Assembly (NCBI GenBank): GCA_016778985.1
Contig: JADHOM010000001.1
Coordinates: 1-64,000, forward strand
Length of the DNA: 64,000 nt
Source of the DNA: Alphaproteobacteria bacterium
GTDB lineage: Bacteria; Pseudomonadota; Alphaproteobacteria; Puniceispirillales; UBA1172
Direction: 5' to 3'
In this document: positions 1 to 64,000 of the stretch, one piece after another
Layout: every line of letters begins with the position of its first letter
How positions within the stretch are numbered: the stretch's first letter is position 1
Position numbers and translations under genes: made by a program
The notes under the pieces: model-generated
Databases searched by the model: none
Told to the model about the DNA's origin: nothing
What the model saw: the letters and a program-made list of their open reading frames with translations, nothing else

Positions 1-410
1 CCTGTGGCCTCAGTTGCTGGCGCTTTATCAGCACCAGAACCACTGCTCTGATCATTATCTCGGCCATTAGCACTAGCTTCATCGCTGTTATCCTCATCCT
101 CAGATGAGGTGGATGATAGCGGCGGTTGTTGCGATTGCCGCCGATCTTCCATATTTGCCATGATGGTGCTATGGACGCGGAAATAATGATCTGCATACTG
201 ATAATAAGCTTCAGCGGTGATGCGTTCACCTGCGGCAGAAGATTCATTCCCTAAAGAGGTGTATTTTTCATGCAATTGTTGCGCATTGCCTCGCAAGCGG
301 ACATCAGGCCCATTTGAATCTAATGTTGTGTTACGATTAATTTGGCCAAAGTTATTATTTCTACGGCCACCGCGCCCACGCTGCCGCGTGTTCTTTCCAG
401 ACTGTCTCAT
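1..410 (-). CDS. DUF4167 domain protein (3' end outside window)
   Basis: Reading leftward from an ATG at 408-410, the frame stays open to the window edge (136 codons). The N-terminus is very basic and rich in Arg, Gly and Asn (MRQSGKNTRQRGRGGRRNNN), followed by a short segment containing AEAYYQYADHYFRV and then an acidic, Ser-rich tail. This basic stretch plus tyrosine-rich helix is the pattern of the alphaproteobacterial DUF4167 family, whose members often sit next to prfA/prmC, as here. The basic region suggests nucleic-acid or ribosome binding, but no function is established. It lies 143 bp downstream of prmC on the same strand. The rest of the protein is not visible. Confidence 0.8.
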   Translation of the reverse strand, partial: MRQSGKNTRQRGRGGRRNNNFGQINRNTTLDSNGPDVRLRGNAQQLHEKYTSLGNESSAAGERITAEAYYQYADHYFRVHSTIMANMEDRRQSQQPPLSSTSSEDEDNSDEASANGRDNDQSSGSGADKAPATEAT

Positions 411-553
411 AAATTTTTACCTAAAATAATTGAACCATCACCGAAAAGAAGGCGTCTCTGCCATTAATGTTAATCGGGAAATTCGGCAGTCATTCAATGA
501 CTACAAATAGACATTACTGATCAATGATAGCGATATCAAGCATAAATTTGCTA

Positions 554-1408
554 TTATCCTCTCTTAATTAGACCCAAGACGCGGATAATGCCTGATAAAT
601 CACGCCACTGCTGGTGACAAATCAACCCATAATCCTTTGCTAAAGCAGTAACAGAACACTCCTGACCCTGGCCAATTTCGACTAATGCCATGCCTTGAGG
701 CTTCAGACGGGCGCTGATTTTTGGCAAAATCACTCGCCATGCCGCATACCCATCTGGGCCGCCATCTAATGCCAGAAGCGGATCATAATTGCGCACCTCT
801 GATGTGAGGGTTTTTATGGCATGAGTCGGAATATAGGGCGGATTGCTTATGATAATATCGGCTGTCACGTCCCTCTTAATCGCGGCACACCAGTCTGAGA
901 CAACAAATCGCGCCCGCCCTTCAAGCCGATGGCGGCGCGCATTAGCCGTAGCGGTGGCGATAGCATCCGAACTTTGATCAAGCCCAATGCCTGATGCCTC
1001 TGACCATTCAGAAAGGATGGCTAGCAATAAGCATCCCGAGCCTGTGCCATAATCTATCATAAGTGGCGCCGTGGGCTGATGCTTTTGTTGCTCTAATGCC
1101 GCCGCCACTAGTGTCTCACTATCTGGTCTAGGATCAAGACAATCAGGCGATAGATCAAACCGCATTGACCAGAACTCCCGCCAGCCCCTGATCCGTGATA
1201 TCGGGGCGCCAGCCAAGCGGCGTGCCACCAGCGCCTCAAGCCGCGCTATCATATCACCATCAAGCGCAATATCTTCATGTGCATAGACTTGCCGATCTTG
1301 CCCCAATGCTAGCCCCACCAACAGCCTGGCATCCAGTAAAGGCGTTTCAATATCGGCTGTCTTGAGTTGAGCAGTCAGCTGCGATAGCAGAGCTCTAAGC
1401 GTCGTCAA
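554..1408 (-). CDS. prmC: Peptide chain release factor N5-glutamine methyltransferase PrmC
   Basis: A 284-residue SAM-dependent methyltransferase that methylates the glutamine of the GGQ motif in release factors. Visible signatures are the LDPRPDSETL segment (91-100), the SAM-binding DYGTGSG loop (119-125) and the catalytic NPPY motif (189-192), all typical of PrmC/HemK. It follows its substrate gene prfA after 10 bp, the usual pairing. The start is a TTG; a GAGG ribosome-binding site overlaps the prfA stop codon about 8 bases upstream, which suggests translational coupling. Length matches the family. Confidence 0.95.
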   Translation of the reverse strand: MTTLRALLSQLTAQLKTADIETPLLDARLLVGLALGQDRQVYAHEDIALDGDMIARLEALVARRLAGAPISRIRGWREFWSMRFDLSPDCLDPRPDSETLVAAALEQQKHQPTAPLMIDYGTGSGCLLLAILSEWSEASGIGLDQSSDAIATATANARRHRLEGRARFVVSDWCAAIKRDVTADIIISNPPYIPTHAIKTLTSEVRNYDPLLALDGGPDGYAAWRVILPKISARLKPQGMALVEIGQGQECSVTALAKDYGLICHQQWRDLSGIIRVLGLIKRG

Positions 1409-1418
1409 AATTGTATCC

Positions 1419-2495
1419 TCATGCGTTGGATGCCAGCGCCGCCGCCTGATCTTCGGTGATCAAAGCATCAATCATTTCATCAAGATTTTCCCCTGCAAGT
1501 ATCTTTTCCAGCTTATATAGGGTGAGATTAATCCGGTGATCGGTAACGCGGCCTTGGGGGAAGTTATAGGTGCGTATCCGCTCTGACCTGTCCCCTGACC
1601 CAACCTGCCCTTTGCGTGATGCCGCACGTTCAGCCTCAGCGCGTGCCCGCTCAGCGTCATATATTCTCGCCCGCAAGATTTTCATCGCTTTAGCACGGTT
1701 TTTATGCTGCGATTTTTCATCCTGCTGGCTTACTACAATGCCAGTAGGGATATGGGTAATCCGAACAGCCGAATCGGTTGTATTGACCGACTGACCGCCA
1801 GGGCCTGAGGCGCGGAAAACATCTATTCTTAAATCTTGTTCATCAAGTGTCACGTCAACATCTTCGGCTTCGGGCAGAATCGCTACCGTTGCCGCCGAGG
1901 TATGGATACGCCCGCCGGCCTCAGTTTCTGGGACGCGCTGCACCCGGTGCACACCGGATTCAAACTTTAGCCGTGCAAAGACGTTATTGCCGGTAATCGT
2001 AGCAGAGGCTTCTTTATAGCCGCCTATTCCGGTTTCGGAGATTTCAAGCACCTCAAATCGCCAGCCCTGGTTGGCAGCAAAACGCTGATACATAGAAAAC
2101 AAATCAGCCGCAAATAACGCCGCTTCATCACCGCCTGTTCCGGCGCGAACTTCTAAAATAGCGTTACGCTCATCATCCTTATCTTTTGGCAGCAACATGA
2201 TCTTCAAGGCATGTTCAGCTTTTTCCAACCCGGCTTCAAGTGCATCTATCTCTTCTTCTGCCATAGCTATGATATCAGCATCGCCATCGGCTTCGGCTAA
2301 TAATGCCTGTGCCGATTCTAAATTGGCGGTCATTGATTGCACTTGTTCTGCTTGTTCTGCAATGGGGCGCAAATCTGATAACTCTTTGGATAATTGCATC
2401 ATCTCATCTGATGACATATTACCCGCATCATTGAGCTGATTTTCAATATGCTGCCGGCGTTCTAATATCCGCGCCAAATTGGTTTGTAATGACAT
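1419..2495 (-). CDS. prfA: Peptide chain release factor 1
   Basis: A 358-residue class I release factor that reads UAA and UAG and triggers peptidyl-tRNA hydrolysis on the ribosome. The GGQ motif is at 233-235 in the context [14 protein letters not shown]. The codon-recognition loop carries RVPET (a PxT-type tripeptide around 189-191), which marks RF1 rather than RF2 (SPF). It starts with ATG after an AAGGA site about 9 bases upstream, 23 bp after hisS. prmC follows directly and modifies the GGQ glutamine of this protein. Confidence 0.96.
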
Positions 2496-2518
2496 AATGA
2501 ATTGTCCTTATATGCGAC

Positions 2519-3766
2519 TTAAACGATTGGGCTCATGAAATGGGAAGCGAGATCATCTATGGCAATCTCACTCTGCTGACCATCAGCCATAGATCGCAGC
2601 ATGACAACATTGCGCGCCGCTTCATCATCACCAAGGATAACAACATATCGCGAGCGTAGCCGATTAGCGCGCTTCATTTGTTTGCCTAGATTGGTGGCAT
2701 ATGCGGTTTCAATCCGCAGCCCATGGTCACGAAGCGGCATGGCGAGCCGAAACAATGTCGCCATATGCGCGTCAGACATGCCAATCATCATCACATCAAC
2801 AGGTTTTAGCGGCGGAATATCCGACAACATGGCCAGCCGTTCAATACCAGCCGCCCAGCCAACACCACTAACCTCGCCGCCACCCAGCATAGAAGCTAGG
2901 CCATCATAGCGGCCGCCAGCCATGACAGTCCCCTGCGCCCCCAGAGCATCGGTGATAAACTCAAATGTCGTATGCCCATAATAATCAAGCCCACGAACAA
3001 GCCGCGAATTAATGTGATAGGGAATTTTGATTACATCAAGAAAGCTGCGCGTCGCCGCAAAGTGATCTTGGGATAAGCTATTAAGATAGTCGCTTAAGTC
3101 AGGAGCATTAACCAAAATGGCCTGATCTCCTGCATCCTTACTGTCAAGAATACGAAGCGGGTTAAGGTCTAGCCGCCGTTGGCTGTCCGCAGATAAGGCG
3201 GTTTTGTGATCACTGAGATAATCCACCAAGGCCTGCCTATATGCCGAGCGGCTAGCCGTATCACCCAAAGTATTGAGATGTAAAACACAATCAGTGGCGA
3301 CGCCAAGCTGATTGAGGATCATATGGCCAAGCGCAATTACCTCCGCGTCACCTATGGCTGATGACACGCCAAGCAGCTCAACACCAATTTGATGAAACTG
3401 CCGCATGCGGCCTTTCTGTGGACGTTCATAACGAAACATTGGGCCAGCATAAAAATATTTCTGGGGTAATGTCTGGGTTAAGCCAGCGCTTATCAACGCC
3501 CGCACCGCACCCGCTGTGCCTTCGGGACGCAGCGTTAAACTGTCGCCACCACGGTCTGCAAATGAATAGGTTTCTTTTGATACAACATCACTAGCCTCAC
3601 CCAAGGGACGGGCAAATACCTCCGTGAACTCAAAAATAGGGGTCGCCATTTCCTCATAACCAAAGCTAAGGCTGGCTGATCTAGCCGTATCGGTCACATG
3701 ACGGTGGCCGTTCATAACGTCGGGCAAAAGGTCTGTTGTCCCGCGCGGTGATTGCAATTTTGCCAT
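2519..3766 (-). CDS. hisS: Histidyl-tRNA synthetase
   Basis: A 415-residue class II aminoacyl-tRNA synthetase that charges tRNA-His. The N-terminal SPRGTTDLLPD segment (6-16), class II motif 2 FRYERPQKGRMRQFHQ (111-126), the histidine-specific LVRGLDYYGHTTFEF block (around 259-273) and the GGRYDGL motif (around 285) are all present, followed by a C-terminal anticodon-binding domain. The ATG is preceded by AAGGA. It lies between ispG (22 bp upstream) and prfA. The rodZ-ispG-hisS order is shared with distant Proteobacteria such as E. coli. Confidence 0.96.
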   Translation of the reverse strand: MAKLQSPRGTTDLLPDVMNGHRHVTDTARSASLSFGYEEMATPIFEFTEVFARPLGEASDVVSKETYSFADRGGDSLTLRPEGTAGAVRALISAGLTQTLPQKYFYAGPMFRYERPQKGRMRQFHQIGVELLGVSSAIGDAEVIALGHMILNQLGVATDCVLHLNTLGDTASRSAYRQALVDYLSDHKTALSADSQRRLDLNPLRILDSKDAGDQAILVNAPDLSDYLNSLSQDHFAATRSFLDVIKIPYHINSRLVRGLDYYGHTTFEFITDALGAQGTVMAGGRYDGLASMLGGGEVSGVGWAAGIERLAMLSDIPPLKPVDVMMIGMSDAHMATLFRLAMPLRDHGLRIETAYATNLGKQMKRANRLRSRYVVILGDDEAARNVVMLRSMADGQQSEIAIDDLASHFMSPIV

Positions 3767-3788
3767 TATTAGTTTTCCTTAATTTAAT

Positions 3789-4919
3789 CTAACTTTTGGT
3801 CAATACGGGTTGGTCATTTCGGGCACGTTGGATAGCCTCCGCTCGGTCTTCGACCAGCGCGACAACATGATCGACCAGATCACCGTTTTGAAGCCTATGG
3901 TCAGCCATGCCAGACAGATATATCTGATGCGTATCCTTGCCGCCACCGGTTAATCCAATATCTGTCAAACGCGCCTCACCGGGGCCATTAACCACACAGC
4001 CGATAATAGATACCGTGATAGGCTCATTAATATGCGCTAGCCTGTCTTCAATCTCACGAACGGAGCTGATCACATCAAACTGCTGGCGCGAACATGATGG
4101 GCAAGAGATAACCGTCACCCCGCGATGCCGCAAACCAAGTGATTTCAGCATTTCAAAGCCGACTTTGACTTCTTCAACTGGATCAGCAGATAACGACACT
4201 CTTATCGTATCGCCGATACCTGACCATAATAAATTGCCAAGCCCGATCGATGATTTTACCGTTCCGGCACGCAAGCCTCCGGCCTCAGTGATGCCAATAT
4301 GAAGCGGGCAATCAATCGCATCCGCCAAGCCATGATAAGCGGCAACAGCGAGAAATACGTCTGATGCCTTAACCGATATCTTGAAGTCATGAAAATCTTT
4401 GTCCTGCAATAGACTGGCATGATAGAGTGCCGATTCCACCAACGCATCAGGGCAAGGTTCACCATATTTTTCGAGCAAGTTTTTTTCTAGCGAGCCGCCA
4501 TTAACCCCAATCCGCATAGAACAGCCATGATCACGAGCTGCCTTAATGACCTCAGCCACGCGATCAGATGAGCCAATATTGCCCGGATTTATTCGGAGGC
4601 AAGCAGCACCAGCCTTGGCCGCTTCAAGGGCACGCCGATAATGAAAATGAATATCCGCAATAATAGGAACAGGGCTTTCTCTGACAATTGTTTTGAGCGC
4701 CGCCGTGCTATCTTCGTCAGGACATGAAACCCGCACCAGATCAGCCCCAGCCTCAGCCGCGCGATTGATCTGATCAAGTGTTGCCGCCGCATCAGAGGTA
4801 GGCGTATTTGTCATGGTCTGCACAGAAATCGGCGCATCACCCCCAACCGCAACATCACCAACCATAATCTGCCGTGATTTACGCCGCTGAATATCGCGAT
4901 ACGGGCGATAATTTGTCAT
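3789..4919 (-). CDS. ispG: 4-hydroxy-3-methylbut-2-enyl-diphosphate synthase (GcpE)
   Basis: An iron-sulfur enzyme of the non-mevalonate (MEP) isoprenoid pathway that converts MEcPP to HMBPP. The start chosen is the ATG at 4917-4919 ([10 protein letters not shown]), which has a GGAGAGG ribosome-binding site 7 bases upstream; an in-frame GTG at 4937 would add six residues but lacks such a site. With 376 residues it matches the compact bacterial form. Cluster-ligand cysteines are visible in [10 protein letters not shown] (C273 and C276) and [10 protein letters not shown] (C308). It lies between rodZ and hisS on the same strand and is probably co-transcribed with hisS. Confidence 0.95.
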
Positions 4920-5069
4920 ATCAATACCTCTCCCCACCCCATAATCTTAATACATGATCTTACTATATGGGCATATGAACTTTACACATGTTTAGCGCGC
5001 TGGACAAATGCAATGGCCATAGTCATGACGCAAATCATGTTAACCCTAAATCATATCTACAATGTTTAC

Positions 5070-6038
5070 TTAATTGTTCCGAAGCAAGGTATCAATGGGT
5101 TTCTTTTCTAGAACTTGTCCAGTATCGCCTAATGCTAGCCACGGCTCATCTTGATCCATATAGCCAAGGCTGATTGCACCTGCATTACCAGTGGTCAGCT
5201 GATAATTCTGATCAGAGGGAATAGCAATGGTTTCACCAGCTATCATTAGCTTGGCTAATACCGCGTCACCCGCCGGAGTTGATAACTCAACCCAAGCATC
5301 AGCTAATGCGGTAACGGCTAATCCGTCGGGAAATATTGGTGCTGTGTCTAAAATGCTGTCTTGGCTCATGTATTGGGCGGCATAAGCTTTGATTGATGTC
5401 GATGATGATGCTGTTTCTGTTGTAGCAGATAGCAACTGATTATCACTATCTGCCGCCGCTTCACCAGCATCTGATGTATCAACATCGACAATTTCTTTTC
5501 CCGTCTCAGCATTCTCACCAGACCCCTCATTTAACAAGGGTTTTGGTGACATATTACTAGCATCCTGATTTGGAACTGGTGTTGCTATTGTGTTTTCAGC
5601 AAGCTCTTGCTCACCGCTTAATCCCGTATCGGGGGTATAGTCTCCGCTCATAAAATACCAGCCCGTATAAGAAATGACGATAAGAACAACACCAATCATG
5701 ATCATATTGCGCCATTCATTGCCGCCTGAAGTTTTGGCTTCCACAAAAACGTATTCAGGCTGGCGATCTGTTGATGACATGCCCGCAATTAATGTCTGGC
5801 AGAGCGCATCAGCATCAAGGCATAGCAATTTTGCATAAGACCGAACGAAACCAAGAACATAGGTTGCGCCAGGCAATTTATCACGGTCACCAGCTTCGAG
5901 ATGTTCAAGATATTTAACAGAGATACGCAAGCGTTCCGAAATCTCAGATAGGGCTAATCCCTGCGCTAGGCGTGTTGATTTCAACTCTTCACCAACAGCT
6001 ATAAAAGGATTTATATCAACGGCGTTAGAACCCATCAT
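5070..6038 (-). CDS. rodZ: RodZ-like helix-turn-helix membrane protein
   Basis: A 322-residue protein with RodZ architecture: an N-terminal Cro/CI-type helix-turn-helix at about 17-80 (GEELKSTRLAQGLALSEISE), one transmembrane helix at about 111-130, a low-complexity Ser/Asp/Glu linker (roughly 135-225), and a C-terminal DUF4115-type beta domain (about 235-310). In studied bacteria RodZ links MreB filaments to the cell-wall elongation machinery. Its place directly upstream of ispG-hisS is the conserved rodZ neighbourhood. Two consecutive ATG codons (6038 and 6035) could serve as start. No functional residue can be checked beyond the architecture. Confidence 0.88.
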   Translation of the reverse strand: MMGSNAVDINPFIAVGEELKSTRLAQGLALSEISERLRISVKYLEHLEAGDRDKLPGATYVLGFVRSYAKLLCLDADALCQTLIAGMSSTDRQPEYVFVEAKTSGGNEWRNMIMIGVVLIVISYTGWYFMSGDYTPDTGLSGEQELAENTIATPVPNQDASNMSPKPLLNEGSGENAETGKEIVDVDTSDAGEAAADSDNQLLSATTETASSSTSIKAYAAQYMSQDSILDTAPIFPDGLAVTALADAWVELSTPAGDAVLAKLMIAGETIAIPSDQNYQLTTGNAGAISLGYMDQDEPWLALGDTGQVLEKKPIDTLLRNN

Positions 6039-6141
6039 GCCTCACATTGAGTTTCATGTATTCAGCACATAAAATCGGGGATAATTTTAACTTTTAATTA
6101 TATAAAGGTCAAATATATCTTAAGGTTTAGCTATGCTTCCT

Positions 6142-7362
6142 TTAGCTGGCATCGAGATGAAACGCTGTATGCAAACTTCGGACAGCAAGTTCTTTATATT
6201 CTGACGCTATCAAAACACTGATCTTTATCTCTGAGGTTGAGATCACTTCGATATTGATGCCTTTTTCCGCTAATGTTTCAAACATCGTTTTTGCGATACC
6301 GGGCTGGCTCCGCATAGCAACACCAACAACCGATATTTTGCAAACATGGGATGAGGTGATCATGTCAGCGCAGGTGATGACTTTCCTAACCTCCTCCAGA
6401 ACCTGCCGAGTGCGCTCTAAATCGGTTTCAGGAACGGAAAATGTAATATCCGTCTTGCCCGGTTCACTGGCGGCGGTTTGCACAATCATATCGACATTGA
6501 TATGGGCATCTGCCAAATCACCAAATATCTTTGCCGCAATCCCGGGGGAGTCCTCAATAGCAACAAGCGTTACCTTGGCTTCATCGAGACTGAAGGCTAT
6601 GCCACTGACTAAATTCTTTTCCATATCTGATTTCTCCTCAATAACCATTGTTCCGGGGCTATCCTCAAAGCTCGACAAAACCTGCAGCTTCACCCCATGC
6701 CGCATCGCCATTGCGACCGAACGGGTTTGTAATACTTTGGCACCACCAGAAGCCATTTCCAGCATTTCTTCAAACGTAATATTATCCAATTTTGTTGCCT
6801 TCGGCACCATCCGCGGATCACATGTATAGACACCGTCAACATCGGTAAAGATATCACAGCGATCCGCTTGTAATGCTGCCGCCAATGCCACCGCCGATGT
6901 GTCAGAACCGCCACGTCCCAGCGTTGTGATCCGGTTATCCGGACCAATCCCCTGAAAGCCTGCAACAACCGCAACCTGACCCATACTAAGCCGCTCACTC
7001 AATATTGTCGTATCAATAGATTCAATGCGCGCCGAGCCATGTGCATCATCGGTATGGATAGGAATTTGCCAGCCCAGCCATGAGCGCGCATCAACACCAA
7101 TATCTTGAAGCGCAATAGCCAATAGCCCGACTGTCACCTGCTCACCTGATGCCACAACGGCATCATATTCACGCGCATCATGAAATGTGCCGCATTCTTT
7201 TGCCCATGACACTAATTGGTTGGTTGTTCCTGACATAGCAGAAACCACAACAGCGACTTCATGGCCGGCGTCAACAGTAGCCTTTACCTTTTGCGCCACC
7301 GCCTTAATCCGCTCAACTGAGCCAACTGACGTTCCGCCAAATTTCTGTACAATTCGTGCCAT
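6142..7362 (-). CDS. lysC: Aspartate kinase
   Basis: A 406-residue aspartokinase that makes aspartyl phosphate, the first step towards lysine, threonine and methionine. The N-terminus MARIVQKFGGTSVGSVERIK carries the kinase KFGGTSV signature, and GRGGSDTSAVALAAAL is the second nucleotide-site motif. Two C-terminal ACT domains (about 265-405; e.g. VGVAMRSQPGIAKTMFETLA) indicate allosteric feedback by end-product amino acids, as in the lysine/threonine-sensitive class. The ATG follows a GAGG site. It is divergent from ubiG with a 111-bp gap, a neighbour pair common in alphaproteobacteria. No lysine riboswitch is recognisable in the short leader. Confidence 0.95.
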   Translation of the reverse strand: MARIVQKFGGTSVGSVERIKAVAQKVKATVDAGHEVAVVVSAMSGTTNQLVSWAKECGTFHDAREYDAVVASGEQVTVGLLAIALQDIGVDARSWLGWQIPIHTDDAHGSARIESIDTTILSERLSMGQVAVVAGFQGIGPDNRITTLGRGGSDTSAVALAAALQADRCDIFTDVDGVYTCDPRMVPKATKLDNITFEEMLEMASGGAKVLQTRSVAMAMRHGVKLQVLSSFEDSPGTMVIEEKSDMEKNLVSGIAFSLDEAKVTLVAIEDSPGIAAKIFGDLADAHINVDMIVQTAASEPGKTDITFSVPETDLERTRQVLEEVRKVITCADMITSSHVCKISVVGVAMRSQPGIAKTMFETLAEKGINIEVISTSEIKISVLIASEYKELAVRSLHTAFHLDAS

Positions 7363-7473
7363 CTTGATGTAACCTCAACAAATGCGCTACCACCATTCCT
7401 GATATAGCGAAATGGCAGATATTTGCCATTCAATAAACGGAAACATCGTTTTGGGCAAGAAAGGTTTGATATC

Positions 7474-8244
7474 ATGGCTAATACTAAAGAAAATAATAAT
7501 GATGCAACCACTGATCCTGATGAGATTGCACGTTTTGATAAAATCGGAGCTGATTGGTGGGATGAGGCAGGGATTTTCCGCGCTCTGCATCGCCTAACGC
7601 CTGTTCGTATGCGCTATATAAAGCATCATTTGGCACGACTTCGGCCTGATAGCATCACCCGCAAATCGTCAACACCACTTGCCGGGATATCGGTTGTTGA
7701 TATTGGTTGCGGCGGCGGCTTGCTGGCTGAACCACTAGCTCGGCTAGGGGCAAATGTGACAGGCATTGATATGAGCGAAGTCGCCATTGATGCCGCCAGC
7801 GCTCATGCCAAAGCGGCCCGTCTGCCCATCACCTATCGGTTAATCAGCGCCGAAAATCTGGCTAGCGAAGGCGCCCGATTTGATCTGGTGATTGCATCAG
7901 AAGTCATTGAGCATGTTGCTGATCGGGGGGCGTTTCTTACCGCTATGGCTAGTTTGGGGCGCCGTGATATCCCCGCTATTGCCATCATAACCACGATTAG
8001 CAGAAATATGATCGCAACTGTGCTGGCCAAATATGCGGCGGAGTATCTGTTGCGGCTGGCCCCGCCCGGCGCTCATGATGCGGCAAAGTTTATTACGCCA
8101 AAAACATTGCGGCGCGAGGCAAAGGCTGCCGGTATTAATATTGACGATATTACCGGGATACGTCCAAGTCTCTTAAGTGGATTTGCCTTAGGCGGGCCGC
8201 CGGTGATCAATTATGCCGCCACTGGATTAATTGAGCCTGAATAA
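7474..8244 (+). CDS. ubiG: Ubiquinone biosynthesis O-methyltransferase
   Basis: A SAM-dependent methyltransferase catalysing both O-methylations of the ubiquinone ring. The ATG at 7474 (MANTKENNND) gives 256 residues and has an AAAGG site upstream; an in-frame TTG at 7423 would add 17 residues that do not look conserved. UbiG hallmarks are FDKIGADWWDEAG near the N-terminus and the SAM loop VVDIGCGGGLLAEPLARLG. The C-terminal FITPKTLRREAKAAGI and the GxPPVNY-like GGPPVINYAA are also characteristic. It ends 14 bp before the convergent DUF1178 gene. Confidence 0.95.
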   Translation: MANTKENNNDATTDPDEIARFDKIGADWWDEAGIFRALHRLTPVRMRYIKHHLARLRPDSITRKSSTPLAGISVVDIGCGGGLLAEPLARLGANVTGIDMSEVAIDAASAHAKAARLPITYRLISAENLASEGARFDLVIASEVIEHVADRGAFLTAMASLGRRDIPAIAIITTISRNMIATVLAKYAAEYLLRLAPPGAHDAAKFITPKTLRREAKAAGINIDDITGIRPSLLSGFALGGPPVINYAATGLIEPE

Positions 8245-8258
8245 AGCTGCTTTAACTA

Positions 8259-8786
8259 TCAGTTATCTTTTGGCAAGTCGGGCATAGGAAAAATCTCAAT
8301 CCCCTCATCAATCAGCTCTTTGACGTCATCATTGGTCGCATTGCCATAAATACCGCGCTCTTCTTCGTCACCATAATGAATACGGCGGGCGGTGTTGGCA
8401 AAATCATCACCAACATTATCAAAATTATCCTCAACCTGTTTACGCATGACGCGCATCTGGGTGATTAATACGGCGGCCTTTTTGGCAAGCTGGCTTTGAT
8501 CCATTTGCAGGGCGGCAAACTCGGCCTGACTTGACACACCTCTAGTTGGCACCCCTGTAGTTGGCACTCCTGTAGTTGGTGCTTCTCTCTTTGGGGTGGG
8601 GAGATGAGACGTTTTATTGCCTTTGGCACCTAGATTTGGTGTCATTAATGCTTTTGATATGTCGTCATCACCACAAATAGCACAGGTTACCCAGCCCGCT
8701 TCATGCTGACGGTCATATTCAGCTGATGAGCCAAACCACGCTTCGAATTCATGGTCATTATTACATTTAAGCGTAAACTTGATCAT
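8259..8786 (-). CDS. DUF1178 family protein
   Basis: A 175-residue protein of the alphaproteobacterial DUF1178 family, function unknown. The family N-terminus (MIKFTLKCNNDHEFEAWFGS) sets the start at the ATG at 8784-8786; a TTG-initiated form would begin at 8831. A zinc-ribbon-like set is visible: C8 and H12 in the first loop and the CAIC pair about 30 residues later. The middle is a Pro/Thr/Gly linker built from a 15-bp tandem repeat (PTTGV units). The C-terminal half is helical (QLAKKAAVLITQMRVMRKQV). It is convergent with ubiG and read towards it. In many relatives this gene sits next to the nitrilase gene instead. Confidence 0.85.
   Translation of the reverse strand: MIKFTLKCNNDHEFEAWFGSSAEYDRQHEAGWVTCAICGDDDISKALMTPNLGAKGNKTSHLPTPKREAPTTGVPTTGVPTRGVSSQAEFAALQMDQSQLAKKAAVLITQMRVMRKQVEDNFDNVGDDFANTARRIHYGDEEERGIYGNATNDDVKELIDEGIEIFPMPDLPKDN
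8536..8595. repeat. 15-bp tandem repeat inside the DUF1178 gene
   Basis: Three good 15-bp units at 8536-8550, 8551-8565 and 8566-8580 differ by one to four bases; the fourth at 8581-8595 is degenerate. On the coding strand they give PTTGV, PTTGV and PTRGV in the linker between the zinc-ribbon-like part and the helical C-terminus. Unit length is a multiple of three, so copy-number change keeps the frame. Confidence 0.9.
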
Positions 8787-8867
8787 GTTTTTCATATATT
8801 GAAGTGATATCTGATTTTCAAGGGAATTCAAAAAAATCGCTGATAAACCACGCCTGCCAGAAGCCTC

Positions 8868-11498
8868 TTATAGAGCCCCGTGGCAGTGTTTGAACTTCTT
8901 CCCAGAGCCGCATGGACATGGGGCATTGCGTGGGGTTTTACTAGATATCGCACTCGCCGCCCCAGCCCTATTAGCCGCCGCTTTTTGGGCTGGCGTTTCC
9001 GCTAATGGTTTTGCGTCAGAGTCATCACTTGCGGCTGCTGTCTCAGGTGGGCGAAACTGAATATGCGCCATGACTGAGGTAATTGTTCGACGCAAATTAT
9101 CCAGCATATGATTAAACAGGGTAAAGGCCTCACGCTTATACTCGTCAAGCGGATTTTTCTGGGCATAGGCACGCAATGAGACACTCTGTTTCATATGATC
9201 AAGAGCCAGCAGATGCTCTTTCCAGCTTTGATCAAGCACTTGAAGCAATAATGATTTTTCGGCCTGACGCATAATATCTGCGCCAACTGACGCTGTTTTT
9301 TCCGCCTGCCGGTGATCAGCCATCTTAATCAGCCGCTCCTTAATGGCGTCTTGGTCCATGCCATCCTCAGCAATCCAGTCTTTTGCAGGAACATCCAGCC
9401 CAAGGAAACGCGCCGCGCTTTCGGTCATGCCCTCAGCATCCCAGCTATCATGATAGGTGCCATCAGGAATAGTCTCAGCGATCAGATCATCAATGACATC
9501 ATAACGCATATCTTTGATTGTTGTGGCAACATCTTCAGCATCCATAATCTCTCGCCGTTGCTCAAAAATAACTTTTCGTTGGTCATTCATGACATCATCG
9601 AATTTCAATAATTGTTTACGCATTTCAAAATTACGCGCTTCGACTTTTGACTGGGCTTTTTCAATGGCTTTATTAATCCATGGATGGATAATTGCCTCAC
9701 CTTTTTCTAACCCTAATCGGCCCAAGATCGAATCAAGACGCTCAGAGCCAAAGATTCGCATTAAATCATCTTGCAGCGATAAATAGAACTTAGAGGCACC
9801 TGGGTCACCCTGACGCCCTGAACGGCCACGCAACTGATTATCAATGCGGCGTGATTCATGACGTTCTGTCCCGATCACATAAAGCCCGCCAGCATCCAGC
9901 GCTTTTTGCTTGGCTTCAGTGACCTCAGCCAAAATCTCCTGACGCTTCTTATCATCATCAACATCAGCAAGGCGGGCATCAAGATTGCCGCCAAGCTGAA
10001 TATCGGTGCCGCGACCAGCCATATTAGTGGCAATAGTAACACTGCCCGGAATACCCGCATCAGCGATAATCATCGCTTCTTGTTCATGAAACTTTGCATT
10101 CAGCACCTGATGCGGAATTTTCTGTTGCTTTAACTCACGCGACAGCAGTTCCGATTTTTCAATACTGACCGTGCCAACAAGAATAGGTTGACCACGATCA
10201 CGGCAATCCATAATCTGCTCAATCACCGCTTGGTCACGTTCGGCGCTAGTCCGATACACTTCATCATGATGATCTTGTCGGGTGACCGGTTTATTGGTTG
10301 GAATGGCTACCACAGATAATCCATAGATTTCCGAAAACTCACCGGCCTCGGTCATCGCCGTTCCTGTCATGCCAGCCAGTTTTTTATAAAGCCGGAACAG
10401 GTTTTGATAGGTGATAGATGCCAGTGTCTGATTTTCTGGCATGACCTCAAGCCCTTCACGCGCTTCTAATGCCTGATGCAGACCTTCGCCAAATCGACGG
10501 CCTTCCATAGCGCGGCCTGTAAACTCATCAATAATGACAATTTTGGACTGTTTGATCATGTAATGGGTGTCGCGCTGAAACAAATGATGCGCCCGCAGAC
10601 CCATATTTACATGATGCAACAGAGAAATGTTTTCAGCATCAAAAAGACTGCCAGATGTGATTAATCCAGCATCTATCAATATCTGTTCGGCATGTTCAGT
10701 GCCTTCATCTGTCAAGGTAATATTGCGCTGTTTTTCATCGACAACAAAATCGCTCTCAATAAACTTGGATATGAGCTTATCAACAGCAACATATAGCTCC
10801 GATGAGGTTTCCGCCTGACCAGAAATAACAAGAGGCGTTCTTGCCTCATCAATAAGAATTGAGTCAACCTCATCAACAATAGCAAAATAGGGATCACGCT
10901 GAACCATATCTTCGAGCCTGAACTTCATATTATCGCGCAGATAATCAAAGCCGATCTCATTATTCGTTGCATAGGTAACATCTGCCGCATAAGCGGCGCG
11001 GCGCTCTTCGTCTGTCATGCCGGATTTGATACAGCCGACGGTTAAGCCCAAAAATTGATAAATCTGTCCCATCCACTGGCTATCACGTTCAGCCAGATAA
11101 TCATTCACAGTCACCACATGAACGCCTTTTTTGGTCAAGGCATTTAGATAAGCCGCCAAGGTCGCGACAAGGGTTTTGCCTTCACCTGTTTTCATCTCAG
11201 TGATCTGGCCTTTGTGAAGCACGATGCCACCCATCAACTGAACATCAAAATGGCGCTGGCCAATGCTTCGCTTCGCCGCTTCACGGACAGTGGCAAAGGC
11301 TTCGGGGAGCAGCTCATCTAATGATGCGCCAGCTGCGAGTTTTTGGCGCAATACATCAGTTTGCGCTCTTAATGTCGGATCATCCCATAGGGCAATCTGA
11401 TCTTCGAGTGCATTGATCCGATCAACCAAGGGCGACATTTCCTTGATATTGCGGTCATTGCTATTGCCAAAGAGGGCTTTTTTGAGAGAAGAAAACAT
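8868..11498 (-). CDS. secA: Preprotein translocase ATPase SecA
   Basis: The 876-residue motor ATPase that drives secretory proteins through SecYEG. The ATG at 11496-11498 ([11 protein letters not shown]) fits the family start; a TTG at 11576 would add 26 residues of unrelated sequence. Walker A is GEGKT (105-109), the DEAD-like motif is [15 protein letters not shown], and [11 protein letters not shown] is the conserved motif VI region. The C-terminus carries the SEC-C zinc finger ([13 protein letters not shown]), which binds SecB or the ribosome. The preceding Ala-rich segment is a variable linker. It is divergent from the PPIase gene, whose product would act on SecA-exported proteins. Confidence 0.97.
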
Positions 11499-11767
11499 GT
11501 GACGTGACTTAATATAGGTATTTCCAAATAGACTACAATAGTCATACCCCATAGGGTGCGTCTTGGCTATTGTCAATATTTGCTATCTGTGAGGGGCAAG
11601 GCTTAAAAACATCCTGTTTCAGAACAGTTGCGGCAACAGCCTCAACATGATAGCGATAGAAGATATAAATAACCGTTATTTCAAGCGTCTTTTATGCGCG
11701 GCCAGAGCCCATAGGTCAGAGCTTAAAAGCCAGAGCTTAGCGGTCAAACCTATTTTAGGAGTATCCT
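11499..11767. other. Intergenic region between divergent secA and PPIase genes
   Basis: The longest non-coding stretch of the window (269 bp). It must hold the secA promoter and that of the PPIase-argJ-mutT genes, but I cannot assign boxes with confidence. Near-identical CAGAGCTTA stretches occur in it at about 11718-11726 and 11734-11742, and a CTGTTtcagAACAG palindrome lies near 11611-11624. The AGGAG ribosome-binding site of the PPIase gene lies at its right end. No tRNA or other RNA gene is recognisable. Confidence 0.5.
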
Positions 11768-12667
11768 ATGGCTTTTCTGACATCACCCCGGCGTTTATTG
11801 GCATGGTTTGGCTGTTGCACCGTTTGTCTGGTCACAACCCTGATAGTAACGACGACGTTTCAAACCTTGGCGCAGGCACAAGATCCAAGCCCAACCAATG
11901 ATATCTCAAAAGTTGTTGCGACGATTGATGGTGACGATATTACCCTAAATCTAGTGTTAGCCATGATGAGCCAATTGCCGCCACAATATCGCAATCAACC
12001 TTTTGAAGTCTTATATGAGCCTGTGCTTGATGACATTATTGATACGCGGCTTGCCGCCACCGCCGCCAAACGCAGCGGCATTGCCGATGATCCCTTGATT
12101 GAGGAGCTGGCGCAACGGGCATATGACCGGGTTATGGCAGAGGCATGGATTAGCCTGGAGATACAGCAGAATATCACCGATGAAATGGTTGAGGCACAAT
12201 ATGCGGAACTGGCAGGTGATATGACTTTACGCGAAGAAATTAGTGCGCGTCATATTCTGGTGGCTAGCGAAGATGAGGCTAAAGCCATTATCACACGGCT
12301 TAATAATGGGGAAGATTTTGCCGCCCTCGCCATTGAATTATCGACCGGGCCTAGTGCCCCTAATGGAGGTAATCTAGGGTTTTTCAAACGTGGCGATATG
12401 GTTCCAAGCTTCTCTGATGCGGCCTTTCTGTTAGAAGTCGAAAGCTATTCTGAGGCGCCTGTTGAAAGCAGTTTTGGCTGGCATGTTATCAAAGTTGACG
12501 ATAAAAGAGTGCTTGATTTGCCGCCACTTGATAATATCCGTAATCAGCTGGTTGAGGTCATGACCTCAGAGCTGGCGACACAACTGGCTGATAAGCTTTA
12601 TGAAAAGGCAACGATCAGACGTCTTAGCGTTGATAAAGTTATGGCAGCATCAGAGGCAAGTGAGTAA
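11768..12667 (+). CDS. Periplasmic parvulin-type peptidyl-prolyl isomerase
   Basis: A 299-residue exported foldase. Residues 1-37 form a signal peptide (two Arg, a long hydrophobic run, AQA before the probable cleavage site). A SurA/PpiC-like N-terminal helical domain follows, then a parvulin domain at about 158-246 with ISARHILV, GGNLGFFKRGDMVPSF and FGWHVIKVDD. It probably isomerises proline bonds of exported or outer-membrane proteins in the periplasm. The ATG has an AGGAG site about 7 bases upstream. Its position divergent from secA and just before argJ is seen in related bacteria. It could be called PpiC- or PrsA-like; SurA itself usually has two parvulin domains. Confidence 0.9.
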   Translation: MAFLTSPRRLLAWFGCCTVCLVTTLIVTTTFQTLAQAQDPSPTNDISKVVATIDGDDITLNLVLAMMSQLPPQYRNQPFEVLYEPVLDDIIDTRLAATAAKRSGIADDPLIEELAQRAYDRVMAEAWISLEIQQNITDEMVEAQYAELAGDMTLREEISARHILVASEDEAKAIITRLNNGEDFAALAIELSTGPSAPNGGNLGFFKRGDMVPSFSDAAFLLEVESYSEAPVESSFGWHVIKVDDKRVLDLPPLDNIRNQLVEVMTSELATQLADKLYEKATIRRLSVDKVMAASEASE

Positions 12668-12690
12668 GAGAAACAGTTAAAGAAACAGTA
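12667..12690. repeat. Imperfect 12-bp tandem duplication after the PPIase stop
   Basis: AGAGAAACAGTT (12667-12678) is followed directly by AAAGAAACAGTA (12679-12690), 10 of 12 bases alike. It begins at the last base of the PPIase stop codon, in the gap before argJ. Confidence 0.7.
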
Positions 12691-12722
12691 TGTAAAATAG
12701 TAACGCAAAATTAGGTCATGTC

Positions 12723-13955
12723 ATGAAACGATCACCATTGGCGCCCTCTGTCCAGTCGCCACTTATCGCTGTTGATGGCGCTAAGCTCAATACAGCTCAG
12801 GCAGGAATAAAATATAAAAACCGCGATGATGTGATGATCATGTGCTTTGATCAACCGGTTGCTGTGGCGGCGGTATTAACCCGATCGCTGACCGCATCTG
12901 CGCCTGTTGATTGGTGCCGAAAGGTTCTATCAAAAGGCCAGACAAGGGCGATTTTATGTAATGCCGGTAATGCCAATGCCTTTACAGGCGCGGCAGGAGC
13001 GGCGGCAGCAGAACGCTGCGCGCAAGCGGTGGCAGAGGCTGGTGGATATTCAGCCGACCAAGTCATGCTGGCCTCAACCGGCGTCATAGGTGAGGTCTTG
13101 CCAGATGATCTGATCACCCCGCATATTCCTGCGCTGATAGCAAAATCGGAGAGCGCCGACAGCAAATGGCTGGCCGCCGCAGATGCTATTCGGACAACCG
13201 ATACTTTCGCTAAAGCCGCCAGCCGCCAGACCAACATTGGTGATACCAACATCACCATTACCGGCATTGCCAAAGGCTCGGGGATGATTGCCCCTGATAT
13301 GGCCACCATGCTTTGCTTTATTGCAACCGACGCTGATCTGCCATCGGCAATTCTGCAAGATGTGCTGTCACGCTTCACCGACCAAAGTTTTAATGCCATA
13401 ACCGTAGATGGGGATACCTCAACCAGCGATACGGTCATCATGGCAGCCACCGCAAGCGCGAAGCACCCGCCTGTTGCCTCTGCTCATGATGATGTCTTGG
13501 CCAATTTTTGTGCATCGCTGAAAAGCCTGATGGTAGAACTAGCAACCTTAATCGTTCGCGATGGCGAAGGTGCCACGAAATTAATCCAGATTAATGTCAG
13601 CGGGGCGGATAATGATGCAGCAGCTAAACGCATTGGATTGACGATCGGCAATTCACCACTTGTCAAAACAGCGATTGCTGGCGAGGACGCCAATTGGGGA
13701 CGGATTGTCATGGCAGTTGGCAAATCTGGCGAAAAAGCCGATCGTGACAGATTGGAAATTGCTATTGGCGGTGTTGCGATTACCCGTGATGGAATGTGTC
13801 GGCCTGATTACGATGAAAGCATGGTGACTGCCCATATGAAAGGTGATGAGATTAGCATTGACGTCAATCTCAATATCGGGGCAGGGCAAGCGACAATCTG
13901 GACATGTGATCTGACCCAGCAATATATTATTATCAATGCAGATTATCGAAGCTAA
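12723..13955 (+). CDS. argJ: Bifunctional ornithine acetyltransferase / N-acetylglutamate synthase
   Basis: A 410-residue enzyme of the acetyl-recycling arginine pathway that transfers acetyl from N-acetylornithine to glutamate. ArgJ is made as a precursor that cleaves itself between Ala and Thr; the site is visible in SGMIAPDMATML, with T195 as the predicted nucleophile of the beta chain. LASTGVIGEVLP (117-128) and GEDANWGRI are further family signatures. Full bifunctionality (acetyl-CoA use) is inferred and cannot be read from the sequence. The stop TAA overlaps the mutT ATG by one base (TAATG), so translation is probably coupled. Confidence 0.95.
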   Translation: MKRSPLAPSVQSPLIAVDGAKLNTAQAGIKYKNRDDVMIMCFDQPVAVAAVLTRSLTASAPVDWCRKVLSKGQTRAILCNAGNANAFTGAAGAAAAERCAQAVAEAGGYSADQVMLASTGVIGEVLPDDLITPHIPALIAKSESADSKWLAAADAIRTTDTFAKAASRQTNIGDTNITITGIAKGSGMIAPDMATMLCFIATDADLPSAILQDVLSRFTDQSFNAITVDGDTSTSDTVIMAATASAKHPPVASAHDDVLANFCASLKSLMVELATLIVRDGEGATKLIQINVSGADNDAAAKRIGLTIGNSPLVKTAIAGEDANWGRIVMAVGKSGEKADRDRLEIAIGGVAITRDGMCRPDYDESMVTAHMKGDEISIDVNLNIGAGQATIWTCDLTQQYIIINADYRS

Positions 13956-14389
13956 TGCCGCAACAGCCTAAAAATCCGAAATCATTGGCAAAACCGCAAT
14001 TATTAGTCAGCGCCGCCGCCTTAATTGATAGTGATGGCAGAGTGTTGCTAGCCAAGCGTCCAGAAGGCAAAGCCATGGCCGGGTTGTGGGAGTTTCCGGG
14101 CGGCAAGGTTGAGCCGGATGAGACCCCTGAAGAGGCTTTGATCAGAGAACTGAAAGAAGAGCTAGCGATCAATACGATCACGTCATGTTTGGCGCCATTG
14201 GCGTTTGCCAGTCATGATTATGATGATATGCATCTGATCCTGTTGCTTTATGCGTGTCGGCGCTGGCACGGGCAAGCTATCCATCAAGAAGGGGGTGAGA
14301 TCGCATGGGTGAGAGCCCCACGATTACGCGACTACCCCATGCCACCTGCGGATATTCCGCTGATATCTATGCTTCAAGACTGGCTTTAA
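13955..14389 (+). CDS. mutT: MutT-like Nudix hydrolase (8-oxo-dGTP diphosphatase)
   Basis: A 144-residue Nudix hydrolase that probably removes oxidised dGTP from the nucleotide pool. The Nudix box at 50-72 follows the G-x5-E-x7-REUxEE pattern (GKVEPDETPEE, then RELKEEL), preceded by the MutT-typical GLWEFPGG. The start overlaps the argJ stop by one base (TAATG). The gene ends in a 12-bp tandem duplication that includes its stop codon. The argJ-mutT pair is frequent in alphaproteobacteria. Substrate identity is family inference. Confidence 0.92.
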   Translation: MPQQPKNPKSLAKPQLLVSAAALIDSDGRVLLAKRPEGKAMAGLWEFPGGKVEPDETPEEALIRELKEELAINTITSCLAPLAFASHDYDDMHLILLLYACRRWHGQAIHQEGGEIAWVRAPRLRDYPMPPADIPLISMLQDWL

Positions 14390-14400
14390 GACTGGCTTTA
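14377..14400. repeat. Exact 12-bp tandem duplication at the mutT stop codon
   Basis: AGACTGGCTTTA occurs twice in direct succession (14377-14388 and 14389-14400). The mutT stop TAA (14387-14389) spans the junction. Without the second copy the gene would still end at the same place. Confidence 0.9.
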
Positions 14401-14408
14401 ATATAGGG

Positions 14409-15329
14409 CTAATCTTGTTGATTATCCTGATCTGAGTTTAGAAAGTCCCCTAAATGAACTTCTGCTGATCCTGGTTTAAGCGGTTTCGGCTGATCAGGTG
14501 ATGGCGACCATGCGGTTAATGTGATCAATTCGATCTCAGCGCTGATCCGTTGATCATCGGTTTGAAAGCGGTCTTGATAAAGCTTTATAGCCTGCATCAT
14601 TGTATCTTTTCTGGTCATATGATTAGCTCGCCCTAATAGCGCGTTGGTCTCACCCATTTGCCGCAGCTCGCGCATCATATGAAAGGGATCAGGCCAAGTG
14701 ATCGAAAGCGTATCACTATCAGCAACGGGCAAGCCAAAGCCAGCCCGACCAAGCAAGCCACCTAAATCACGGATATCAGCCATCGGCAAGACGCGCGGCG
14801 ATAAGCCACCTGCGGTTTGGCTTTCTGCCTCAGCAAGACATGACCGCAGACCGCTGAAGCTAACCCCGCCCGCCATTGATAAGAGCAGTAATCCATCAGG
14901 TTTAAGCCATTGCCGCATCCGCGCCAGCATCCCCGGCAAATCATTAACCCAATGCAGTGAAAACGCCGACATAATGGCATCAAATGTCGCTTCACCAAAC
15001 ATCATATTATCATAATCAACGACACATGATGGTATATCAGCCGCCGTATATCGCGCCATACCAAGCGCCGGATCAGCGCAAATAACACGATCAACTTTAC
15101 CTGATGCCAAGGCCGCTTTGGTCATTTCGCCATGATGTGCGCCTAGATCAAGGACAAGCGGGAAATGGCGTTTTACGATTTCTAAGCGATCGGCCAATCG
15201 GTCGGCAGCAGCTTGTTTAAGAAAATTGACATTGCCAAACCCGGCGGCGGCGCGTTCACGATGCCGGCGATGGGCAAGCTTATCAATTAATTGAGGAACA
15301 TGGGCGGTCATGGCTGTCGTCACTATCAA
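14409..15329 (-). CDS. SAM-dependent methyltransferase, BioC/NDUFAF5-like
   Basis: A 306-residue class I methyltransferase. The SAM loop is VLDLGAHHGEMTKAAL and the family-diagnostic segment is MSAFSLHWVNDLPGML, found in BioC and in the mitochondrial complex I assembly factor NDUFAF5. LKPDGLLLLSMAGG is the post-methyl-transfer strand. In alphaproteobacteria this gene is usually next to comF, as here (divergent, 85 bp), and has no biotin genes around it, so an NDUFAF5-like role (modification of a complex I subunit) is more likely than BioC. The exact N-terminus is uncertain: a second Met at residue 7 (MTAHVPQL) is an alternative start. Confidence 0.85.
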   Translation of the reverse strand: MIVTTAMTAHVPQLIDKLAHRRHRERAAAGFGNVNFLKQAAADRLADRLEIVKRHFPLVLDLGAHHGEMTKAALASGKVDRVICADPALGMARYTAADIPSCVVDYDNMMFGEATFDAIMSAFSLHWVNDLPGMLARMRQWLKPDGLLLLSMAGGVSFSGLRSCLAEAESQTAGGLSPRVLPMADIRDLGGLLGRAGFGLPVADSDTLSITWPDPFHMMRELRQMGETNALLGRANHMTRKDTMMQAIKLYQDRFQTDDQRISAEIELITLTAWSPSPDQPKPLKPGSAEVHLGDFLNSDQDNQQD

Positions 15330-15414
15330 GAGTTATATTACCATAACATGCCTTGATCATAAAAACACCGCTGCATTAGGTTTTTATTAATCTTTTGCAG
15401 GCATAATATGTTTT

Positions 15415-16194
15415 ATGTGTGCATGGTCACCTCTCATTCGTCATGGCATTCGTCATGGTATTCGTCATGGTATTCGTCATGGCATTAACCTGCTTATTCC
15501 GCCGCAATGTCCTGCCTGTCATGCGATTATTGATGATGACGGGTTATGTGGGCAATGCTGGACACATATCAAACGCATAACGCCGCCATTATGCCAACAA
15601 TGTGGGCGCGGCTTTGCCTTTGACTTTGCCGATGGCGTTACAGATTGCTGGGATCGATGCGGACGGTGCCTGACTGAGCCACCTGATTTTGATCGCGCTA
15701 TTGCTGCGTTCAAATATAATGCGATGTCACGCCTGCTTATCTTAGGCTTGAAATATGCGAGGCGTCATGACGTTACCCCAACTATGGCGCGCATGATGGC
15801 TAATGCTGGGGCTGAATTATTGAACCAATCAGACTGGATTATTCCCCTGCCCTTGCACTGGACACGCTATGTTCAGCGTGGCTTTAATCAATCGGCAGAA
15901 CTAGCTCGGGCGACAATGAAAGCCGCCGATATTGCCGCCCAAAAATATCGCCCTGATATCCTCAAGCGGATAAAGAAAACCGAAAGCCAAGGCTATAAAA
16001 CTCGCCAGCAACGGCGGCAGAACCTGCAGAGCGCGTTTCGGGTAGCCGATAATACCAGATGCTTAAACGGTGCCTCAGTAGTGATTATTGATGATGTTCT
16101 GACGACAGGGGCAAGCCTATCATCAGCGGCGCGATGCTTGAAAAAGGCGGGCGCAAAAGAGGTTGCTGTTCTTATCGCTGCTCGTGTAGGTTAA
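15415..16194 (+). CDS. comF: ComF family phosphoribosyltransferase-like protein
   Basis: A 259-residue ComF homologue. In competent bacteria ComF helps DNA uptake; in most Proteobacteria its role is unclear. The N-terminus contains four RHGI units encoded by a 12-bp tandem repeat, placed directly before the usual family start (LLIPPQCPAC). Cysteine pairs C32/C35, C45/C48, C60/C63 and C82/C85 form a double zinc-binding module. The C-terminal PRTase motif is VVIIDDVLTTGAS (222-234). No clear ribosome-binding site precedes the ATG at 15415. In relatives a glutaredoxin gene often lies between comF and the nitrilase gene; here there are only 29 bp. Confidence 0.9.
   Translation: MCAWSPLIRHGIRHGIRHGIRHGINLLIPPQCPACHAIIDDDGLCGQCWTHIKRITPPLCQQCGRGFAFDFADGVTDCWDRCGRCLTEPPDFDRAIAAFKYNAMSRLLILGLKYARRHDVTPTMARMMANAGAELLNQSDWIIPLPLHWTRYVQRGFNQSAELARATMKAADIAAQKYRPDILKRIKKTESQGYKTRQQRRQNLQSAFRVADNTRCLNGASVVIIDDVLTTGASLSSAARCLKKAGAKEVAVLIAARVG
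15436..15483. repeat. 12-bp tandem repeat, four copies, at the 5' end of comF
   Basis: ATTCGTCATGG(C/T) is repeated four times without interruption (15436-15447, 15448-15459, 15460-15471, 15472-15483); the copies differ only at the last base, which is C, T, T, C. In the comF frame each unit encodes an RHGI step. Each unit also carries an out-of-frame ATG. Confidence 0.97.
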
Positions 16195-16223
16195 CATGAT
16201 AGCCAATAACGAAATAGCGCGAC

Positions 16224-17060
16224 ATGATATTACAGATTGCTAATTGTCAATATACAGCCCTTGCTGATGATCAGGCTACCTGTGCGATCGTTCTGCCAAT
16301 GATGGCTGAGGCAGCAAACAAAGGCGCTGATATGATTTGTCTGCCCGAATGCGCTAGCCGTCTTGATCCGAACAGCGCCTCATTGATAGCCAATAGCCAG
16401 ACAGAAAATAACAGCATCAGCCTTGCCATGTTTCGAGATGCCGCGAGAACACATAAAAAATGGGTGCTGGTTGGCTCTATTTTGCTGAAATCAGAAACCC
16501 GTGATGACATGATGGTTAATCGTGGGTTCTTGATCACCCCTGATGGTGATATCCGCGCTCGTTACGATAAAATCCATATGTTTGATGTATCGGTTAATGA
16601 TGGTCAAACCTATCACGAATCGCGCCGCTTTATTGCTGGTGATACCTCTGTTCTAGTCAATATGGATGGCTGGCGACTTGGCATGACCATTTGCTATGAT
16701 CTGCGTTTTCCTTATCTGTATCGTCAGCTGGCACGCAATGGTGCTGATGTTATTACCATTCCTGCGGCTTTTACCAAAGTCACCGGCATGGCGCATTGGC
16801 ATAGTCTGATGCAAGCTAGGGCGATAGAAAATGCTGTCTTTATTGTCAGCCCAGCGCAATGCGGCACCCATGCTGGTGGCCGCCAGACCTATGGTCATGC
16901 GTTGGTGGTTGATCCTTGGGGCAAGGTGCTAAGCGATGCCGGAGAGCATCCGACATTGACCGTAACATCTATTGATTTGGATGCCGTCCAGAAAGCGCGA
17001 GCGGCTATTCCGTCATTAACGCATGATCGGGAGGATAATATTCGGCTAGATATCGTCTGA
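16224..17060 (+). CDS. Nitrilase-family carbon-nitrogen hydrolase (Nit1/Nit2-like amidase)
   Basis: A 278-residue amidase of the nitrilase superfamily. The catalytic Glu-Lys-Cys triad is complete: E42 in ICLPECAS, K116 in RYDKIHMFDV and C157 in MTICYDLRFPYLYR. The RYDKIHMFDV and CYDLRFPYLYR blocks match the Nit branch, whose characterised members hydrolyse deaminated glutathione or omega-amides; the exact substrate here is inferred. It begins 29 bp after comF and is probably co-transcribed. Its 3' end overlaps the convergent accA gene by 15 bp. Confidence 0.9.
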   Translation: MILQIANCQYTALADDQATCAIVLPMMAEAANKGADMICLPECASRLDPNSASLIANSQTENNSISLAMFRDAARTHKKWVLVGSILLKSETRDDMMVNRGFLITPDGDIRARYDKIHMFDVSVNDGQTYHESRRFIAGDTSVLVNMDGWRLGMTICYDLRFPYLYRQLARNGADVITIPAAFTKVTGMAHWHSLMQARAIENAVFIVSPAQCGTHAGGRQTYGHALVVDPWGKVLSDAGEHPTLTVTSIDLDAVQKARAAIPSLTHDREDNIRLDIV

Positions 17061-17999
17061 GCCGAATTTAAGATATTTGGCACGCCGATCAGCGATCAGC
17101 TCTTGGCTTGATTTTCCTTCAACCTCAGCCAGTTCATTGGCGATGGCATCACCTAGATTTTTGATCGCCGTATCAGGGTCACGATGCGCCGCGCCTAGTG
17201 GCTCAGACACGATGGCGTCAATGACGCCAAGCGCCATCATGTCTTTAGCAGTGAGTTTTAATGCCTCCGATGCGTCTTTGGCATGATCGGCGCTACGCCA
17301 TAAAATAGACGCGCAACCCTCGGGTGAGATGACCGAATATACCGCATGTTCAAACATGATGACGCGGTTTCCTGTTGCCAGCGCGATCGCGCCGCCAGAG
17401 CCGCCCTCACCAATAATGGCAGAAATCAATGGTGTTTTCAGATTAAGACACGCCTGAATAGACCGAGCAATCGCCTCAGCCTGGCCGCGTTCTTCAGCCC
17501 CTCGACCCGGATATGCGCCTGCGGTATCAACCAGCGATATGACAGGCAATCCAAAGCGCCCAGCCAGCTCCATCAGGCGCCGCGCTTTACGATATCCCTC
17601 AGGCCGAACCATCCCAAAATTACGCTTGATACGATCTTCGGTTGTATGCCCTTTTTCTGTCCCTATAATCGCCACCGGCTTATCACGAAAACGGCCAAGG
17701 CCCGAAATTAAGGCATGATCTTCGCGATAATTACGATCGCCAGCCATGGGAATGAAATCGGTAAAAAGATCAGCAATAATCGTGGTGATTTTTGGACGAT
17801 CAGGATGCCGCGCAACCTGCACTTTTTCCCATGGCTTTAACTGCGCATAGGCTTGAGTCAGCTCTTTGGTAATCTTTGACTGAAGTCGGCTAACCTCATC
17901 AGCGATATTAATATCGCCTTCTGAGGACAGATGCCGCAATTCTTCTATCTTGCCTTCCAGAACAGCAATAGGTTTTTCAAAATCAAGAAATTGACGCAT
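17046..17999 (-). CDS. accA: Acetyl-CoA carboxylase carboxyltransferase subunit alpha
   Basis: The 317-residue alpha subunit of the carboxyltransferase that makes malonyl-CoA for fatty-acid synthesis together with AccD (not in the window). MRQFLDFEKPIAVLEGKIEEL is the usual N-terminus, GEGGSGGAIALATGNRV is the crotonase-fold CoA/oxyanion region, and PEGCASILWR is family-specific. It lies 39 bp downstream of xerD on the same strand. The last 15 bp overlap the end of the convergent amidase gene. Confidence 0.96.
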   Translation of the reverse strand: MRQFLDFEKPIAVLEGKIEELRHLSSEGDINIADEVSRLQSKITKELTQAYAQLKPWEKVQVARHPDRPKITTIIADLFTDFIPMAGDRNYREDHALISGLGRFRDKPVAIIGTEKGHTTEDRIKRNFGMVRPEGYRKARRLMELAGRFGLPVISLVDTAGAYPGRGAEERGQAEAIARSIQACLNLKTPLISAIIGEGGSGGAIALATGNRVIMFEHAVYSVISPEGCASILWRSADHAKDASEALKLTAKDMMALGVIDAIVSEPLGAAHRDPDTAIKNLGDAIANELAEVEGKSSQELIADRRAKYLKFGSDDI

Positions 18000-18038
18000 A
18001 TCTCATCACCATAAGTTAATCTAATCATAATACCCGCA

Positions 18039-18974
18039 TCAAGACTCATCAGCAAGAGGATGCGTATCCTTGACTAATCCCATGAGCCTATCATCGCGCG
18101 TTTTTGTATAAATCTCCGTTGTCGAAATATCCGAATGACCAAGCAAAATTTGCAGTGACCGCAAATCAGCGCCTCGATTAAGCATATGGGTGGCAAAGGA
18201 ATGACGCAAAACATGAGGACTGATTTTATTCGGGTCAATGCCAGCTTTAATGGCCAGATCATGAAGTAAAGTGTAGATTTTCTGCCGGCTAATCGGTTTA
18301 TCCTGGCGGCCTGACGGGAACAGCCACGGCAAGGTTATATTGGCTGGCACTTGGTCACGCTGTTCAATCCATGCGGTTGCCGCTTGCAAGGCGGCTTCGG
18401 TCAAGGCGACCATGCGTTCTTTTTTACCTTTGCCAGTGATAATCAGCGTCTTTCGGCGATGCCGAAATGGTGATACTTCAAGCTGACATAACTCACTCAC
18501 CCGGCATCCTGTGGCATATAATATCTCAATAATCGCCAGCATCATAAGACCATGCGAGCTGCCATCTTTCTCAGCTGTATATATCAGCATCATTAGCTCA
18601 TCTTCGCTAAGGCTTTTGGGAAGTGAGGCGGCTTGTTTAGGTCTATTAATTAACTGAAACGGGTTATCTTTGCGCTTTTTCTCAGCCACCAGAAATGCCA
18701 TAAACCCCTTTATAGCACTTATTCGGCGTGACAAAGACGCGGCCGATAGCTGATCAGCCCAATCCACCATTGAGGCTCTGACCATAGCAAGCGATACGGT
18801 TATGATGCTTTGCTGGCGCGCCTCTATAGCCGCAACAAATTGCTCCAGATCAGATTGATAGGCAGCGATGGTGTTATTCGCAATTTGCTTTTCCGCTTTC
18901 ATTGCGGTCAGATAATCTGTGATCAAATGGTGATGCGACGGGCTAATCTCTAATGGGTTAGCTTGCTGTGCCAT
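18039..18974 (-). CDS. xerD: Tyrosine recombinase XerD
   Basis: A site-specific recombinase that, with XerC, resolves chromosome dimers at dif. The ATG at 18972-18974 (MAQQANPLEI, 311 residues) has a GAGG site 6 bases upstream; the longer reading from 19070 would run back into the upstream gene. Catalytic residues are visible: R158 (GCRVSEL), K182 (GKGKKER), H254 and R257 (HVLRHSF), H280 (LGHSD) and Y289 (TTEIYT). The N-terminal SAM-like core-binding domain covers about 15-105. The gene overlaps the preceding secreted-protein gene by 17 bp. XerD rather than XerC is inferred from accA/aroK proximity. Confidence 0.92.
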   Translation of the reverse strand: MAQQANPLEISPSHHHLITDYLTAMKAEKQIANNTIAAYQSDLEQFVAAIEARQQSIITVSLAMVRASMVDWADQLSAASLSRRISAIKGFMAFLVAEKKRKDNPFQLINRPKQAASLPKSLSEDELMMLIYTAEKDGSSHGLMMLAIIEILYATGCRVSELCQLEVSPFRHRRKTLIITGKGKKERMVALTEAALQAATAWIEQRDQVPANITLPWLFPSGRQDKPISRQKIYTLLHDLAIKAGIDPNKISPHVLRHSFATHMLNRGADLRSLQILLGHSDISTTEIYTKTRDDRLMGLVKDTHPLADES

Positions 18975-20952
18975 TGCTATCCTCATCAGCCAAATCCTTA
19001 TTTGCATATTGGGCGCGATACGCCCCCCATGCGCGCATGATATCAACCGCGAATTGGCGACTTTCCTCAACTAAGCCAGCATCATAAAGCGCTTTCGCCA
19101 GAACTGCCGCGTCATCACGGCTTAACCCATGCAAGGGGGTATCTTGAAGAATGGCGGCAAGCATCAGCACCGTTTCGGCCGGACGATCACGCGCCGGATG
19201 TTGGGACAGCATCACCATATCAGGATAGGCTAAAACAACGGATCCTGTGGCCAGATGAGGACGATTGGCGAATTGGTCAGTGGCAGCTAGTGGCTCAACC
19301 GAAACGCCAACACTCTCAAGTAAGGGCATAGCATCCTGAGCATTGATATTGCGCAGCATATCTTGCGAGATATAGCCAACCTTAACGTCTGATGCTAGCT
19401 GGTGCCATGCCACATGATCAGGGCCAGTGATGATATCTGCTGGCAAGGGGTAATCGGCAATGACGAGCATCATAACGGCTTGATTTACTTTCAGTCGTGT
19501 TTGTTCATCTTCAGGTGTCAGGCCTGTGACCGCATCTGCCAAATGCGGTGCCCAAATATCAAGTGCCTCAGCGCCTATACGGCCAAAGTCATGCTCAAGC
19601 GCAATCAACGTCATATCTAATTTTTCAACAGGATTAACGGTTGATAACAAGCTATGCCACAACATAATGCGGTGGCTAGCCTCAGTGAAACGGTCTTTAT
19701 CTAGGTTAGTCTGATCAGTAAATTGCGTCACCGCCACCGACAAATTAATTGCATTTTGCGGAATATACGGCCATTCAATCATCTGTTCTTCTAATGGTTT
19801 AAGCCGCAAATGCTGATTAACGCCGAACTGGTAATATGCTGTTTCAGGATTAAGATAGCCCAATTGGCTTAAGCTCTGGCTCAATTCTATGGGCATATTT
19901 TGCCGGTTATCCAGAGAGATCATAATATTGTCTAGATCCATCAATGCCATATTAAGGCCGGTTGGCACAATCGGCGCATCCATCTTTGCAGTAGTGCCAT
20001 CAATGCGGGCGCGCAGGACATTAAAAAACAGCTCATCTTCAATGCCGCGTTCTTGAAGCAAATCGAGCTGAAAACTGGCCAGCGAATCATCGCCCGATAG
20101 CAAGGCACAGAAAATCTGAACTTTCGATAAATAATCATTATCCAAAGATGCGTTAAGGGAAATATCCCGCAAGCGGTCTACCTTCGGACATACCTCAGCA
20201 TCATTTTTTGTGATCAGATCATGATCAATGGAAACCATCGCCCATGACGCCCATTTCTCATCTTCGGGGAGCTGTCGGGCTAATTGCACCAGCGGATCTG
20301 ATAATCCCTGACCGCGTAGCCATTGGAGCTTATAGTTTACGAAAATATCGGCTTTTTGGGTGGCGCCTTTGGGCGGGATAGCACGCGAGATCATGACATG
20401 ACGCACCATGTCATCAAGCCGCCGGGATGATAGACGTTCAGGCAGGCGTTCCATTAATGGGATAACATCAGAAACTTGGCTGTTTTGCCACATGGTTCGG
20501 CTCAAAACCCCTCGCGCATCGGTATCAATGCCAATGGTGGCGAGGATAACCCCCTTGGGGTCTTTATTGCTAATGGAAACCGATGGAACGCTGCGATTGG
20601 ATGTTATCGTCTGCACCGCCGGCGTGTCATCATTTGTCTTTTCAGTATTTGCCTGGGGGAAGATAATATCATCGTCATTTTGGAAAATCGTTAGCCCTGT
20701 CGCATCAGTATCACCAATAGTGCCAGCATTAGCGTCACCATTAGTATCTAGAGAAAATTGCGGAATATCCTGTTTCGGTTCGATTACGCTATCCAGTATC
20801 GCTTTTGCGGGCGTATCGGTTTCAACGCCTAATTGACCGGTGATGTCAAGCGCACCATCAGATTGTGCCATAGCCATCCCATATGGCATAACTACACATG
20901 CTATCATCCAACTATATTGATATTTGATGAAAGCTTTCTTTCTACTAACCAT
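18958..20952 (-). CDS. Large secreted protein of unknown function
   Basis: A 664-residue protein I cannot assign. Residues 1-29 form a signal peptide (basic start, hydrophobic core, AMAQ cleavage region), so it should be exported to the periplasm or beyond. An acidic, Thr/Asp-rich low-complexity stretch follows to about 125, and the remainder is predicted helical with no cysteine cluster or catalytic motif that I recognise. Its 3' end overlaps xerD by 17 bp, so the two are co-transcribed and probably translationally coupled; it is divergent from aroK. Large exported proteins of unknown function occur at this place (between aroK and xerD) in other alphaproteobacteria. Start: ATG at 20952 with a GAGG site about 8 bases upstream. 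Confidence 0.75.
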   Translation of the reverse strand: MVSRKKAFIKYQYSWMIACVVMPYGMAMAQSDGALDITGQLGVETDTPAKAILDSVIEPKQDIPQFSLDTNGDANAGTIGDTDATGLTIFQNDDDIIFPQANTEKTNDDTPAVQTITSNRSVPSVSISNKDPKGVILATIGIDTDARGVLSRTMWQNSQVSDVIPLMERLPERLSSRRLDDMVRHVMISRAIPPKGATQKADIFVNYKLQWLRGQGLSDPLVQLARQLPEDEKWASWAMVSIDHDLITKNDAEVCPKVDRLRDISLNASLDNDYLSKVQIFCALLSGDDSLASFQLDLLQERGIEDELFFNVLRARIDGTTAKMDAPIVPTGLNMALMDLDNIMISLDNRQNMPIELSQSLSQLGYLNPETAYYQFGVNQHLRLKPLEEQMIEWPYIPQNAINLSVAVTQFTDQTNLDKDRFTEASHRIMLWHSLLSTVNPVEKLDMTLIALEHDFGRIGAEALDIWAPHLADAVTGLTPEDEQTRLKVNQAVMMLVIADYPLPADIITGPDHVAWHQLASDVKVGYISQDMLRNINAQDAMPLLESVGVSVEPLAATDQFANRPHLATGSVVLAYPDMVMLSQHPARDRPAETVLMLAAILQDTPLHGLSRDDAAVLAKALYDAGLVEESRQFAVDIMRAWGAYRAQYANKDLADEDSNGTAS

Positions 20953-21112
20953 CCTAAAACCTCATCCTATTCCACCAAAACGATATTCTTTATTATGATC
21001 ATTGCTGACAATGTTATTTAGTAGCATTATAAAGCTATTATGTCGGTAATGAGGCAAAAAACCAACAATGTCGCGATACAATATCGAGATAAAATGATTC
21101 CTGACGTGTTTT

Positions 21113-21709
21113 ATGGAGGCAAAACCCTTGGCCAATCAAGACGAAATGGCTGACCATCTGATCACTAAAATGACCCAAAATATTGTTCTGGTGGGTCATA
21201 TGGGATCAGGCAAAACCAATGTTGGTCGCCTGCTTGCTCAAAAACTTGATCTCAATTTTGTCGATAGCGATAAGGTCATTGAAGATGTGGCAGGAATTAG
21301 CATTGTTGATATTTTTGAACTTTATGGCGAAGATGAGTTTCGCAAGCTAGAATTGCGAGAGATTTCAACATTGCTTGACCAACGTCCCTTTCAGATCATA
21401 TCTGTTGGTGGTGGGGCTTTTGTTCAACCAGATTGCCACAATATCATTAAAGCAAAAGGGCTTTCTGTCTGGCTGCAGGCCGCACCAGAAACATTAGTCT
21501 CACGGATGAGTAATTTTTCTAGTCGCCCTTTATTAAAAGATAAAGACCCATTAACTGTATTGAAACAATTGTCAAAGAAACGTGACCCTTATTTTGAAAA
21601 AGCTGATCTGATCGTCAATACGGATAGATTAGAATTAACCGATTCAACACAAAAAGTCATGGATAGTTTAGACCATTATTTGAAACAACAAACTGGATCA
21701 CCGTCATGA
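21113..21709 (+). CDS. aroK: Shikimate kinase
   Basis: A 198-residue P-loop kinase phosphorylating shikimate on the way to chorismate. Walker A is GHMGSGKT (28-35), the shikimate-site aspartate is in DSDKVIED (51-58), and FRKLE and SVGGGAF are the other substrate-binding motifs. The N-terminal 20 residues are poorly conserved: a TTG at 21128, eight bases after GGAGG, or the ATG at 21146 may be the true start instead of 21113. The end overlaps aroB by 4 bases (ATGA), which implies translational coupling. Pathway partner and neighbour: aroB. Confidence 0.94.
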   Translation: MEAKPLANQDEMADHLITKMTQNIVLVGHMGSGKTNVGRLLAQKLDLNFVDSDKVIEDVAGISIVDIFELYGEDEFRKLELREISTLLDQRPFQIISVGGGAFVQPDCHNIIKAKGLSVWLQAAPETLVSRMSNFSSRPLLKDKDPLTVLKQLSKKRDPYFEKADLIVNTDRLELTDSTQKVMDSLDHYLKQQTGSPS

Positions 21710-22887
21710 CATCGAGCGATCATAATCTTGTCAATGATAGCTTGGTCAATGTCGTCTTGGGTGAGCGCAGTTATGATATCACGATAGGCTATGGCATCCT
21801 TGCCAAAGCAGCGGATATCTTGGCACCATTTATCGCTGGAAGAAAGGTCATTATTGTTGCTGATAAAGCAGTTACCAAGCCTTGGCTAACTAGGCTTGAG
21901 GCATCGCTGGCACCGATAGCATCATGTCATTGCATCACCACATCAGGCGGTGAGGCGGCAAAATCTTTCACGCGCTATGCCGAGCTGATGAACAGCGCGC
22001 TTGATATTGGCATAGATCGCCAGACGGTTATCATTGCGGTAGGTGGCGGCGTTATTGGCGATTTAGCCGGATTTATGGCGGCTAGCCTGTTACGCGGCTG
22101 TGATTTTATCCAAGTGCCGACCACCTTATTAGCGCAAGTCGATAGCTCTGTTGGCGGCAAGACAGGCATAAATGCCAGTGCCGGGAAAAATTTGGTCGGC
22201 GCCTTTCATCAGCCAAAAGCCGTGCTGATTGATACCGCCTGCCTGAGCAGCCTGGATGATCGCGAGATGCGCGCGGGCTATGCTGAGGTCGTCAAATATG
22301 GGCTGCTAGGTGATGCTGCGTTTTTTGAATGGCTAGATAGCAACGGTATGGCTATCCTCAACCAAGAGCCTGATATTCTGGCTGAGGCAATTAGGCGGTG
22401 TTGCCAAGCCAAGGCAGATATTGTAGCTGCCGATGAGAAAGAGGCCGGATTACGGGCATTGCTTAATCTTGGTCATACCTTTGCGCATGCCTTTGAAGCG
22501 GCGGCGGGATATGACGGCCGTTTGCTACATGGTGAAGCAGTGGCGGCGGGCATGTGTCATGCCTTTGCTTTATCACGCCGGCTGGGGCTGACTGATGGGC
22601 AATCCTGTCATCGTGTGGCTAACCATTTAACAAAGCATGGCCTGCCATCTTGGCGCAGTGATCTGCCAGCTGATGTGGCGCAGGCCGATGCTGACCTACT
22701 TATTGATCACATGACCAAAGATAAAAAAGCCAGTGCTGGTCAGCTTAATTTTGTACTGGTCCGCGGCATAGGTGATGCCTTTGTTAAAAAAGGCATATCA
22801 CGCGCCGATGTCAAAGCCGTGCTTGATGCCAAAACTATGGATGAGAGCATTATCGATGATAACACAATGGATGAGGTCATGACATGA
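21706..22887 (+). CDS. aroB: 3-dehydroquinate synthase
   Basis: A 393-residue NAD- and Zn-dependent enzyme closing DAHP to 3-dehydroquinate, the second step of the shikimate pathway. Signatures are the NAD loop VGGGVIGDLAGFMAA, the QVPTTLLAQVDSSVGGKTGIN block and the zinc histidines in GHTFAHAFE and LLHGEAVAAGM. The C-terminal 20 residues are an Asp/Met-rich extension with two similar TMDE units (TMDESIIDD, NTMDEVMT), not part of the usual fold. It overlaps aroK and the next gene by 4 bases each (ATGA). Confidence 0.96.
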   Translation: MTSSDHNLVNDSLVNVVLGERSYDITIGYGILAKAADILAPFIAGRKVIIVADKAVTKPWLTRLEASLAPIASCHCITTSGGEAAKSFTRYAELMNSALDIGIDRQTVIIAVGGGVIGDLAGFMAASLLRGCDFIQVPTTLLAQVDSSVGGKTGINASAGKNLVGAFHQPKAVLIDTACLSSLDDREMRAGYAEVVKYGLLGDAAFFEWLDSNGMAILNQEPDILAEAIRRCCQAKADIVAADEKEAGLRALLNLGHTFAHAFEAAAGYDGRLLHGEAVAAGMCHAFALSRRLGLTDGQSCHRVANHLTKHGLPSWRSDLPADVAQADADLLIDHMTKDKKASAGQLNFVLVRGIGDAFVKKGISRADVKAVLDAKTMDESIIDDNTMDEVMT

Positions 22888-24185
22888 CCATACTAGCCTT
22901 AACCATCACTGCCATGATTATCGTTGTTTTGCTGGTCGCATCTGCATTTTTTTCCAGCTCAGAAACCGCCTTAACGGCCGCCTCAGAAGCCCGCATGCGT
23001 GCCCTAGCTGCGAAAGGCAATGATCGCGCATCTGCATTTGAACGCCTTAGTCAGCATCGTGATCTGCTGATCAGCAGTTTATTGATCGGCAATAATCTGG
23101 TTAATGTATTGGCGACATCATTGGCAACTAGCGTCATGATCACCTTATTAGGCGAGTCTGGTGTTGTCATTGCGACCATTTTGATGACCATTATTTTAGT
23201 GCTTTTTGCTGAAGTGATCCCAAAAACATTCGCTATTAATCACGCTGATAATTTTGCTCTTGCGGTCTCTCGCCCAGTTGCTGTGATTGTTTTCTTGCTC
23301 AAACCATTTAGCATCAGCCTGCGCTGGATTGTGAATGTCATCATAGGCAAATCGAATAGTAATGCTGTTGACCGCGAGGAAGAATTGCGGGGCATGATTG
23401 AAATCCACGCTAGCGGCAGTGATGAGGATGCCCGCGAGCAAAGCGCCATGCTCTCAAGCGTTCTAGATTTGGGTGAAGTGATGGTTGATGAAGTCATGAC
23501 CCACCGCGCTTCTGTTGCTATGATTGATGCTGGTCAGGATATCGAAGCAGTATTTATGCAAGTTATGTCATCCCCTTACACACGGCATCCGGTCTATTCA
23601 GGAAAGCAGGATAATATTATTGGGGTTTTACACGTCAAAGCCTTACTGCGCGCTATGGGTGAGGCGGCAAATAACAAAAAACTAGACCATATTACAATTA
23701 CCGATATCGCTGCTGAGCCGTATTTTGTGCCTGAAACCACTCTGCTGATGAACCAGTTACAGGCATTTCGCCAACGCCGTGAGCATTTTGCCGTTGTTGT
23801 TGATGAATATGGCGATTTTCGCGGCATTGTAACATTAGAAGATATTCTGGAAGAGATTGTCGGGGAGATTGATGATGAACATGACGAAAGCATCACCGGT
23901 ATCTGGCCACAAGATGATGGATCATGGATCATTGAAGGTGATACAACTATTCGTGATATCAACAGAGCTCTTGATTTTAACCTGCCTGATGATGATGCCT
24001 CAACCTTGGCTGGATTAGTATTAAATGAATCGCGGACGATCCCTTTACCAGGGCAAGAGTTTCGGTTTTATCAGGTGCGGTTCCGTATTTTACGTCGTCA
24101 TCGCAATAAAATTGAACGTGTTCGGATTTGGCCTGAGCCCAATCTATCGCGTAATACTAAAGCTAAAACAGAGGAGCCTAAGTAA
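22884..24185 (+). CDS. HlyC/CorC (CNNM-like) family membrane protein
   Basis: A 433-residue DUF21-CBS-CorC_HlyC protein. An N-terminal DUF21 transmembrane domain has about four helices (roughly 3-23, 65-85, 95-115 and 128-150) and the FFSSSETAL motif typical of the CNNM family. Two CBS domains follow (about 200-320, including RHPVY and VVVDEYGDFRGIVTLEDILEE-like segments), then the CorC_HlyC C-terminal domain (about 340-420). Family members are linked to Mg2+ or Co2+ efflux; transport here is inferred. It overlaps aroB by 4 bases and the DUF2889 gene by 1 base (TAATG). Confidence 0.92.
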   Translation: MTILALTITAMIIVVLLVASAFFSSSETALTAASEARMRALAAKGNDRASAFERLSQHRDLLISSLLIGNNLVNVLATSLATSVMITLLGESGVVIATILMTIILVLFAEVIPKTFAINHADNFALAVSRPVAVIVFLLKPFSISLRWIVNVIIGKSNSNAVDREEELRGMIEIHASGSDEDAREQSAMLSSVLDLGEVMVDEVMTHRASVAMIDAGQDIEAVFMQVMSSPYTRHPVYSGKQDNIIGVLHVKALLRAMGEAANNKKLDHITITDIAAEPYFVPETTLLMNQLQAFRQRREHFAVVVDEYGDFRGIVTLEDILEEIVGEIDDEHDESITGIWPQDDGSWIIEGDTTIRDINRALDFNLPDDDASTLAGLVLNESRTIPLPGQEFRFYQVRFRILRRHRNKIERVRIWPEPNLSRNTKAKTEEPK

Positions 24186-24748
24186 TGTCTAACCAGCGCC
24201 AACATGTCCATCGTCGAAGCATTACTCTGGATGGGTATGTTCGTGATGATGGCTTGATTGAGGTCGAAGCAGAATTGACCGATGTCAAAACTTACGGCTT
24301 TCCTAGTGAAGATCGCGGTTACGTTGACGCCAATGAACCCATCCACCATATGCATGTCAGGGTTGCCGTTAATCATGATTTAGAAGTCTGTGAGGCTGAG
24401 GCCAAAACTATTGCTGGGCCTTATCATATTTGTCCTAAAGCAAATGATGTTTTCCCTGAACTGGTTGGGTTAAAAATTGCCTCAGGCTGGCGCCATAAGG
24501 TCAGGTCTGCCATTGGCGGCAGAAAAGGCTGTACGCATATCACAGAATTGATGGGGCCGGTTGCCACGGTCATCATGCAAACCTATTATGGCGAAGAATC
24601 GCGCCGCGCCCGTGATGATAAAACAGGGCAAATGGATATGTCAGATAGTCAATCTTATAAAGGTCTTATTAATACATGCGTTGGTTATGATGAGGATGGC
24701 GCAGTTGTGAAGAAAATCTTTCCTAACGGCATTGATGTCCCGAATTAG
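24185..24748 (+). CDS. DUF2889 family protein
   Basis: A 187-residue protein of the DUF2889 family, function unknown. The recognisable N-terminus is HRRSITLDGYVRDDGLIEVE with ELTDVKTYGF, followed by a conserved middle with IAGPYHICPKANDVFPELVG and RKGCTHITELMGP. Histidines H7, H54, H56 and H122 and cysteines C72, C85 and C121 could bind a metal, but this is only a guess from their conservation in similar proteins. It is translationally linked to the CorC-like gene by a TAATG overlap and is the last gene of the aroK-aroB run. No signal peptide or membrane segment. Confidence 0.8.
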   Translation: MSNQRQHVHRRSITLDGYVRDDGLIEVEAELTDVKTYGFPSEDRGYVDANEPIHHMHVRVAVNHDLEVCEAEAKTIAGPYHICPKANDVFPELVGLKIASGWRHKVRSAIGGRKGCTHITELMGPVATVIMQTYYGEESRRARDDKTGQMDMSDSQSYKGLINTCVGYDEDGAVVKKIFPNGIDVPN

Positions 24749-24761
24749 AAAAATAAAAGAT

Positions 24762-25016
24762 TTAGACAATGGTGATGCGAAGAGCATGTAATCCATCAGC
24801 TAATTCTTGCCCCAAGGCGTCATAAATAGCACGATGCGCCGCCACTCGACTAAGCCCGGCAAGACCAGCGGCAGAAATGGTTACCGCAATATGAGTGCCG
24901 CCACCTTCGCGCCAGCCAGCGTGACCGTGATGAGCATCAGATTCGTCAATCACCTCACATTGCGTGGGTTGAAAATGGGTTTCAAGTTGGGTTTTTATGC
25001 GTTCAGCTCTGGTCAT
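24762..25016 (-). CDS. bolA: BolA family protein
   Basis: An 84-residue BolA-like protein. BolA proteins pair with monothiol glutaredoxins in iron-sulfur or iron handling. MTRAERIKTQLETHF is the usual N-terminal helix, DESDAHHGHAG is the variable metal-binding loop (three His), and RVAAHRAIYDALGQELADGLHALRI is the conserved helix and last strand. It is divergent from the J-domain gene (76 bp), an arrangement kept together with cobS/cobT in many alphaproteobacteria. No glutaredoxin gene is visible in the window. Confidence 0.92.
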   Translation of the reverse strand: MTRAERIKTQLETHFQPTQCEVIDESDAHHGHAGWREGGGTHIAVTISAAGLAGLSRVAAHRAIYDALGQELADGLHALRITIV

Positions 25017-25092
25017 GGGGCTATCCTGATTTATGTTTATTTTTTATAACGGCATGGTTGCATGCTATTACCACGAATTATAGTATATAAAG

Positions 25093-25662
25093 ATGAAAAA
25101 AAATTTTGTTTCAACCTCTGATATACCATCCATGCGAAACAAGCAGAGCTTGCCGCGCCAATGCGCTCATGATGCGTGTTCTGAGGATGGATTATATCCC
25201 GCACCTAAAACGCGAGAAAACTTACGCGACTATATCTGGTTTTGTCTGGATCATGTGCGCGAATATAATAAACAATGGAATTATTTTGCTGATATGGATG
25301 AGACCGATATTGATCAATGCATCAGACGGGCAACGACATGGGAACGCCCATCTTGGCATTTTGGGACGAATTCTAAAGCTCGCGATTTCGCCAGTCAGTT
25401 TGATGATCCGCTAGGATTATTTGGGCAAGATAATATCCATCAGAAAAAAGAAAAGCCCATCTCAAAAGAAGAAAAACAAGCATGGAAAGAGCTAGAATTA
25501 TCCCCAAATACGAAATGGCCGGAGATAAAACAACAATATAAAAGCCTTGTCAAAAAGCATCATCCAGACGCAAATGGTGGTGCAAAAGAAGCCGAAGAAA
25601 AGCTAAAATCTATCAATCAGGCATTTTCTGTTCTGGAAAAGGCTTACAGCAAATCTATGTAA
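25093..25662 (+). CDS. J-domain protein with N-terminal Cys motif
   Basis: A 189-residue protein with its J domain at the C-terminus (about 128-186; HPD at 157-159 in [10 protein letters not shown]), so it should stimulate a DnaK-type Hsp70. The N-terminal part has cysteines C24 and C29, plus C51 and H54 (CLDH), which could form a small metal site. There is no Gly/Phe region or DnaJ-type zinc finger, so it is not DnaJ itself but a specialised co-chaperone. It lies 92 bp before cobS, the standard position of this family in alphaproteobacteria, which hints at a link to cobaltochelatase; that role is inferred. Confidence 0.88.
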
Positions 25663-25754
25663 TCAAAGTATAGATATCTGCTGCAATTTGATTTCTTCCA
25701 TCAGTTCAGTTAAAACCGCCAAATACACTGCCTGCTCAACTTATAGGATACCTT

Positions 25755-26768
25755 ATGTCACCAACGCCACAATCGATCGATACACCAAGCCGCAAGCCTG
25801 CTCATGATTTAGCCGCTCCTGATACGACTGTCTCAGCGCGTGAGGCTTTTAACCTTAATATTGACATGGATATTCCTGCCTTTTCATCAAAGTCTGAATA
25901 TGTGCCAGATCGTGATGACAGTTACATTTTTGATCATGATACGACCTTGGCTATTCTGGCTGGTTTTGCTTACAACCGCCGGGTTATGGTGCAAGGCTAT
26001 CATGGCACCGGAAAATCGACTCATATCGAACAAGTGGCGGCGCGGCTTAACTGGCCTTGTATTCGGGTTAACTTAGACAGCCATATCAGTCGGATTGATT
26101 TGATTGGTAAAGACAGCATTGTTCTGCGTGATGGCAAACAAGTCACGGAGTTTCGCGAAGGCATTTTACCATGGGCATTACAAAATCCAGTAGCATTAGT
26201 ATTTGATGAATATGATGCTGGCCGGGCTGATGTGATGTTCGTTATTCAGCGTGTGCTTGAAGTTGAGGGCAAACTGACTCTGCTTGATACAAACCGCGTT
26301 ATTCGTCCACATTCTGCCTTTCGGCTATTTGCCACTGCCAACACCATCGGCTTAGGTGATACCACCGGGCTTTATCATGGCACCCAGCAAATTAACCAAG
26401 GCCAGATGGACAGATGGTCAATTGTCTCAACGCTAAATTATCTGCCCCATGATGTCGAATGCCAGATTGTTATGGAAAAAACCAAAGCGGCGGGTAATGC
26501 GATTGAAAAGGATATTGCTGATGCTATGGTGCGGCTTGCTGACCTCACCCGAAAAGGTTTTATTGCGGGTGATATTTCGACAGTCATGTCACCGCGAACC
26601 GTCATTACTTGGGCGGAGAACACGCATATCCTTGGCGATATCAAACTCGCATTCCGGCTTTCCTTCCTTAATAAATGTGATGAGATGGAACGCGCCATTG
26701 TTGCTGAATATTACCAGCGCTGCTTTGCTGATGAATTGCTAACAGACAGCCAAAGAGCGGCAAGTTAA
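25755..26768 (+). CDS. cobS: Aerobic cobaltochelatase subunit CobS
   Basis: The 337-residue AAA+ subunit of the CobNST cobaltochelatase, which inserts Co2+ into hydrogenobyrinate a,c-diamide in aerobic B12 synthesis. Walker A is GYHGTGKST (81-89) and Walker B is VALVFDEYD (around 151-152 for DE). The N-terminal zone around residues 24-60 matches the CobS N-terminal domain. It starts with ATG after AGGA and is followed by cobT after 33 bp. CobN is not in the window. No cobalamin riboswitch is recognisable in the 92-bp leader. Confidence 0.95.
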
Positions 26769-26801
26769 CCATTCGTAAGCAAAGGCAAATGTGAGAGATT
26801 A

Positions 26802-28709
26802 ATGGCAAACGATACAGATAATCCGTTCCTTAAATCTACATCCGCCTGTTTGCGCGCATTGGCTGGCGGAACCCAGCATAACGTCCGCTTTAGCGGCAAC
26901 CAGACGGTTATATCTGCGACTGAAATTAGGCTTCCGGCACCTAGTAAAGATGATGTCCGTACTAATACTGATGGCAGTGTAACAAAAACACAAACCAGCC
27001 AGCCTGATGCCAATATTCGAGGGGCTGCCGATAGCGCCGCCTTATGGCTCGCGCATCACAGCGACCGTATCCACCAAGATAAAGCCCCGATGGCGGCACA
27101 AGCACGGACTATTTTTGATTCTGTTGAACGGGCACGGGTAGAGGCGATTGGCGCCAATAATATGCCAGGAGTTGCGCGTAATTTGCGCAGCAGTACCGAA
27201 AGCCAATTTGCCCAATCGACGTTGCCACCGCCTGGTCCTGCCGATACCGATGATCAGTCGCAGACCATTGCTAAAGTGGCAAACTTGCTGATCAGAGAAG
27301 CGTTAACAGGCGAAAAGCCACCTAAAAGTGTCGCTATGTCGGTTGATTTATGGCGCCCTTGGATAGAAAACCGTGCTGGTGACTTGATTAATCAGCTTGG
27401 CCAAAATGTCGAAGATCAAGCCTCTTATGCAGAATTAAGCCGCCAGCTCATCGGTGCATTAGAAACCGATTTAGGTGATCCGATTGATCCTGATGAAGAT
27501 AATGATGATGATGATAGCGAGGCTGAGGGGGATCAAGGTGAAGATGATAACGCCAACCCGCAAGGTGAGAGTGATGATAGCGATAGCGGCGACAGCATGG
27601 ATCAACCGGGCGAAGCATCTAGTATGGAAGCATCAGAAGGTGACGGTGATGGCTCCGACGAAGATGGTGACACGGCGCTAACCGAGGGTGAACAGCCTTC
27701 GGGGGAACAAAACCCTAATCAGCAAAATGATGAAGCCACCGCCGAATATTATCGTATCTTCACAGAAAGTTTTGATGAAGTGGTTGATGCGACCGAATTA
27801 TGTGATCCGGATGAGCTAACGCGGCTCCGCCAGCTCCTCGATAAACAGCTTGATCATCTAAATGGCGTCATCGGTAAACTGGCTAATCGGCTGCAACGTA
27901 AACTCATGGCGCATCAGAACCGAAGCTGGGATTTTGATCTTGAAGAAGGCATTCTTGATGCGGGTAAATTATCGCGTGTTGTGACCCAGCCAACACATCC
28001 CCTATCGTATAAAATGGAAAGCGATATTACCTTTCGTGATACGATTGTCACCTTGCTGATTGATAATTCAGGCTCAATGCGCGGCCGGCCTATTACTATT
28101 GCCGCCGCTGCCGCCGATATTTTGGCACGCACCCTAGAACGCTGCGGGGTAAAGGTTGAGATTCTTGGTTTTACGACGAGAGCATGGAAAGGTGGGCAAG
28201 CGCGTGAAGCGTGGCAATTGGCAGGCAAGCCAACTTATCCGGGCCGCTTGAATGATTTGCGTCATATTATTTATAAATCTGCTGATGCCCCTATGCGGCG
28301 GGCAAGAAAATCCTTGGGGCTAATGCTTCGTGAGGGCTTGCTGAAAGAGAATATTGATGGTGAGGCGTTGCTTTGGGCGCATAACCGTCTGATCGCCCGG
28401 CAAGAAGAACGCCGCATATTAATGGTTATTTCTGATGGTGCGCCGGTTGACGATTCGACGCTGTCGGTTAACCCGGGAAATTATCTGGAACGTCATCTGC
28501 GGCAAGTTATTGCCTATATTGAAACCCGATCACCAGTGCAGCTAGTTGCGATCGGAATTGGTCATGATGTCACCCGTTATTATGAGCGGGCAGTCACCAT
28601 CACCGATGTTGATCAGCTCGGCGGAGCCGTCACTTCACAACTGGCTGATCTGTTTGATGAGGACACAAAAACCCCACGCGGCAGAGCCCGCCGAAAGAAA
28701 GTGGCCTAA
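26802..28709 (+). CDS. cobT: Aerobic cobaltochelatase subunit CobT
   Basis: The 635-residue partner of CobS in the cobaltochelatase. The N-terminal CobT domain (to about 220) is followed by a highly acidic Asp/Glu/Ser/Gly stretch (about 222-300), which is normal for this family, and a C-terminal von Willebrand A domain whose metal site begins with DNSGSM (421-426). This domain layout matches magnesium chelatase BchD-like subunits. It begins 33 bp after cobS, with a weak GAGAG site. Its presence shows that the organism uses the oxygen-dependent B12 route. Confidence 0.95.
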
Positions 28710-28747
28710 ACCACCTCAATCCGTATATCAATATAAAATTAAGAATA

Positions 28748-29035
28748 TTACTGGCTAGCTAGAGCAGCTTTGATAGCGCGCTTAACGTGAATGGCGTTAA
28801 CGCTTAGATTCTCGTCCTTAGCAGATAGCAGAAAGGCATCAATGCCGCCGGTTTTTTCAACTGTGCGAATAGCATTGGCAGATACCCGAAAAGACACTGA
28901 CTTGCCCAAGGCATCACTTGTCATGGATGAGTTTTGCAAGTTTGGCAGAAAGCGGCGACGAGTCCGATTTTTTGCATGGCTGACATTGTTGCCAGTCATT
29001 ACACCTTTACCAGTCAATTCACAGCGACGGGACAT
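28748..29035 (-). CDS. rpmB: 50S ribosomal protein L28
   Basis: The 95-residue L28 protein of the large ribosomal subunit. [25 protein letters not shown]-type N-terminus and the basic RRRFLPNLQ segment are diagnostic; only one cysteine (C5) is present, so it is not the four-Cys zinc-binding version. A strong GAGGAG site precedes the ATG. Its stop is 38 bp from the convergent cobT stop. The 220-bp gap upstream must contain its promoter. Confidence 0.96.
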
Positions 29036-29255
29036 CTTAAACTCCTCACATATGCTTTATGCAGTCTTAATCGTTTCAATCAGCGGTATTAACGCATCCA
29101 ACACCAGTCGTCAAGCTAAGTTATTGATTTTTTACCCGTCAGCATAACATCATCATATAATCTGAAAGTGTTTACTTAATACTATATTGAAGGATATTAT
29201 GTTATACTTAAAAATAGTAGTTGCGTGAGATAGTGGCTCATGTGTCTAAATATGA

Positions 29256-29621
29256 ATGATGAAAAAATCAAATCCTGATGATCTAGGCGACTATGTGGTT
29301 AACCCTATAACCAAAATAAAGCGCAATGTTAAGATTGACCAACGTCGCACTACATTAATGCTTGAGCAGGAAATTTGGACGATTTTGGATGAACTGGCGC
29401 GCGAAGAGGGGCTGACGCTCGATCAGTTATGCAATAAAATCCATCATTCCCATGACGGCTCTGAAAGTATAAGTTCTGTTTTACGCATTATCGCTGTGCT
29501 AGCCTGCCGTATCAATCAGGCGAATACCTCGCCGCATGATAAAACCTTTCATCAAACTCAGATGGTGTTTCCATCACCTTTGCATCAGGCTTTAAGCCGA
29601 CTTAACCCGATATCTTCTTAA
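29256..29621 (+). CDS. Ribbon-helix-helix domain protein
   Basis: A 121-residue protein with a ribbon-helix-helix DNA-binding motif at about 31-60 (RRTTLMLEQEIWTILDELA) of the RHH_4 type found widely in alphaproteobacteria. Such proteins are small, dimeric and probably regulatory; no target is known to me. The N-terminal 20 residues include NPITKIKRNVKI and the C-terminal 40 are variable. Two consecutive ATGs (29256 and 29259) could serve as start, neither with a good ribosome-binding site. It stands alone between rpmB and pyrD, whose convergent end is 3 bp away. Confidence 0.8.
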   Translation: MMKKSNPDDLGDYVVNPITKIKRNVKIDQRRTTLMLEQEIWTILDELAREEGLTLDQLCNKIHHSHDGSESISSVLRIIAVLACRINQANTSPHDKTFHQTQMVFPSPLHQALSRLNPISS

Positions 29622-29624
29622 AGA

Positions 29625-30758
29625 TTAACGAATAGGGTCGCTGTTGTGGCCGCTTATCTTCAGAGCTTCGGCGGCATCCGTCACTTGCCCCACCGCATCA
29701 GTGATGTGTTTCACGCCGTCTCTAGCTAATAACGCATCGAGACCGTGAATAATCTCTCCGACAATATGTGAGCCTTGGAGAGCCAGTGCCGTATAAAGCT
29801 GGATCAAGTTTGCCCCTGCCAGCACCTTGGCATAAGCCGCCGCCGCATTATCAATGCCGCCAACACCGATCAGCGGAATATGCTTTGGTAATCGTGATCT
29901 TGCCAAGGCTAGCCATTGCGTTGAGGATAACAGTAACGGCGCCCCGGATAACCCACCTTGTTGGTCTTTATTGGGTGATGTTAAGCTATCTGGCCTGCTA
30001 ATAGTTGTGTTTGTCAAAATCACACCTGATGCGCCCATATCAGGAAGCTGCTCAAGAACCGCTAGAAAATCAGCTTCGTTCATATCGGGGGCAAGCTTAA
30101 TCAAGACTGGCAGCTGGGCGTGATGCAAGCCTGATTTTACCGCTGCCATAATTTCTGCCAAGATGGACGGAGTTTGCATATCACGCAATCCAGGGGTATT
30201 TGGTGAGGATACATTGACCGTGATATAATCCGCATATGGCGATAAGATTGTGCAGGTGGTCGCATAATCAGCAATACGATCAAGGCTATCCTTGTTTGCA
30301 CCAATGTTAATGCCCAGAATATGACGCTGGTTTTGACGCTGACTTGCACCTGTTTTCCGCCATTTGATAAGCCGAGCCTTAGCCTGTTCCGCGCCATCAT
30401 TATTAAACCCATAACGATTAATTACCGCGCCATCAGATGACAGCCGAAAGACTCTTGGCTTGGGGTTTCCAGGTTGCGGTTTTGGGGTAATGGTACCGAC
30501 TTCAACAAATCCAAATCCTAGCCGAAATGCTCCTGACATTGCTTCGGCATTTTTATCAAAACCCGCTGCCAGACCTAATGGATTGGTGAAGCGAAGGCCA
30601 AGACAATCTTGATCAAGCCGCGATGAAATTTGTTGATTAGCTGAGCCTTGATTAGCTGAGCGAGGTACCAGCCCATAAGACATTGCCCAGATGGCCAGAC
30701 GATGCGCGGCTTCGGCAGGCAGGCGATGCGCAAGTGAAGTGGCAAGCCTGCTGATCAC
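29625..30758 (-). CDS. pyrD: Dihydroorotate dehydrogenase (quinone), class 2
   Basis: A 377-residue membrane-associated flavoenzyme oxidising dihydroorotate with quinone in pyrimidine synthesis. The N-terminal helix region (about 1-35) is the class 2 membrane anchor. GLAAGFDKNAEAM, NRYGFNNDGAE, NVSSPNTPGLRDMQ (with the catalytic Ser) and LIGVGGIDNAAAAYAK (FMN phosphate) are present. The start is GTG, overlapping the lysS stop by four bases (GTGA). A 15-bp tandem duplication creates SANQG/SANQQ at 34-43, just after the anchor helices. Confidence 0.95.
   Translation of the reverse strand: MISRLATSLAHRLPAEAAHRLAIWAMSYGLVPRSANQGSANQQISSRLDQDCLGLRFTNPLGLAAGFDKNAEAMSGAFRLGFGFVEVGTITPKPQPGNPKPRVFRLSSDGAVINRYGFNNDGAEQAKARLIKWRKTGASQRQNQRHILGINIGANKDSLDRIADYATTCTILSPYADYITVNVSSPNTPGLRDMQTPSILAEIMAAVKSGLHHAQLPVLIKLAPDMNEADFLAVLEQLPDMGASGVILTNTTISRPDSLTSPNKDQQGGLSGAPLLLSSTQWLALARSRLPKHIPLIGVGGIDNAAAAYAKVLAGANLIQLYTALALQGSHIVGEIIHGLDALLARDGVKHITDAVGQVTDAAEALKISGHNSDPIR
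30633..30662. repeat. 15-bp tandem duplication in pyrD
   Basis: TTGATTAGCTGAGCC (30633-30647) is followed by TTGATTAGCTGAGCG (30648-30662), one mismatch. On the coding strand it gives SANQG then SANQQ at the junction between the membrane-anchor helices and the catalytic barrel. Confidence 0.9.
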
Positions 30759-32365
30759 TCGGCATCTCCTGCCAATGTCCCATTTACCGCCTGGCTAATT
30801 AATTCTTGCATAGCATCCATACCATATAATTTAATAAATGATCCCATACGCGGGCCTTCATCCTGTCCAAGCAGAACCTGATATAGACAAGAAAACCAGT
30901 TCCGTAATGGCTCATAACCGGCGGCTTTACCAACGGCAAATACCGCCGACTGAATATCCTCTGCCTCGGCATCACTAGCCAGATCAGCCAAAGCACTAGC
31001 CAGAGCTTTGAGATGATTGACCTCATCTTCGCTAGGATTACGGTAATGTTTATTGGGGCGCACTCTGTCCTGATAATAGGTCACGGCATAATCGACCAGG
31101 GTTGCCAATTCTGGATGCGTATCAGGGCTGACATCTGCTGCATATTGTTTCAGATACCCCCAGATCACTTCTGCTGTTTCGGCCTGACAAACACCAGCCA
31201 GATTTAGCAATAGCGAAAAGCTGACGGGGATATGGGTTGCCGACACATCGCCTTTATGAATATGCCAGACGGGATTATCAATTTGCGCTATGTCTTCTTG
31301 CGTCGCATAGGCCGCAAGATGGCTGTAATATTCATCCACCATCTTTGGCACAACATCAAAATACAGCCGCTTTGCCCGTTTTGGCTGATTATACATGAAA
31401 AGCGATAGCGATTCGGCTGTCCCATAGGTCAGCCATTCATCAACACTCAATCCATTGCCGCGTGATTTGGATATTTTCTCACCATTCTGATCAAGAAACA
31501 GCTCATAAGAAAAGCCTGCGGGCGGGGTGCCACCCATAATATTGGTGATCTTTGATGATAGTTTGACAGATTCGCTCAAATCCTTGCCGCTCATTTCATA
31601 GTCAACGCCGAGGGCAAACCACCGCATCGCCCAATCACATTTCCACTGCAATTTGACCTGCCCCTTAGCAACACTTGTGATCACCGTTTCATGGGTGTCG
31701 GGATCAGTATAGGTAATCTTCCCCTGGGCTGGATCGACATCAGTAATCGGCACCTGAAGCACCTGTCCTGTGCGCTTACAGATTGGCAGAAACGGGCTAT
31801 ACGTTGCCTTTCTTTCATCGCCTAGAGTTGGCAAAACAACATTAATGATGCTGTCATATTTTTCGAGAATACGCTGAAGCGCTGCATCAAACTGGCCAGA
31901 TTGATAGCAAGCTGTTGCTGAGTAAAACTCATACTCAAACCCAAAGCTATCGAGAAAAGCACAAAGCCGCGCATTATTATGCGCGCCAAAGCTGTCATGT
32001 GTCCCGAATGGGTCAGGCACTTGCGTCAGCGGCTTCCCCAAATGGTCAGCCAGCAGGTCTTTATTAGGGACATTATCGGGGACTTTGCGAAGCCCATCCA
32101 TATCATCTGAAAAACAAATTAACCGCGTGGATTTTCCTGTCAGTATCTCAAAAGCGCGGCGCACCATAGACGTCCGCACAACCTCACCGAATGTGCCAAT
32201 ATGCGGTAACCCAGAAGGCCCGTAACCAGTCTCAAAAATGACTTCATAATCATCTGCGACCGCCATTTTTTTGAGCCGGTCAATCAACAACCGAGCTTCT
32301 GCAAACGGCCACGCCTTTGCATCTTGGGCAAGAGAGGAAAGAGATGATGAAGATAGGGATATCAT
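30755..32365 (-). CDS. lysS: Lysyl-tRNA synthetase, class I
   Basis: A 536-residue class I LysRS, the archaeal-type enzyme also used by many alphaproteobacteria in place of the class II form. The HIGH-like motif is PHIGT (54-58) in GYGPSGLPHIGTF, and the KMSKS-like motif is KISKS (297-301) in GEKISKSRGNG. It charges tRNA-Lys. Its stop overlaps the pyrD GTG start by four bases, so the two are one transcription unit. No second LysRS is visible in the window. Confidence 0.95.
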   Translation of the reverse strand: MISLSSSSLSSLAQDAKAWPFAEARLLIDRLKKMAVADDYEVIFETGYGPSGLPHIGTFGEVVRTSMVRRAFEILTGKSTRLICFSDDMDGLRKVPDNVPNKDLLADHLGKPLTQVPDPFGTHDSFGAHNNARLCAFLDSFGFEYEFYSATACYQSGQFDAALQRILEKYDSIINVVLPTLGDERKATYSPFLPICKRTGQVLQVPITDVDPAQGKITYTDPDTHETVITSVAKGQVKLQWKCDWAMRWFALGVDYEMSGKDLSESVKLSSKITNIMGGTPPAGFSYELFLDQNGEKISKSRGNGLSVDEWLTYGTAESLSLFMYNQPKRAKRLYFDVVPKMVDEYYSHLAAYATQEDIAQIDNPVWHIHKGDVSATHIPVSFSLLLNLAGVCQAETAEVIWGYLKQYAADVSPDTHPELATLVDYAVTYYQDRVRPNKHYRNPSEDEVNHLKALASALADLASDAEAEDIQSAVFAVGKAAGYEPLRNWFSCLYQVLLGQDEGPRMGSFIKLYGMDAMQELISQAVNGTLAGDAE

Positions 32366-32507
32366 AATATGTCACAATCGGGTTTGAAAATACTGCTGAA
32401 AGCGATAGTTAAGGGGAAGTAGCCCCAGCGTCAATAGGGATACTGCGCCTTGACGAAAACTTTGCTATGATAATGTTCATCCTAAGCTCGGAGCAATCAC
32501 AACAATT

Positions 32508-35306
32508 ATGACCGCATTTCCCCCCTTGCAACTGGCTGCGATTATGCCAATGCCAGATCATGTTATCTGGGTTGGTGCCGATGGTGATATTGAGCAAATT
32601 AGCCATCAGGACGCTGGCGATAGACTGGATCATGAGCCTGTTTTATTTTGTCATCGGCGCTGGACGATGAGCAAGCTGAAATATAATCAAGACCGATTAT
32701 CGGGACTAGATTTGCTCGAATTATATGCCTTTGTTCACCCTGCCCGATTTACTGTGCCAACCGCGACGGGTCTAGCAACAGCTCTTGGCCTGACCGGATA
32801 CGAAGATGCCGAAGATCAGGCAATATTAATGCCGGTCATAGCCAACAGCCTTATAGAACAGATCAGCTCTTGGCCCGACGATCAGCAACAGATTGCCATT
32901 TCTATGGCGCGCTTTATGGCATCGGGGGGATGGGGTTGGGCACCGATGGTGCTTAATGCCTGCGGCCTGACTATGCCTGCCGCCGCCCCACCACAAAGCC
33001 GTGATGCCGCGATCTGGACTAGACTGGATGAGATTCCCGATTATGGCACACCACCACCTGCCGGGGTTAAGCCCGTTGCCGCAAAAGATATGCAAGCCCG
33101 GCTCAAGCATATGTTGGGCGGCAGGCGCGTTCGTGATGGCCAAATGGCCTATGCAGATAGTTTACTGCCTGCCTTTGATCCTCCTAAAAAGCAAGCTGGT
33201 CATTCGACTGATGACAGCGCAAATAATAAGGGTAATCCGCATGTGATCATGGCGGAGGCAGGAACCGGAACTGGCAAAACCCTTGGTTATCTGGCACCAG
33301 CTTCGGTCTGGGCAGAACATAATATGGCGCCGGTTTGGGTATCAACCTATACGCGCAGCCTCCAGCATCAAATTGAAACAGAAATGGGGCGATTATACGC
33401 TAATCCAGAGGAAAGAGAAAAACACATCGTCATCAGGAAGGGCCGTGAGAACTATCTTTGTCTGCTTAACCTGGAAGATGCCTTAAACGCCGCCTCAGCA
33501 ACACCTCGCAATGCTATTGGGCTAGGCCTGATGGCGCGATGGGCAGAAGCCAGTGGCGATGGTGATCTGACAGGATCAAAGTTTCCGGCTTGGCTGACAG
33601 ACTTATTCGGATATGGGCTGACGCTAGGGCTTTCTGATCGACGCGGCGAGTGTATCCATTCTGCCTGTTTCCATTATCAGAAATGTTATGTCGAAAAAAA
33701 CCGCGCCCGCGCCAGCATTAGTGATATTGTTATCGCTAATCATGCGCTTGTGATGATCAATGGCGTCATGAATAAACTTGCCCCACAGCCAGATGGACAA
33801 CGCGTTAGCCGCTATGTGTTTGATGAAGGTCATCATATCTTTGATGCTGCTGATAGTGCCTTTGCCGCCGCTTTTAGTGGGGCAGAGACGGCTGATATGC
33901 GGCGCTGGATAAGAGGCGCCGAACAAAGCCGAGATAATCGCCGGCAACGCGGTATCCGGCAACGCTTAGGTGATCTGCTGGAGCCCGGAAGCCCGGCGAT
34001 GGAAGACTTGGAACAGGCCTTCAAAGCGGCTAGCCTACTGCCAGCAACAGGCTGGCGGAAACGGCTTACGGATGGTGAACCTCACGGCATTATAGAGGAG
34101 TTTTTTTATCATGTCCGGCAGGTGATTTACGACCGCATTGATCAACCGGAAAGCCTTTATAGCCTAGAGGCACAATTGCATCCTATTGACCCAAGATTAG
34201 CACCATTAATTGCCCCATTGCGGCAAGCCCTAGCCGACGTTGCCATGCCGTTAATGCGGCTTGCTGAACGGCTCAAAACCAAACTCGCTGATGAAAGCGA
34301 GACTCTGGATACACCGGCACGGCAACGGCTGGAAGGCGCGGTGCGGGGATTAGTCAGCCGCGCTTCGGGGCCATTGGCGGCATGGATTGATCTGCTTGAT
34401 GGCATTAGTAATGGCGGCGCGGATGGATTTGTTGACTGGATGGAAGCGACGCGCCGCATGGGTGAAGATACGGATATCGGTATCCACCGGCACTGGGTTG
34501 ATCCATCACAGCCCTTTCATGATCATGTCTTGGCGCCATCTAAAGGCACTATCATCACATCAGCGACCTTGACTGACCGCACGGACCCACATCATGATCA
34601 GCCTGATGAAGCAGCATGGAATATGGCTAAGCGTTTAACCGGCGTAAGCTATCTTGATCAGCCGCCACAAATTATCTCTGTTGCCTCACCCTTTGATTAC
34701 GCCGAACAAGCGCGGGTTTTTGTTGTCAGTGATTGTGACCGCAATGATCTGCGCCAGACGATTGCCGCCATGTCGACATTGATGCTAGCAGCCGGAGGTG
34801 GCGCGCTTGGGTTATTTACTGCGATACAACGGCTGAAAGCGGTTTATCCTGATCTCTCGCGTGAGCTGAGCGACGCGGGATATCCGCTCTATGCTCAGCA
34901 TATCGATGCTATGAACTTAAACACCTTGCTACAGATTTTCAGAGCTGACCCAGCATCCTGCTTGCTCGGAACAGATGCTGTCCGAGATGGCCTGGATGTG
35001 CCGGGGGAGGCGCTTCGGCTTATTCTGTTTGATCGGGTGCCATGGCCACGGCCTGATATGCTGTTCAAAGCCCGGGCTAGTGTTTATGGTAGGGAAGCAT
35101 GGACAGATCGCCTAACCCGCATGAAGTTAAGACAAGCCTTTGGTCGCCTGATCCGCCGTGAGACCGATAAAGGCGTTTTTGTTATGCTGGATAGCCGCCT
35201 GCCAACACGGCTGACCAGCGCCTTTCCGGCTGGAACACCGGTTATCCGATGCGGCTTGGCCGAAGCCATAAAGCAGACTAAATCTTTCCTGGCAGACTTA
35301 TCTTAG
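32508..35306 (+). CDS. DinG/XPD-like superfamily 2 DNA helicase
   Basis: A 932-residue ATP-dependent helicase. Walker A is AGTGTGKT (251-258), the Walker B box is DEGH (439-442), and the C-terminal QAFGRLIRRETDKGVFVMLDSR-type motif VI closes the core. Four cysteines (C318, C382, C387, C393) are spaced like the iron-sulfur cluster of DinG/XPD helicases, which unwind DNA 5'-3'. The first 240 residues are an extension typical of the alphaproteobacterial subgroup and have no nuclease motif I can see. It is divergent from lysS (142 bp) and ends at the shared terminator with groEL. A role in repair or in clearing R-loops is inferred. Confidence 0.9.
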   Translation: MTAFPPLQLAAIMPMPDHVIWVGADGDIEQISHQDAGDRLDHEPVLFCHRRWTMSKLKYNQDRLSGLDLLELYAFVHPARFTVPTATGLATALGLTGYEDAEDQAILMPVIANSLIEQISSWPDDQQQIAISMARFMASGGWGWAPMVLNACGLTMPAAAPPQSRDAAIWTRLDEIPDYGTPPPAGVKPVAAKDMQARLKHMLGGRRVRDGQMAYADSLLPAFDPPKKQAGHSTDDSANNKGNPHVIMAEAGTGTGKTLGYLAPASVWAEHNMAPVWVSTYTRSLQHQIETEMGRLYANPEEREKHIVIRKGRENYLCLLNLEDALNAASATPRNAIGLGLMARWAEASGDGDLTGSKFPAWLTDLFGYGLTLGLSDRRGECIHSACFHYQKCYVEKNRARASISDIVIANHALVMINGVMNKLAPQPDGQRVSRYVFDEGHHIFDAADSAFAAAFSGAETADMRRWIRGAEQSRDNRRQRGIRQRLGDLLEPGSPAMEDLEQAFKAASLLPATGWRKRLTDGEPHGIIEEFFYHVRQVIYDRIDQPESLYSLEAQLHPIDPRLAPLIAPLRQALADVAMPLMRLAERLKTKLADESETLDTPARQRLEGAVRGLVSRASGPLAAWIDLLDGISNGGADGFVDWMEATRRMGEDTDIGIHRHWVDPSQPFHDHVLAPSKGTIITSATLTDRTDPHHDQPDEAAWNMAKRLTGVSYLDQPPQIISVASPFDYAEQARVFVVSDCDRNDLRQTIAAMSTLMLAAGGGALGLFTAIQRLKAVYPDLSRELSDAGYPLYAQHIDAMNLNTLLQIFRADPASCLLGTDAVRDGLDVPGEALRLILFDRVPWPRPDMLFKARASVYGREAWTDRLTRMKLRQAFGRLIRRETDKGVFVMLDSRLPTRLTSAFPAGTPVIRCGLAEAIKQTKSFLADLS

Positions 35307-35324
35307 CAAAAGAATAAAGCGCAA

Positions 35325-35350
35325 AAAAGCCGGGGATAACCCCGGCTTTT
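35325..35350. terminator. Bidirectional intrinsic terminator between helicase gene and groEL
   Basis: A perfect 11-bp inverted repeat, AAAAGCCGGGG (35325-35335) and CCCCGGCTTTT (35340-35350), with an ATAA loop. On the minus strand it is followed by a run of six T, a good Rho-independent terminator for groEL, 27 bp after its stop. On the plus strand it lies 19 bp past the helicase stop with four T. Confidence 0.93.
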
Positions 35351-35376
35351 CGTATACATATATAAGGTGTGGGTTA

Positions 35377-37035
<1,659 letters not shown>

Positions 37036-37124
37036 TCATGTCTTTCTGTATTATAACTTCTGTATTAAGTGGGATCGTCAGGGATGTGCCTTTGATTATC
37101 GCAACGCAATAATAGCCAGGCAAA

Positions 37125-37412
37125 TTATGCCATGACGCCTAGAATATCTGATTCACGCATGATCAAATATTCAGTACCGTCGATTTTTACTTCGGTGCCA
37201 GAATATTTGCCAAACAGAACAGAATCGCCTGCTTTAACATCCAATTCTACCAGCTTGCCGGTTTCATCACGGCTACCTGCACCGACAGCTTTGACAACAC
37301 CCTGCATAGGCTTTTCTTTAGCGGTATCAGGAATGATAATGCCGCTAGCCGTTTTGGTTTCCTGTTCTACGCGCTCAACTAGAACGCGATCATGAAGTGG
37401 CCTGAATTTCAT
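37125..37412 (-). CDS. groES: 10 kDa co-chaperonin GroES
   Basis: The 95-residue lid of the GroEL chamber. [16 protein letters not shown], the mobile loop ([20 protein letters not shown] region, about 16-36) and the [14 protein letters not shown] roof strand match the family. The ATG has a GAGGAG ribosome-binding site. The operator CIRCE lies 47 bp before the start and an RpoH-type promoter is just upstream of that, which points to heat-shock control of the operon. Confidence 0.97.
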
Positions 37413-37458
37413 GCCAGTCTCTCCTCATCATTTATATCAAATAAGCGTTTTGCTTAAA

Positions 37459-37485
37459 CTAGCACTCTCATCATGACAGTGCTAA
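37459..37485 (-). promoter_or_regulatory. CIRCE operator (HrcA site) of groES-groEL
   Basis: On the minus strand TTAGCACTG-N9-GAGTGCTAG, against the consensus TTAGCACTC-N9-GAGTGCTAA: the spacer is exactly nine bases and two arm positions differ. It sits between the promoter and the groES ribosome-binding site, where HrcA repressor binding would block transcription. hrcA itself is not in the window. Confidence 0.93.
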
Positions 37486-37500
37486 TCCACGTTGTGAGAC

Positions 37501-37529
37501 ATATGGGCATAGATGCTTTCGCTGTCAAG
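37501..37529 (-). promoter_or_regulatory. RpoH-like heat-shock promoter of groES-groEL
   Basis: On the minus strand CTTGAC (37529-37524), a 17-base spacer, then CCATAT (37506-37501). This equals the alphaproteobacterial RpoH pattern CTTGAC-N17-CCATAT. The same -35 also reads TTGACA for the housekeeping sigma factor. CIRCE lies 15 bp downstream. Confidence 0.8.
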
Positions 37530-37661
37530 ATGATTTAAAAATTTTATAAATAATTTCATATGCGCGTTGATCTGCCACGCCCTTGGCTATTGTCTTCTGG
37601 TTGCCAAGCGGCTAATGGTTTCTTAAATAAATTAAATAATCATACCCAAGGTACTTATTTT

Positions 37662-38696
37662 ATGGATAGATCAGCCAACCCATCCGTCATCATCTGGCTA
37701 TCAGTTGTCGCCATTATGGTGTTTGTGATGATTGCTATTGGCGGCATCACTAGGCTGACCGATAGTGGGTTATCTATGGTGGAATGGCGGCCATTGATCG
37801 GGACTTTGCCACCATTGACTGAGGCAGAGTGGCTACGGGTTTTCGCGCTTTATCAGCAATCGCCCGAATATCAGAAAATCAATGCTGGGATGGATTTATC
37901 AGCCTTTAAGTGGATATTTTTTTGGGAATATTTGCATCGGTTATTTGGCCGTATGATCGGATTAGTCTTTATTTTACCCTTAATCTGGTTTGCCCTAAGA
38001 CGGCAATTGCCACATGGATATGGCCGGCGGTTTCTGATCTTGCTTGGTCTTGGCACAACCCAAGGCGTCGTCGGCTGGTGGATGGTAAAATCTGGATTAG
38101 TCGATAATCCTTATGTATCTGCCTACCGTCTGGCCACCCATCTTGGTATTGCGTTGACGATATTGGCGGTGCTGGTATGGACAATTGCTGATCTGATGCG
38201 TGGTCGTGCCGCTTTTCCGCGTGGGCATATAGCAGGGGTTATTGCTATCTTGGGTTTGACGATTGTTGCAGGGGCTTTTGTTGCCGGGATGAATGCTGGC
38301 TTGATCTATAATGAATATCCGCTCATGGGCGGCCAATTGGTGCCAATTGAATATGGATTTTATGGTCTCATGGACCCGTTCGAGAACCCTGCCACAGCAC
38401 AGTTTCATCACCGCTGGATTGCCGTGCTAGCGGTGATTGGCGTCTTCAGTCTCTACATGAGAGCGCGTAAAGCCAGTCGCAAAGGCGTTAATCTTAATCT
38501 GTCCTCGACCATGATGATGCTTGCTGTAGGGGCACAATTTGTGCTTGGCATCGCCACCTTGCTTTATCAAGTACCGGTCAGCTTAGGCACTCTCCACCAA
38601 GCTGGAGCAGCGTTTCTTCTGATCACTGTGATATGGGTCTCACATGGTCTGATGGGGCAAGTGCATCATAAGACCATAATAAGTATGCAAGTCTAG
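37662..38696 (+). CDS. ctaA: Heme A synthase (COX15/CtaA)
   Basis: A membrane enzyme converting heme O to heme A for aa3-type cytochrome oxidase. The start chosen is the ATG at 37662 (MDRSANPSVIIWL, 344 residues), which matches the family N-terminus; the longer ATG at 37560 adds 34 residues lying in the groES promoter area. GGITRLTDSGLSMVEWRP and the paired heme histidines in HRLFGR, THLGIAL, HRWIAV and LHQAGAAF mark alphaproteobacterial COX15. About eight transmembrane helices are evident. Its last codons lie in a 19-bp tandem duplication shared with the end of aspS. Confidence 0.93.
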   Translation: MDRSANPSVIIWLSVVAIMVFVMIAIGGITRLTDSGLSMVEWRPLIGTLPPLTEAEWLRVFALYQQSPEYQKINAGMDLSAFKWIFFWEYLHRLFGRMIGLVFILPLIWFALRRQLPHGYGRRFLILLGLGTTQGVVGWWMVKSGLVDNPYVSAYRLATHLGIALTILAVLVWTIADLMRGRAAFPRGHIAGVIAILGLTIVAGAFVAGMNAGLIYNEYPLMGGQLVPIEYGFYGLMDPFENPATAQFHHRWIAVLAVIGVFSLYMRARKASRKGVNLNLSSTMMMLAVGAQFVLGIATLLYQVPVSLGTLHQAGAAFLLITVIWVSHGLMGQVHHKTIISMQV

Positions 38697-38715
38697 AATA
38701 AGTATGCAAGTCTAG
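38678..38715. repeat. Exact 19-bp tandem duplication covering the ctaA and aspS stop codons
   Basis: AATAAGTATGCAAGTCTAG is present twice head-to-tail (38678-38696 and 38697-38715). The CTAG at the end of copy 1 gives the ctaA TAG stop and that of copy 2 gives the aspS TAG stop on the other strand. Before the duplication both genes would have ended on one CTAG. Confidence 0.95.
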
Positions 38716-40481
38716 CCAGCTGGCTTGATCGGTAATTGCTTTCTGATATGCAGTTCGGTCAGCTGTTTATCATCAACCTCAGATGGCGCACCCATCATTA
38801 AGTCTTCGGCTTTACCGTTCATCGGGAACAGAATAATCTCACGAATATTTGGCTCATTCGCTATCAGCATGACAATGCGGTCAATCCCCGGAGCAATGCC
38901 GCCATGCGGAGGCGCGCCATAACGAAACGCATTAATCATGCCGGGGAATTTATTGTCAACAACCTCAGGCCCATAGCCAGCAATCTCAAAAGCCCGATAC
39001 ATCACTTCCGGCAGATGATTTCGAATAGCCCCAGAAGATAACTCAATGCCATTACAGACGAGATCATATTGCCACGCCTTAATATCAAGCGGGTCCATCG
39101 TGTTCAATGCCTCAAGCCCACCTTGCGGCATGGAAAATGGATTATGTGAGAAAGCAACCTCACCAGTGACGCTATCTTTTTCAAACATTGGAAAGTCAAC
39201 AATCCAGCAAAAATGATAGCCATCTGCAATCATTTGTTTTTCTTGACCAATGCGAACGCGCGCTTTGCCAGCCAGAGCGGCAGCGTCATCTGCGGCGGCA
39301 CAGGCAAAGAATAACGCATCACCATCCTTAAGCCCCATTTCATCACGCAAGGCAAAAGCGGCATCATAACCAAGTGCTTTCGCCACCGGGCCACGAGCTT
39401 CGCCGTCGCCAAAAATAATATAACCCATGCCAGGTGCGCCTTCGCCTTGCGCCCAGCTATTCATCTTATCAGCAAAGGTACGACTACCACAATCAGGCCC
39501 AGGGATAGCGCGGACAACAGAACCATTGGCAACCGCCTTGGCAAAAATGCTAAACCCTGATGAGCGGAAATGTTCTGTTACATCAACAATCTCAAGAGGG
39601 ATCCGTAAATCGGGTTTATCAGTGCCATATTTAAGCATAGAATCGGCAAAGCTTATGCGCGTAAATGGGGCAGTAATATTCTTATCCGTGAACTCATTAA
39701 AGACGCCAGCAATAACCGGTTCAACCGCGGCAAATACATCATCCTGTTCAACAAAGCTCATCTCAAGGTCAAGCTGATAGAACTCACCGGGGCTTCTATC
39801 AGCGCGGCTGTCTTCGTCACGGAAACACGGCGCGATCTGAAAATATTTGTCAAAGCCCGATACCATAATCAGCTGCTTAAATTGCTGTGGAGCTTGCGGC
39901 AAGGCATAAAACTTGCCCGGGTGAAGCCGTGATGCGACCAGAAAGTCCCGCGCACCCTCAGGTGATGACGCTGTTAGAATAGGCGTCTGAAACTCTGTAA
40001 AACCCTGATCAACCATGCGCTGACGGATAGATTGAATAATCTGCGCCCGCAAAATGATATTTTGATGTGGCCGTGCCCGACGCAAATCCAGATACCGATA
40101 GCGAAGACGGGTTTCTTCACCCGCGTCTTCATCTGAGTTTACCTGAAGCGGTAGAACATCGGCATGGGATAAGACTTCAAATTGCTCAATCCGAACCTCA
40201 ATCTGGCCTGTTGGCAGGTTAGGATTGATGGTGTCAGCTTCGCGCTTAACGACCTTGCCCTTGATGCGGACAACCGATTCGACACGAGTGTCCTCAACTT
40301 GCGCAAAACTGGTATCAGAGCTATCCGCCACACATTGCGTAATGCCATAATGATCGCGCAGATCAACAAATAATAACTGGCCGTGATCACGCTTGCGGTT
40401 GATCCATCCAGACAGCATGACCGTTGATCCAACATCAGCAATGGTTAAGGCTTCACACGTATGGGTGCGGTAGGCGTTCAT
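38712..40481 (-). CDS. aspS: Aspartyl-tRNA synthetase (bacterial type)
   Basis: A 589-residue class IIb synthetase charging tRNA-Asp (or tRNA-Asp and tRNA-Asn if non-discriminating; not decidable here). [12 protein letters not shown] and [20 protein letters not shown] form the OB-fold anticodon-binding part. [22 protein letters not shown] is motif 2, a large GAD insertion follows (about 290-420), and [13 protein letters not shown] is motif 3. The ATG follows a GGAG site. It is convergent with ctaA; the stop codons are 15 bp apart because of a 19-bp tandem duplication. Confidence 0.96.
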
Positions 40482-40623
40482 CTCAAATCTCCGCTAGCGG
40501 CTGTTAGGCTTTTCGCCCCTTATCTATCGTGAGGAAGGCAAGTCATGCAAGTGATTTTGCATGAAAACATAGATTTGCCGCCTCACATCGCCAATATGCG
40601 GGGATTATATGACGATTTTGCCG

Positions 40624-41640
40624 TTATTTGCGGCGGCGGCGGCGCGGCGCGGCATCTGATGATGGTTGCTCAGGAACATGCTTCCAGGGCTTGCCTAAAA
40701 CGGTTTCCAGTCTGGCTTCATCAACCGGGATTATAGCGGCATCCGCCTCTCTGGGTTGATCAAGTGCGTGCCGCATAGCCTGTATGTGTTGAGGGCTAGT
40801 GCCGCAACAACCGCCAATAATCTGAACTCCAGCATCACGGGCGAGAACCGCATATTTAGCCATTAGCTCGGGCGTGCCATGATAATGGATTTTGCCCTCA
40901 ACATATTCGGGAATACCGCAATTGCCTTTGGCAATTCTCATAACGCCATCGGCTGGCGGCATTGCCATCACCGAATGCATTAATTCGGCAGGGCCAATGC
41001 CGCAATTTGCGCCGACCGCAACAACGCCTTTCTTACTGATCTGGTTAGCAAAATCAGCTGGATCAACACCCATCATAGACTTTCCCGCCGTGTCAAACGT
41101 CATCGTTGCGGCCACCGGCAAGCCTGTTTTATGTGCCGCCTCTAACGCTGCATAAACCTCATCAAAAGATGATATCGTTTCAATCCAGAGCATATCAACG
41201 CCGCCTTCTGCCAGCGCCTCAGCTTGTTCGGTAAATGCAGCGACCGCCTCATCATGGGTCAGCATGCCAAGCGGCGTGAATAGCTCTCCCGTCGGCCCCA
41301 TAGAACCTGCCACAACAATGTCGCGCCCTGTTGCCTCAAGATGCTGATTGGCGGATCGCCGTGCCAGTTTTGCGGCAGCGATATTTAATGCTCTGACCTG
41401 ATCCTCAGCCTGATGCAATTTTAACCGATAGCTGGTGCCGCCAAATGTATTTGTCAGAATGACATCTGATCCAGCTGCTATAAATCGATCATGCAAGCCG
41501 GCAACAAGCTCAGGCTTTTCAAGTGACCATAATTCTGGGGGATATCCGGTTTCTAGACCGAGCTGGAAATAATTTGTACCAGTGGCGCCATCAGCTAAGA
41601 CAAAGCCTTGCTTTTGCAAAATACGCTCCAGGATGAACAT
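40624..41640 (-). CDS. bmt: Homocysteine S-methyltransferase family protein (betaine-homocysteine type)
   Basis: A 338-residue zinc methyltransferase that makes methionine from homocysteine. Zinc-ligand cysteines are visible in VGANCGIGP and the pair in IIGGCCGTSPQH. GATGTNYFQLGLETGYPPELW at the N-terminus is typical of the alphaproteobacterial enzymes labelled betaine-homocysteine methyltransferase; glycine betaine as donor is inferred. There is no cobalamin domain, so it is not full MetH. The C-terminus is a run of Arg/Lys from a GCGGCG-type simple repeat. A strong AGGAG site precedes the ATG, and it lies 15 bp after the DUF1289 gene. Confidence 0.88.
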   Translation of the reverse strand: MFILERILQKQGFVLADGATGTNYFQLGLETGYPPELWSLEKPELVAGLHDRFIAAGSDVILTNTFGGTSYRLKLHQAEDQVRALNIAAAKLARRSANQHLEATGRDIVVAGSMGPTGELFTPLGMLTHDEAVAAFTEQAEALAEGGVDMLWIETISSFDEVYAALEAAHKTGLPVAATMTFDTAGKSMMGVDPADFANQISKKGVVAVGANCGIGPAELMHSVMAMPPADGVMRIAKGNCGIPEYVEGKIHYHGTPELMAKYAVLARDAGVQIIGGCCGTSPQHIQAMRHALDQPREADAAIIPVDEARLETVLGKPWKHVPEQPSSDAAPRRRRRK

Positions 41641-41655
41641 GCCTATTCTCCTTAT

Positions 41656-41871
41656 TTAGGCACGGCCCCGTCGTCGTGACCGGCGACTTCTGCCTGTTGT
41701 TTCAGATTGGCGATCATGCAGTGTATGGATAAGTGCTTTTTGCTCATCCCATGTCAGGCTGCGCCAAGACGCAATCTCTGAACGTGTGCGATAACATCCA
41801 ACACATAATCCACTGGCAGGATCAATTTGGCAAATGCTAATACACGGAGAAGGTAAGGGTTCAGTTTTCAT
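41656..41871 (-). CDS. DUF1289 family protein
   Basis: A 71-residue protein with the DUF1289 cysteine pattern: C10 and C14 (SPCISIC), then C23 and C26 (GLCVGCYRTRSEIASW), which probably bind zinc or an iron-sulfur cluster. The family function is unknown. The C-terminus is Arg-rich (RSRRSRRRGRA). It is the first gene of a two-gene unit with bmt (15 bp gap), an association I would treat as a hint that it may support the methyltransferase or sulfur metabolism. In other bacteria DUF1289 genes have varied neighbours. Confidence 0.85.
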   Translation of the reverse strand: MKTEPLPSPCISICQIDPASGLCVGCYRTRSEIASWRSLTWDEQKALIHTLHDRQSETTGRSRRSRRRGRA

Positions 41872-41942
41872 GCCACACCCAATCCTTGTTAGGAGTGTTA
41901 TCGATTAATTATCAGTCGCAATCGCTAAATTTTGCTAACATA

Positions 41943-42461
41943 TTAAGCTGCATCTACCGCATCAACTGCATTTGATACGGCAAGCGCGAGATTGTCAATC
42001 ATTTCTGAAATAGGAGCATCTTTTCCTGCCACCACAACATGATCATCAACGCAGACATGCGCATCATGATCAGGCGCTACATCACCAACCAGATTAAGCG
42101 AGGATGCTAAATCAACACCGCCACCGATCAGCAAAGATGGGGCTTTCTCACGCAGGAAGGCGGCAATAATACGCTTAGCATGGCTATCTGATAATAGCGC
42201 TTTAAGGTGCTGATCACCGTCAGGGATAATCATGATATCATAATCAACCGCTAAGGTTTCACGCCAGACCCCGTCAACCGGATAGGATAAACCCCATTGC
42301 TTTCCTGCCCAGCCATTAATCAATCCATTTTCTTTTGAAACCATCTTTGCCTTAACGCCTGCCTCATTAAGCTGTTTTTGAAGATTAATCAAAATGCTTT
42401 CATCAAAACCATGTGTAACAAGTATAGCAGCAGTTTTTCCTGCCAACGCCGGAAGCGACAT
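41943..42461 (-). CDS. DJ-1/PfpI-like protein lacking the catalytic cysteine
   Basis: A 172-residue class I glutamine amidotransferase-like fold, similar to PfpI/DJ-1 and to the C-terminal domain of large catalases. Start: ATG at 42461 (MSLPALAGKTAAIL) with GGAG 7 bases upstream; a GTG two codons earlier is less likely. YDIMIIPDG and LLIGGGVDLASS mark the fold. Where active PfpI proteins have a nucleophile Cys followed by His (CHGP), this one has GGG, so protease, glyoxalase or deglycase chemistry is not expected. The only Cys is in HVCVDD. It may be a binding or structural protein. Function unknown. Confidence 0.75.
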   Translation of the reverse strand: MSLPALAGKTAAILVTHGFDESILINLQKQLNEAGVKAKMVSKENGLINGWAGKQWGLSYPVDGVWRETLAVDYDIMIIPDGDQHLKALLSDSHAKRIIAAFLREKAPSLLIGGGVDLASSLNLVGDVAPDHDAHVCVDDHVVVAGKDAPISEMIDNLALAVSNAVDAVDAA

Positions 42462-42692
42462 TCTCACTCTCCATCAAATAATTGTAGCCCGGAGAGGAGA
42501 ACTTACCTCAATCCTTCGGCTATCTGTGATAACCACCTTGATATAGGCCGGATGATCCAAAATATCAATAGCCTGATCTTTCGTTTGCTCTTTACCATGA
42601 TGATGCTAGCGTAGGAAAACCCATGCTTTATGTGTTGAAAAATTATCCCAGAGGATCAAGACTAAAAGAAAAAAATAAATTAGATAATAGTA

Positions 42693-43511
42693 ATGCAACT
42701 GACCAACTTATATCCGGCAAGGCGGGTTTTTGAGATTATCCTTGTAGTATTTTTACCCCTGTTGGTTGGCTGCGGGGGCGGAAATGGGACTCCTTTTTCC
42801 GCCCCACCTCCACCTGATGTTAGTATCTCTGATGTGACGCGAGCAAGTCAGCTTCAGGTTGATAATTTATTCGCCAAACTTAACGGTGATGGTGACGGCT
42901 GGATCACCATTATGGAAAGCGATAGCCTTAATATAAAACTAGATGGTGTGACCGATGATAATGCTATTGGGGCGATATTGCGAAAATTACCTCCTATTTC
43001 CGAATACGCGACGGCGAGCATTACTAATCAATATTCGCGTTTTGGTTCGATTTATTCGCATCTGTCAAGGCAAGCTGAGTTCCCGACACGGCTTGTTATC
43101 TGGGGGCATCAGGCATCATCCTTGCCCGATCATGATATTTCTTACGAGATGACTTCGCTGTGGAACTGTGTGGCTTGTAGTGGCGCCTTTGAGACGCGGA
43201 CAGGAAAGGCAACAGGCACTTTAGAGCTGATTTTGGATAGCCAAGAGGCGACGCTTAATTTGGCTGGTGATGGGTTAGATTTATATGCCCCGTTGCTGAT
43301 AAATAAGGATATAGCGTTTCGCCCTAATGGGGACATGCAGCTTAAGCTTGATGAAGTTACTCAGCCGCTAAACAGACAATTCGTTTCCGGCACTTTATTT
43401 GGAACAGATGCCAGCGAGGCCGGCATGATTATTGGCCTAGAAACCGATCAAGGCGCTTTGTTTAGTATTATGGCGCTGGGGTCTGAGAGTGACCCATCCG
43501 CCACGCCTTAA
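42693..43511 (+). CDS. Lipoprotein with EF-hand loop and TbpB-like barrel
   Basis: A 272-residue predicted lipoprotein: hydrophobic signal to about residue 26 with lipobox LVGC (C27 lipidated), then a Gly/Pro-rich tether. Residues 64-75 (NGDGDGWITIME) match an EF-hand calcium loop (ligand positions 1, 3, 5 and 12 filled, Gly at 6, Ile at 8). The C-terminal half (about 130-265) is beta-rich and ends in VSGTLFGTDASEAGMIIGLE, similar to the barrel repeat of transferrin-binding protein B and other Slam-type surface lipoproteins. C159 and C162 are a further pair. It probably sits on the outer membrane. Ligand and function unknown; no TonB receptor gene is next to it. Confidence 0.7.
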   Translation: MQLTNLYPARRVFEIILVVFLPLLVGCGGGNGTPFSAPPPPDVSISDVTRASQLQVDNLFAKLNGDGDGWITIMESDSLNIKLDGVTDDNAIGAILRKLPPISEYATASITNQYSRFGSIYSHLSRQAEFPTRLVIWGHQASSLPDHDISYEMTSLWNCVACSGAFETRTGKATGTLELILDSQEATLNLAGDGLDLYAPLLINKDIAFRPNGDMQLKLDEVTQPLNRQFVSGTLFGTDASEAGMIIGLETDQGALFSIMALGSESDPSATP

Positions 43512-43539
43512 TTCTCACACTTAAAATAAATTGGCAAAC

Positions 43540-44937
43540 TTATATCCCCAATGATCCGTAGCTAGAGACAACGCGCTCAATGGCAATTTTCATGGCCGCC
43601 ATGCGCATATCTATAACCTCCGGATTGGCATTCCATTCCTTGCTGATATCTTCATAGGCTTTTCGCATCGTATCCTCTAATCCTGAGCGCACGAGGGTTA
43701 GTTCAGTTGATCCACTTAGGGCTTGCTGACGATAGTTATCAGGGAAAGATTTTCCAGTGATCATTTCAACGCCATTAATGATAGCACTAAAATGGTCAAA
43801 GTTTTCTCGTCTTTGCATGCGGCCAAATCTGATATGACTCAAGTTTTTAATCCACTCAAAATAACTAACCGTCACCCCACCCGCATTGGCATAAAGATCA
43901 GGGATAATCACTACACCCTTTTGGTTAAGGATACTATCAGCCTCTGCCGTGATCGGGCCGTTAGCCGCCTCAATGATCAAAGGCGTTTTAATCTGGCCAG
44001 CATTGTCTTTGGTGATCACCAATTCCATCGCCGCAGGTATCATAATATCAGCATCTTCTTCGAGCATCTCAAGCCCGCTTTCAACAAAGCCTTCATAGCC
44101 TTCAGCATTGCCATGAGTATTCAAATGATCTTTCAACGCACGAATATTGATACCATCTGGATTAACGACACAACCGCCGCGTTCCAGAACATGCGTAATG
44201 ATGGCGCCGTCTTCTTCGGATAAAAACAATGCCGCGTGATAGCCAACATTGCCTAACCCCTGAACAATAATCCGCTTATCCTTAAGCCCTGGTGCCAGAC
44301 CTGTTTTCTTGACATCATCAGGATGATCAAAAAATGCCCGCAACGCATATTGAACCCCGCGGCCTGTCGCCTCAACACGGCCTTGAATACCGCCCTTGCC
44401 GACAGGCTTGCCAGTCACACATGCCCAGGCATTAATCTCAATCGTATTAAGGCGGCGATATTCATCTGCCATCCACGCCATTTCACGTTCGCCAGTTCCC
44501 ATATCGGGGGCGGGAACATTCTGCGATGGGCTGATCAGGCCACGTTTTGACAGCTCTTGGGTAAAGCGGCGGGTAATGCGCTCAAGTTCCTGTTCTGTCC
44601 AGTCAAGCGGATTGATATAAAGCCCGCCTTTTGAGCCGCCAAACGGCACCTCAACCAAAGCGCATTTAAATGTCATCAACATGGCTAGGGCTTCGACTTC
44701 TTCCAACGACACATCGAGGCTGTATCTAATGCCGCCTTTTACCGGTTCGAAATGTTCACTATGGACAGATCGGTAACCCGTAAAGGTGTGCATAGCCCCG
44801 CGCAACCTAACCCCAAAGCGGACAATATAAGACGAATTGGTTACTTTAATTTTTTCCACCAAACCCGGTGCCATAGGGACAAGGTTAGCTGCTCGATCAT
44901 AAACCTCTTCTACTGACTTAAGAAAATCATTGCTCAT
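43540..44937 (-). CDS. Glutamate dehydrogenase (Glu/Leu/Phe/Val family)
   Basis: A 465-residue NAD(P)-dependent amino-acid dehydrogenase, most likely for glutamate/2-oxoglutarate. The substrate-site segment is EPVKGGIRYSLDVSLEEVEA, the catalytic lysine lies in LVEVPFGGSKGGLYI, and QNVPAPDMGTGEREMAW is the conserved dinucleotide-domain approach. The NAD loop is VQGLGNVGYHAA. The start has a strong GAGGAG site. It is not the large 180-kDa type. Coenzyme preference cannot be read. It is divergent from the MFS transporter (120 bp). Confidence 0.93.
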   Translation of the reverse strand: MSNDFLKSVEEVYDRAANLVPMAPGLVEKIKVTNSSYIVRFGVRLRGAMHTFTGYRSVHSEHFEPVKGGIRYSLDVSLEEVEALAMLMTFKCALVEVPFGGSKGGLYINPLDWTEQELERITRRFTQELSKRGLISPSQNVPAPDMGTGEREMAWMADEYRRLNTIEINAWACVTGKPVGKGGIQGRVEATGRGVQYALRAFFDHPDDVKKTGLAPGLKDKRIIVQGLGNVGYHAALFLSEEDGAIITHVLERGGCVVNPDGINIRALKDHLNTHGNAEGYEGFVESGLEMLEEDADIMIPAAMELVITKDNAGQIKTPLIIEAANGPITAEADSILNQKGVVIIPDLYANAGGVTVSYFEWIKNLSHIRFGRMQRRENFDHFSAIINGVEMITGKSFPDNYRQQALSGSTELTLVRSGLEDTMRKAYEDISKEWNANPEVIDMRMAAMKIAIERVVSSYGSLGI

Positions 44938-45057
44938 CTCATCCTCCTCACTTTTTTATTTTCTGTTTTATATTTAACCATAACATAGATTACCCATTGC
45001 CTAATGAAAAAATGAGAGTAAGGTAAAAACGTTAAAGACTAAAAGAAGCATCACAAA

Positions 45058-46251
45058 ATGGCGTTTCGCGCACCCATCCGAATCGCTTCAGGCGGTAGTC
45101 CTAGCGGTAACACGCTTGGAATTATTTACGGCATAAACAGCGCTTCTATGGCTGTCCTCGGATCATTGATATCACTAGTTGGGCTTAATGTTCTTAATAA
45201 TGATACGGTTGCCCTATCATTTGCGCTGTTTCTATCGGCGCTAATCTCTCTGCCTGTTGTCCTTTATACCGGAAGCTTGATTAATTTACTGACACGAAAA
45301 TATGTATTCACGATTGGCGTCTTCATTGCCATTTTCAGCAATCTCTTATTCATGATTGATACGTCCATCACCTTTGTTCTGGCCAATGCTTGCCGAATGG
45401 CTGGGGCAGGGTTGATGATGATGTGTATATCGCTTTATACAATGGACTTCATTCCCCGAAAACAACTGGCCAGCGCCGAAAGCCGAAAGTTTGTATTCGC
45501 TGGAATATCATGGTTAATCTTTCCCTTTGTCGGTACATGGATGTGGGTCAATGTTGATCAACACGCGCCATTTTTTCTATCCGTCGGGCTGGTTTTTTGT
45601 TTAATTACGATCTTCTGGTGGCTGCGGATTTCTGAGGCGCAAAATATTAAACCGCCGAAGTCTGGTAACTTGCATTTTATTAAAAACGTCAGGGCATATT
45701 TTGGCAATCCACATATGCGCGTGGCCTATTTGATCGCGGTGGCGCGGTCATCATCATGGGTCGTCTTCTTTACCTATGGCCCCATTTATTTGCTTGATGC
45801 AGGGGTCTCAACTCAATGGATCGGATTGTTTATGGGGGCGATCATGGCGGTGCTTATATTTTCCAGTCGGCTTGCCACCATTGCCCAATATATCGGCATC
45901 CGCAAGACCATATTATTTAGCTTTTTAATGGCTGGAATTAGCATGATCACGCTCGGTTTATTACCTGAGCCGACAATATGGGGATTATTGTTATTACTCC
46001 TAGCCTCGCTAGGCTTTGATATGCTGGACATTATCGGCAACCTGCCTTTTATGCGGATGGTGACGCCAAAGGTTCGGGTTGAAATGACCAGTGTCTTTTC
46101 GACATGGCGAGAAATGTCCTTTGTAATTACCCCCGGCTTATCAGCATTGATTTTGATGTTTACCGATATCAGCGGCTTGTTTATAATCCTCGGAAGCGTC
46201 TTGGTATTCGCCGGTTTTTTAAGCCGGGCTATGCCTATCCGGGTGGATTAA
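45058..46251 (+). CDS. Major facilitator superfamily transporter
   Basis: A 397-residue membrane protein with about 12 hydrophobic helices and the typical two-half MFS layout. A charged cytoplasmic loop (around 190-215, EAQNIKPPKSGNLHF) separates the halves. I see no motif that identifies the substrate. The ribosome-binding site is weak. It lies at the left border of the accessory block and points towards the EamA transporter gene (27 bp between the convergent ends). Either import or export is possible. Confidence 0.82.
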   Translation: MAFRAPIRIASGGSPSGNTLGIIYGINSASMAVLGSLISLVGLNVLNNDTVALSFALFLSALISLPVVLYTGSLINLLTRKYVFTIGVFIAIFSNLLFMIDTSITFVLANACRMAGAGLMMMCISLYTMDFIPRKQLASAESRKFVFAGISWLIFPFVGTWMWVNVDQHAPFFLSVGLVFCLITIFWWLRISEAQNIKPPKSGNLHFIKNVRAYFGNPHMRVAYLIAVARSSSWVVFFTYGPIYLLDAGVSTQWIGLFMGAIMAVLIFSSRLATIAQYIGIRKTILFSFLMAGISMITLGLLPEPTIWGLLLLLLASLGFDMLDIIGNLPFMRMVTPKVRVEMTSVFSTWREMSFVITPGLSALILMFTDISGLFIILGSVLVFAGFLSRAMPIRVD

Positions 46252-46278
46252 CTGGGCTGAGCCAGGCTCTATTTAGTC

Positions 46279-47214
46279 CTAAGCCGGTTTATCAAGGGTT
46301 ATGTTATCTGTGCGGGCGCCAGCTTGGGTGGCAATAATACCAGCAACGACAATCAAAATGATCCCGTAAATATCACGCATCCACAGATGCTGTTCCAAAA
46401 ATATCCAAGCCGCTAATCCGGCAAAGATCAGGAAAGAATATTCATAGACATTGATATAGGTAGGATCACCGATCTGATAGGCGCGGGTCATAAACCACAT
46501 GGCAACGGTCGAAAACATAGCCTGTACAATGATTAAGCCAAGCACCGACCAGGTTAAAACACCCCAGCCTGTTGTTATAAATGCTGTTATTTGACCATCA
46601 GGTTGAACAGGATAAATGGTCAATAAAAGTGAAGCGATAGCTCCACAAATACCTAAAAATAAAAATCCCATGCCTGACAATAAAATTGGGCTTTCCTTGT
46701 AACAATAGCGTTTTGTCATGATATTACTCAAGGCCAGAAAAGCGCCGCCACAAATCGGCATAATATTCATCCATGAAAATGTTGTGCCATTGGGATCGAG
46801 AATAATCAGCACGCCAATAGACCCTATGACAACAGCGCTTATCCGCCGCCAGCCAATATGCTGGCCGAAAAATAGTCGTGAGAAAATGAGAACAAAGATC
46901 GGACATGTAAAAAGCCCAGCGCCGGTCACTGCCATCGGTAAAAAAGACAAGGATGAAAAATAAATCAGCATTGCTGTCGTGAAACATAGATTGCGAATTA
47001 TCATCGCCCATGGCCGATAGATCGTCCAATTGGTGCCCATTACCCAGCCGATAAATAGGATCAACGGGACGGCAAAAAGGCTTCGCAGAAAATGAAACTG
47101 GCCAACACCGACATCATCTTCGAGGACAACCACAAGCGTATCATTAGGGCCAATGATAAACATGGCAAAGAGAATATATAAGCCGCCCCAAATCTCACCT
47201 GACCAAGATTTCAT
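46279..47214 (-). CDS. EamA/DMT family transporter
   Basis: A 311-residue protein with ten predicted transmembrane helices and duplicated EamA domains, the layout of drug/metabolite exporters such as RhaT/YdcZ relatives. It starts 3 bp after the CoA-transferase stop and so is the last gene of the minus-strand catabolic block. An uptake or efflux role for the pathway substrate or product is inferred from this link. The helix segments LFTCPIFVLIFSRLFFG and FLFLGICGAIASLLL are typical. No signal sequence is separate from helix 1. Confidence 0.85.
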   Translation of the reverse strand: MKSWSGEIWGGLYILFAMFIIGPNDTLVVVLEDDVGVGQFHFLRSLFAVPLILFIGWVMGTNWTIYRPWAMIIRNLCFTTAMLIYFSSLSFLPMAVTGAGLFTCPIFVLIFSRLFFGQHIGWRRISAVVIGSIGVLIILDPNGTTFSWMNIMPICGGAFLALSNIMTKRYCYKESPILLSGMGFLFLGICGAIASLLLTIYPVQPDGQITAFITTGWGVLTWSVLGLIIVQAMFSTVAMWFMTRAYQIGDPTYINVYEYSFLIFAGLAAWIFLEQHLWMRDIYGIILIVVAGIIATQAGARTDNITLDKPA

Positions 47215-47217
47215 ATG

Positions 47218-48348
47218 CTAGTCCTGACCAAACTCGTGTCGCACTATATCGGTATGTTGACCCAGATCAGGCACATCCGTGGCAGCAAGGGTGGCGCCAT
47301 TTATCAGCGCCCCTGGCGTCATGATATCCATCTCACCAGCAGAGGTGCGGATGGTCATTAGCCTAATTTGCGGATGCTTTGTCAGGTCTTCCATCGTGTT
47401 CAAACGGCCAAAGGCGATATCCGCTGCTGTCATCATCGCGGCCATCTCATCACGGCTATGTTTTGCAAAAACGCTATTGATCCGATCATCTAGCGCTTGC
47501 CGATTGGCAACGCGGTTTGTATTGCCCATAAATTGGTCCGCGCTAGCCATATCACTATCGCCAAGAACCTCAGCGCAGAAGCGCACCCATTCGCGCTCAT
47601 TTTGAATAGAAAATAAAATCATGCCACCATCACCACAGCTATAAACCCCATAAGGCGCAATCGTTGGGTGATGCAATCCTGGCCGTTTAATATCGCGGCC
47701 ACCATGTTTGTATTGGATATAAGGGACGTTCATCCAGTCGGCAAGGGCATGAAATAATGAGACTTCGATATGTCTGCCTTCGCCAGTTTTCGCTCGCCCA
47801 ATTAAGGCCTGAAGAATGGCTTGAAAGGCAGTCATGCCAGCGCCAATATCACAGACTGAAACACCGACCCGACCTGCTGCTTCTGCTGATCCCGTCAAAT
47901 TAGCTAGCCCAACCTCAGCCTGCACCAACAAATCATAGGCTTTCATCTGGCTGAATGGCCCAGTTTCGCCATAGCCGCTAATCGAGCATGTGATGAGGGA
48001 CGGAAATTGCGCCCGCAGGTCATCAATATCTAGCCCTAGCCGTGATATTGCCCCAGGCATTAGGTTCTGAATAAAAATATCAGCCTGACTAATCATGGCT
48101 TTAACCAATGCCAAATCATTTGAGTCTTTAAGGTTAAGCACCACCGATTCTTTGCCGCGATTAAGCCAAACAAAATAGGAGCTCGACCCTTTGGCATCTT
48201 TATCATAGCCGCGCCCAAAATCACCTTCTGGACGCTCAATTTTAATGACTCTGGCACCAGCATCAGCAAGTTTTCCTGATGCATAAGGCGCAGCCACTGC
48301 TTGCTCTATCGTTACAACTGTAATCCCACTCAAATCACTGGCTGTCAT
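47218..48348 (-). CDS. CaiB/BaiF family (class III) CoA-transferase
   Basis: A 376-residue (from ATG 48348) class III CoA-transferase, which moves CoA between carboxylic acids. The start has AAAGGG 5 bases upstream; a GTG at 48366 would add six residues. LEQ-type N-terminus TVVTIEQAVAAPYASGKLADAG, the IKIERPEGDFGR segment and the conserved aspartate in SVCDIGAGM (the family's catalytic Asp, D167 from this start) are present. Donor and acceptor acids are unknown. It lies between a tartrate/malate-type dehydrogenase (101 bp from this start) and an EamA transporter gene (3 bp), suggesting activation of a dicarboxylic acid in a catabolic route. Confidence 0.9.
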   Translation of the reverse strand: MTASDLSGITVVTIEQAVAAPYASGKLADAGARVIKIERPEGDFGRGYDKDAKGSSSYFVWLNRGKESVVLNLKDSNDLALVKAMISQADIFIQNLMPGAISRLGLDIDDLRAQFPSLITCSISGYGETGPFSQMKAYDLLVQAEVGLANLTGSAEAAGRVGVSVCDIGAGMTAFQAILQALIGRAKTGEGRHIEVSLFHALADWMNVPYIQYKHGGRDIKRPGLHHPTIAPYGVYSCGDGGMILFSIQNEREWVRFCAEVLGDSDMASADQFMGNTNRVANRQALDDRINSVFAKHSRDEMAAMMTAADIAFGRLNTMEDLTKHPQIRLMTIRTSAGEMDIMTPGALINGATLAATDVPDLGQHTDIVRHEFGQD

Positions 48349-48449
48349 CTTAACCCTTTCTGCCACAAAACCTAATCACATCATCCTATCTTATGCTGTG
48401 AGAGATAGCCATTATTTATAAAGATGGCGGTATCGGAGGATATAGAGGC

Positions 48450-49523
48450 TTAATTATTTTGCCCATTTATGACACCAATAACCGCATTAGTGACATCACG
48501 TGTTGTTGCCTTGCCGCCAACATCTGGGGTTAAAATGCCTTCACCACAAACCTGTTCTACGGCGGCCATGAGCATTTGTGCTGCCTTGGCTTGTCCTAAA
48601 TGATCTAGCATCAATGCCGCTGTCCAAAACGTTGCCACCGGATTAGCAATGCCTTTGCCTGTGATATCAAAGGCTGATCCATGAATAGGCTCAAACATAG
48701 ATGGATAACGGCCTTCGGGATCAATATTAGCGGTTGGGGCAACGCCGATACTGCCCGCCAATGCACCGGCTAAATCTGACAAGATATCGGCATGTAAATT
48801 GGTTGCGACAATCGTATCAAGGCTTTGCGGGTCAAGCGTCATCCGCACTGTCATCGCATCAACCAGCATCTTATCCCATGTCACATCAGGAAAATCGGCG
48901 GCGACTTCGGCGGCGATATCATCCCACATCACCATACCATGACGTTGGGCATTTGATTTCGTCACAACAGTCAACATCTTACGAGGGCGCGCCACCGCCA
49001 TTTGAAAGGCATATTGCATAATGCGTCTGACACCGTTTCGGGTAAATACCGATACTTCTGTTGCGACTTCATCCGCCAGCCCTTGATGAACACGGCCACC
49101 ACTTCCTGAATATTCCCCTTCGGAGTTCTCGCGGATGATCATCCAGTCCAGATCACCATGATCAACATCACGCAATGGTGATTTTATGCCCGGTAAAACC
49201 CGCGTTGGACGAATATTAGCGTATTGATCAAAGCCTTGACATATCGGCAGACGGAGTCCCCATAAAGTAATATGATCAGGGACATCAGGCGCCCCAACCG
49301 CACCAAAAAATATCGCATCAAATGACTTGAGCTGATCACGGCCATCAGTCGGCATCATCTGGCCATGACGTTTATAATAATCTGACCCCCAGTCAAACGT
49401 CTTTACGGCAAACGAAAATTGCCCATCACGGCTGGCAACAGCCTCTAATACTTCAAGTCCAGCCTCAATCACTTCGGGACCGATACCATCTGCGGGTATA
49501 GCGGCAATATGATATGTTTTCAT
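48450..49523 (-). CDS. Tartrate/D-malate-type decarboxylating dehydrogenase
   Basis: A 357-residue member of the isocitrate/isopropylmalate dehydrogenase family, closest in features to tartrate dehydrogenase TtuC and D-malate dehydrogenase DmlA. IPADGIGPEVIEAGLEVL is the N-terminus, IIRENSEGEYSGSGGR is the phosphorylation-loop region, DAMTVRMTLDPQSLDTIVATNLHADILSDL binds metal and substrate, and EPIHGSAFDITGKGIANPVA binds NAD. It does not carry the leucine-pathway neighbours leuC/leuD, so LeuB is less likely. It oxidises and often decarboxylates a 2-hydroxy acid; the actual substrate is unknown. Confidence 0.88.
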   Translation of the reverse strand: MKTYHIAAIPADGIGPEVIEAGLEVLEAVASRDGQFSFAVKTFDWGSDYYKRHGQMMPTDGRDQLKSFDAIFFGAVGAPDVPDHITLWGLRLPICQGFDQYANIRPTRVLPGIKSPLRDVDHGDLDWMIIRENSEGEYSGSGGRVHQGLADEVATEVSVFTRNGVRRIMQYAFQMAVARPRKMLTVVTKSNAQRHGMVMWDDIAAEVAADFPDVTWDKMLVDAMTVRMTLDPQSLDTIVATNLHADILSDLAGALAGSIGVAPTANIDPEGRYPSMFEPIHGSAFDITGKGIANPVATFWTAALMLDHLGQAKAAQMLMAAVEQVCGEGILTPDVGGKATTRDVTNAVIGVINGQNN

Positions 49524-49548
49524 TACTCTTTCCTAGTATGCTTGTTGT

Positions 49549-50367
49549 CTAAAGATGATCAATAAATTGAATAATATGGTCAGCAACTGTGTCGCCAGCC
49601 TCTAGTAATAAAGAATGTTTCAGCTCTGGCAAGATCACTAATTCAGAATGGGGCATGGCTGTCGCAATTTGCTGATTAAGTCGGGGGTTACAGCCGCCAT
49701 CTTTTTCTCCAGTCAAAACCAATGATGGCACCGCTATCTCTGCTAACCATGGCGCCATTTCTGTCCCCGCATAAATCCGAAATACATTGAGAAAAATATC
49801 CGGGTCGGTTGCTATCACCTGTTTTAGGCGTGCGTTCACAACATCAGAATGTGCCTTTATAAACGCATCCGTAAACCAGCGATCAGATAATGTTTCTAAC
49901 ACCTGCGGTATGCCTTTTTCTTCCATCGCTTTGACGACCGCCCAGACATTTTGGCTATCTTGCTGTGTTCGAAATGCCGCCGTTGATAACAGCCCAAGCG
50001 ATAACACTCTTTCTGGATATGCCCGCGCATAAGCAGGGCCAATCATACCGCCAAGGGAATGCCCCGCAATATGCATCGCGTTAATTCCAGCGGCAACCCG
50101 GACGGCCTCTAGATCAAGCACGAGATGATCAAGATCGAACACCCCATCACCGGCAGGTGAAGCGCCATGGCCGCGCAGATCATATGTGATGACGGTAAAT
50201 CGCGGTGTTAATATCGGCATTAATTTCGCCCAGGCGTTGCGGGCCGCACCAATACCGTGGATGAGCAATAGCGGCTCTCCTGAACCGGCTTGTGACCACG
50301 CACATGATACAGACGCCAGCTTCGCTGGTTTAGACGGCTGGCCAGATGTCACTTTGATTTCTTTCAT
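49549..50367 (-). CDS. Alpha/beta-fold hydrolase
   Basis: A 272-residue hydrolase with the nucleophile Ser104 in AGHSLGG, oxyanion region LLLIHGIGAARNAW (33-46), acid residue in VLTGEKDGGCNP and His in LKHSLLLEAG. Its sequence style (YDLRGHGAS, PAYARAYPERVLSLG) recalls 3-oxoadipate enol-lactonase and C-C or lactone hydrolases such as MhpC. The substrate is unknown. It lies in the same-strand series after the monooxygenase and tautomerase genes, which fits opening of an enol-lactone or similar ring product. No signal peptide. Confidence 0.88.
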   Translation of the reverse strand: MKEIKVTSGQPSKPAKLASVSCAWSQAGSGEPLLLIHGIGAARNAWAKLMPILTPRFTVITYDLRGHGASPAGDGVFDLDHLVLDLEAVRVAAGINAMHIAGHSLGGMIGPAYARAYPERVLSLGLLSTAAFRTQQDSQNVWAVVKAMEEKGIPQVLETLSDRWFTDAFIKAHSDVVNARLKQVIATDPDIFLNVFRIYAGTEMAPWLAEIAVPSLVLTGEKDGGCNPRLNQQIATAMPHSELVILPELKHSLLLEAGDTVADHIIQFIDHL

Positions 50368-50441
50368 TGATCCCTGCCATTATGCCCTGCTGATATGCCC
50401 TATCAGGGCTTAATCTATGCGTTAAATATCTATCGGGCCGG

Positions 50442-50636
50442 TTAATCAGGCTGGCGATCAGCAAAGGCGATGCCGGCCTTTCCCCAATCCTGCTTATCAA
50501 CATCAACAAGCACAACATCAACAACCTCAGGCTTGGCTCCAGTGGCCCGACAAAAACCATCGGTGAGCTCTTTTATTATAGCGCGGCGGGTATCACGATC
50601 ACGACCTTTCAACATTTCGACACGAATAATAGGCAT
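50442..50636 (-). CDS. 4-oxalocrotonate tautomerase-like protein
   Basis: A 64-residue tautomerase. The ATG at 50634-50636 gives MPIIRVEMLKGRDRD, so the catalytic proline becomes residue 1 after Met removal; a GGGAG site precedes it. Arg11 of the classical enzyme is kept (GR), but the position of Arg39 is Asp here and Phe50 is Trp (QDWG), so the substrate is probably not 4-oxalocrotonate itself. The family acts as small hexamers on enol/keto acids. It starts 10 bp after the monooxygenase stop and clearly belongs to the same operon. Confidence 0.88.
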   Translation of the reverse strand: MPIIRVEMLKGRDRDTRRAIIKELTDGFCRATGAKPEVVDVVLVDVDKQDWGKAGIAFADRQPD

Positions 50637-50646
50637 TATTTTCTCC

Positions 50647-51693
50647 CTATATGGCTTGCGATTGAGGGTATGTGGTAGTGGTAAAATGCGGCATGACATC
50701 TTCGGCAAATGCTTGTAACGCATCAAGCGTTTCACTGGCATCAAGACCAAAATTAGGATTGATAATGACGCGATCAATCCCTAATTCTGCATAAGGGGCA
50801 AGTTTGTCAATAACCTCTTGCGGAGTGCCGATCAGCAAACTTTCCGCCAGCTCATCTTTAGGTGTTCGTGACGGCATCGGCGTGATCATGCCGTGATCAA
50901 CATGTCCTGGCCCCAGATAAATATTATCAAAGCGCCCATAATAATGATGCGCGGCGGTAATCTTTCGCTGTTTTTCCGCTTCGTTTTTAGCGATATGGCC
51001 GACCCGCGATAAGGTTAGAGTTGGCATATCATGTGATGGTTTGCATTCAGCCTTACCGCGATTAAAAGCATCAACCTGATCAATCAGCAACTGATGATTG
51101 CCTGATAGAGGAGTTGTTTGAATATGAAAGCCTTTTTTGGCGCAGCTATAAATGCCTTCCGGATTAAGCACCGCCATCATAATCGGTGGCCCGCCTGGAC
51201 GCACTGGCCTTGGCATAATGGTGAGAGGATCAAACTGATACCATTTGCCGTCCCAAGATACTTCTTCTTCGGTCAACAGCGCTTGCAACACCGCTAGCGA
51301 TTCATCAAATCGCTCACGTGTTTCATCCATTGGTACACCCATTCTTTCCATCTCATACGGAAAAGCCCCGCGACCAAGACCAAGCATCAAGCGACCTTCG
51401 CAAAAAATATCTGCGACCACAACCTCACCAGCATAAACCCGCATATCATGAAGCGGCAAAACCACGACAGATGTCATGATCTTGATCTGTGATGTCAGGC
51501 TAGCAATTTTGACCGCAAAGGTAAGCGGCGCTGGCATCATGAGACAATTTACCAGATGATGTTCGGTCACTGATACCGCTGCAAAACCTAGCTGCTCAGC
51601 CAATTTGGCTTGATCAAGCATATCGCTATAAACCCTATCACCACCGTAGGATTTATCAGGGTAGTCGGCGGAAAGTTGTATGCAGAAATCCAT
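50647..51693 (-). CDS. Luciferase-like (LLM) flavin-dependent monooxygenase
   Basis: A 348-residue bacterial luciferase-like monooxygenase, probably using FMNH2 or F420H2 from a separate reductase (none is beside it). The typical barrel segments are AKLAEQLGFAAVSVTEHH, IKIMTSVVVLPLHDMRVYAGE, GRLMLGLGRGAFPYEMERMG and GTPQEVIDKLAPYAELGIDRVI. The family oxidises diverse small molecules, including alkanesulfonates, dimethyl sulfide and heterocycles. It is the first gene of the minus-strand series that continues with the tautomerase, hydrolase, dehydrogenase and CoA-transferase. The substrate is unknown. Confidence 0.9.
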   Translation of the reverse strand: MDFCIQLSADYPDKSYGGDRVYSDMLDQAKLAEQLGFAAVSVTEHHLVNCLMMPAPLTFAVKIASLTSQIKIMTSVVVLPLHDMRVYAGEVVVADIFCEGRLMLGLGRGAFPYEMERMGVPMDETRERFDESLAVLQALLTEEEVSWDGKWYQFDPLTIMPRPVRPGGPPIMMAVLNPEGIYSCAKKGFHIQTTPLSGNHQLLIDQVDAFNRGKAECKPSHDMPTLTLSRVGHIAKNEAEKQRKITAAHHYYGRFDNIYLGPGHVDHGMITPMPSRTPKDELAESLLIGTPQEVIDKLAPYAELGIDRVIINPNFGLDASETLDALQAFAEDVMPHFTTTTYPQSQAI

Positions 51694-51887
51694 TATACTA
51701 TCCCTATTAGTTGAAATGATAAGTTAGCTGATTTTATAAGTGTTCTGTAAATTCATATTCACAGGATAGGCATTAATGCTTTATCAAATCAATCATTAGA
51801 TAACCATGATGCATGAAAATAGTATCTTTTTAAGAAAAATGAATTACCATCACTTAGCTATCCACTTCAGAGAAATCATTCTGTTCC

Positions 51888-52769
51888 ATGTCACATAATA
51901 AAGCTATTGCTATCATTCTATTAGGTGGCAGTTTTATGTCACTGGTTGGCCTTGTTATGCGGCTGATGGATGTTAATGATGGCATGATTATCCTGTTTTA
52001 TCGGTCGATCAGCCTTTCTGCTATGGTCATGATGGTGGCCTGTTTACGGCGGCGGGAAAGCCCCGTTACATTTCTTCTCAAATTGGATAAAACAGACCTA
52101 GCCATGGGCGCGGCATTATCATTAGCCTTCACGACCTATGTTTTTGCCATGCTTATGACATCTGTTGCGTCAACATTATTTATTCTGACCACTACCCCTT
52201 TTATGGCAGCTTTAATCGGTTGGATATGGATCAATGAAAGACCACATCCTTTCACTTGGATAGCCATGTTAGCGGCGCTGTTTGGGGTCGCGTTAATGCT
52301 CAGCGATGGCTTTGAGCTTGGCCGCACACAAGGCAATATAGTGGCGCTATTATCCGCATTCTTTTTTGCCGTCATGCTCGTATTGGCACGCCGAAGCCGC
52401 AAGGATGATGTCCTTGGTGGCACCTTTCTTGGCGGCATTATTGCCTTTGGCTTAGCTGGATTATCGGCGATCGGTTTTGGCAATGGGCTTAGCATCGGTG
52501 GCCAAGATTTACTGTTAGCATTATTTATGGGAGCCTTTACTATTGGTATAGGGATCGCGCTTGTCACATGGGGCGCTCCCTATGTCCCAGCAGCAGAAGT
52601 TAGCCTTTTGGTATTAATTGAGTCTGTTCTTGGGCCAATTTGGCCATGGCTATTTTTGGGGGAAGTCATGTCAACGCTAGAGATTATAGGCGGCGTTACC
52701 GTCATGGCGGCGGTGGCAGGACTGGCGCTTTTAGGATCAGAGAAGCCAGCACAGGCACATTATAACTAA
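51888..52769 (+). CDS. EamA/DMT family transporter
   Basis: A 293-residue membrane protein of ten predicted helices with two EamA halves. It is divergent from the monooxygenase gene with a 194-bp gap that must hold the promoters of both. SVASTLFILTTTPFMAALIGW and ALVTWGAPYVPAAEVSLLVLIE are the characteristic helix 4 and helix 9 segments. It is a second EamA protein, not closely similar to the one at 46279-47214, and could serve the same pathway. Confidence 0.85.
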   Translation: MSHNKAIAIILLGGSFMSLVGLVMRLMDVNDGMIILFYRSISLSAMVMMVACLRRRESPVTFLLKLDKTDLAMGAALSLAFTTYVFAMLMTSVASTLFILTTTPFMAALIGWIWINERPHPFTWIAMLAALFGVALMLSDGFELGRTQGNIVALLSAFFFAVMLVLARRSRKDDVLGGTFLGGIIAFGLAGLSAIGFGNGLSIGGQDLLLALFMGAFTIGIGIALVTWGAPYVPAAEVSLLVLIESVLGPIWPWLFLGEVMSTLEIIGGVTVMAAVAGLALLGSEKPAQAHYN

Positions 52770-52835
52770 CCCCTTGTTTCTGAGCGGCTGACCACCTATG
52801 TCAAAGCTGTTAGTTAAATAAAAGTTGAGATTATC

Positions 52836-53774
52836 ATGTCCATTCGTCCTATAAAAATGTCAAGCCAAGCCAAACCGCATATTGAAGGCGCAGGGGTGCA
52901 TTTGCACCGTGTTTTTGGGTTTGGAGAAACCGAACCTTTTGATCCGTTCCTGATGATGGATGATTTTCGCAACGATGATCCCGCCCAATATCTTAATGGC
53001 TTCCCATGGCACCCGCATCGCGGCATTGAGACTATTACCTATGTGTTGAAGGGTAATGTTGAACATGGCGATAGCCTTGGCAATCGCGGCGTTCTTAGTG
53101 ATGGTGATGTCCAATGGATGACCGCAGGGTCTGGTATCATTCATCAAGAAATGCCAACGGGAAATGCCCAAGGCCAAATGCATGGATTTCAGCTATGGGC
53201 TAATTTACCTAGCCATCAGAAAATGACGACACCGCGCTATCAAGATGTCAAATCGCCTGATATCACCAGCCTGACTGATGATGATGGCACGCATATTCGC
53301 GTCATTGCTGGCGATTATCGCGGCTATCATGGGCCAGTCGATGGCATTGATACGAACCCTAGCTATCTCGACATAACACTGCCAGCCAATATCACTAAAC
53401 GTTTTCCATTTGATACACGGCGGCAGGGCTTTGCCTATATATTTGAAGGCAGCGCTAGTTTTGCTGATGCCTCTCAGCCTTTTGGTGTCAATGTCGAAAA
53501 AGAGTTTATGGGGGAAGAGCTCAAAATTCGTGATCAATCAGGCAATCGCACCCTAGTTGTGTTTGGTGAGGGTGATGAGGTTGTGGTTACATCGGGTGAG
53601 TTTGGCGTTAGATTTCTGCTCATATCTGGTGCGCCTTTACGCGAACCTGTGGCATGGCATGGGCCGATTGTTATGAACACGCGGGATGAGCTGGTTGAGG
53701 CTTTCCAAGAGCTTAATAATGGCAAGTTCATTAAAGAAGGTGCTGCGGATTGGATTGGCAAAACGCGTAAATAA
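52836..53774 (+). CDS. Pirin family protein
   Basis: A 312-residue bicupin of the pirin family. The iron-site residues are present: H59 and H61 (WHPHRG), H103 and E105 (IHQEMP). Bacterial pirins include quercetin 2,3-dioxygenases and proteins tied to redox or central metabolism; which applies here is unknown. GLQLWANLP-like GFQLWANLP and the C-terminal cupin with AYIFEGSASF are typical. It starts 66 bp after the EamA gene on the same strand. The 66-bp gap contains the 13-mer CCCTTGTTTCTGA, found again before the epimerase gene. Confidence 0.88.
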   Translation: MSIRPIKMSSQAKPHIEGAGVHLHRVFGFGETEPFDPFLMMDDFRNDDPAQYLNGFPWHPHRGIETITYVLKGNVEHGDSLGNRGVLSDGDVQWMTAGSGIIHQEMPTGNAQGQMHGFQLWANLPSHQKMTTPRYQDVKSPDITSLTDDDGTHIRVIAGDYRGYHGPVDGIDTNPSYLDITLPANITKRFPFDTRRQGFAYIFEGSASFADASQPFGVNVEKEFMGEELKIRDQSGNRTLVVFGEGDEVVVTSGEFGVRFLLISGAPLREPVAWHGPIVMNTRDELVEAFQELNNGKFIKEGAADWIGKTRK

Positions 53775-54806
53775 TTACCTTAACAGCCTTATATAAATCG
53801 CCGAATATAAAATCAGAAAAAACGCCACCGCCAGAGCACAGATATCGCTGGAATTATAATAGCTAAATCCAATTAACACCGGCAGCGCCGACATTGGCAG
53901 GATGATCGCCGTAGCATATGGATTAGACCATGATCGTGTTATCCTGCCCTTTGATGCAATTTCTATTCGGCGCATCAAAACGTGATGAAAATGCATCATA
54001 TCTGGTCTTGTCGCATCTGATTTTTTATATATGCGGCGGAATATAGAATGAAGCATATCCATGGCTGGCCAAAAGACAATTAGCAAAATTGCCCAGCCTG
54101 ACACCTCTGGATGGCGTGACTTTAATACAATCAGGGAAATGGCAATTAAAAATCCTAAAGAATAGGCGCCCGCATCGCCCATAAAAATCCGGCCAGTCGG
54201 ATAATTGAGTATGAAAAATCCTAATACGGCTGAAAATATCAGCGCATTAAGAACAGCAATATTGGGCTCAGATACTTGCTGGCTTAAGGCTATAATCGCC
54301 GCTGACATGATCAGTGTTTTGCCTGAGGCGAGACCATTAATCCCATCAATCATATTGATAGAATTGATCAAGGTAACAATCGCCAGAATAGTGAACGCAA
54401 TGCCAATAACCGGATAACTTAACAGCGCATTCACATACGGAAAATTGATCTCAGTTAACCATATGCCTGTAAAAAAGATGAATATCCCTGCTGATATTAC
54501 CCCCAGACATAAGCGCAGATAGGGATGAATAGGGCGATGCACATCTTCGCATATTCCAGCAATAAAAATAGGTAATAGCGCAAGTAACAAATCCCATTTA
54601 ACTGATATCGCATACATAAATACCCCTGCAAAAATCGCAATAATAATAGCTAAGCCGCCTAATCGTGGGGTAGCGATTTTATGCGCCGCTCGTTTTTCTG
54701 ACAGATGATAATCAGGCCTGTCAAAGCGCCGTGATATGGCAACAATGACTATTGATATGAGAAAGCTCAGCACAAGCGTTAACATAAATGGATATGGTAT
54801 ATTCAT
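53775..54806 (-). CDS. MraY/WecA-like polyprenyl-phosphate sugar-1-phosphate transferase
   Basis: A 343-residue glycosyltransferase family 4 membrane protein with about ten helices that would load a sugar-1-phosphate onto undecaprenyl phosphate to begin a surface polysaccharide. NSINMIDGINGLASGKT and FMGDAGAYSLGFLIA are the catalytic and Mg2+ loops. The usual first DD pair is ED here (AGICEDVHRP), as in several members of this subgroup. RAAHKIATPRLGGLAI binds the lipid-side cytoplasmic loop. It ends directly at the pirin stop and is divergent from the epimerase. MraY itself is unlikely because no cell-division genes are near. Confidence 0.88.
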   Translation of the reverse strand: MNIPYPFMLTLVLSFLISIVIVAISRRFDRPDYHLSEKRAAHKIATPRLGGLAIIIAIFAGVFMYAISVKWDLLLALLPIFIAGICEDVHRPIHPYLRLCLGVISAGIFIFFTGIWLTEINFPYVNALLSYPVIGIAFTILAIVTLINSINMIDGINGLASGKTLIMSAAIIALSQQVSEPNIAVLNALIFSAVLGFFILNYPTGRIFMGDAGAYSLGFLIAISLIVLKSRHPEVSGWAILLIVFWPAMDMLHSIFRRIYKKSDATRPDMMHFHHVLMRRIEIASKGRITRSWSNPYATAIILPMSALPVLIGFSYYNSSDICALAVAFFLILYSAIYIRLLR

Positions 54807-54867
54807 ATTTTGTTACCAGTTTCTTAGAACAGAGCTAGGATATCATACTCCATCATGGGCATGTGAT

Positions 54868-54899
54868 AAAATTTTTGAGTGACAAAATTCTTGAGCAAC
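54868..54899. repeat. Imperfect 16-bp tandem repeat upstream of the epimerase
   Basis: AAAATTTTTGAGTGAC (54868-54883) is followed by AAAATTCTTGAGCAAC (54884-54899), then AAAATGATC begins a partial third unit. It lies in the 162-bp divergent promoter region. Unit length is not a multiple of three, consistent with a non-coding place. Confidence 0.7.
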
Positions 54900-54968
54900 A
54901 AAATGATCATCAAAATATTACCCCTTCATGATCTATACGCTATCCCTTGTTTCTGATAGGTTCAGGTC

Positions 54969-55988
54969 ATGATGTCATCTGCTCCTATTATTGTTACTGG
55001 TGTCGCTGGATTTATAGGCTTTCATCTGACCAAGCGGTTGCTTCAAGATGGCCATAAGGTGGTCGGTGTTGATAGCCTGACCAGCTATTACAGCACCCGG
55101 CTCAAAAAAGACCGTTTAGCCCAGATACCGGATCAGCAATTCCAATTCCGGCATCTTGATCTGGCTGATCAGGATGCTGTGTTTTCGTGTTTTGATCAAG
55201 CCAAGCCAAAAACCGTGATCCATTTAGCCGCCCAAGCTGGCGTTCGCTATTCTATTGAAAATCCTGCCGCCTATATGGACAGCAACATGACAGGGTTTTT
55301 CCATATTCTTGAAGCCAGCCGGAAGCATCAGATTGAACATCTGGTCTATGCCTCATCATCATCGGTATATGGCGCATCGACCGATTATCCGTTTTCTGAA
55401 AATCAACCTGTTAATCATCCAGTCAGTTTTTATGCCGCGACTAAAAAAGCCAATGAAGCCATGGCACATTCCTATGCGCATCTTTATGGCTTGCCGTGTA
55501 CAGGATTGCGCTTTTTTACCGTTTATGGCCCTTGGGGGCGGCCAGATATGGCGTTGTGGACGTTCAGCGACCGTATCATGAAAGGTGAGCCTATCCATGT
55601 CTATGGTAATGGTGAGATGAGCCGTGATTTCACCTATATTGATGATATTATTGACGGCATTACCCGGCTGATCCCGCTAGCGCCAGAGCCTAACCCTGAT
55701 TGGGATAGCGCCAAACAGCATCAGGCAACAAGCGCCGCCCCTTGGCGCATCCTCAATATTGGCAATAATAACCCGACTGAACTGGAGCATTTTATTGCTG
55801 TTCTGGAAGATGCTATCGGCATCAAAGCGATCAAAGAATATCTGCCTATGCAAGATGGTGATGTTCGCCGTACCGCCGCCGATATCAGCGCCATTCATCA
55901 GCTAACCGGATTTACGCCAGCAACCAATATCGAAACAGGAATACCAAAATTTGTCGAATGGTATCGCCGCTGGCATGGAAATTCGTAA
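54969..55988 (+). CDS. NAD-dependent nucleotide-sugar epimerase (UDP-glucuronate 4-epimerase-like)
   Basis: A 339-residue short-chain dehydrogenase-type enzyme. The NAD loop is GVAGFIG (11-17), followed by the SSSSVYG region (129-135) and the catalytic YAATK (155-159). GVRYSIENPAAYMDSNMTGF and FTVYGPWGRPDMALW are hallmarks of UDP-glucuronate 4-epimerases and CapI-like proteins, which supply galacturonate for capsules and O-antigens. Start: ATG at 54969 (a second ATG follows). The nearby galU and phosphohexomutase genes would supply the precursor UDP-glucose. A UDP-glucose dehydrogenase is not in the window. Confidence 0.88.
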   Translation: MMSSAPIIVTGVAGFIGFHLTKRLLQDGHKVVGVDSLTSYYSTRLKKDRLAQIPDQQFQFRHLDLADQDAVFSCFDQAKPKTVIHLAAQAGVRYSIENPAAYMDSNMTGFFHILEASRKHQIEHLVYASSSSVYGASTDYPFSENQPVNHPVSFYAATKKANEAMAHSYAHLYGLPCTGLRFFTVYGPWGRPDMALWTFSDRIMKGEPIHVYGNGEMSRDFTYIDDIIDGITRLIPLAPEPNPDWDSAKQHQATSAAPWRILNIGNNNPTELEHFIAVLEDAIGIKAIKEYLPMQDGDVRRTAADISAIHQLTGFTPATNIETGIPKFVEWYRRWHGNS

Positions 55989-56065
55989 TTAATCCGTCTG
56001 ATGATTGCAACACACGGCAAAATTAGTGTATGACGGTTAGTGCAATTAATTGATTAGGACAGCTT

Positions 56066-56959
56066 ATGTCAGCCACAATCACAAAGGCTATTTTTCCTGT
56101 TGGCGGGCTTGGTACACGCTTCTTGCCAGCAACAAAATCTATGCCCAAAGAAATGCTGCCAATCGTTGACAAACCGCTCATCCAATATGCAGTTGAGGAA
56201 GCGGCGGAAGCCGGTATTACAGAGTTTATTTTTGTTACTGGACGTGGCAAGGCGGCAATAGAAGATCATTTTGATCACTCAACCGAAATTGAAGATATAT
56301 TGAAACAGCGCGGTAAAGAGAACGGCCTTAACGCTGTGCGTGCGATGATGAAAACACCAGGTTCAGTGGCCTATATTCGTCAGCAAGAGCCAGCCGGTCT
56401 TGGCCATGCCATCTGGTGCGCTCGCCATTATATAAATAATGAACCTGTTGCCGTGTTACTAGCTGATGATCTGATCAAGCCTGCGACTGGCGGCAATGGC
56501 TGCCTTAAACAGATGGTTGAGGCATGGCAAGATCGAGGCGGTAACATGGTGGCGGCAATGGAAGTGCCCAAACAACAAACCTCATCATATGGCATTATCA
56601 CGCCCGGAGCTTCTTTTGGTACATCAGATGGCACCTTAACCGAAGTCAAAGGGTTAGTTGAAAAACCAGAGCCTGCAGATGCGCCATCAAGACTTGCTAT
56701 TGTTGGCCGTTATATTCTTGAGCCTGGGGTGTTTGATGAACTCGAAAAAATGGAGCGCGGCGCCGGTGGTGAGATACAAATCACCGACTCTCTAGCGCGT
56801 CGCATTGGCCATGTGCCTTTCTTCAGTCATCAATTTACTGGCACTCGGTTCGATTGCGGGTCTAAATTAGGCTTCTTGCAAGCTAATATTTCCTATGCGT
56901 TATCACGACCTGATCTCGCCGCTGACCTTGAGACTTGGCTTAAAGGTGTTGATCTGTGA
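56066..56959 (+). CDS. galU: UTP-glucose-1-phosphate uridylyltransferase
   Basis: A 297-residue nucleotidyltransferase making UDP-glucose from glucose-1-phosphate and UTP. The signature GGLGTRFLPATKSMPKEMLP is complete, and GLGHAIWCARHYI, LADDLI and the C-terminal GTRFDCGSKLGFLQA match GalU. AGGA precedes the ATG. It overlaps the next gene by four bases (GTGA), so UDP-glucose synthesis and the phosphohexomutase are translationally coupled. Confidence 0.96.
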   Translation: MSATITKAIFPVGGLGTRFLPATKSMPKEMLPIVDKPLIQYAVEEAAEAGITEFIFVTGRGKAAIEDHFDHSTEIEDILKQRGKENGLNAVRAMMKTPGSVAYIRQQEPAGLGHAIWCARHYINNEPVAVLLADDLIKPATGGNGCLKQMVEAWQDRGGNMVAAMEVPKQQTSSYGIITPGASFGTSDGTLTEVKGLVEKPEPADAPSRLAIVGRYILEPGVFDELEKMERGAGGEIQITDSLARRIGHVPFFSHQFTGTRFDCGSKLGFLQANISYALSRPDLAADLETWLKGVDL

Positions 56960-58359
56960 TTACCCATTATTTTGATCCAACCATTTTACGCGCCTATGAT
57001 ATTCGGGGCATTTTGGATGAAACCTTAACGGCGGCTGATGCTTATGCCATTGGTGTTGGTTTTGCCGATATTATACGCATAAAATCTGGCCGCAAGATTG
57101 TTATTGGCAGAGATGGGCGTTTGTCTTCGCCCATGCTTGCTGAGCATTTAGGCGAAGGATTAGTGGCTGGCGGCATGGACGTCATTGATATCGGCGTCGC
57201 GCCAACGCCGATGTTGTATTTTGCTGATCGGATATTTCAGGCTGATGGCGCTATTCAGATCACGGGCTCACATAATCCTGCTAATTATAATGGCTTCAAA
57301 ATGGTCATTGGCCACTTGCCGTTTTATGATGCGGATATTGCCCAGCTTGGTCAAAAAATGGCGCAAGGGGTTGAGCTGGCAGCAACAGGTAAAGGCAGCC
57401 TCAAACAAATCGACATTTCAGATCAATACATCACCGCCCTTAAAACCTATGCTAGTGATTTAAGCGGGCTAGGACAGCCAGCAGTGGTTTGGGATTGCGG
57501 TAATGGCGCCACTGGCCCTGTTGTTGATATGCTAACCGCCGAATTACCGGGCCAGCATAAGGTACTGTTTTCAGATATTGATGGCCTTTTTCCCAATCAT
57601 CATCCTGACCCTGTTGATCCGGCTACGTTACATTTACTACGGCAAGCGGTGACAGATCATGACGCCATAATAGGGATTGGCTTTGATGGCGATGGGGATC
57701 GTATCGGATTAATTGATGGCAAGGGGCGGCAAGTCGCTGGTGATGTGCTAACCGCTTATCTGGCGGAAGGGGTATTGCGGCAACATCCGGGGGCTAAGAT
57801 TATCTTTGATGTTAAATCTTCTTCTGTCGCCCTCGATTATGTTAGGTCTTTGGGTGGTCAGCCCGAATTATGGAAGACTGGTCATAGCCATATGAAGATG
57901 CGGCTGAAAGAAACGGCGGCGCCCCTAGCAGGTGAAATGAGCGGCCATCTGTTTATGGCTAATGATTGGTATGGGTTTGATGATGCGCTGCTGGCAGCTG
58001 TCGCTGTGCTTAAAGAAATGGCGCAAACAGGGCGCGATATAACCAGCTTTGTTGATAGATTACCACCTGTCTTTGCAACAGCAGAGCTCCGCATAGCATG
58101 TCAGGAAACCGAAAAATTTGCCCTCGTCGAGGCGGTTGCGAAAGCGGCCAGATCAGACCCTGATCATGGCACTAGAGACGTTAATGATATTGATGGCATT
58201 AGGGTCACCACAGAGCAAGGCTGGTGGCTCATTCGGGCATCTAACACAGGTGCAGAATTGGTGGCGCGCGCCGAAGGCCACGACAAGTCAGCGCTTGATA
58301 TGCTTGAGGCAAATCTCTATCAACGGCTTCGCTCAGCCGGATGGAAACCGGCAACGTAA
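56956..58359 (+). CDS. Phosphomannomutase/phosphoglucomutase
   Basis: A 467-residue alpha-D-phosphohexomutase converting glucose-6-P to glucose-1-P and/or mannose-6-P to mannose-1-P. The catalytic phosphoserine is S105 in ITGSHNPANYNG, the Mg2+ loop is GFDGDGDRIG, and the sugar-specificity loop is GEMSGHLF, typical of the dual-specific (AlgC-like) enzymes. The start is a GTG overlapping the galU stop by four bases. With galU directly upstream, glucose-1-phosphate supply for UDP-glucose is the most likely role; mannose use is possible too. Confidence 0.92.
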   Translation: MITHYFDPTILRAYDIRGILDETLTAADAYAIGVGFADIIRIKSGRKIVIGRDGRLSSPMLAEHLGEGLVAGGMDVIDIGVAPTPMLYFADRIFQADGAIQITGSHNPANYNGFKMVIGHLPFYDADIAQLGQKMAQGVELAATGKGSLKQIDISDQYITALKTYASDLSGLGQPAVVWDCGNGATGPVVDMLTAELPGQHKVLFSDIDGLFPNHHPDPVDPATLHLLRQAVTDHDAIIGIGFDGDGDRIGLIDGKGRQVAGDVLTAYLAEGVLRQHPGAKIIFDVKSSSVALDYVRSLGGQPELWKTGHSHMKMRLKETAAPLAGEMSGHLFMANDWYGFDDALLAAVAVLKEMAQTGRDITSFVDRLPPVFATAELRIACQETEKFALVEAVAKAARSDPDHGTRDVNDIDGIRVTTEQGWWLIRASNTGAELVARAEGHDKSALDMLEANLYQRLRSAGWKPAT

Positions 58360-58458
58360 TTGCAAAGACATTAAAAATATGAAACAGAATTGCCATGGCA
58401 AGTCAGACTCGCTATAAGCATGAAAATAAATATGGCGGTCTCTAAAAAGGGGAAAATT

Positions 58459-60621
58459 ATGTCTGAACGTATTAACTCATTTGGTCTTCAGGTTGATAAG
58501 GACCTTTACCAGTTCATTAACCAGGATGTGTTGAAACATTTAGATATAAATGAAGATGCTTTTTGGCATGGCTTTGCTGATGCTGTTAAGACTTTGACGC
58601 CAAAAAATCAGGCTTTACTCACCACCCGAAAAACCTTGCAGGATAAAATTGATGCTTGGTTTTTGGAACGTCGCGGCAAGACCTATGATCAAGCCGAATA
58701 TATCGCGTTCCTTAAAACTATCGGATACCTGATTGCCGAAGGCGACGATTTCAATATCACGACCGATCATGTTGATGATGAAATGGCATTAGTCGCAGGT
58801 CCTCAGCTTGTCGTCCCTGTACTTAATGCGCGTTTTGCGTTAAATGCCGCAAACGCCCGATGGGGAAGTTTATATGATGCGTTTTACGGCACTGATGCGA
58901 TCCCCCAGGATGAGCCTATTGCCGCTGGATTTGATAAAGCTCGTGGTGGCAAAGTCATCGCCGCCGCGCGTGATCATTTAGATCAAGTGGTGCCTTTAGC
59001 GGCGGCTAGCCATCATGATACGACCCATTATGTGATCCAAGATAGCCAGCTCAGCGTAACCTGCGCCGATGGCTCAACAACTGAGCTCAAAGACCCAAGC
59101 CAATTACGCGGATGGTCAGGTTGTGCCGCCAATCCGTCCTCCATTTTACTCGCTGTAAACGGCCTCCACCTAGAGCTCGTTATTGATCGGTCTGGCGTTA
59201 TTGGGGCAAGCGATAAGGCTGGCATAAATGATATTGTCATTGAATCAGCTTTGACGACCATTGTTGATCTTGAGGATTCGATTGCGGCGGTTGATGCCGA
59301 AGATAAATGTCATGCGTATCGTAACTGGCTAGGTTTGATCAAGGGTGATCTAACAGCTAGCTTTATGAAAGGTGGTAAAGAGCTAACCCGAACACTTAAT
59401 CCTGATCGGGTCTTTACCGGCACAGATGGTCAGCCATTAACGCTGCATGGGCGGTCGCTTCTGCTGGTGCGTAATGTTGGGCATCTGATGACTAATCCCG
59501 CCATTCTTGATGACCATGGCGATGAGCTGTTTGAAGGCATTATGGATGCCTTTATCTCATCTGCTATTGCTGTTCATGATCTGAAGGGTCAAGGCATTTT
59601 CCGCAACAGCCGCACAGGGTCAATTTATATCGTCAAACCAAAAATGCACGGCCCCGAAGAAGTCGCCTTTGCTGATGAATTATTTGCCGCTGTTGAAACG
59701 ACACTAGGTCTGCCGCCCCATACTATCAAAATAGGTATCATGGACGAAGAACGTCGAACCTCAGTCAATTTGAAAGAATGTATTCGTGCCGCCTCAGCTC
59801 GCGTGGTCTTTATTAATACTGGCTTTTTGGATCGCACTGGTGATGAGATTCATACGGCTATGGAAGCAGGTCCCATGATTCGCAAAACCGCCATGAAGGG
59901 TACAACATGGATTGCTGCTTATGAAGACTGGAATGTTGATATCGGGCTGGCATGTGGATTATTGGGAAAGGCACAAATTGGCAAGGGCATGTGGGCAATG
60001 CCTGATTTGATGGCGGCAATGCTGGATCAAAAAATCGAACATGTCAAAGCAGGCGCAAATTGCGCATGGGTGCCATCACCAACTGCCGCCACCTTACATG
60101 CGCTGCATTATCATCAGGTTAATGTCTTTGATGTGCAACAATCGCTTAAGGGTAAACGCCGCGCCAAGCTCGATGACTTGCTTACGATCCCTGTTGATAC
60201 AACAAGCAATTATTCTGCCGATGATATCCAGAACGAATTGGATAATAACGCCCAAGGCATATTAGGTTATGTTGTGCGTTGGGTTGATCAGGGTGTTGGC
60301 TGTTCAAAAGTTCCTGATATAAATGATATCGGGCTGATGGAAGATCGGGCAACGCTGCGGATATCTGCCCAGCATATTGCGAACTGGCTACATCATGGTA
60401 TCACGGATACCAATCAAGTTATTGAAACCATGAAGCGCATGGCAAAAGTGGTCGACCGGCAAAATGCAGATGATCCTGATTATCGGCCTATGGCTGAAAA
60501 CTTTGATCAATCGATTGCGTTTAAAGCCGCTTGTGATCTTGTCCTCGAAGGACGCAACCAGCCATCAGGATATACTGAGCCTGTGCTGCATCGCCGCCGA
60601 CTTGAGCTGAAAGCTAGCTGA
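58459..60621 (+). CDS. glcB: Malate synthase G
   Basis: A 720-residue (from ATG 58459) malate synthase that condenses glyoxylate and acetyl-CoA in the glyoxylate bypass. The ATG has a GGGG-type site; an upstream ATG at 58390 would add 23 residues. [20 protein letters not shown] is the family N-terminus. [15 protein letters not shown] holds the catalytic region, [17 protein letters not shown] and [23 protein letters not shown] are typical, and length equals isoform G. Isocitrate lyase is not in the window. It lies 99 bp after the mutase gene and 6 bp before apt. Confidence 0.95.
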
Positions 60622-60627
60622 TTATCC

Positions 60628-61146
60628 GTGTTTGATCTTGATCAGTATATTGCGCGTTATCCAGATTTCCCGAAACCGGGGATCACGTTTTATGATATCT
60701 CGCCAATGTTGGAAAATCATCATGCGCTAACATCATGTGTTAATACGCTTGTTGATATGACCCGGCCATATCAGCCTGATCTCATTGTTGGGCTTGATGC
60801 GCGCGGATTTTTGTTTGTAACGCCAGTGGCACTTGCTCTTAATGCTGGTGCTATCATGATCAGGAAAAAGGGCAAACTGCCTGGTGACGTCAGCACCCAC
60901 TCATATACGCTTGAATATGGTGAGGCGACACTTGCGATCCAGCATGATCGGGATATTGCCGGAAAAACTATTGTCATTATTGATGACTTGCTGGCGACCG
61001 GCGGTACCATTGCCGCTGCTAATGAGCTGATAACAAAGCATGGTGGACATATCGCCGCCAATATTGTGCTGATGGAGCTAACTGGCCTAAACGGCCGGGC
61101 ACATTTGACAGGTGATGTGCTGGCTATACAGCAATATGAGTTCTAA
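60628..61146 (+). CDS. apt: Adenine phosphoribosyltransferase
   Basis: A 172-residue purine-salvage enzyme making AMP from adenine and PRPP. YPDFPKPGITFYDISPML at the N-terminus is the apt signature, LDARGFLF carries the adenine loop and VIIDDLLATGGTIAAANEL is the PRPP motif. It starts with GTG only 6 bp after the glcB stop, and is probably in the same transcript. RKKGKLPG is the flexible flap. It is followed by a hairpin that reaches into the convergent ccrM gene. Confidence 0.95.
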   Translation: MFDLDQYIARYPDFPKPGITFYDISPMLENHHALTSCVNTLVDMTRPYQPDLIVGLDARGFLFVTPVALALNAGAIMIRKKGKLPGDVSTHSYTLEYGEATLAIQHDRDIAGKTIVIIDDLLATGGTIAAANELITKHGGHIAANIVLMELTGLNGRAHLTGDVLAIQQYEF

Positions 61147-61151
61147 TTCGT

Positions 61152-61184
61152 CTATAAGCCTGCCTATTAAACAGGCATTTATAG
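61152..61184. terminator. Hairpin between convergent apt and ccrM
   Basis: CTATAAGCCTG (61152-61162), a 9-base loop and CAGGC-AT-TTATAG (61172-61184) form an 11-bp stem with a two-base bulge. It begins 5 bp after the apt stop and overlaps the last six bases of ccrM, including its stop. There is no T run, so termination is probable rather than certain. Confidence 0.5.
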
Positions 61185-62264
61185 GCCCAGATTTAACCGT
61201 GCCGCTTGCCGTAAGCTATCAATGAGAACTGGCTTTCTGTTTTGTTTTGTGTACCAGAATGTCCAGCCGTTACAGCTTTGCCGGCCAAGTAGTTTTGCCG
61301 CAAGACTATGGATTGAGCCACTAGCCTCACCTGCCTTTAGGCTACCATCAACTCGAACCGTGGCTTTATACGCGCCTTTTTCACAGGTCAACTGATCACC
61401 CGGCTTAATCAGACCTTGATCAAGCAAGGCGCCAAATGGAATCTTAATCTCATCACGGCGTTCGGGTAGCTCCAGTAACTCAGGATCACCAACAGCGAGA
61501 GTTGCTTTGATGCGCTGCTCTGCCAGCGATGCGTATTCTGGATCAGCCTCAATCCCTATCCAGTGACGGCGCAAGCGTTTTGCCACCACGCCTGTTGTTC
61601 CTGTTCCAAAAAACGGATCAAGCACAACATCACCCGGACGCGTCGATGCCATGATTACCCGTGCCAATAATGCCTCTGGCTTTTGAGTAGGATGCGCCTT
61701 AACGCCATCACTTTTTAATCTTTCATTACCTGAACAAATCGGCAGCCACCAATCAGACCGCAGCTGACGGTCATCATTAAATGTCTTCATGGCCTGATAA
61801 TTGAATGTATAGCGCGAATTGCGCTGACGTGATGCCCAGATCAGCGTTTCATGAGCATTGGTCATACGGCGACCCCGAAAATTAGGCATTGGATTGCTTT
61901 TCAGCCAAATCACGTCATTCAAAGTCCAGAACCCTAGATTTTGCATGACCGCGCCAACGCGGAAAATATTATGATATGAGCCAATAACCCAGATGGTTCC
62001 ATCAGGTTTCAAAATGCGCCGCGCCTCAGCCAGCCAATTGGTCGTGAACTCATCATAAGCCGCAAAACTGCCAAATTGATCCCAGTGGTCACCGTCATCA
62101 ATGCCATCGACTTTAGAATGGTCAGGTCGGATCAAAACCGCCTGTCCAAGCTGAAGATTATAGGGCGGGTCAGCAAAAATCATATCGGCCGAGGCGTCAT
62201 TAAGCTGACGCATAGCCTCAATACAATCGCCGCGGATCACCATATCTTGCTTGGTATCTGCCAT
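61179..62264 (-). CDS. ccrM: CcrM-type adenine-N6 DNA methyltransferase (GANTC)
   Basis: A beta-class orphan methyltransferase of 361 residues (start ATG 62264; ATG 62270 also possible). The DPPY catalytic motif is at 32-35 (ADPPYNLQLG) and the SAM motif is DPFFGTGTTGVVA. The target-recognition part RRMTNAHETLIWASR matches CcrM. The C-terminal RAMA-type domain (about 265-355, ending NGWTFWYTKQNRKPVLIDSLR) is also diagnostic of alphaproteobacterial CcrM, which methylates GANTC in a cell-cycle-dependent way. No restriction gene accompanies it. Two GANTC sites lie in its upstream region. Confidence 0.94.
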   Translation of the reverse strand: MADTKQDMVIRGDCIEAMRQLNDASADMIFADPPYNLQLGQAVLIRPDHSKVDGIDDGDHWDQFGSFAAYDEFTTNWLAEARRILKPDGTIWVIGSYHNIFRVGAVMQNLGFWTLNDVIWLKSNPMPNFRGRRMTNAHETLIWASRQRNSRYTFNYQAMKTFNDDRQLRSDWWLPICSGNERLKSDGVKAHPTQKPEALLARVIMASTRPGDVVLDPFFGTGTTGVVAKRLRRHWIGIEADPEYASLAEQRIKATLAVGDPELLELPERRDEIKIPFGALLDQGLIKPGDQLTCEKGAYKATVRVDGSLKAGEASGSIHSLAAKLLGRQSCNGWTFWYTKQNRKPVLIDSLRQAARLNLGL

Positions 62265-62425
62265 TTCCATTGCCCTTATTTCTAACAAAACGTCTGACCA
62301 ATATCTTCACAATATCACATCAGATCACCTTATAAGTTTATGATAATCCTATAATTATAAAATAAGTCAATGAGTTATGATGAGAAATTGATTCGTTATC
62401 TACATATTGTGTTTAGACAATAGAG

Positions 62426-62462
62426 GGATTCTCTATCTTGTGGCTATCCAGATAGAAAATCC
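62426..62462 (-). repeat. Inverted repeat downstream of cysNC
   Basis: GGATTCTCTATC (62426-62437) and GATAGAAAATCC (62451-62462) are inverted copies with one mismatch (a G-U pair in the minus-strand RNA), around a 13-base loop. It starts 24 bp after the cysNC stop and may act as a terminator; there is no T run. One arm contains the GANTC sequence GATTC. Confidence 0.55.
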
Positions 62463-62485
62463 AACTGTCATTTTCATTACAATAA

Positions 62486-64000
62486 TTATTCAGCCAGATA
62501 TGATGATAGTTTCGCTATCATGTCATCCATGTCTTGCGAAGGCTGAAGCGTAATCTCTGCCGTTTCTGGGGCTTCATAAGGTGAGCCGATACCCGTGAAG
62601 TTAGGGATGTCGCCTGCTCTGGCTTTTTTGTAAAGCCCTTTGGCATCACGTTGCTCACATAATTCGAGCGGCGTATCAACAAACACCTCAACAAACTCGC
62701 TATCATCAAAGAGTTGCCTTGCCATATCACGTTCTGATCGGAAGGGGGAGATGAAGGCGGTTAACACAACCAGACCCGCATCAACCATGAGCTTTGCCAT
62801 TTCTGCCACGCGGCGGATATTTTCAACACGGTCAGCATCACTGAACCCCAAATCTTTATTTAAGCCATGCCGAATATTATCACCATCAAGCAGATAGGTG
62901 CGAATACCTTTGGCATGTAGGGCGCTGGCAAAAGCATCAGCGATTGTTGATTTTCCTGAGCCGCTGAGACCTGTGAACCAGAACACTTTTGAAGTATGGC
63001 CATTTAAGCTACGTCTGGCTGCCTTATCGACATTCAGTTTCTGATGATGAATATTGCCTGATCGGCGCAAGGCAAAATGGATCATACCCGCCGCGACCGT
63101 TTGGTTAGTAATCGGATCAATCAGAATAAATGCCCCACATTCGGGCGTCTTTTCATATGCATCAAAGCAAATCGGTTTCTGGCAGTTTACCGTCACCCGC
63201 GCAATATCATTTAGCTCTAATGTTTTGGCGGCCAGATCATTGCCGGTATTGATATCACGTTTATATTTAATCGACAGCAAACTGGCTGAGACAATCTGGC
63301 CAGCCATTTTAAGTTGATAGCCGCGACCGGCAATGCCGTGTTCTTCTCCCATCCAGACCAGATCGACTTCAAACTGATCAGCAACCTCAACAGGTTGCAG
63401 GTGCGAGGCGATGACTTCTCCGCGAGATATATCGACATTGTCTGTCAACTCAAGCGTTACGGCAAGCCCTGGCTCGGCTTGCTCAAGCTTCGTGCCTGCC
63501 AGCCAAATATGCTTCACGCTAGTCATAGCTCCAGATGGAGCAACCCTAACCCTTTCCCCGACGGATACAGCTTTGCGCAAGATAACTCCGTTATAGCCTC
63601 TAAAATCAGAATGCGGGCGGTTCACCAATTGCACTGGCATGGCAAAGCCGCTGGCTTCAGGCAAAATCTGGTTAGGAACCGCCTCGAGTTTGGATATTAG
63701 CGTTGGTCCATTATACCATGCCATCATCTTTGAGCGGCTATTGATATGGTCGCCTTTTAAGGCTGATATCGGGATCGGGGTGACATCTGCAAAGTTAAGC
63801 TTTTTGGAAAACTCAGCATAATCCTCAACGATAGTATTAAAGACATCGCGGTCGTAATCGATCAAATCCATTTTATTGACTGCTAGGATAATCTGCCGAA
63901 TTCCCATGAGGTGACAAATATGCGAATGGCGGCGGGTTTGTTCTAATATGCCTTGCCGCGCATCAACCAGAATAATAGCTAATGAGGCGGTTGACGCGCC
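62486..64000 (-). CDS. cysNC: Bifunctional sulfate adenylyltransferase subunit 1 / adenylylsulfate kinase (5' end outside window)
   Basis: The visible 504 codons (the frame is open across the right window edge) hold the C-terminal part of a CysN GTPase fused to Cys[20 protein letters not shown] and [14 protein letters not shown] are the GTPase switch and NKxD region of CysN, and beta-barrel domains 2/3 follow. From about 310 residues before the end the APS kinase part begins, with Walker [10 protein letters not shown] and [19 protein letters not shown]. The complex activates sulfate to APS and PAPS. CysD should lie just upstream, outside the window. The protein may also start differently; the N-terminus is not visible. 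Confidence 0.93.

Follow-up and report, generated by a model that had tools for sequence, protein, structure and literature searches.

What kind of lipoprotein is encoded by the ORF at 42693..43511, and is calcium any part of its work? From its letters, the window (the whole stretch of DNA that was analysed, 64,000 nucleotides) had been described as carrying here a calcium-responsive surface lipoprotein, with a lipobox, an EF-hand-type loop and a C-terminal TbpB-like barrel in that order. Here, we will argue for a different reading, to which we give a probability of roughly 0.6: the product would be a single-lobe binding lipoprotein of the TbpB fold, pinned by a disulfide and working without Slam, with its fold, disulfide, location and binding role all read from sequence comparison. 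The features concerned are collected in Table 1.

Table 1. Positions of the lipoprotein gene, of the parts of its product (P0001) and of its neighbours in the window
Feature	Position	Strand	Basis
Lipoprotein gene, 272 aa (P0001)	42693..43511	+	Homologues in 17/136 genomes of the order; dN/dS 0.13-0.19
Signal peptide and lipobox, Cys27, residue +2 = Gly	42693..42773	+	Read by eye
N-terminal handle-like part, residues 50-146	42840..43130	+	Weak: hhalign score 20.9 alone
NGDGDGWITIME, residues 64-75, originally predicted EF-hand loop; not conserved	42882..42917	+	Pattern and alignment, 17 homologues
TbpB-like C-terminal part, residues 147-264, approximate bounds	43131..43484	+	hhalign score, PDB profile matches
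WNCVAC, residues 157-162, invariant CxxC (C159, C162)	43161..43178	+	Alignment of 17 homologues
GTLFGTDASEAG, residues 233-244, last-hairpin signature of TbpB barrels	43389..43424	+	Alignment, PDB profile
DJ-1/PfpI family gene, divergent, conserved neighbour	41943..42467	-	PF01965, synteny
Glu/Leu/Phe/Val dehydrogenase gene, convergent, neighbour in the window's genus	43540..44937	-	PF00208, PF02812, synteny

The ORF is a real gene. Four pairs within the genus gave dN/dS values of 0.16, 0.16, 0.13 and 0.19, and the lipoprotein is therefore under purifying selection. The predicted lipobox holds up well: when read by eye, the hydrophobic signal peptide closes in LVGC at C27, and both C27 and G29 are invariant in the alignment of all 17 homologues. 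Sorting to the outer membrane is what we would presume from the Lol rules. The NCBIfam lipoprotein anchor model is matched by 11 of the 17 homologues (best E 0.0026), with P0001 itself at 14.6 bits, short of the cut-off of 37, and was not used as evidence. Upstream, within window positions 42440-42692, the string ATCAATAG is conserved in all six aligned upstream regions of the genus and is possibly a promoter or operator.

P0001 was matched at E<=0.001 in 17 of the 136 genomes of the window's order, and these 17 supplied both a full-length profile (A1) and a profile of the mature part (A3). Some sequences required curation: in-frame leucines served as the starts of L012 and L014, L011 was truncated ahead of a run of N, four residues of L016 and one of L018 are unreadable, and G006 is represented by L018, whose product is 100% identical. 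The mature-part profile found the same 17 genomes strongly and six more (G107 among them) weakly or partially; these six, with E values from 7e-5 to 0.6, were left out of the carrier count. Among the 17 homologues, identity to the window protein drops to about 20%.

In the wider class (385 genomes, A1, E<=0.001, at most six candidates scored per genome), 13 genomes gave a match, two of them from the order. The 21 matches in the other 11 lie near the lipobox only, all ending by position 116 of the 266 in the profile and 15 of them at or below position 60; because none reaches beyond the early part of the profile, they were not counted as homologues. At least four of the 21 share their ORF, as judged by contig, strand and ORF length, with a PF01298 match. 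At the sensitivity used, the family looks restricted to the order. A search of contigs added one relative, L018, from a SAR116 cluster bacterium MAG, and a search of viral contigs gave five pattern matches, none of them a relative. Among the published titles that we compared, on SAR116 lipoproteins, Slam/TbpB or ynjBCD, none names this family.

The gene can be lost. G107 retains a decayed remnant (L074, 1501-1608), a C-terminal stretch with a stop inside it that lies between the FolE and DJ-1 genes. G011 (L148), a one-contig genome from the window's own genus, has no match to the lipoprotein gene; there, the dehydrogenase gene directly adjoins the methyltransferase gene, and DJ-1 is also missing from that place.

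The calcium part of the original prediction can be dealt with by asking whether the loop is shared by the homologues. The letters are there and are locally unusual, in that a relaxed loop pattern of our own writing occurs once in the 57 ORFs of the window (20044 aa), in P0001, but position 1 of the loop is N and the strict PROSITE pattern for EF-hands is unmatched. Among the homologues, the strict pattern was found in 0 of 17 and the relaxed one in a single case, the window's own. In the sister species, at 85% identity, the Gly at loop position 6 is already R (G69R); in the next two homologues, positions 5 and 6 are both K, and the others show PP, EA or nothing alike. What is more widely kept is [DE]-x-D-[SN], beginning at the last residue of the loop, which we counted by eye in 13 of the 17. 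Since the loop is not conserved, the EF-hand was dropped.

That residues 64-75 bind calcium and thereby control a TbpB-like barrel, giving a calcium-responsive surface lipoprotein, is accordingly highly improbable. Besides the rarity of the loop pattern in the window, one can cite in its favour weak PDB matches to a putative calmodulin and to calsensin (both at E 1.5) and a hit at E 0.058 against the model of a calcium-binding effector. Against these stand the altered loop, the missing Slam match discussed below and the result of the Pfam search, in which P0001 matched no family at E<=10 (the HMMER filters discard most matches above 0.1). What the protein shares with EF-hand proteins is a 12-residue look-alike loop in the window protein only, which looks like a quirk of a single species with no part in the best reading; the pattern of conservation takes the calcium story off this lipoprotein.

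The barrel was assessed by comparing profiles. Searched against PDB sequences, A3 matched ten distinct entries, all of the TbpB type, at E 0.0033-0.0095, and the next match was at E 2; with the signal peptide in the profile the best E fell to 4.1e-5, which we consider an overestimate of the significance. The match covers the end of the barrel; upstream of it, the alignment to the TbpB handle is collinear, although its HMMER score is below zero bits. When A3 was aligned by hhalign to ten PF01298-positive lipoproteins, hand-picked single-lobe ORFs from other Alphaproteobacteria that score above the PF01298 cut-off, the probability was 94 and the score 56.9 over 165 columns (E 1.3e-7, a single-pair value). 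A reversed profile scored 12.9 and a decoy of Slam barrels 11.8, the latter drawn from 10 of 20 loci with frames set by a simple overlap rule. None of 200 global shuffles (maximum 17.2) and none of 200 local ones (maximum 21.6) reached 56.9. The ten partners come from a TbpB-like set of which 29 of 30 loci were read (L104 was omitted); many of these ORFs are cut by the ends of the DNA, and L102, whose frame as read looks wrong, is outside the ten.

Dividing the protein gives a more cautious picture. Residues 147-264 scored 38.3 against a maximum of 19.1 in 300 shuffles, and residues 50-230, from which the last hairpin is omitted, still scored 25.9 against 18.8. We therefore grade the homology to TbpB as well supported by the profiles at the C-terminal hairpin and moderately supported elsewhere, in view of the 25.9 reached without the hairpin, and yet also of the 13.9 for residues 147-230 alone, which is inside the shuffle range, and of the one-by-one comparisons, in which just four of the ten TbpB-like proteins score above 30, all of them from two genomes in the same genus.

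Pfam gives no verdict by itself, because T2SSN is matched as weakly (by three of the 17 homologues, best E 0.0055) as PF01298 (by two, best E 0.005). P0001 does not reach the curated cut-off of PF01298, the homologues' matches would likewise lie below it, and at E<=10 the window's own genome has no PF01298 match. The predicted barrel is backed by sequence profiles and draws no structural support from AlphaFold2, whose models, made with two sequences per run, had pLDDT values of 31.0 and 34.7, too low to inform on an eight-stranded barrel or, in the first model, on a helix-loop-helix at the EF-hand-type loop; the second has an all-beta look at a confidence too low for use.

Compared with the PF01298 barrels known from TbpB lobes and alphaproteobacterial lipoproteins, the window family has the lipobox, the last-hairpin signature around G-x-x-F-G...G and the collinear profile match in common. 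It differs in that the window protein has no Pfam match, has one lobe and carries an invariant [WFY]xCxxC, and in the near absence of Slam from its carriers. The window lipoprotein is, on these comparisons, a somewhat unusual relative of the TbpB-like proteins. At the margin of the family, the barrel end of the profile weakly matches L075 (1501-1734; G113, E 9.5e-4) and L076 (1501-1674; G112, E 0.05), within ORFs of 992 and 1068 aa from genus g16 that are possibly larger barrel-bearing proteins.

The cysteines, which the original prediction did not bring up, deserve separate attention. In 17 of 17 homologues, the pair in [WFY]-x-C-x-x-C comprises the only cysteines read after the lipobox (L016 and L018 have the few unreadable residues mentioned above), and alignment to TbpB-like proteins would put it near the first barrel strand. 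A structural disulfide between C159 and C162 is the simplest explanation and the most likely one. One might instead propose that the motif is a working thiol pair on a TbpB-like scaffold, engaged in metal binding, possibly at a site between two molecules, or in thiol-disulfide exchange. The conservation of both the CxxC and the preceding aromatic residue, despite identities down to about 20%, speaks for such a pair. So does the rarity of the motif elsewhere: only three of the 29 PF01298-type ORFs read have a CxxC, and the one with an aromatic residue two positions before it (L110) has the motif ahead of its likely start. Against it, a structural disulfide accounts for the same conservation, and the alignment has neither a further invariant Cys nor an invariant His with which a metal site could be completed. 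We consider the working pair distinctly unlikely. The broader proposal built on it, a SAR116 family of TbpB-fold lipoproteins that does without Slam and uses the first-strand thiol pair as its working site, for example as a thiol- or metal-binding envelope receptor, is unlikely too; if it were true, the TbpB fold would also serve outside the type 11 secretion system.

With the structural disulfide, the preferred single-lobe binding lipoprotein can be laid out as follows. Cys27 would anchor the protein in the outer membrane; next would come a short linker rich in proline, then a variable, handle-like region (about residues 50-146) and finally a C-terminal barrel of eight strands (about residues 147-264). 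The first predicted barrel strand would end in the CxxC, whose disulfide, formed in the oxidising envelope, would pin the first hairpin. Without enzyme activity, the protein would hold a small ligand or a partner protein.

Where it does so depends on Slam. PMC5449769 describes TbpB-like surface lipoproteins as existing together with a partner Slam, and attributes a predicted eight-stranded barrel to all predicted Slam-dependent lipoproteins. The window sequence suggests the handle-plus-barrel plan that PMC5449769 and PMC12282271 give for Slam-dependent lipoproteins and type 11 cargo (TbpB, LbpB, HpuA and fHbp). According to PMC12282271, a survey of T11SS loci, members of marine cluster 3 are rarely beside a TbpB-type barrel (8 of 145 loci).

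The remark in the original prediction that neither Slam nor a TonB receptor lies beside the gene was correct for the six neighbours scanned, and for Slam it extends to the window's whole genome (listed as 98.63% complete), which has no PF04575 match at E<=10. The model does work elsewhere in the class, where 42 of 385 genomes match. Within the 136 genomes of the order, Slam was found at E<=0.001 only in G002, which is one of the 17 carriers and has three such matches (L131-L133). By comparison, 22 of the 28 PF01298-positive genomes in the class sample have PF04575 (Fisher p 1.7e-6 against 1 of 17, for genomes that are related and a sample that is not independent). Draft genomes are incomplete, and Slam may be missed in them.

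A protein exported to the surface by Slam, or by a Slam-like translocon that escaped detection, and paired with an unlinked TonB-dependent receptor is doubtful for this family. The barrel described for the predicted Slam-dependent lipoproteins in PMC5449769 and the matches in G002 are in its favour, as opposed to 16 carriers without a Slam match while the positive control worked, and neighbours in the window that include neither partner. The NCBIfam model 'Slam-dependent surface lipoprotein' was matched by one of the 17 homologues, at E 0.013, and this match was likewise set aside as evidence.

Because no Slam was found in the window's genome, the binding lipoprotein proposed here would either work at the periplasmic face of the outer membrane or be exposed by another route. 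We favour the periplasmic face, and this location is less certain than the fold and the binding role. A conserved TbpB-like family in ocean bacteria that are almost devoid of Slam would reveal other settings in which these barrels operate, and raises the question of whether they do so inside or outside the outer membrane.

The neighbourhood offers a further candidate role. In 15 of the 17 carriers, including the window, the DJ-1/PfpI gene either adjoins the lipoprotein gene or has nothing but the ynjB-like and ynjC-like genes in between. The exceptions are G118, with the lipoprotein gene close to the end of a contig, and G083, in which we recognised no ORF for DJ-1. Beyond the DJ-1/PfpI gene is a homocysteine methyltransferase gene. 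In ten carriers the DJ-1 gene itself is the directly divergent neighbour of the lipoprotein gene, and in five (G001, G002, G003, G119 and G120) the ynjB-like gene takes that position. YnjB, YnjC and YnjD are names that we have assumed for the neighbouring ABC genes; in NCBIfam, the ynjB-like product is an ABC transporter substrate-binding protein, and the others have only generic ABC matches. On the far side, carriers in family f4 have FolE and a TrkH-like protein, which in genus g17 come after an ABC ATPase. In three loci of g17 (L031, 7442-12160; L032, 7327-12126; L033, 333-2064), the lipoprotein gene either flanks parts of a YnjBCD-like ABC cluster or falls among them.

One could therefore picture an outer-membrane helper of a YnjBCD-type ABC importer, passing its ligand to the substrate-binding protein. 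The five carriers in which the lipoprotein gene is directly divergent from substrate-binding-protein and permease genes span three genera and two families, and in G118, G119 and G120 an ABC ATPase gene follows it in the same orientation. The link to YnjBCD is nevertheless weak, because the substrate-binding protein occurs in 108 of the 136 genomes of the order, most of them without the lipoprotein; moreover, the window genome's own copy is on contig C38, with no such lipoprotein within 1.5 kb on either side. This role is quite improbable.

In three genomes of genus g14, which have no window lipoprotein gene, L150 (10962-11198), L152 (726-962) and L153 (12002-12358) encode, close to FolE, small proteins in which a CxC...CDG(S/T)H repeat occurs twice and which we take to be of the CDGSH iron-sulfur type.
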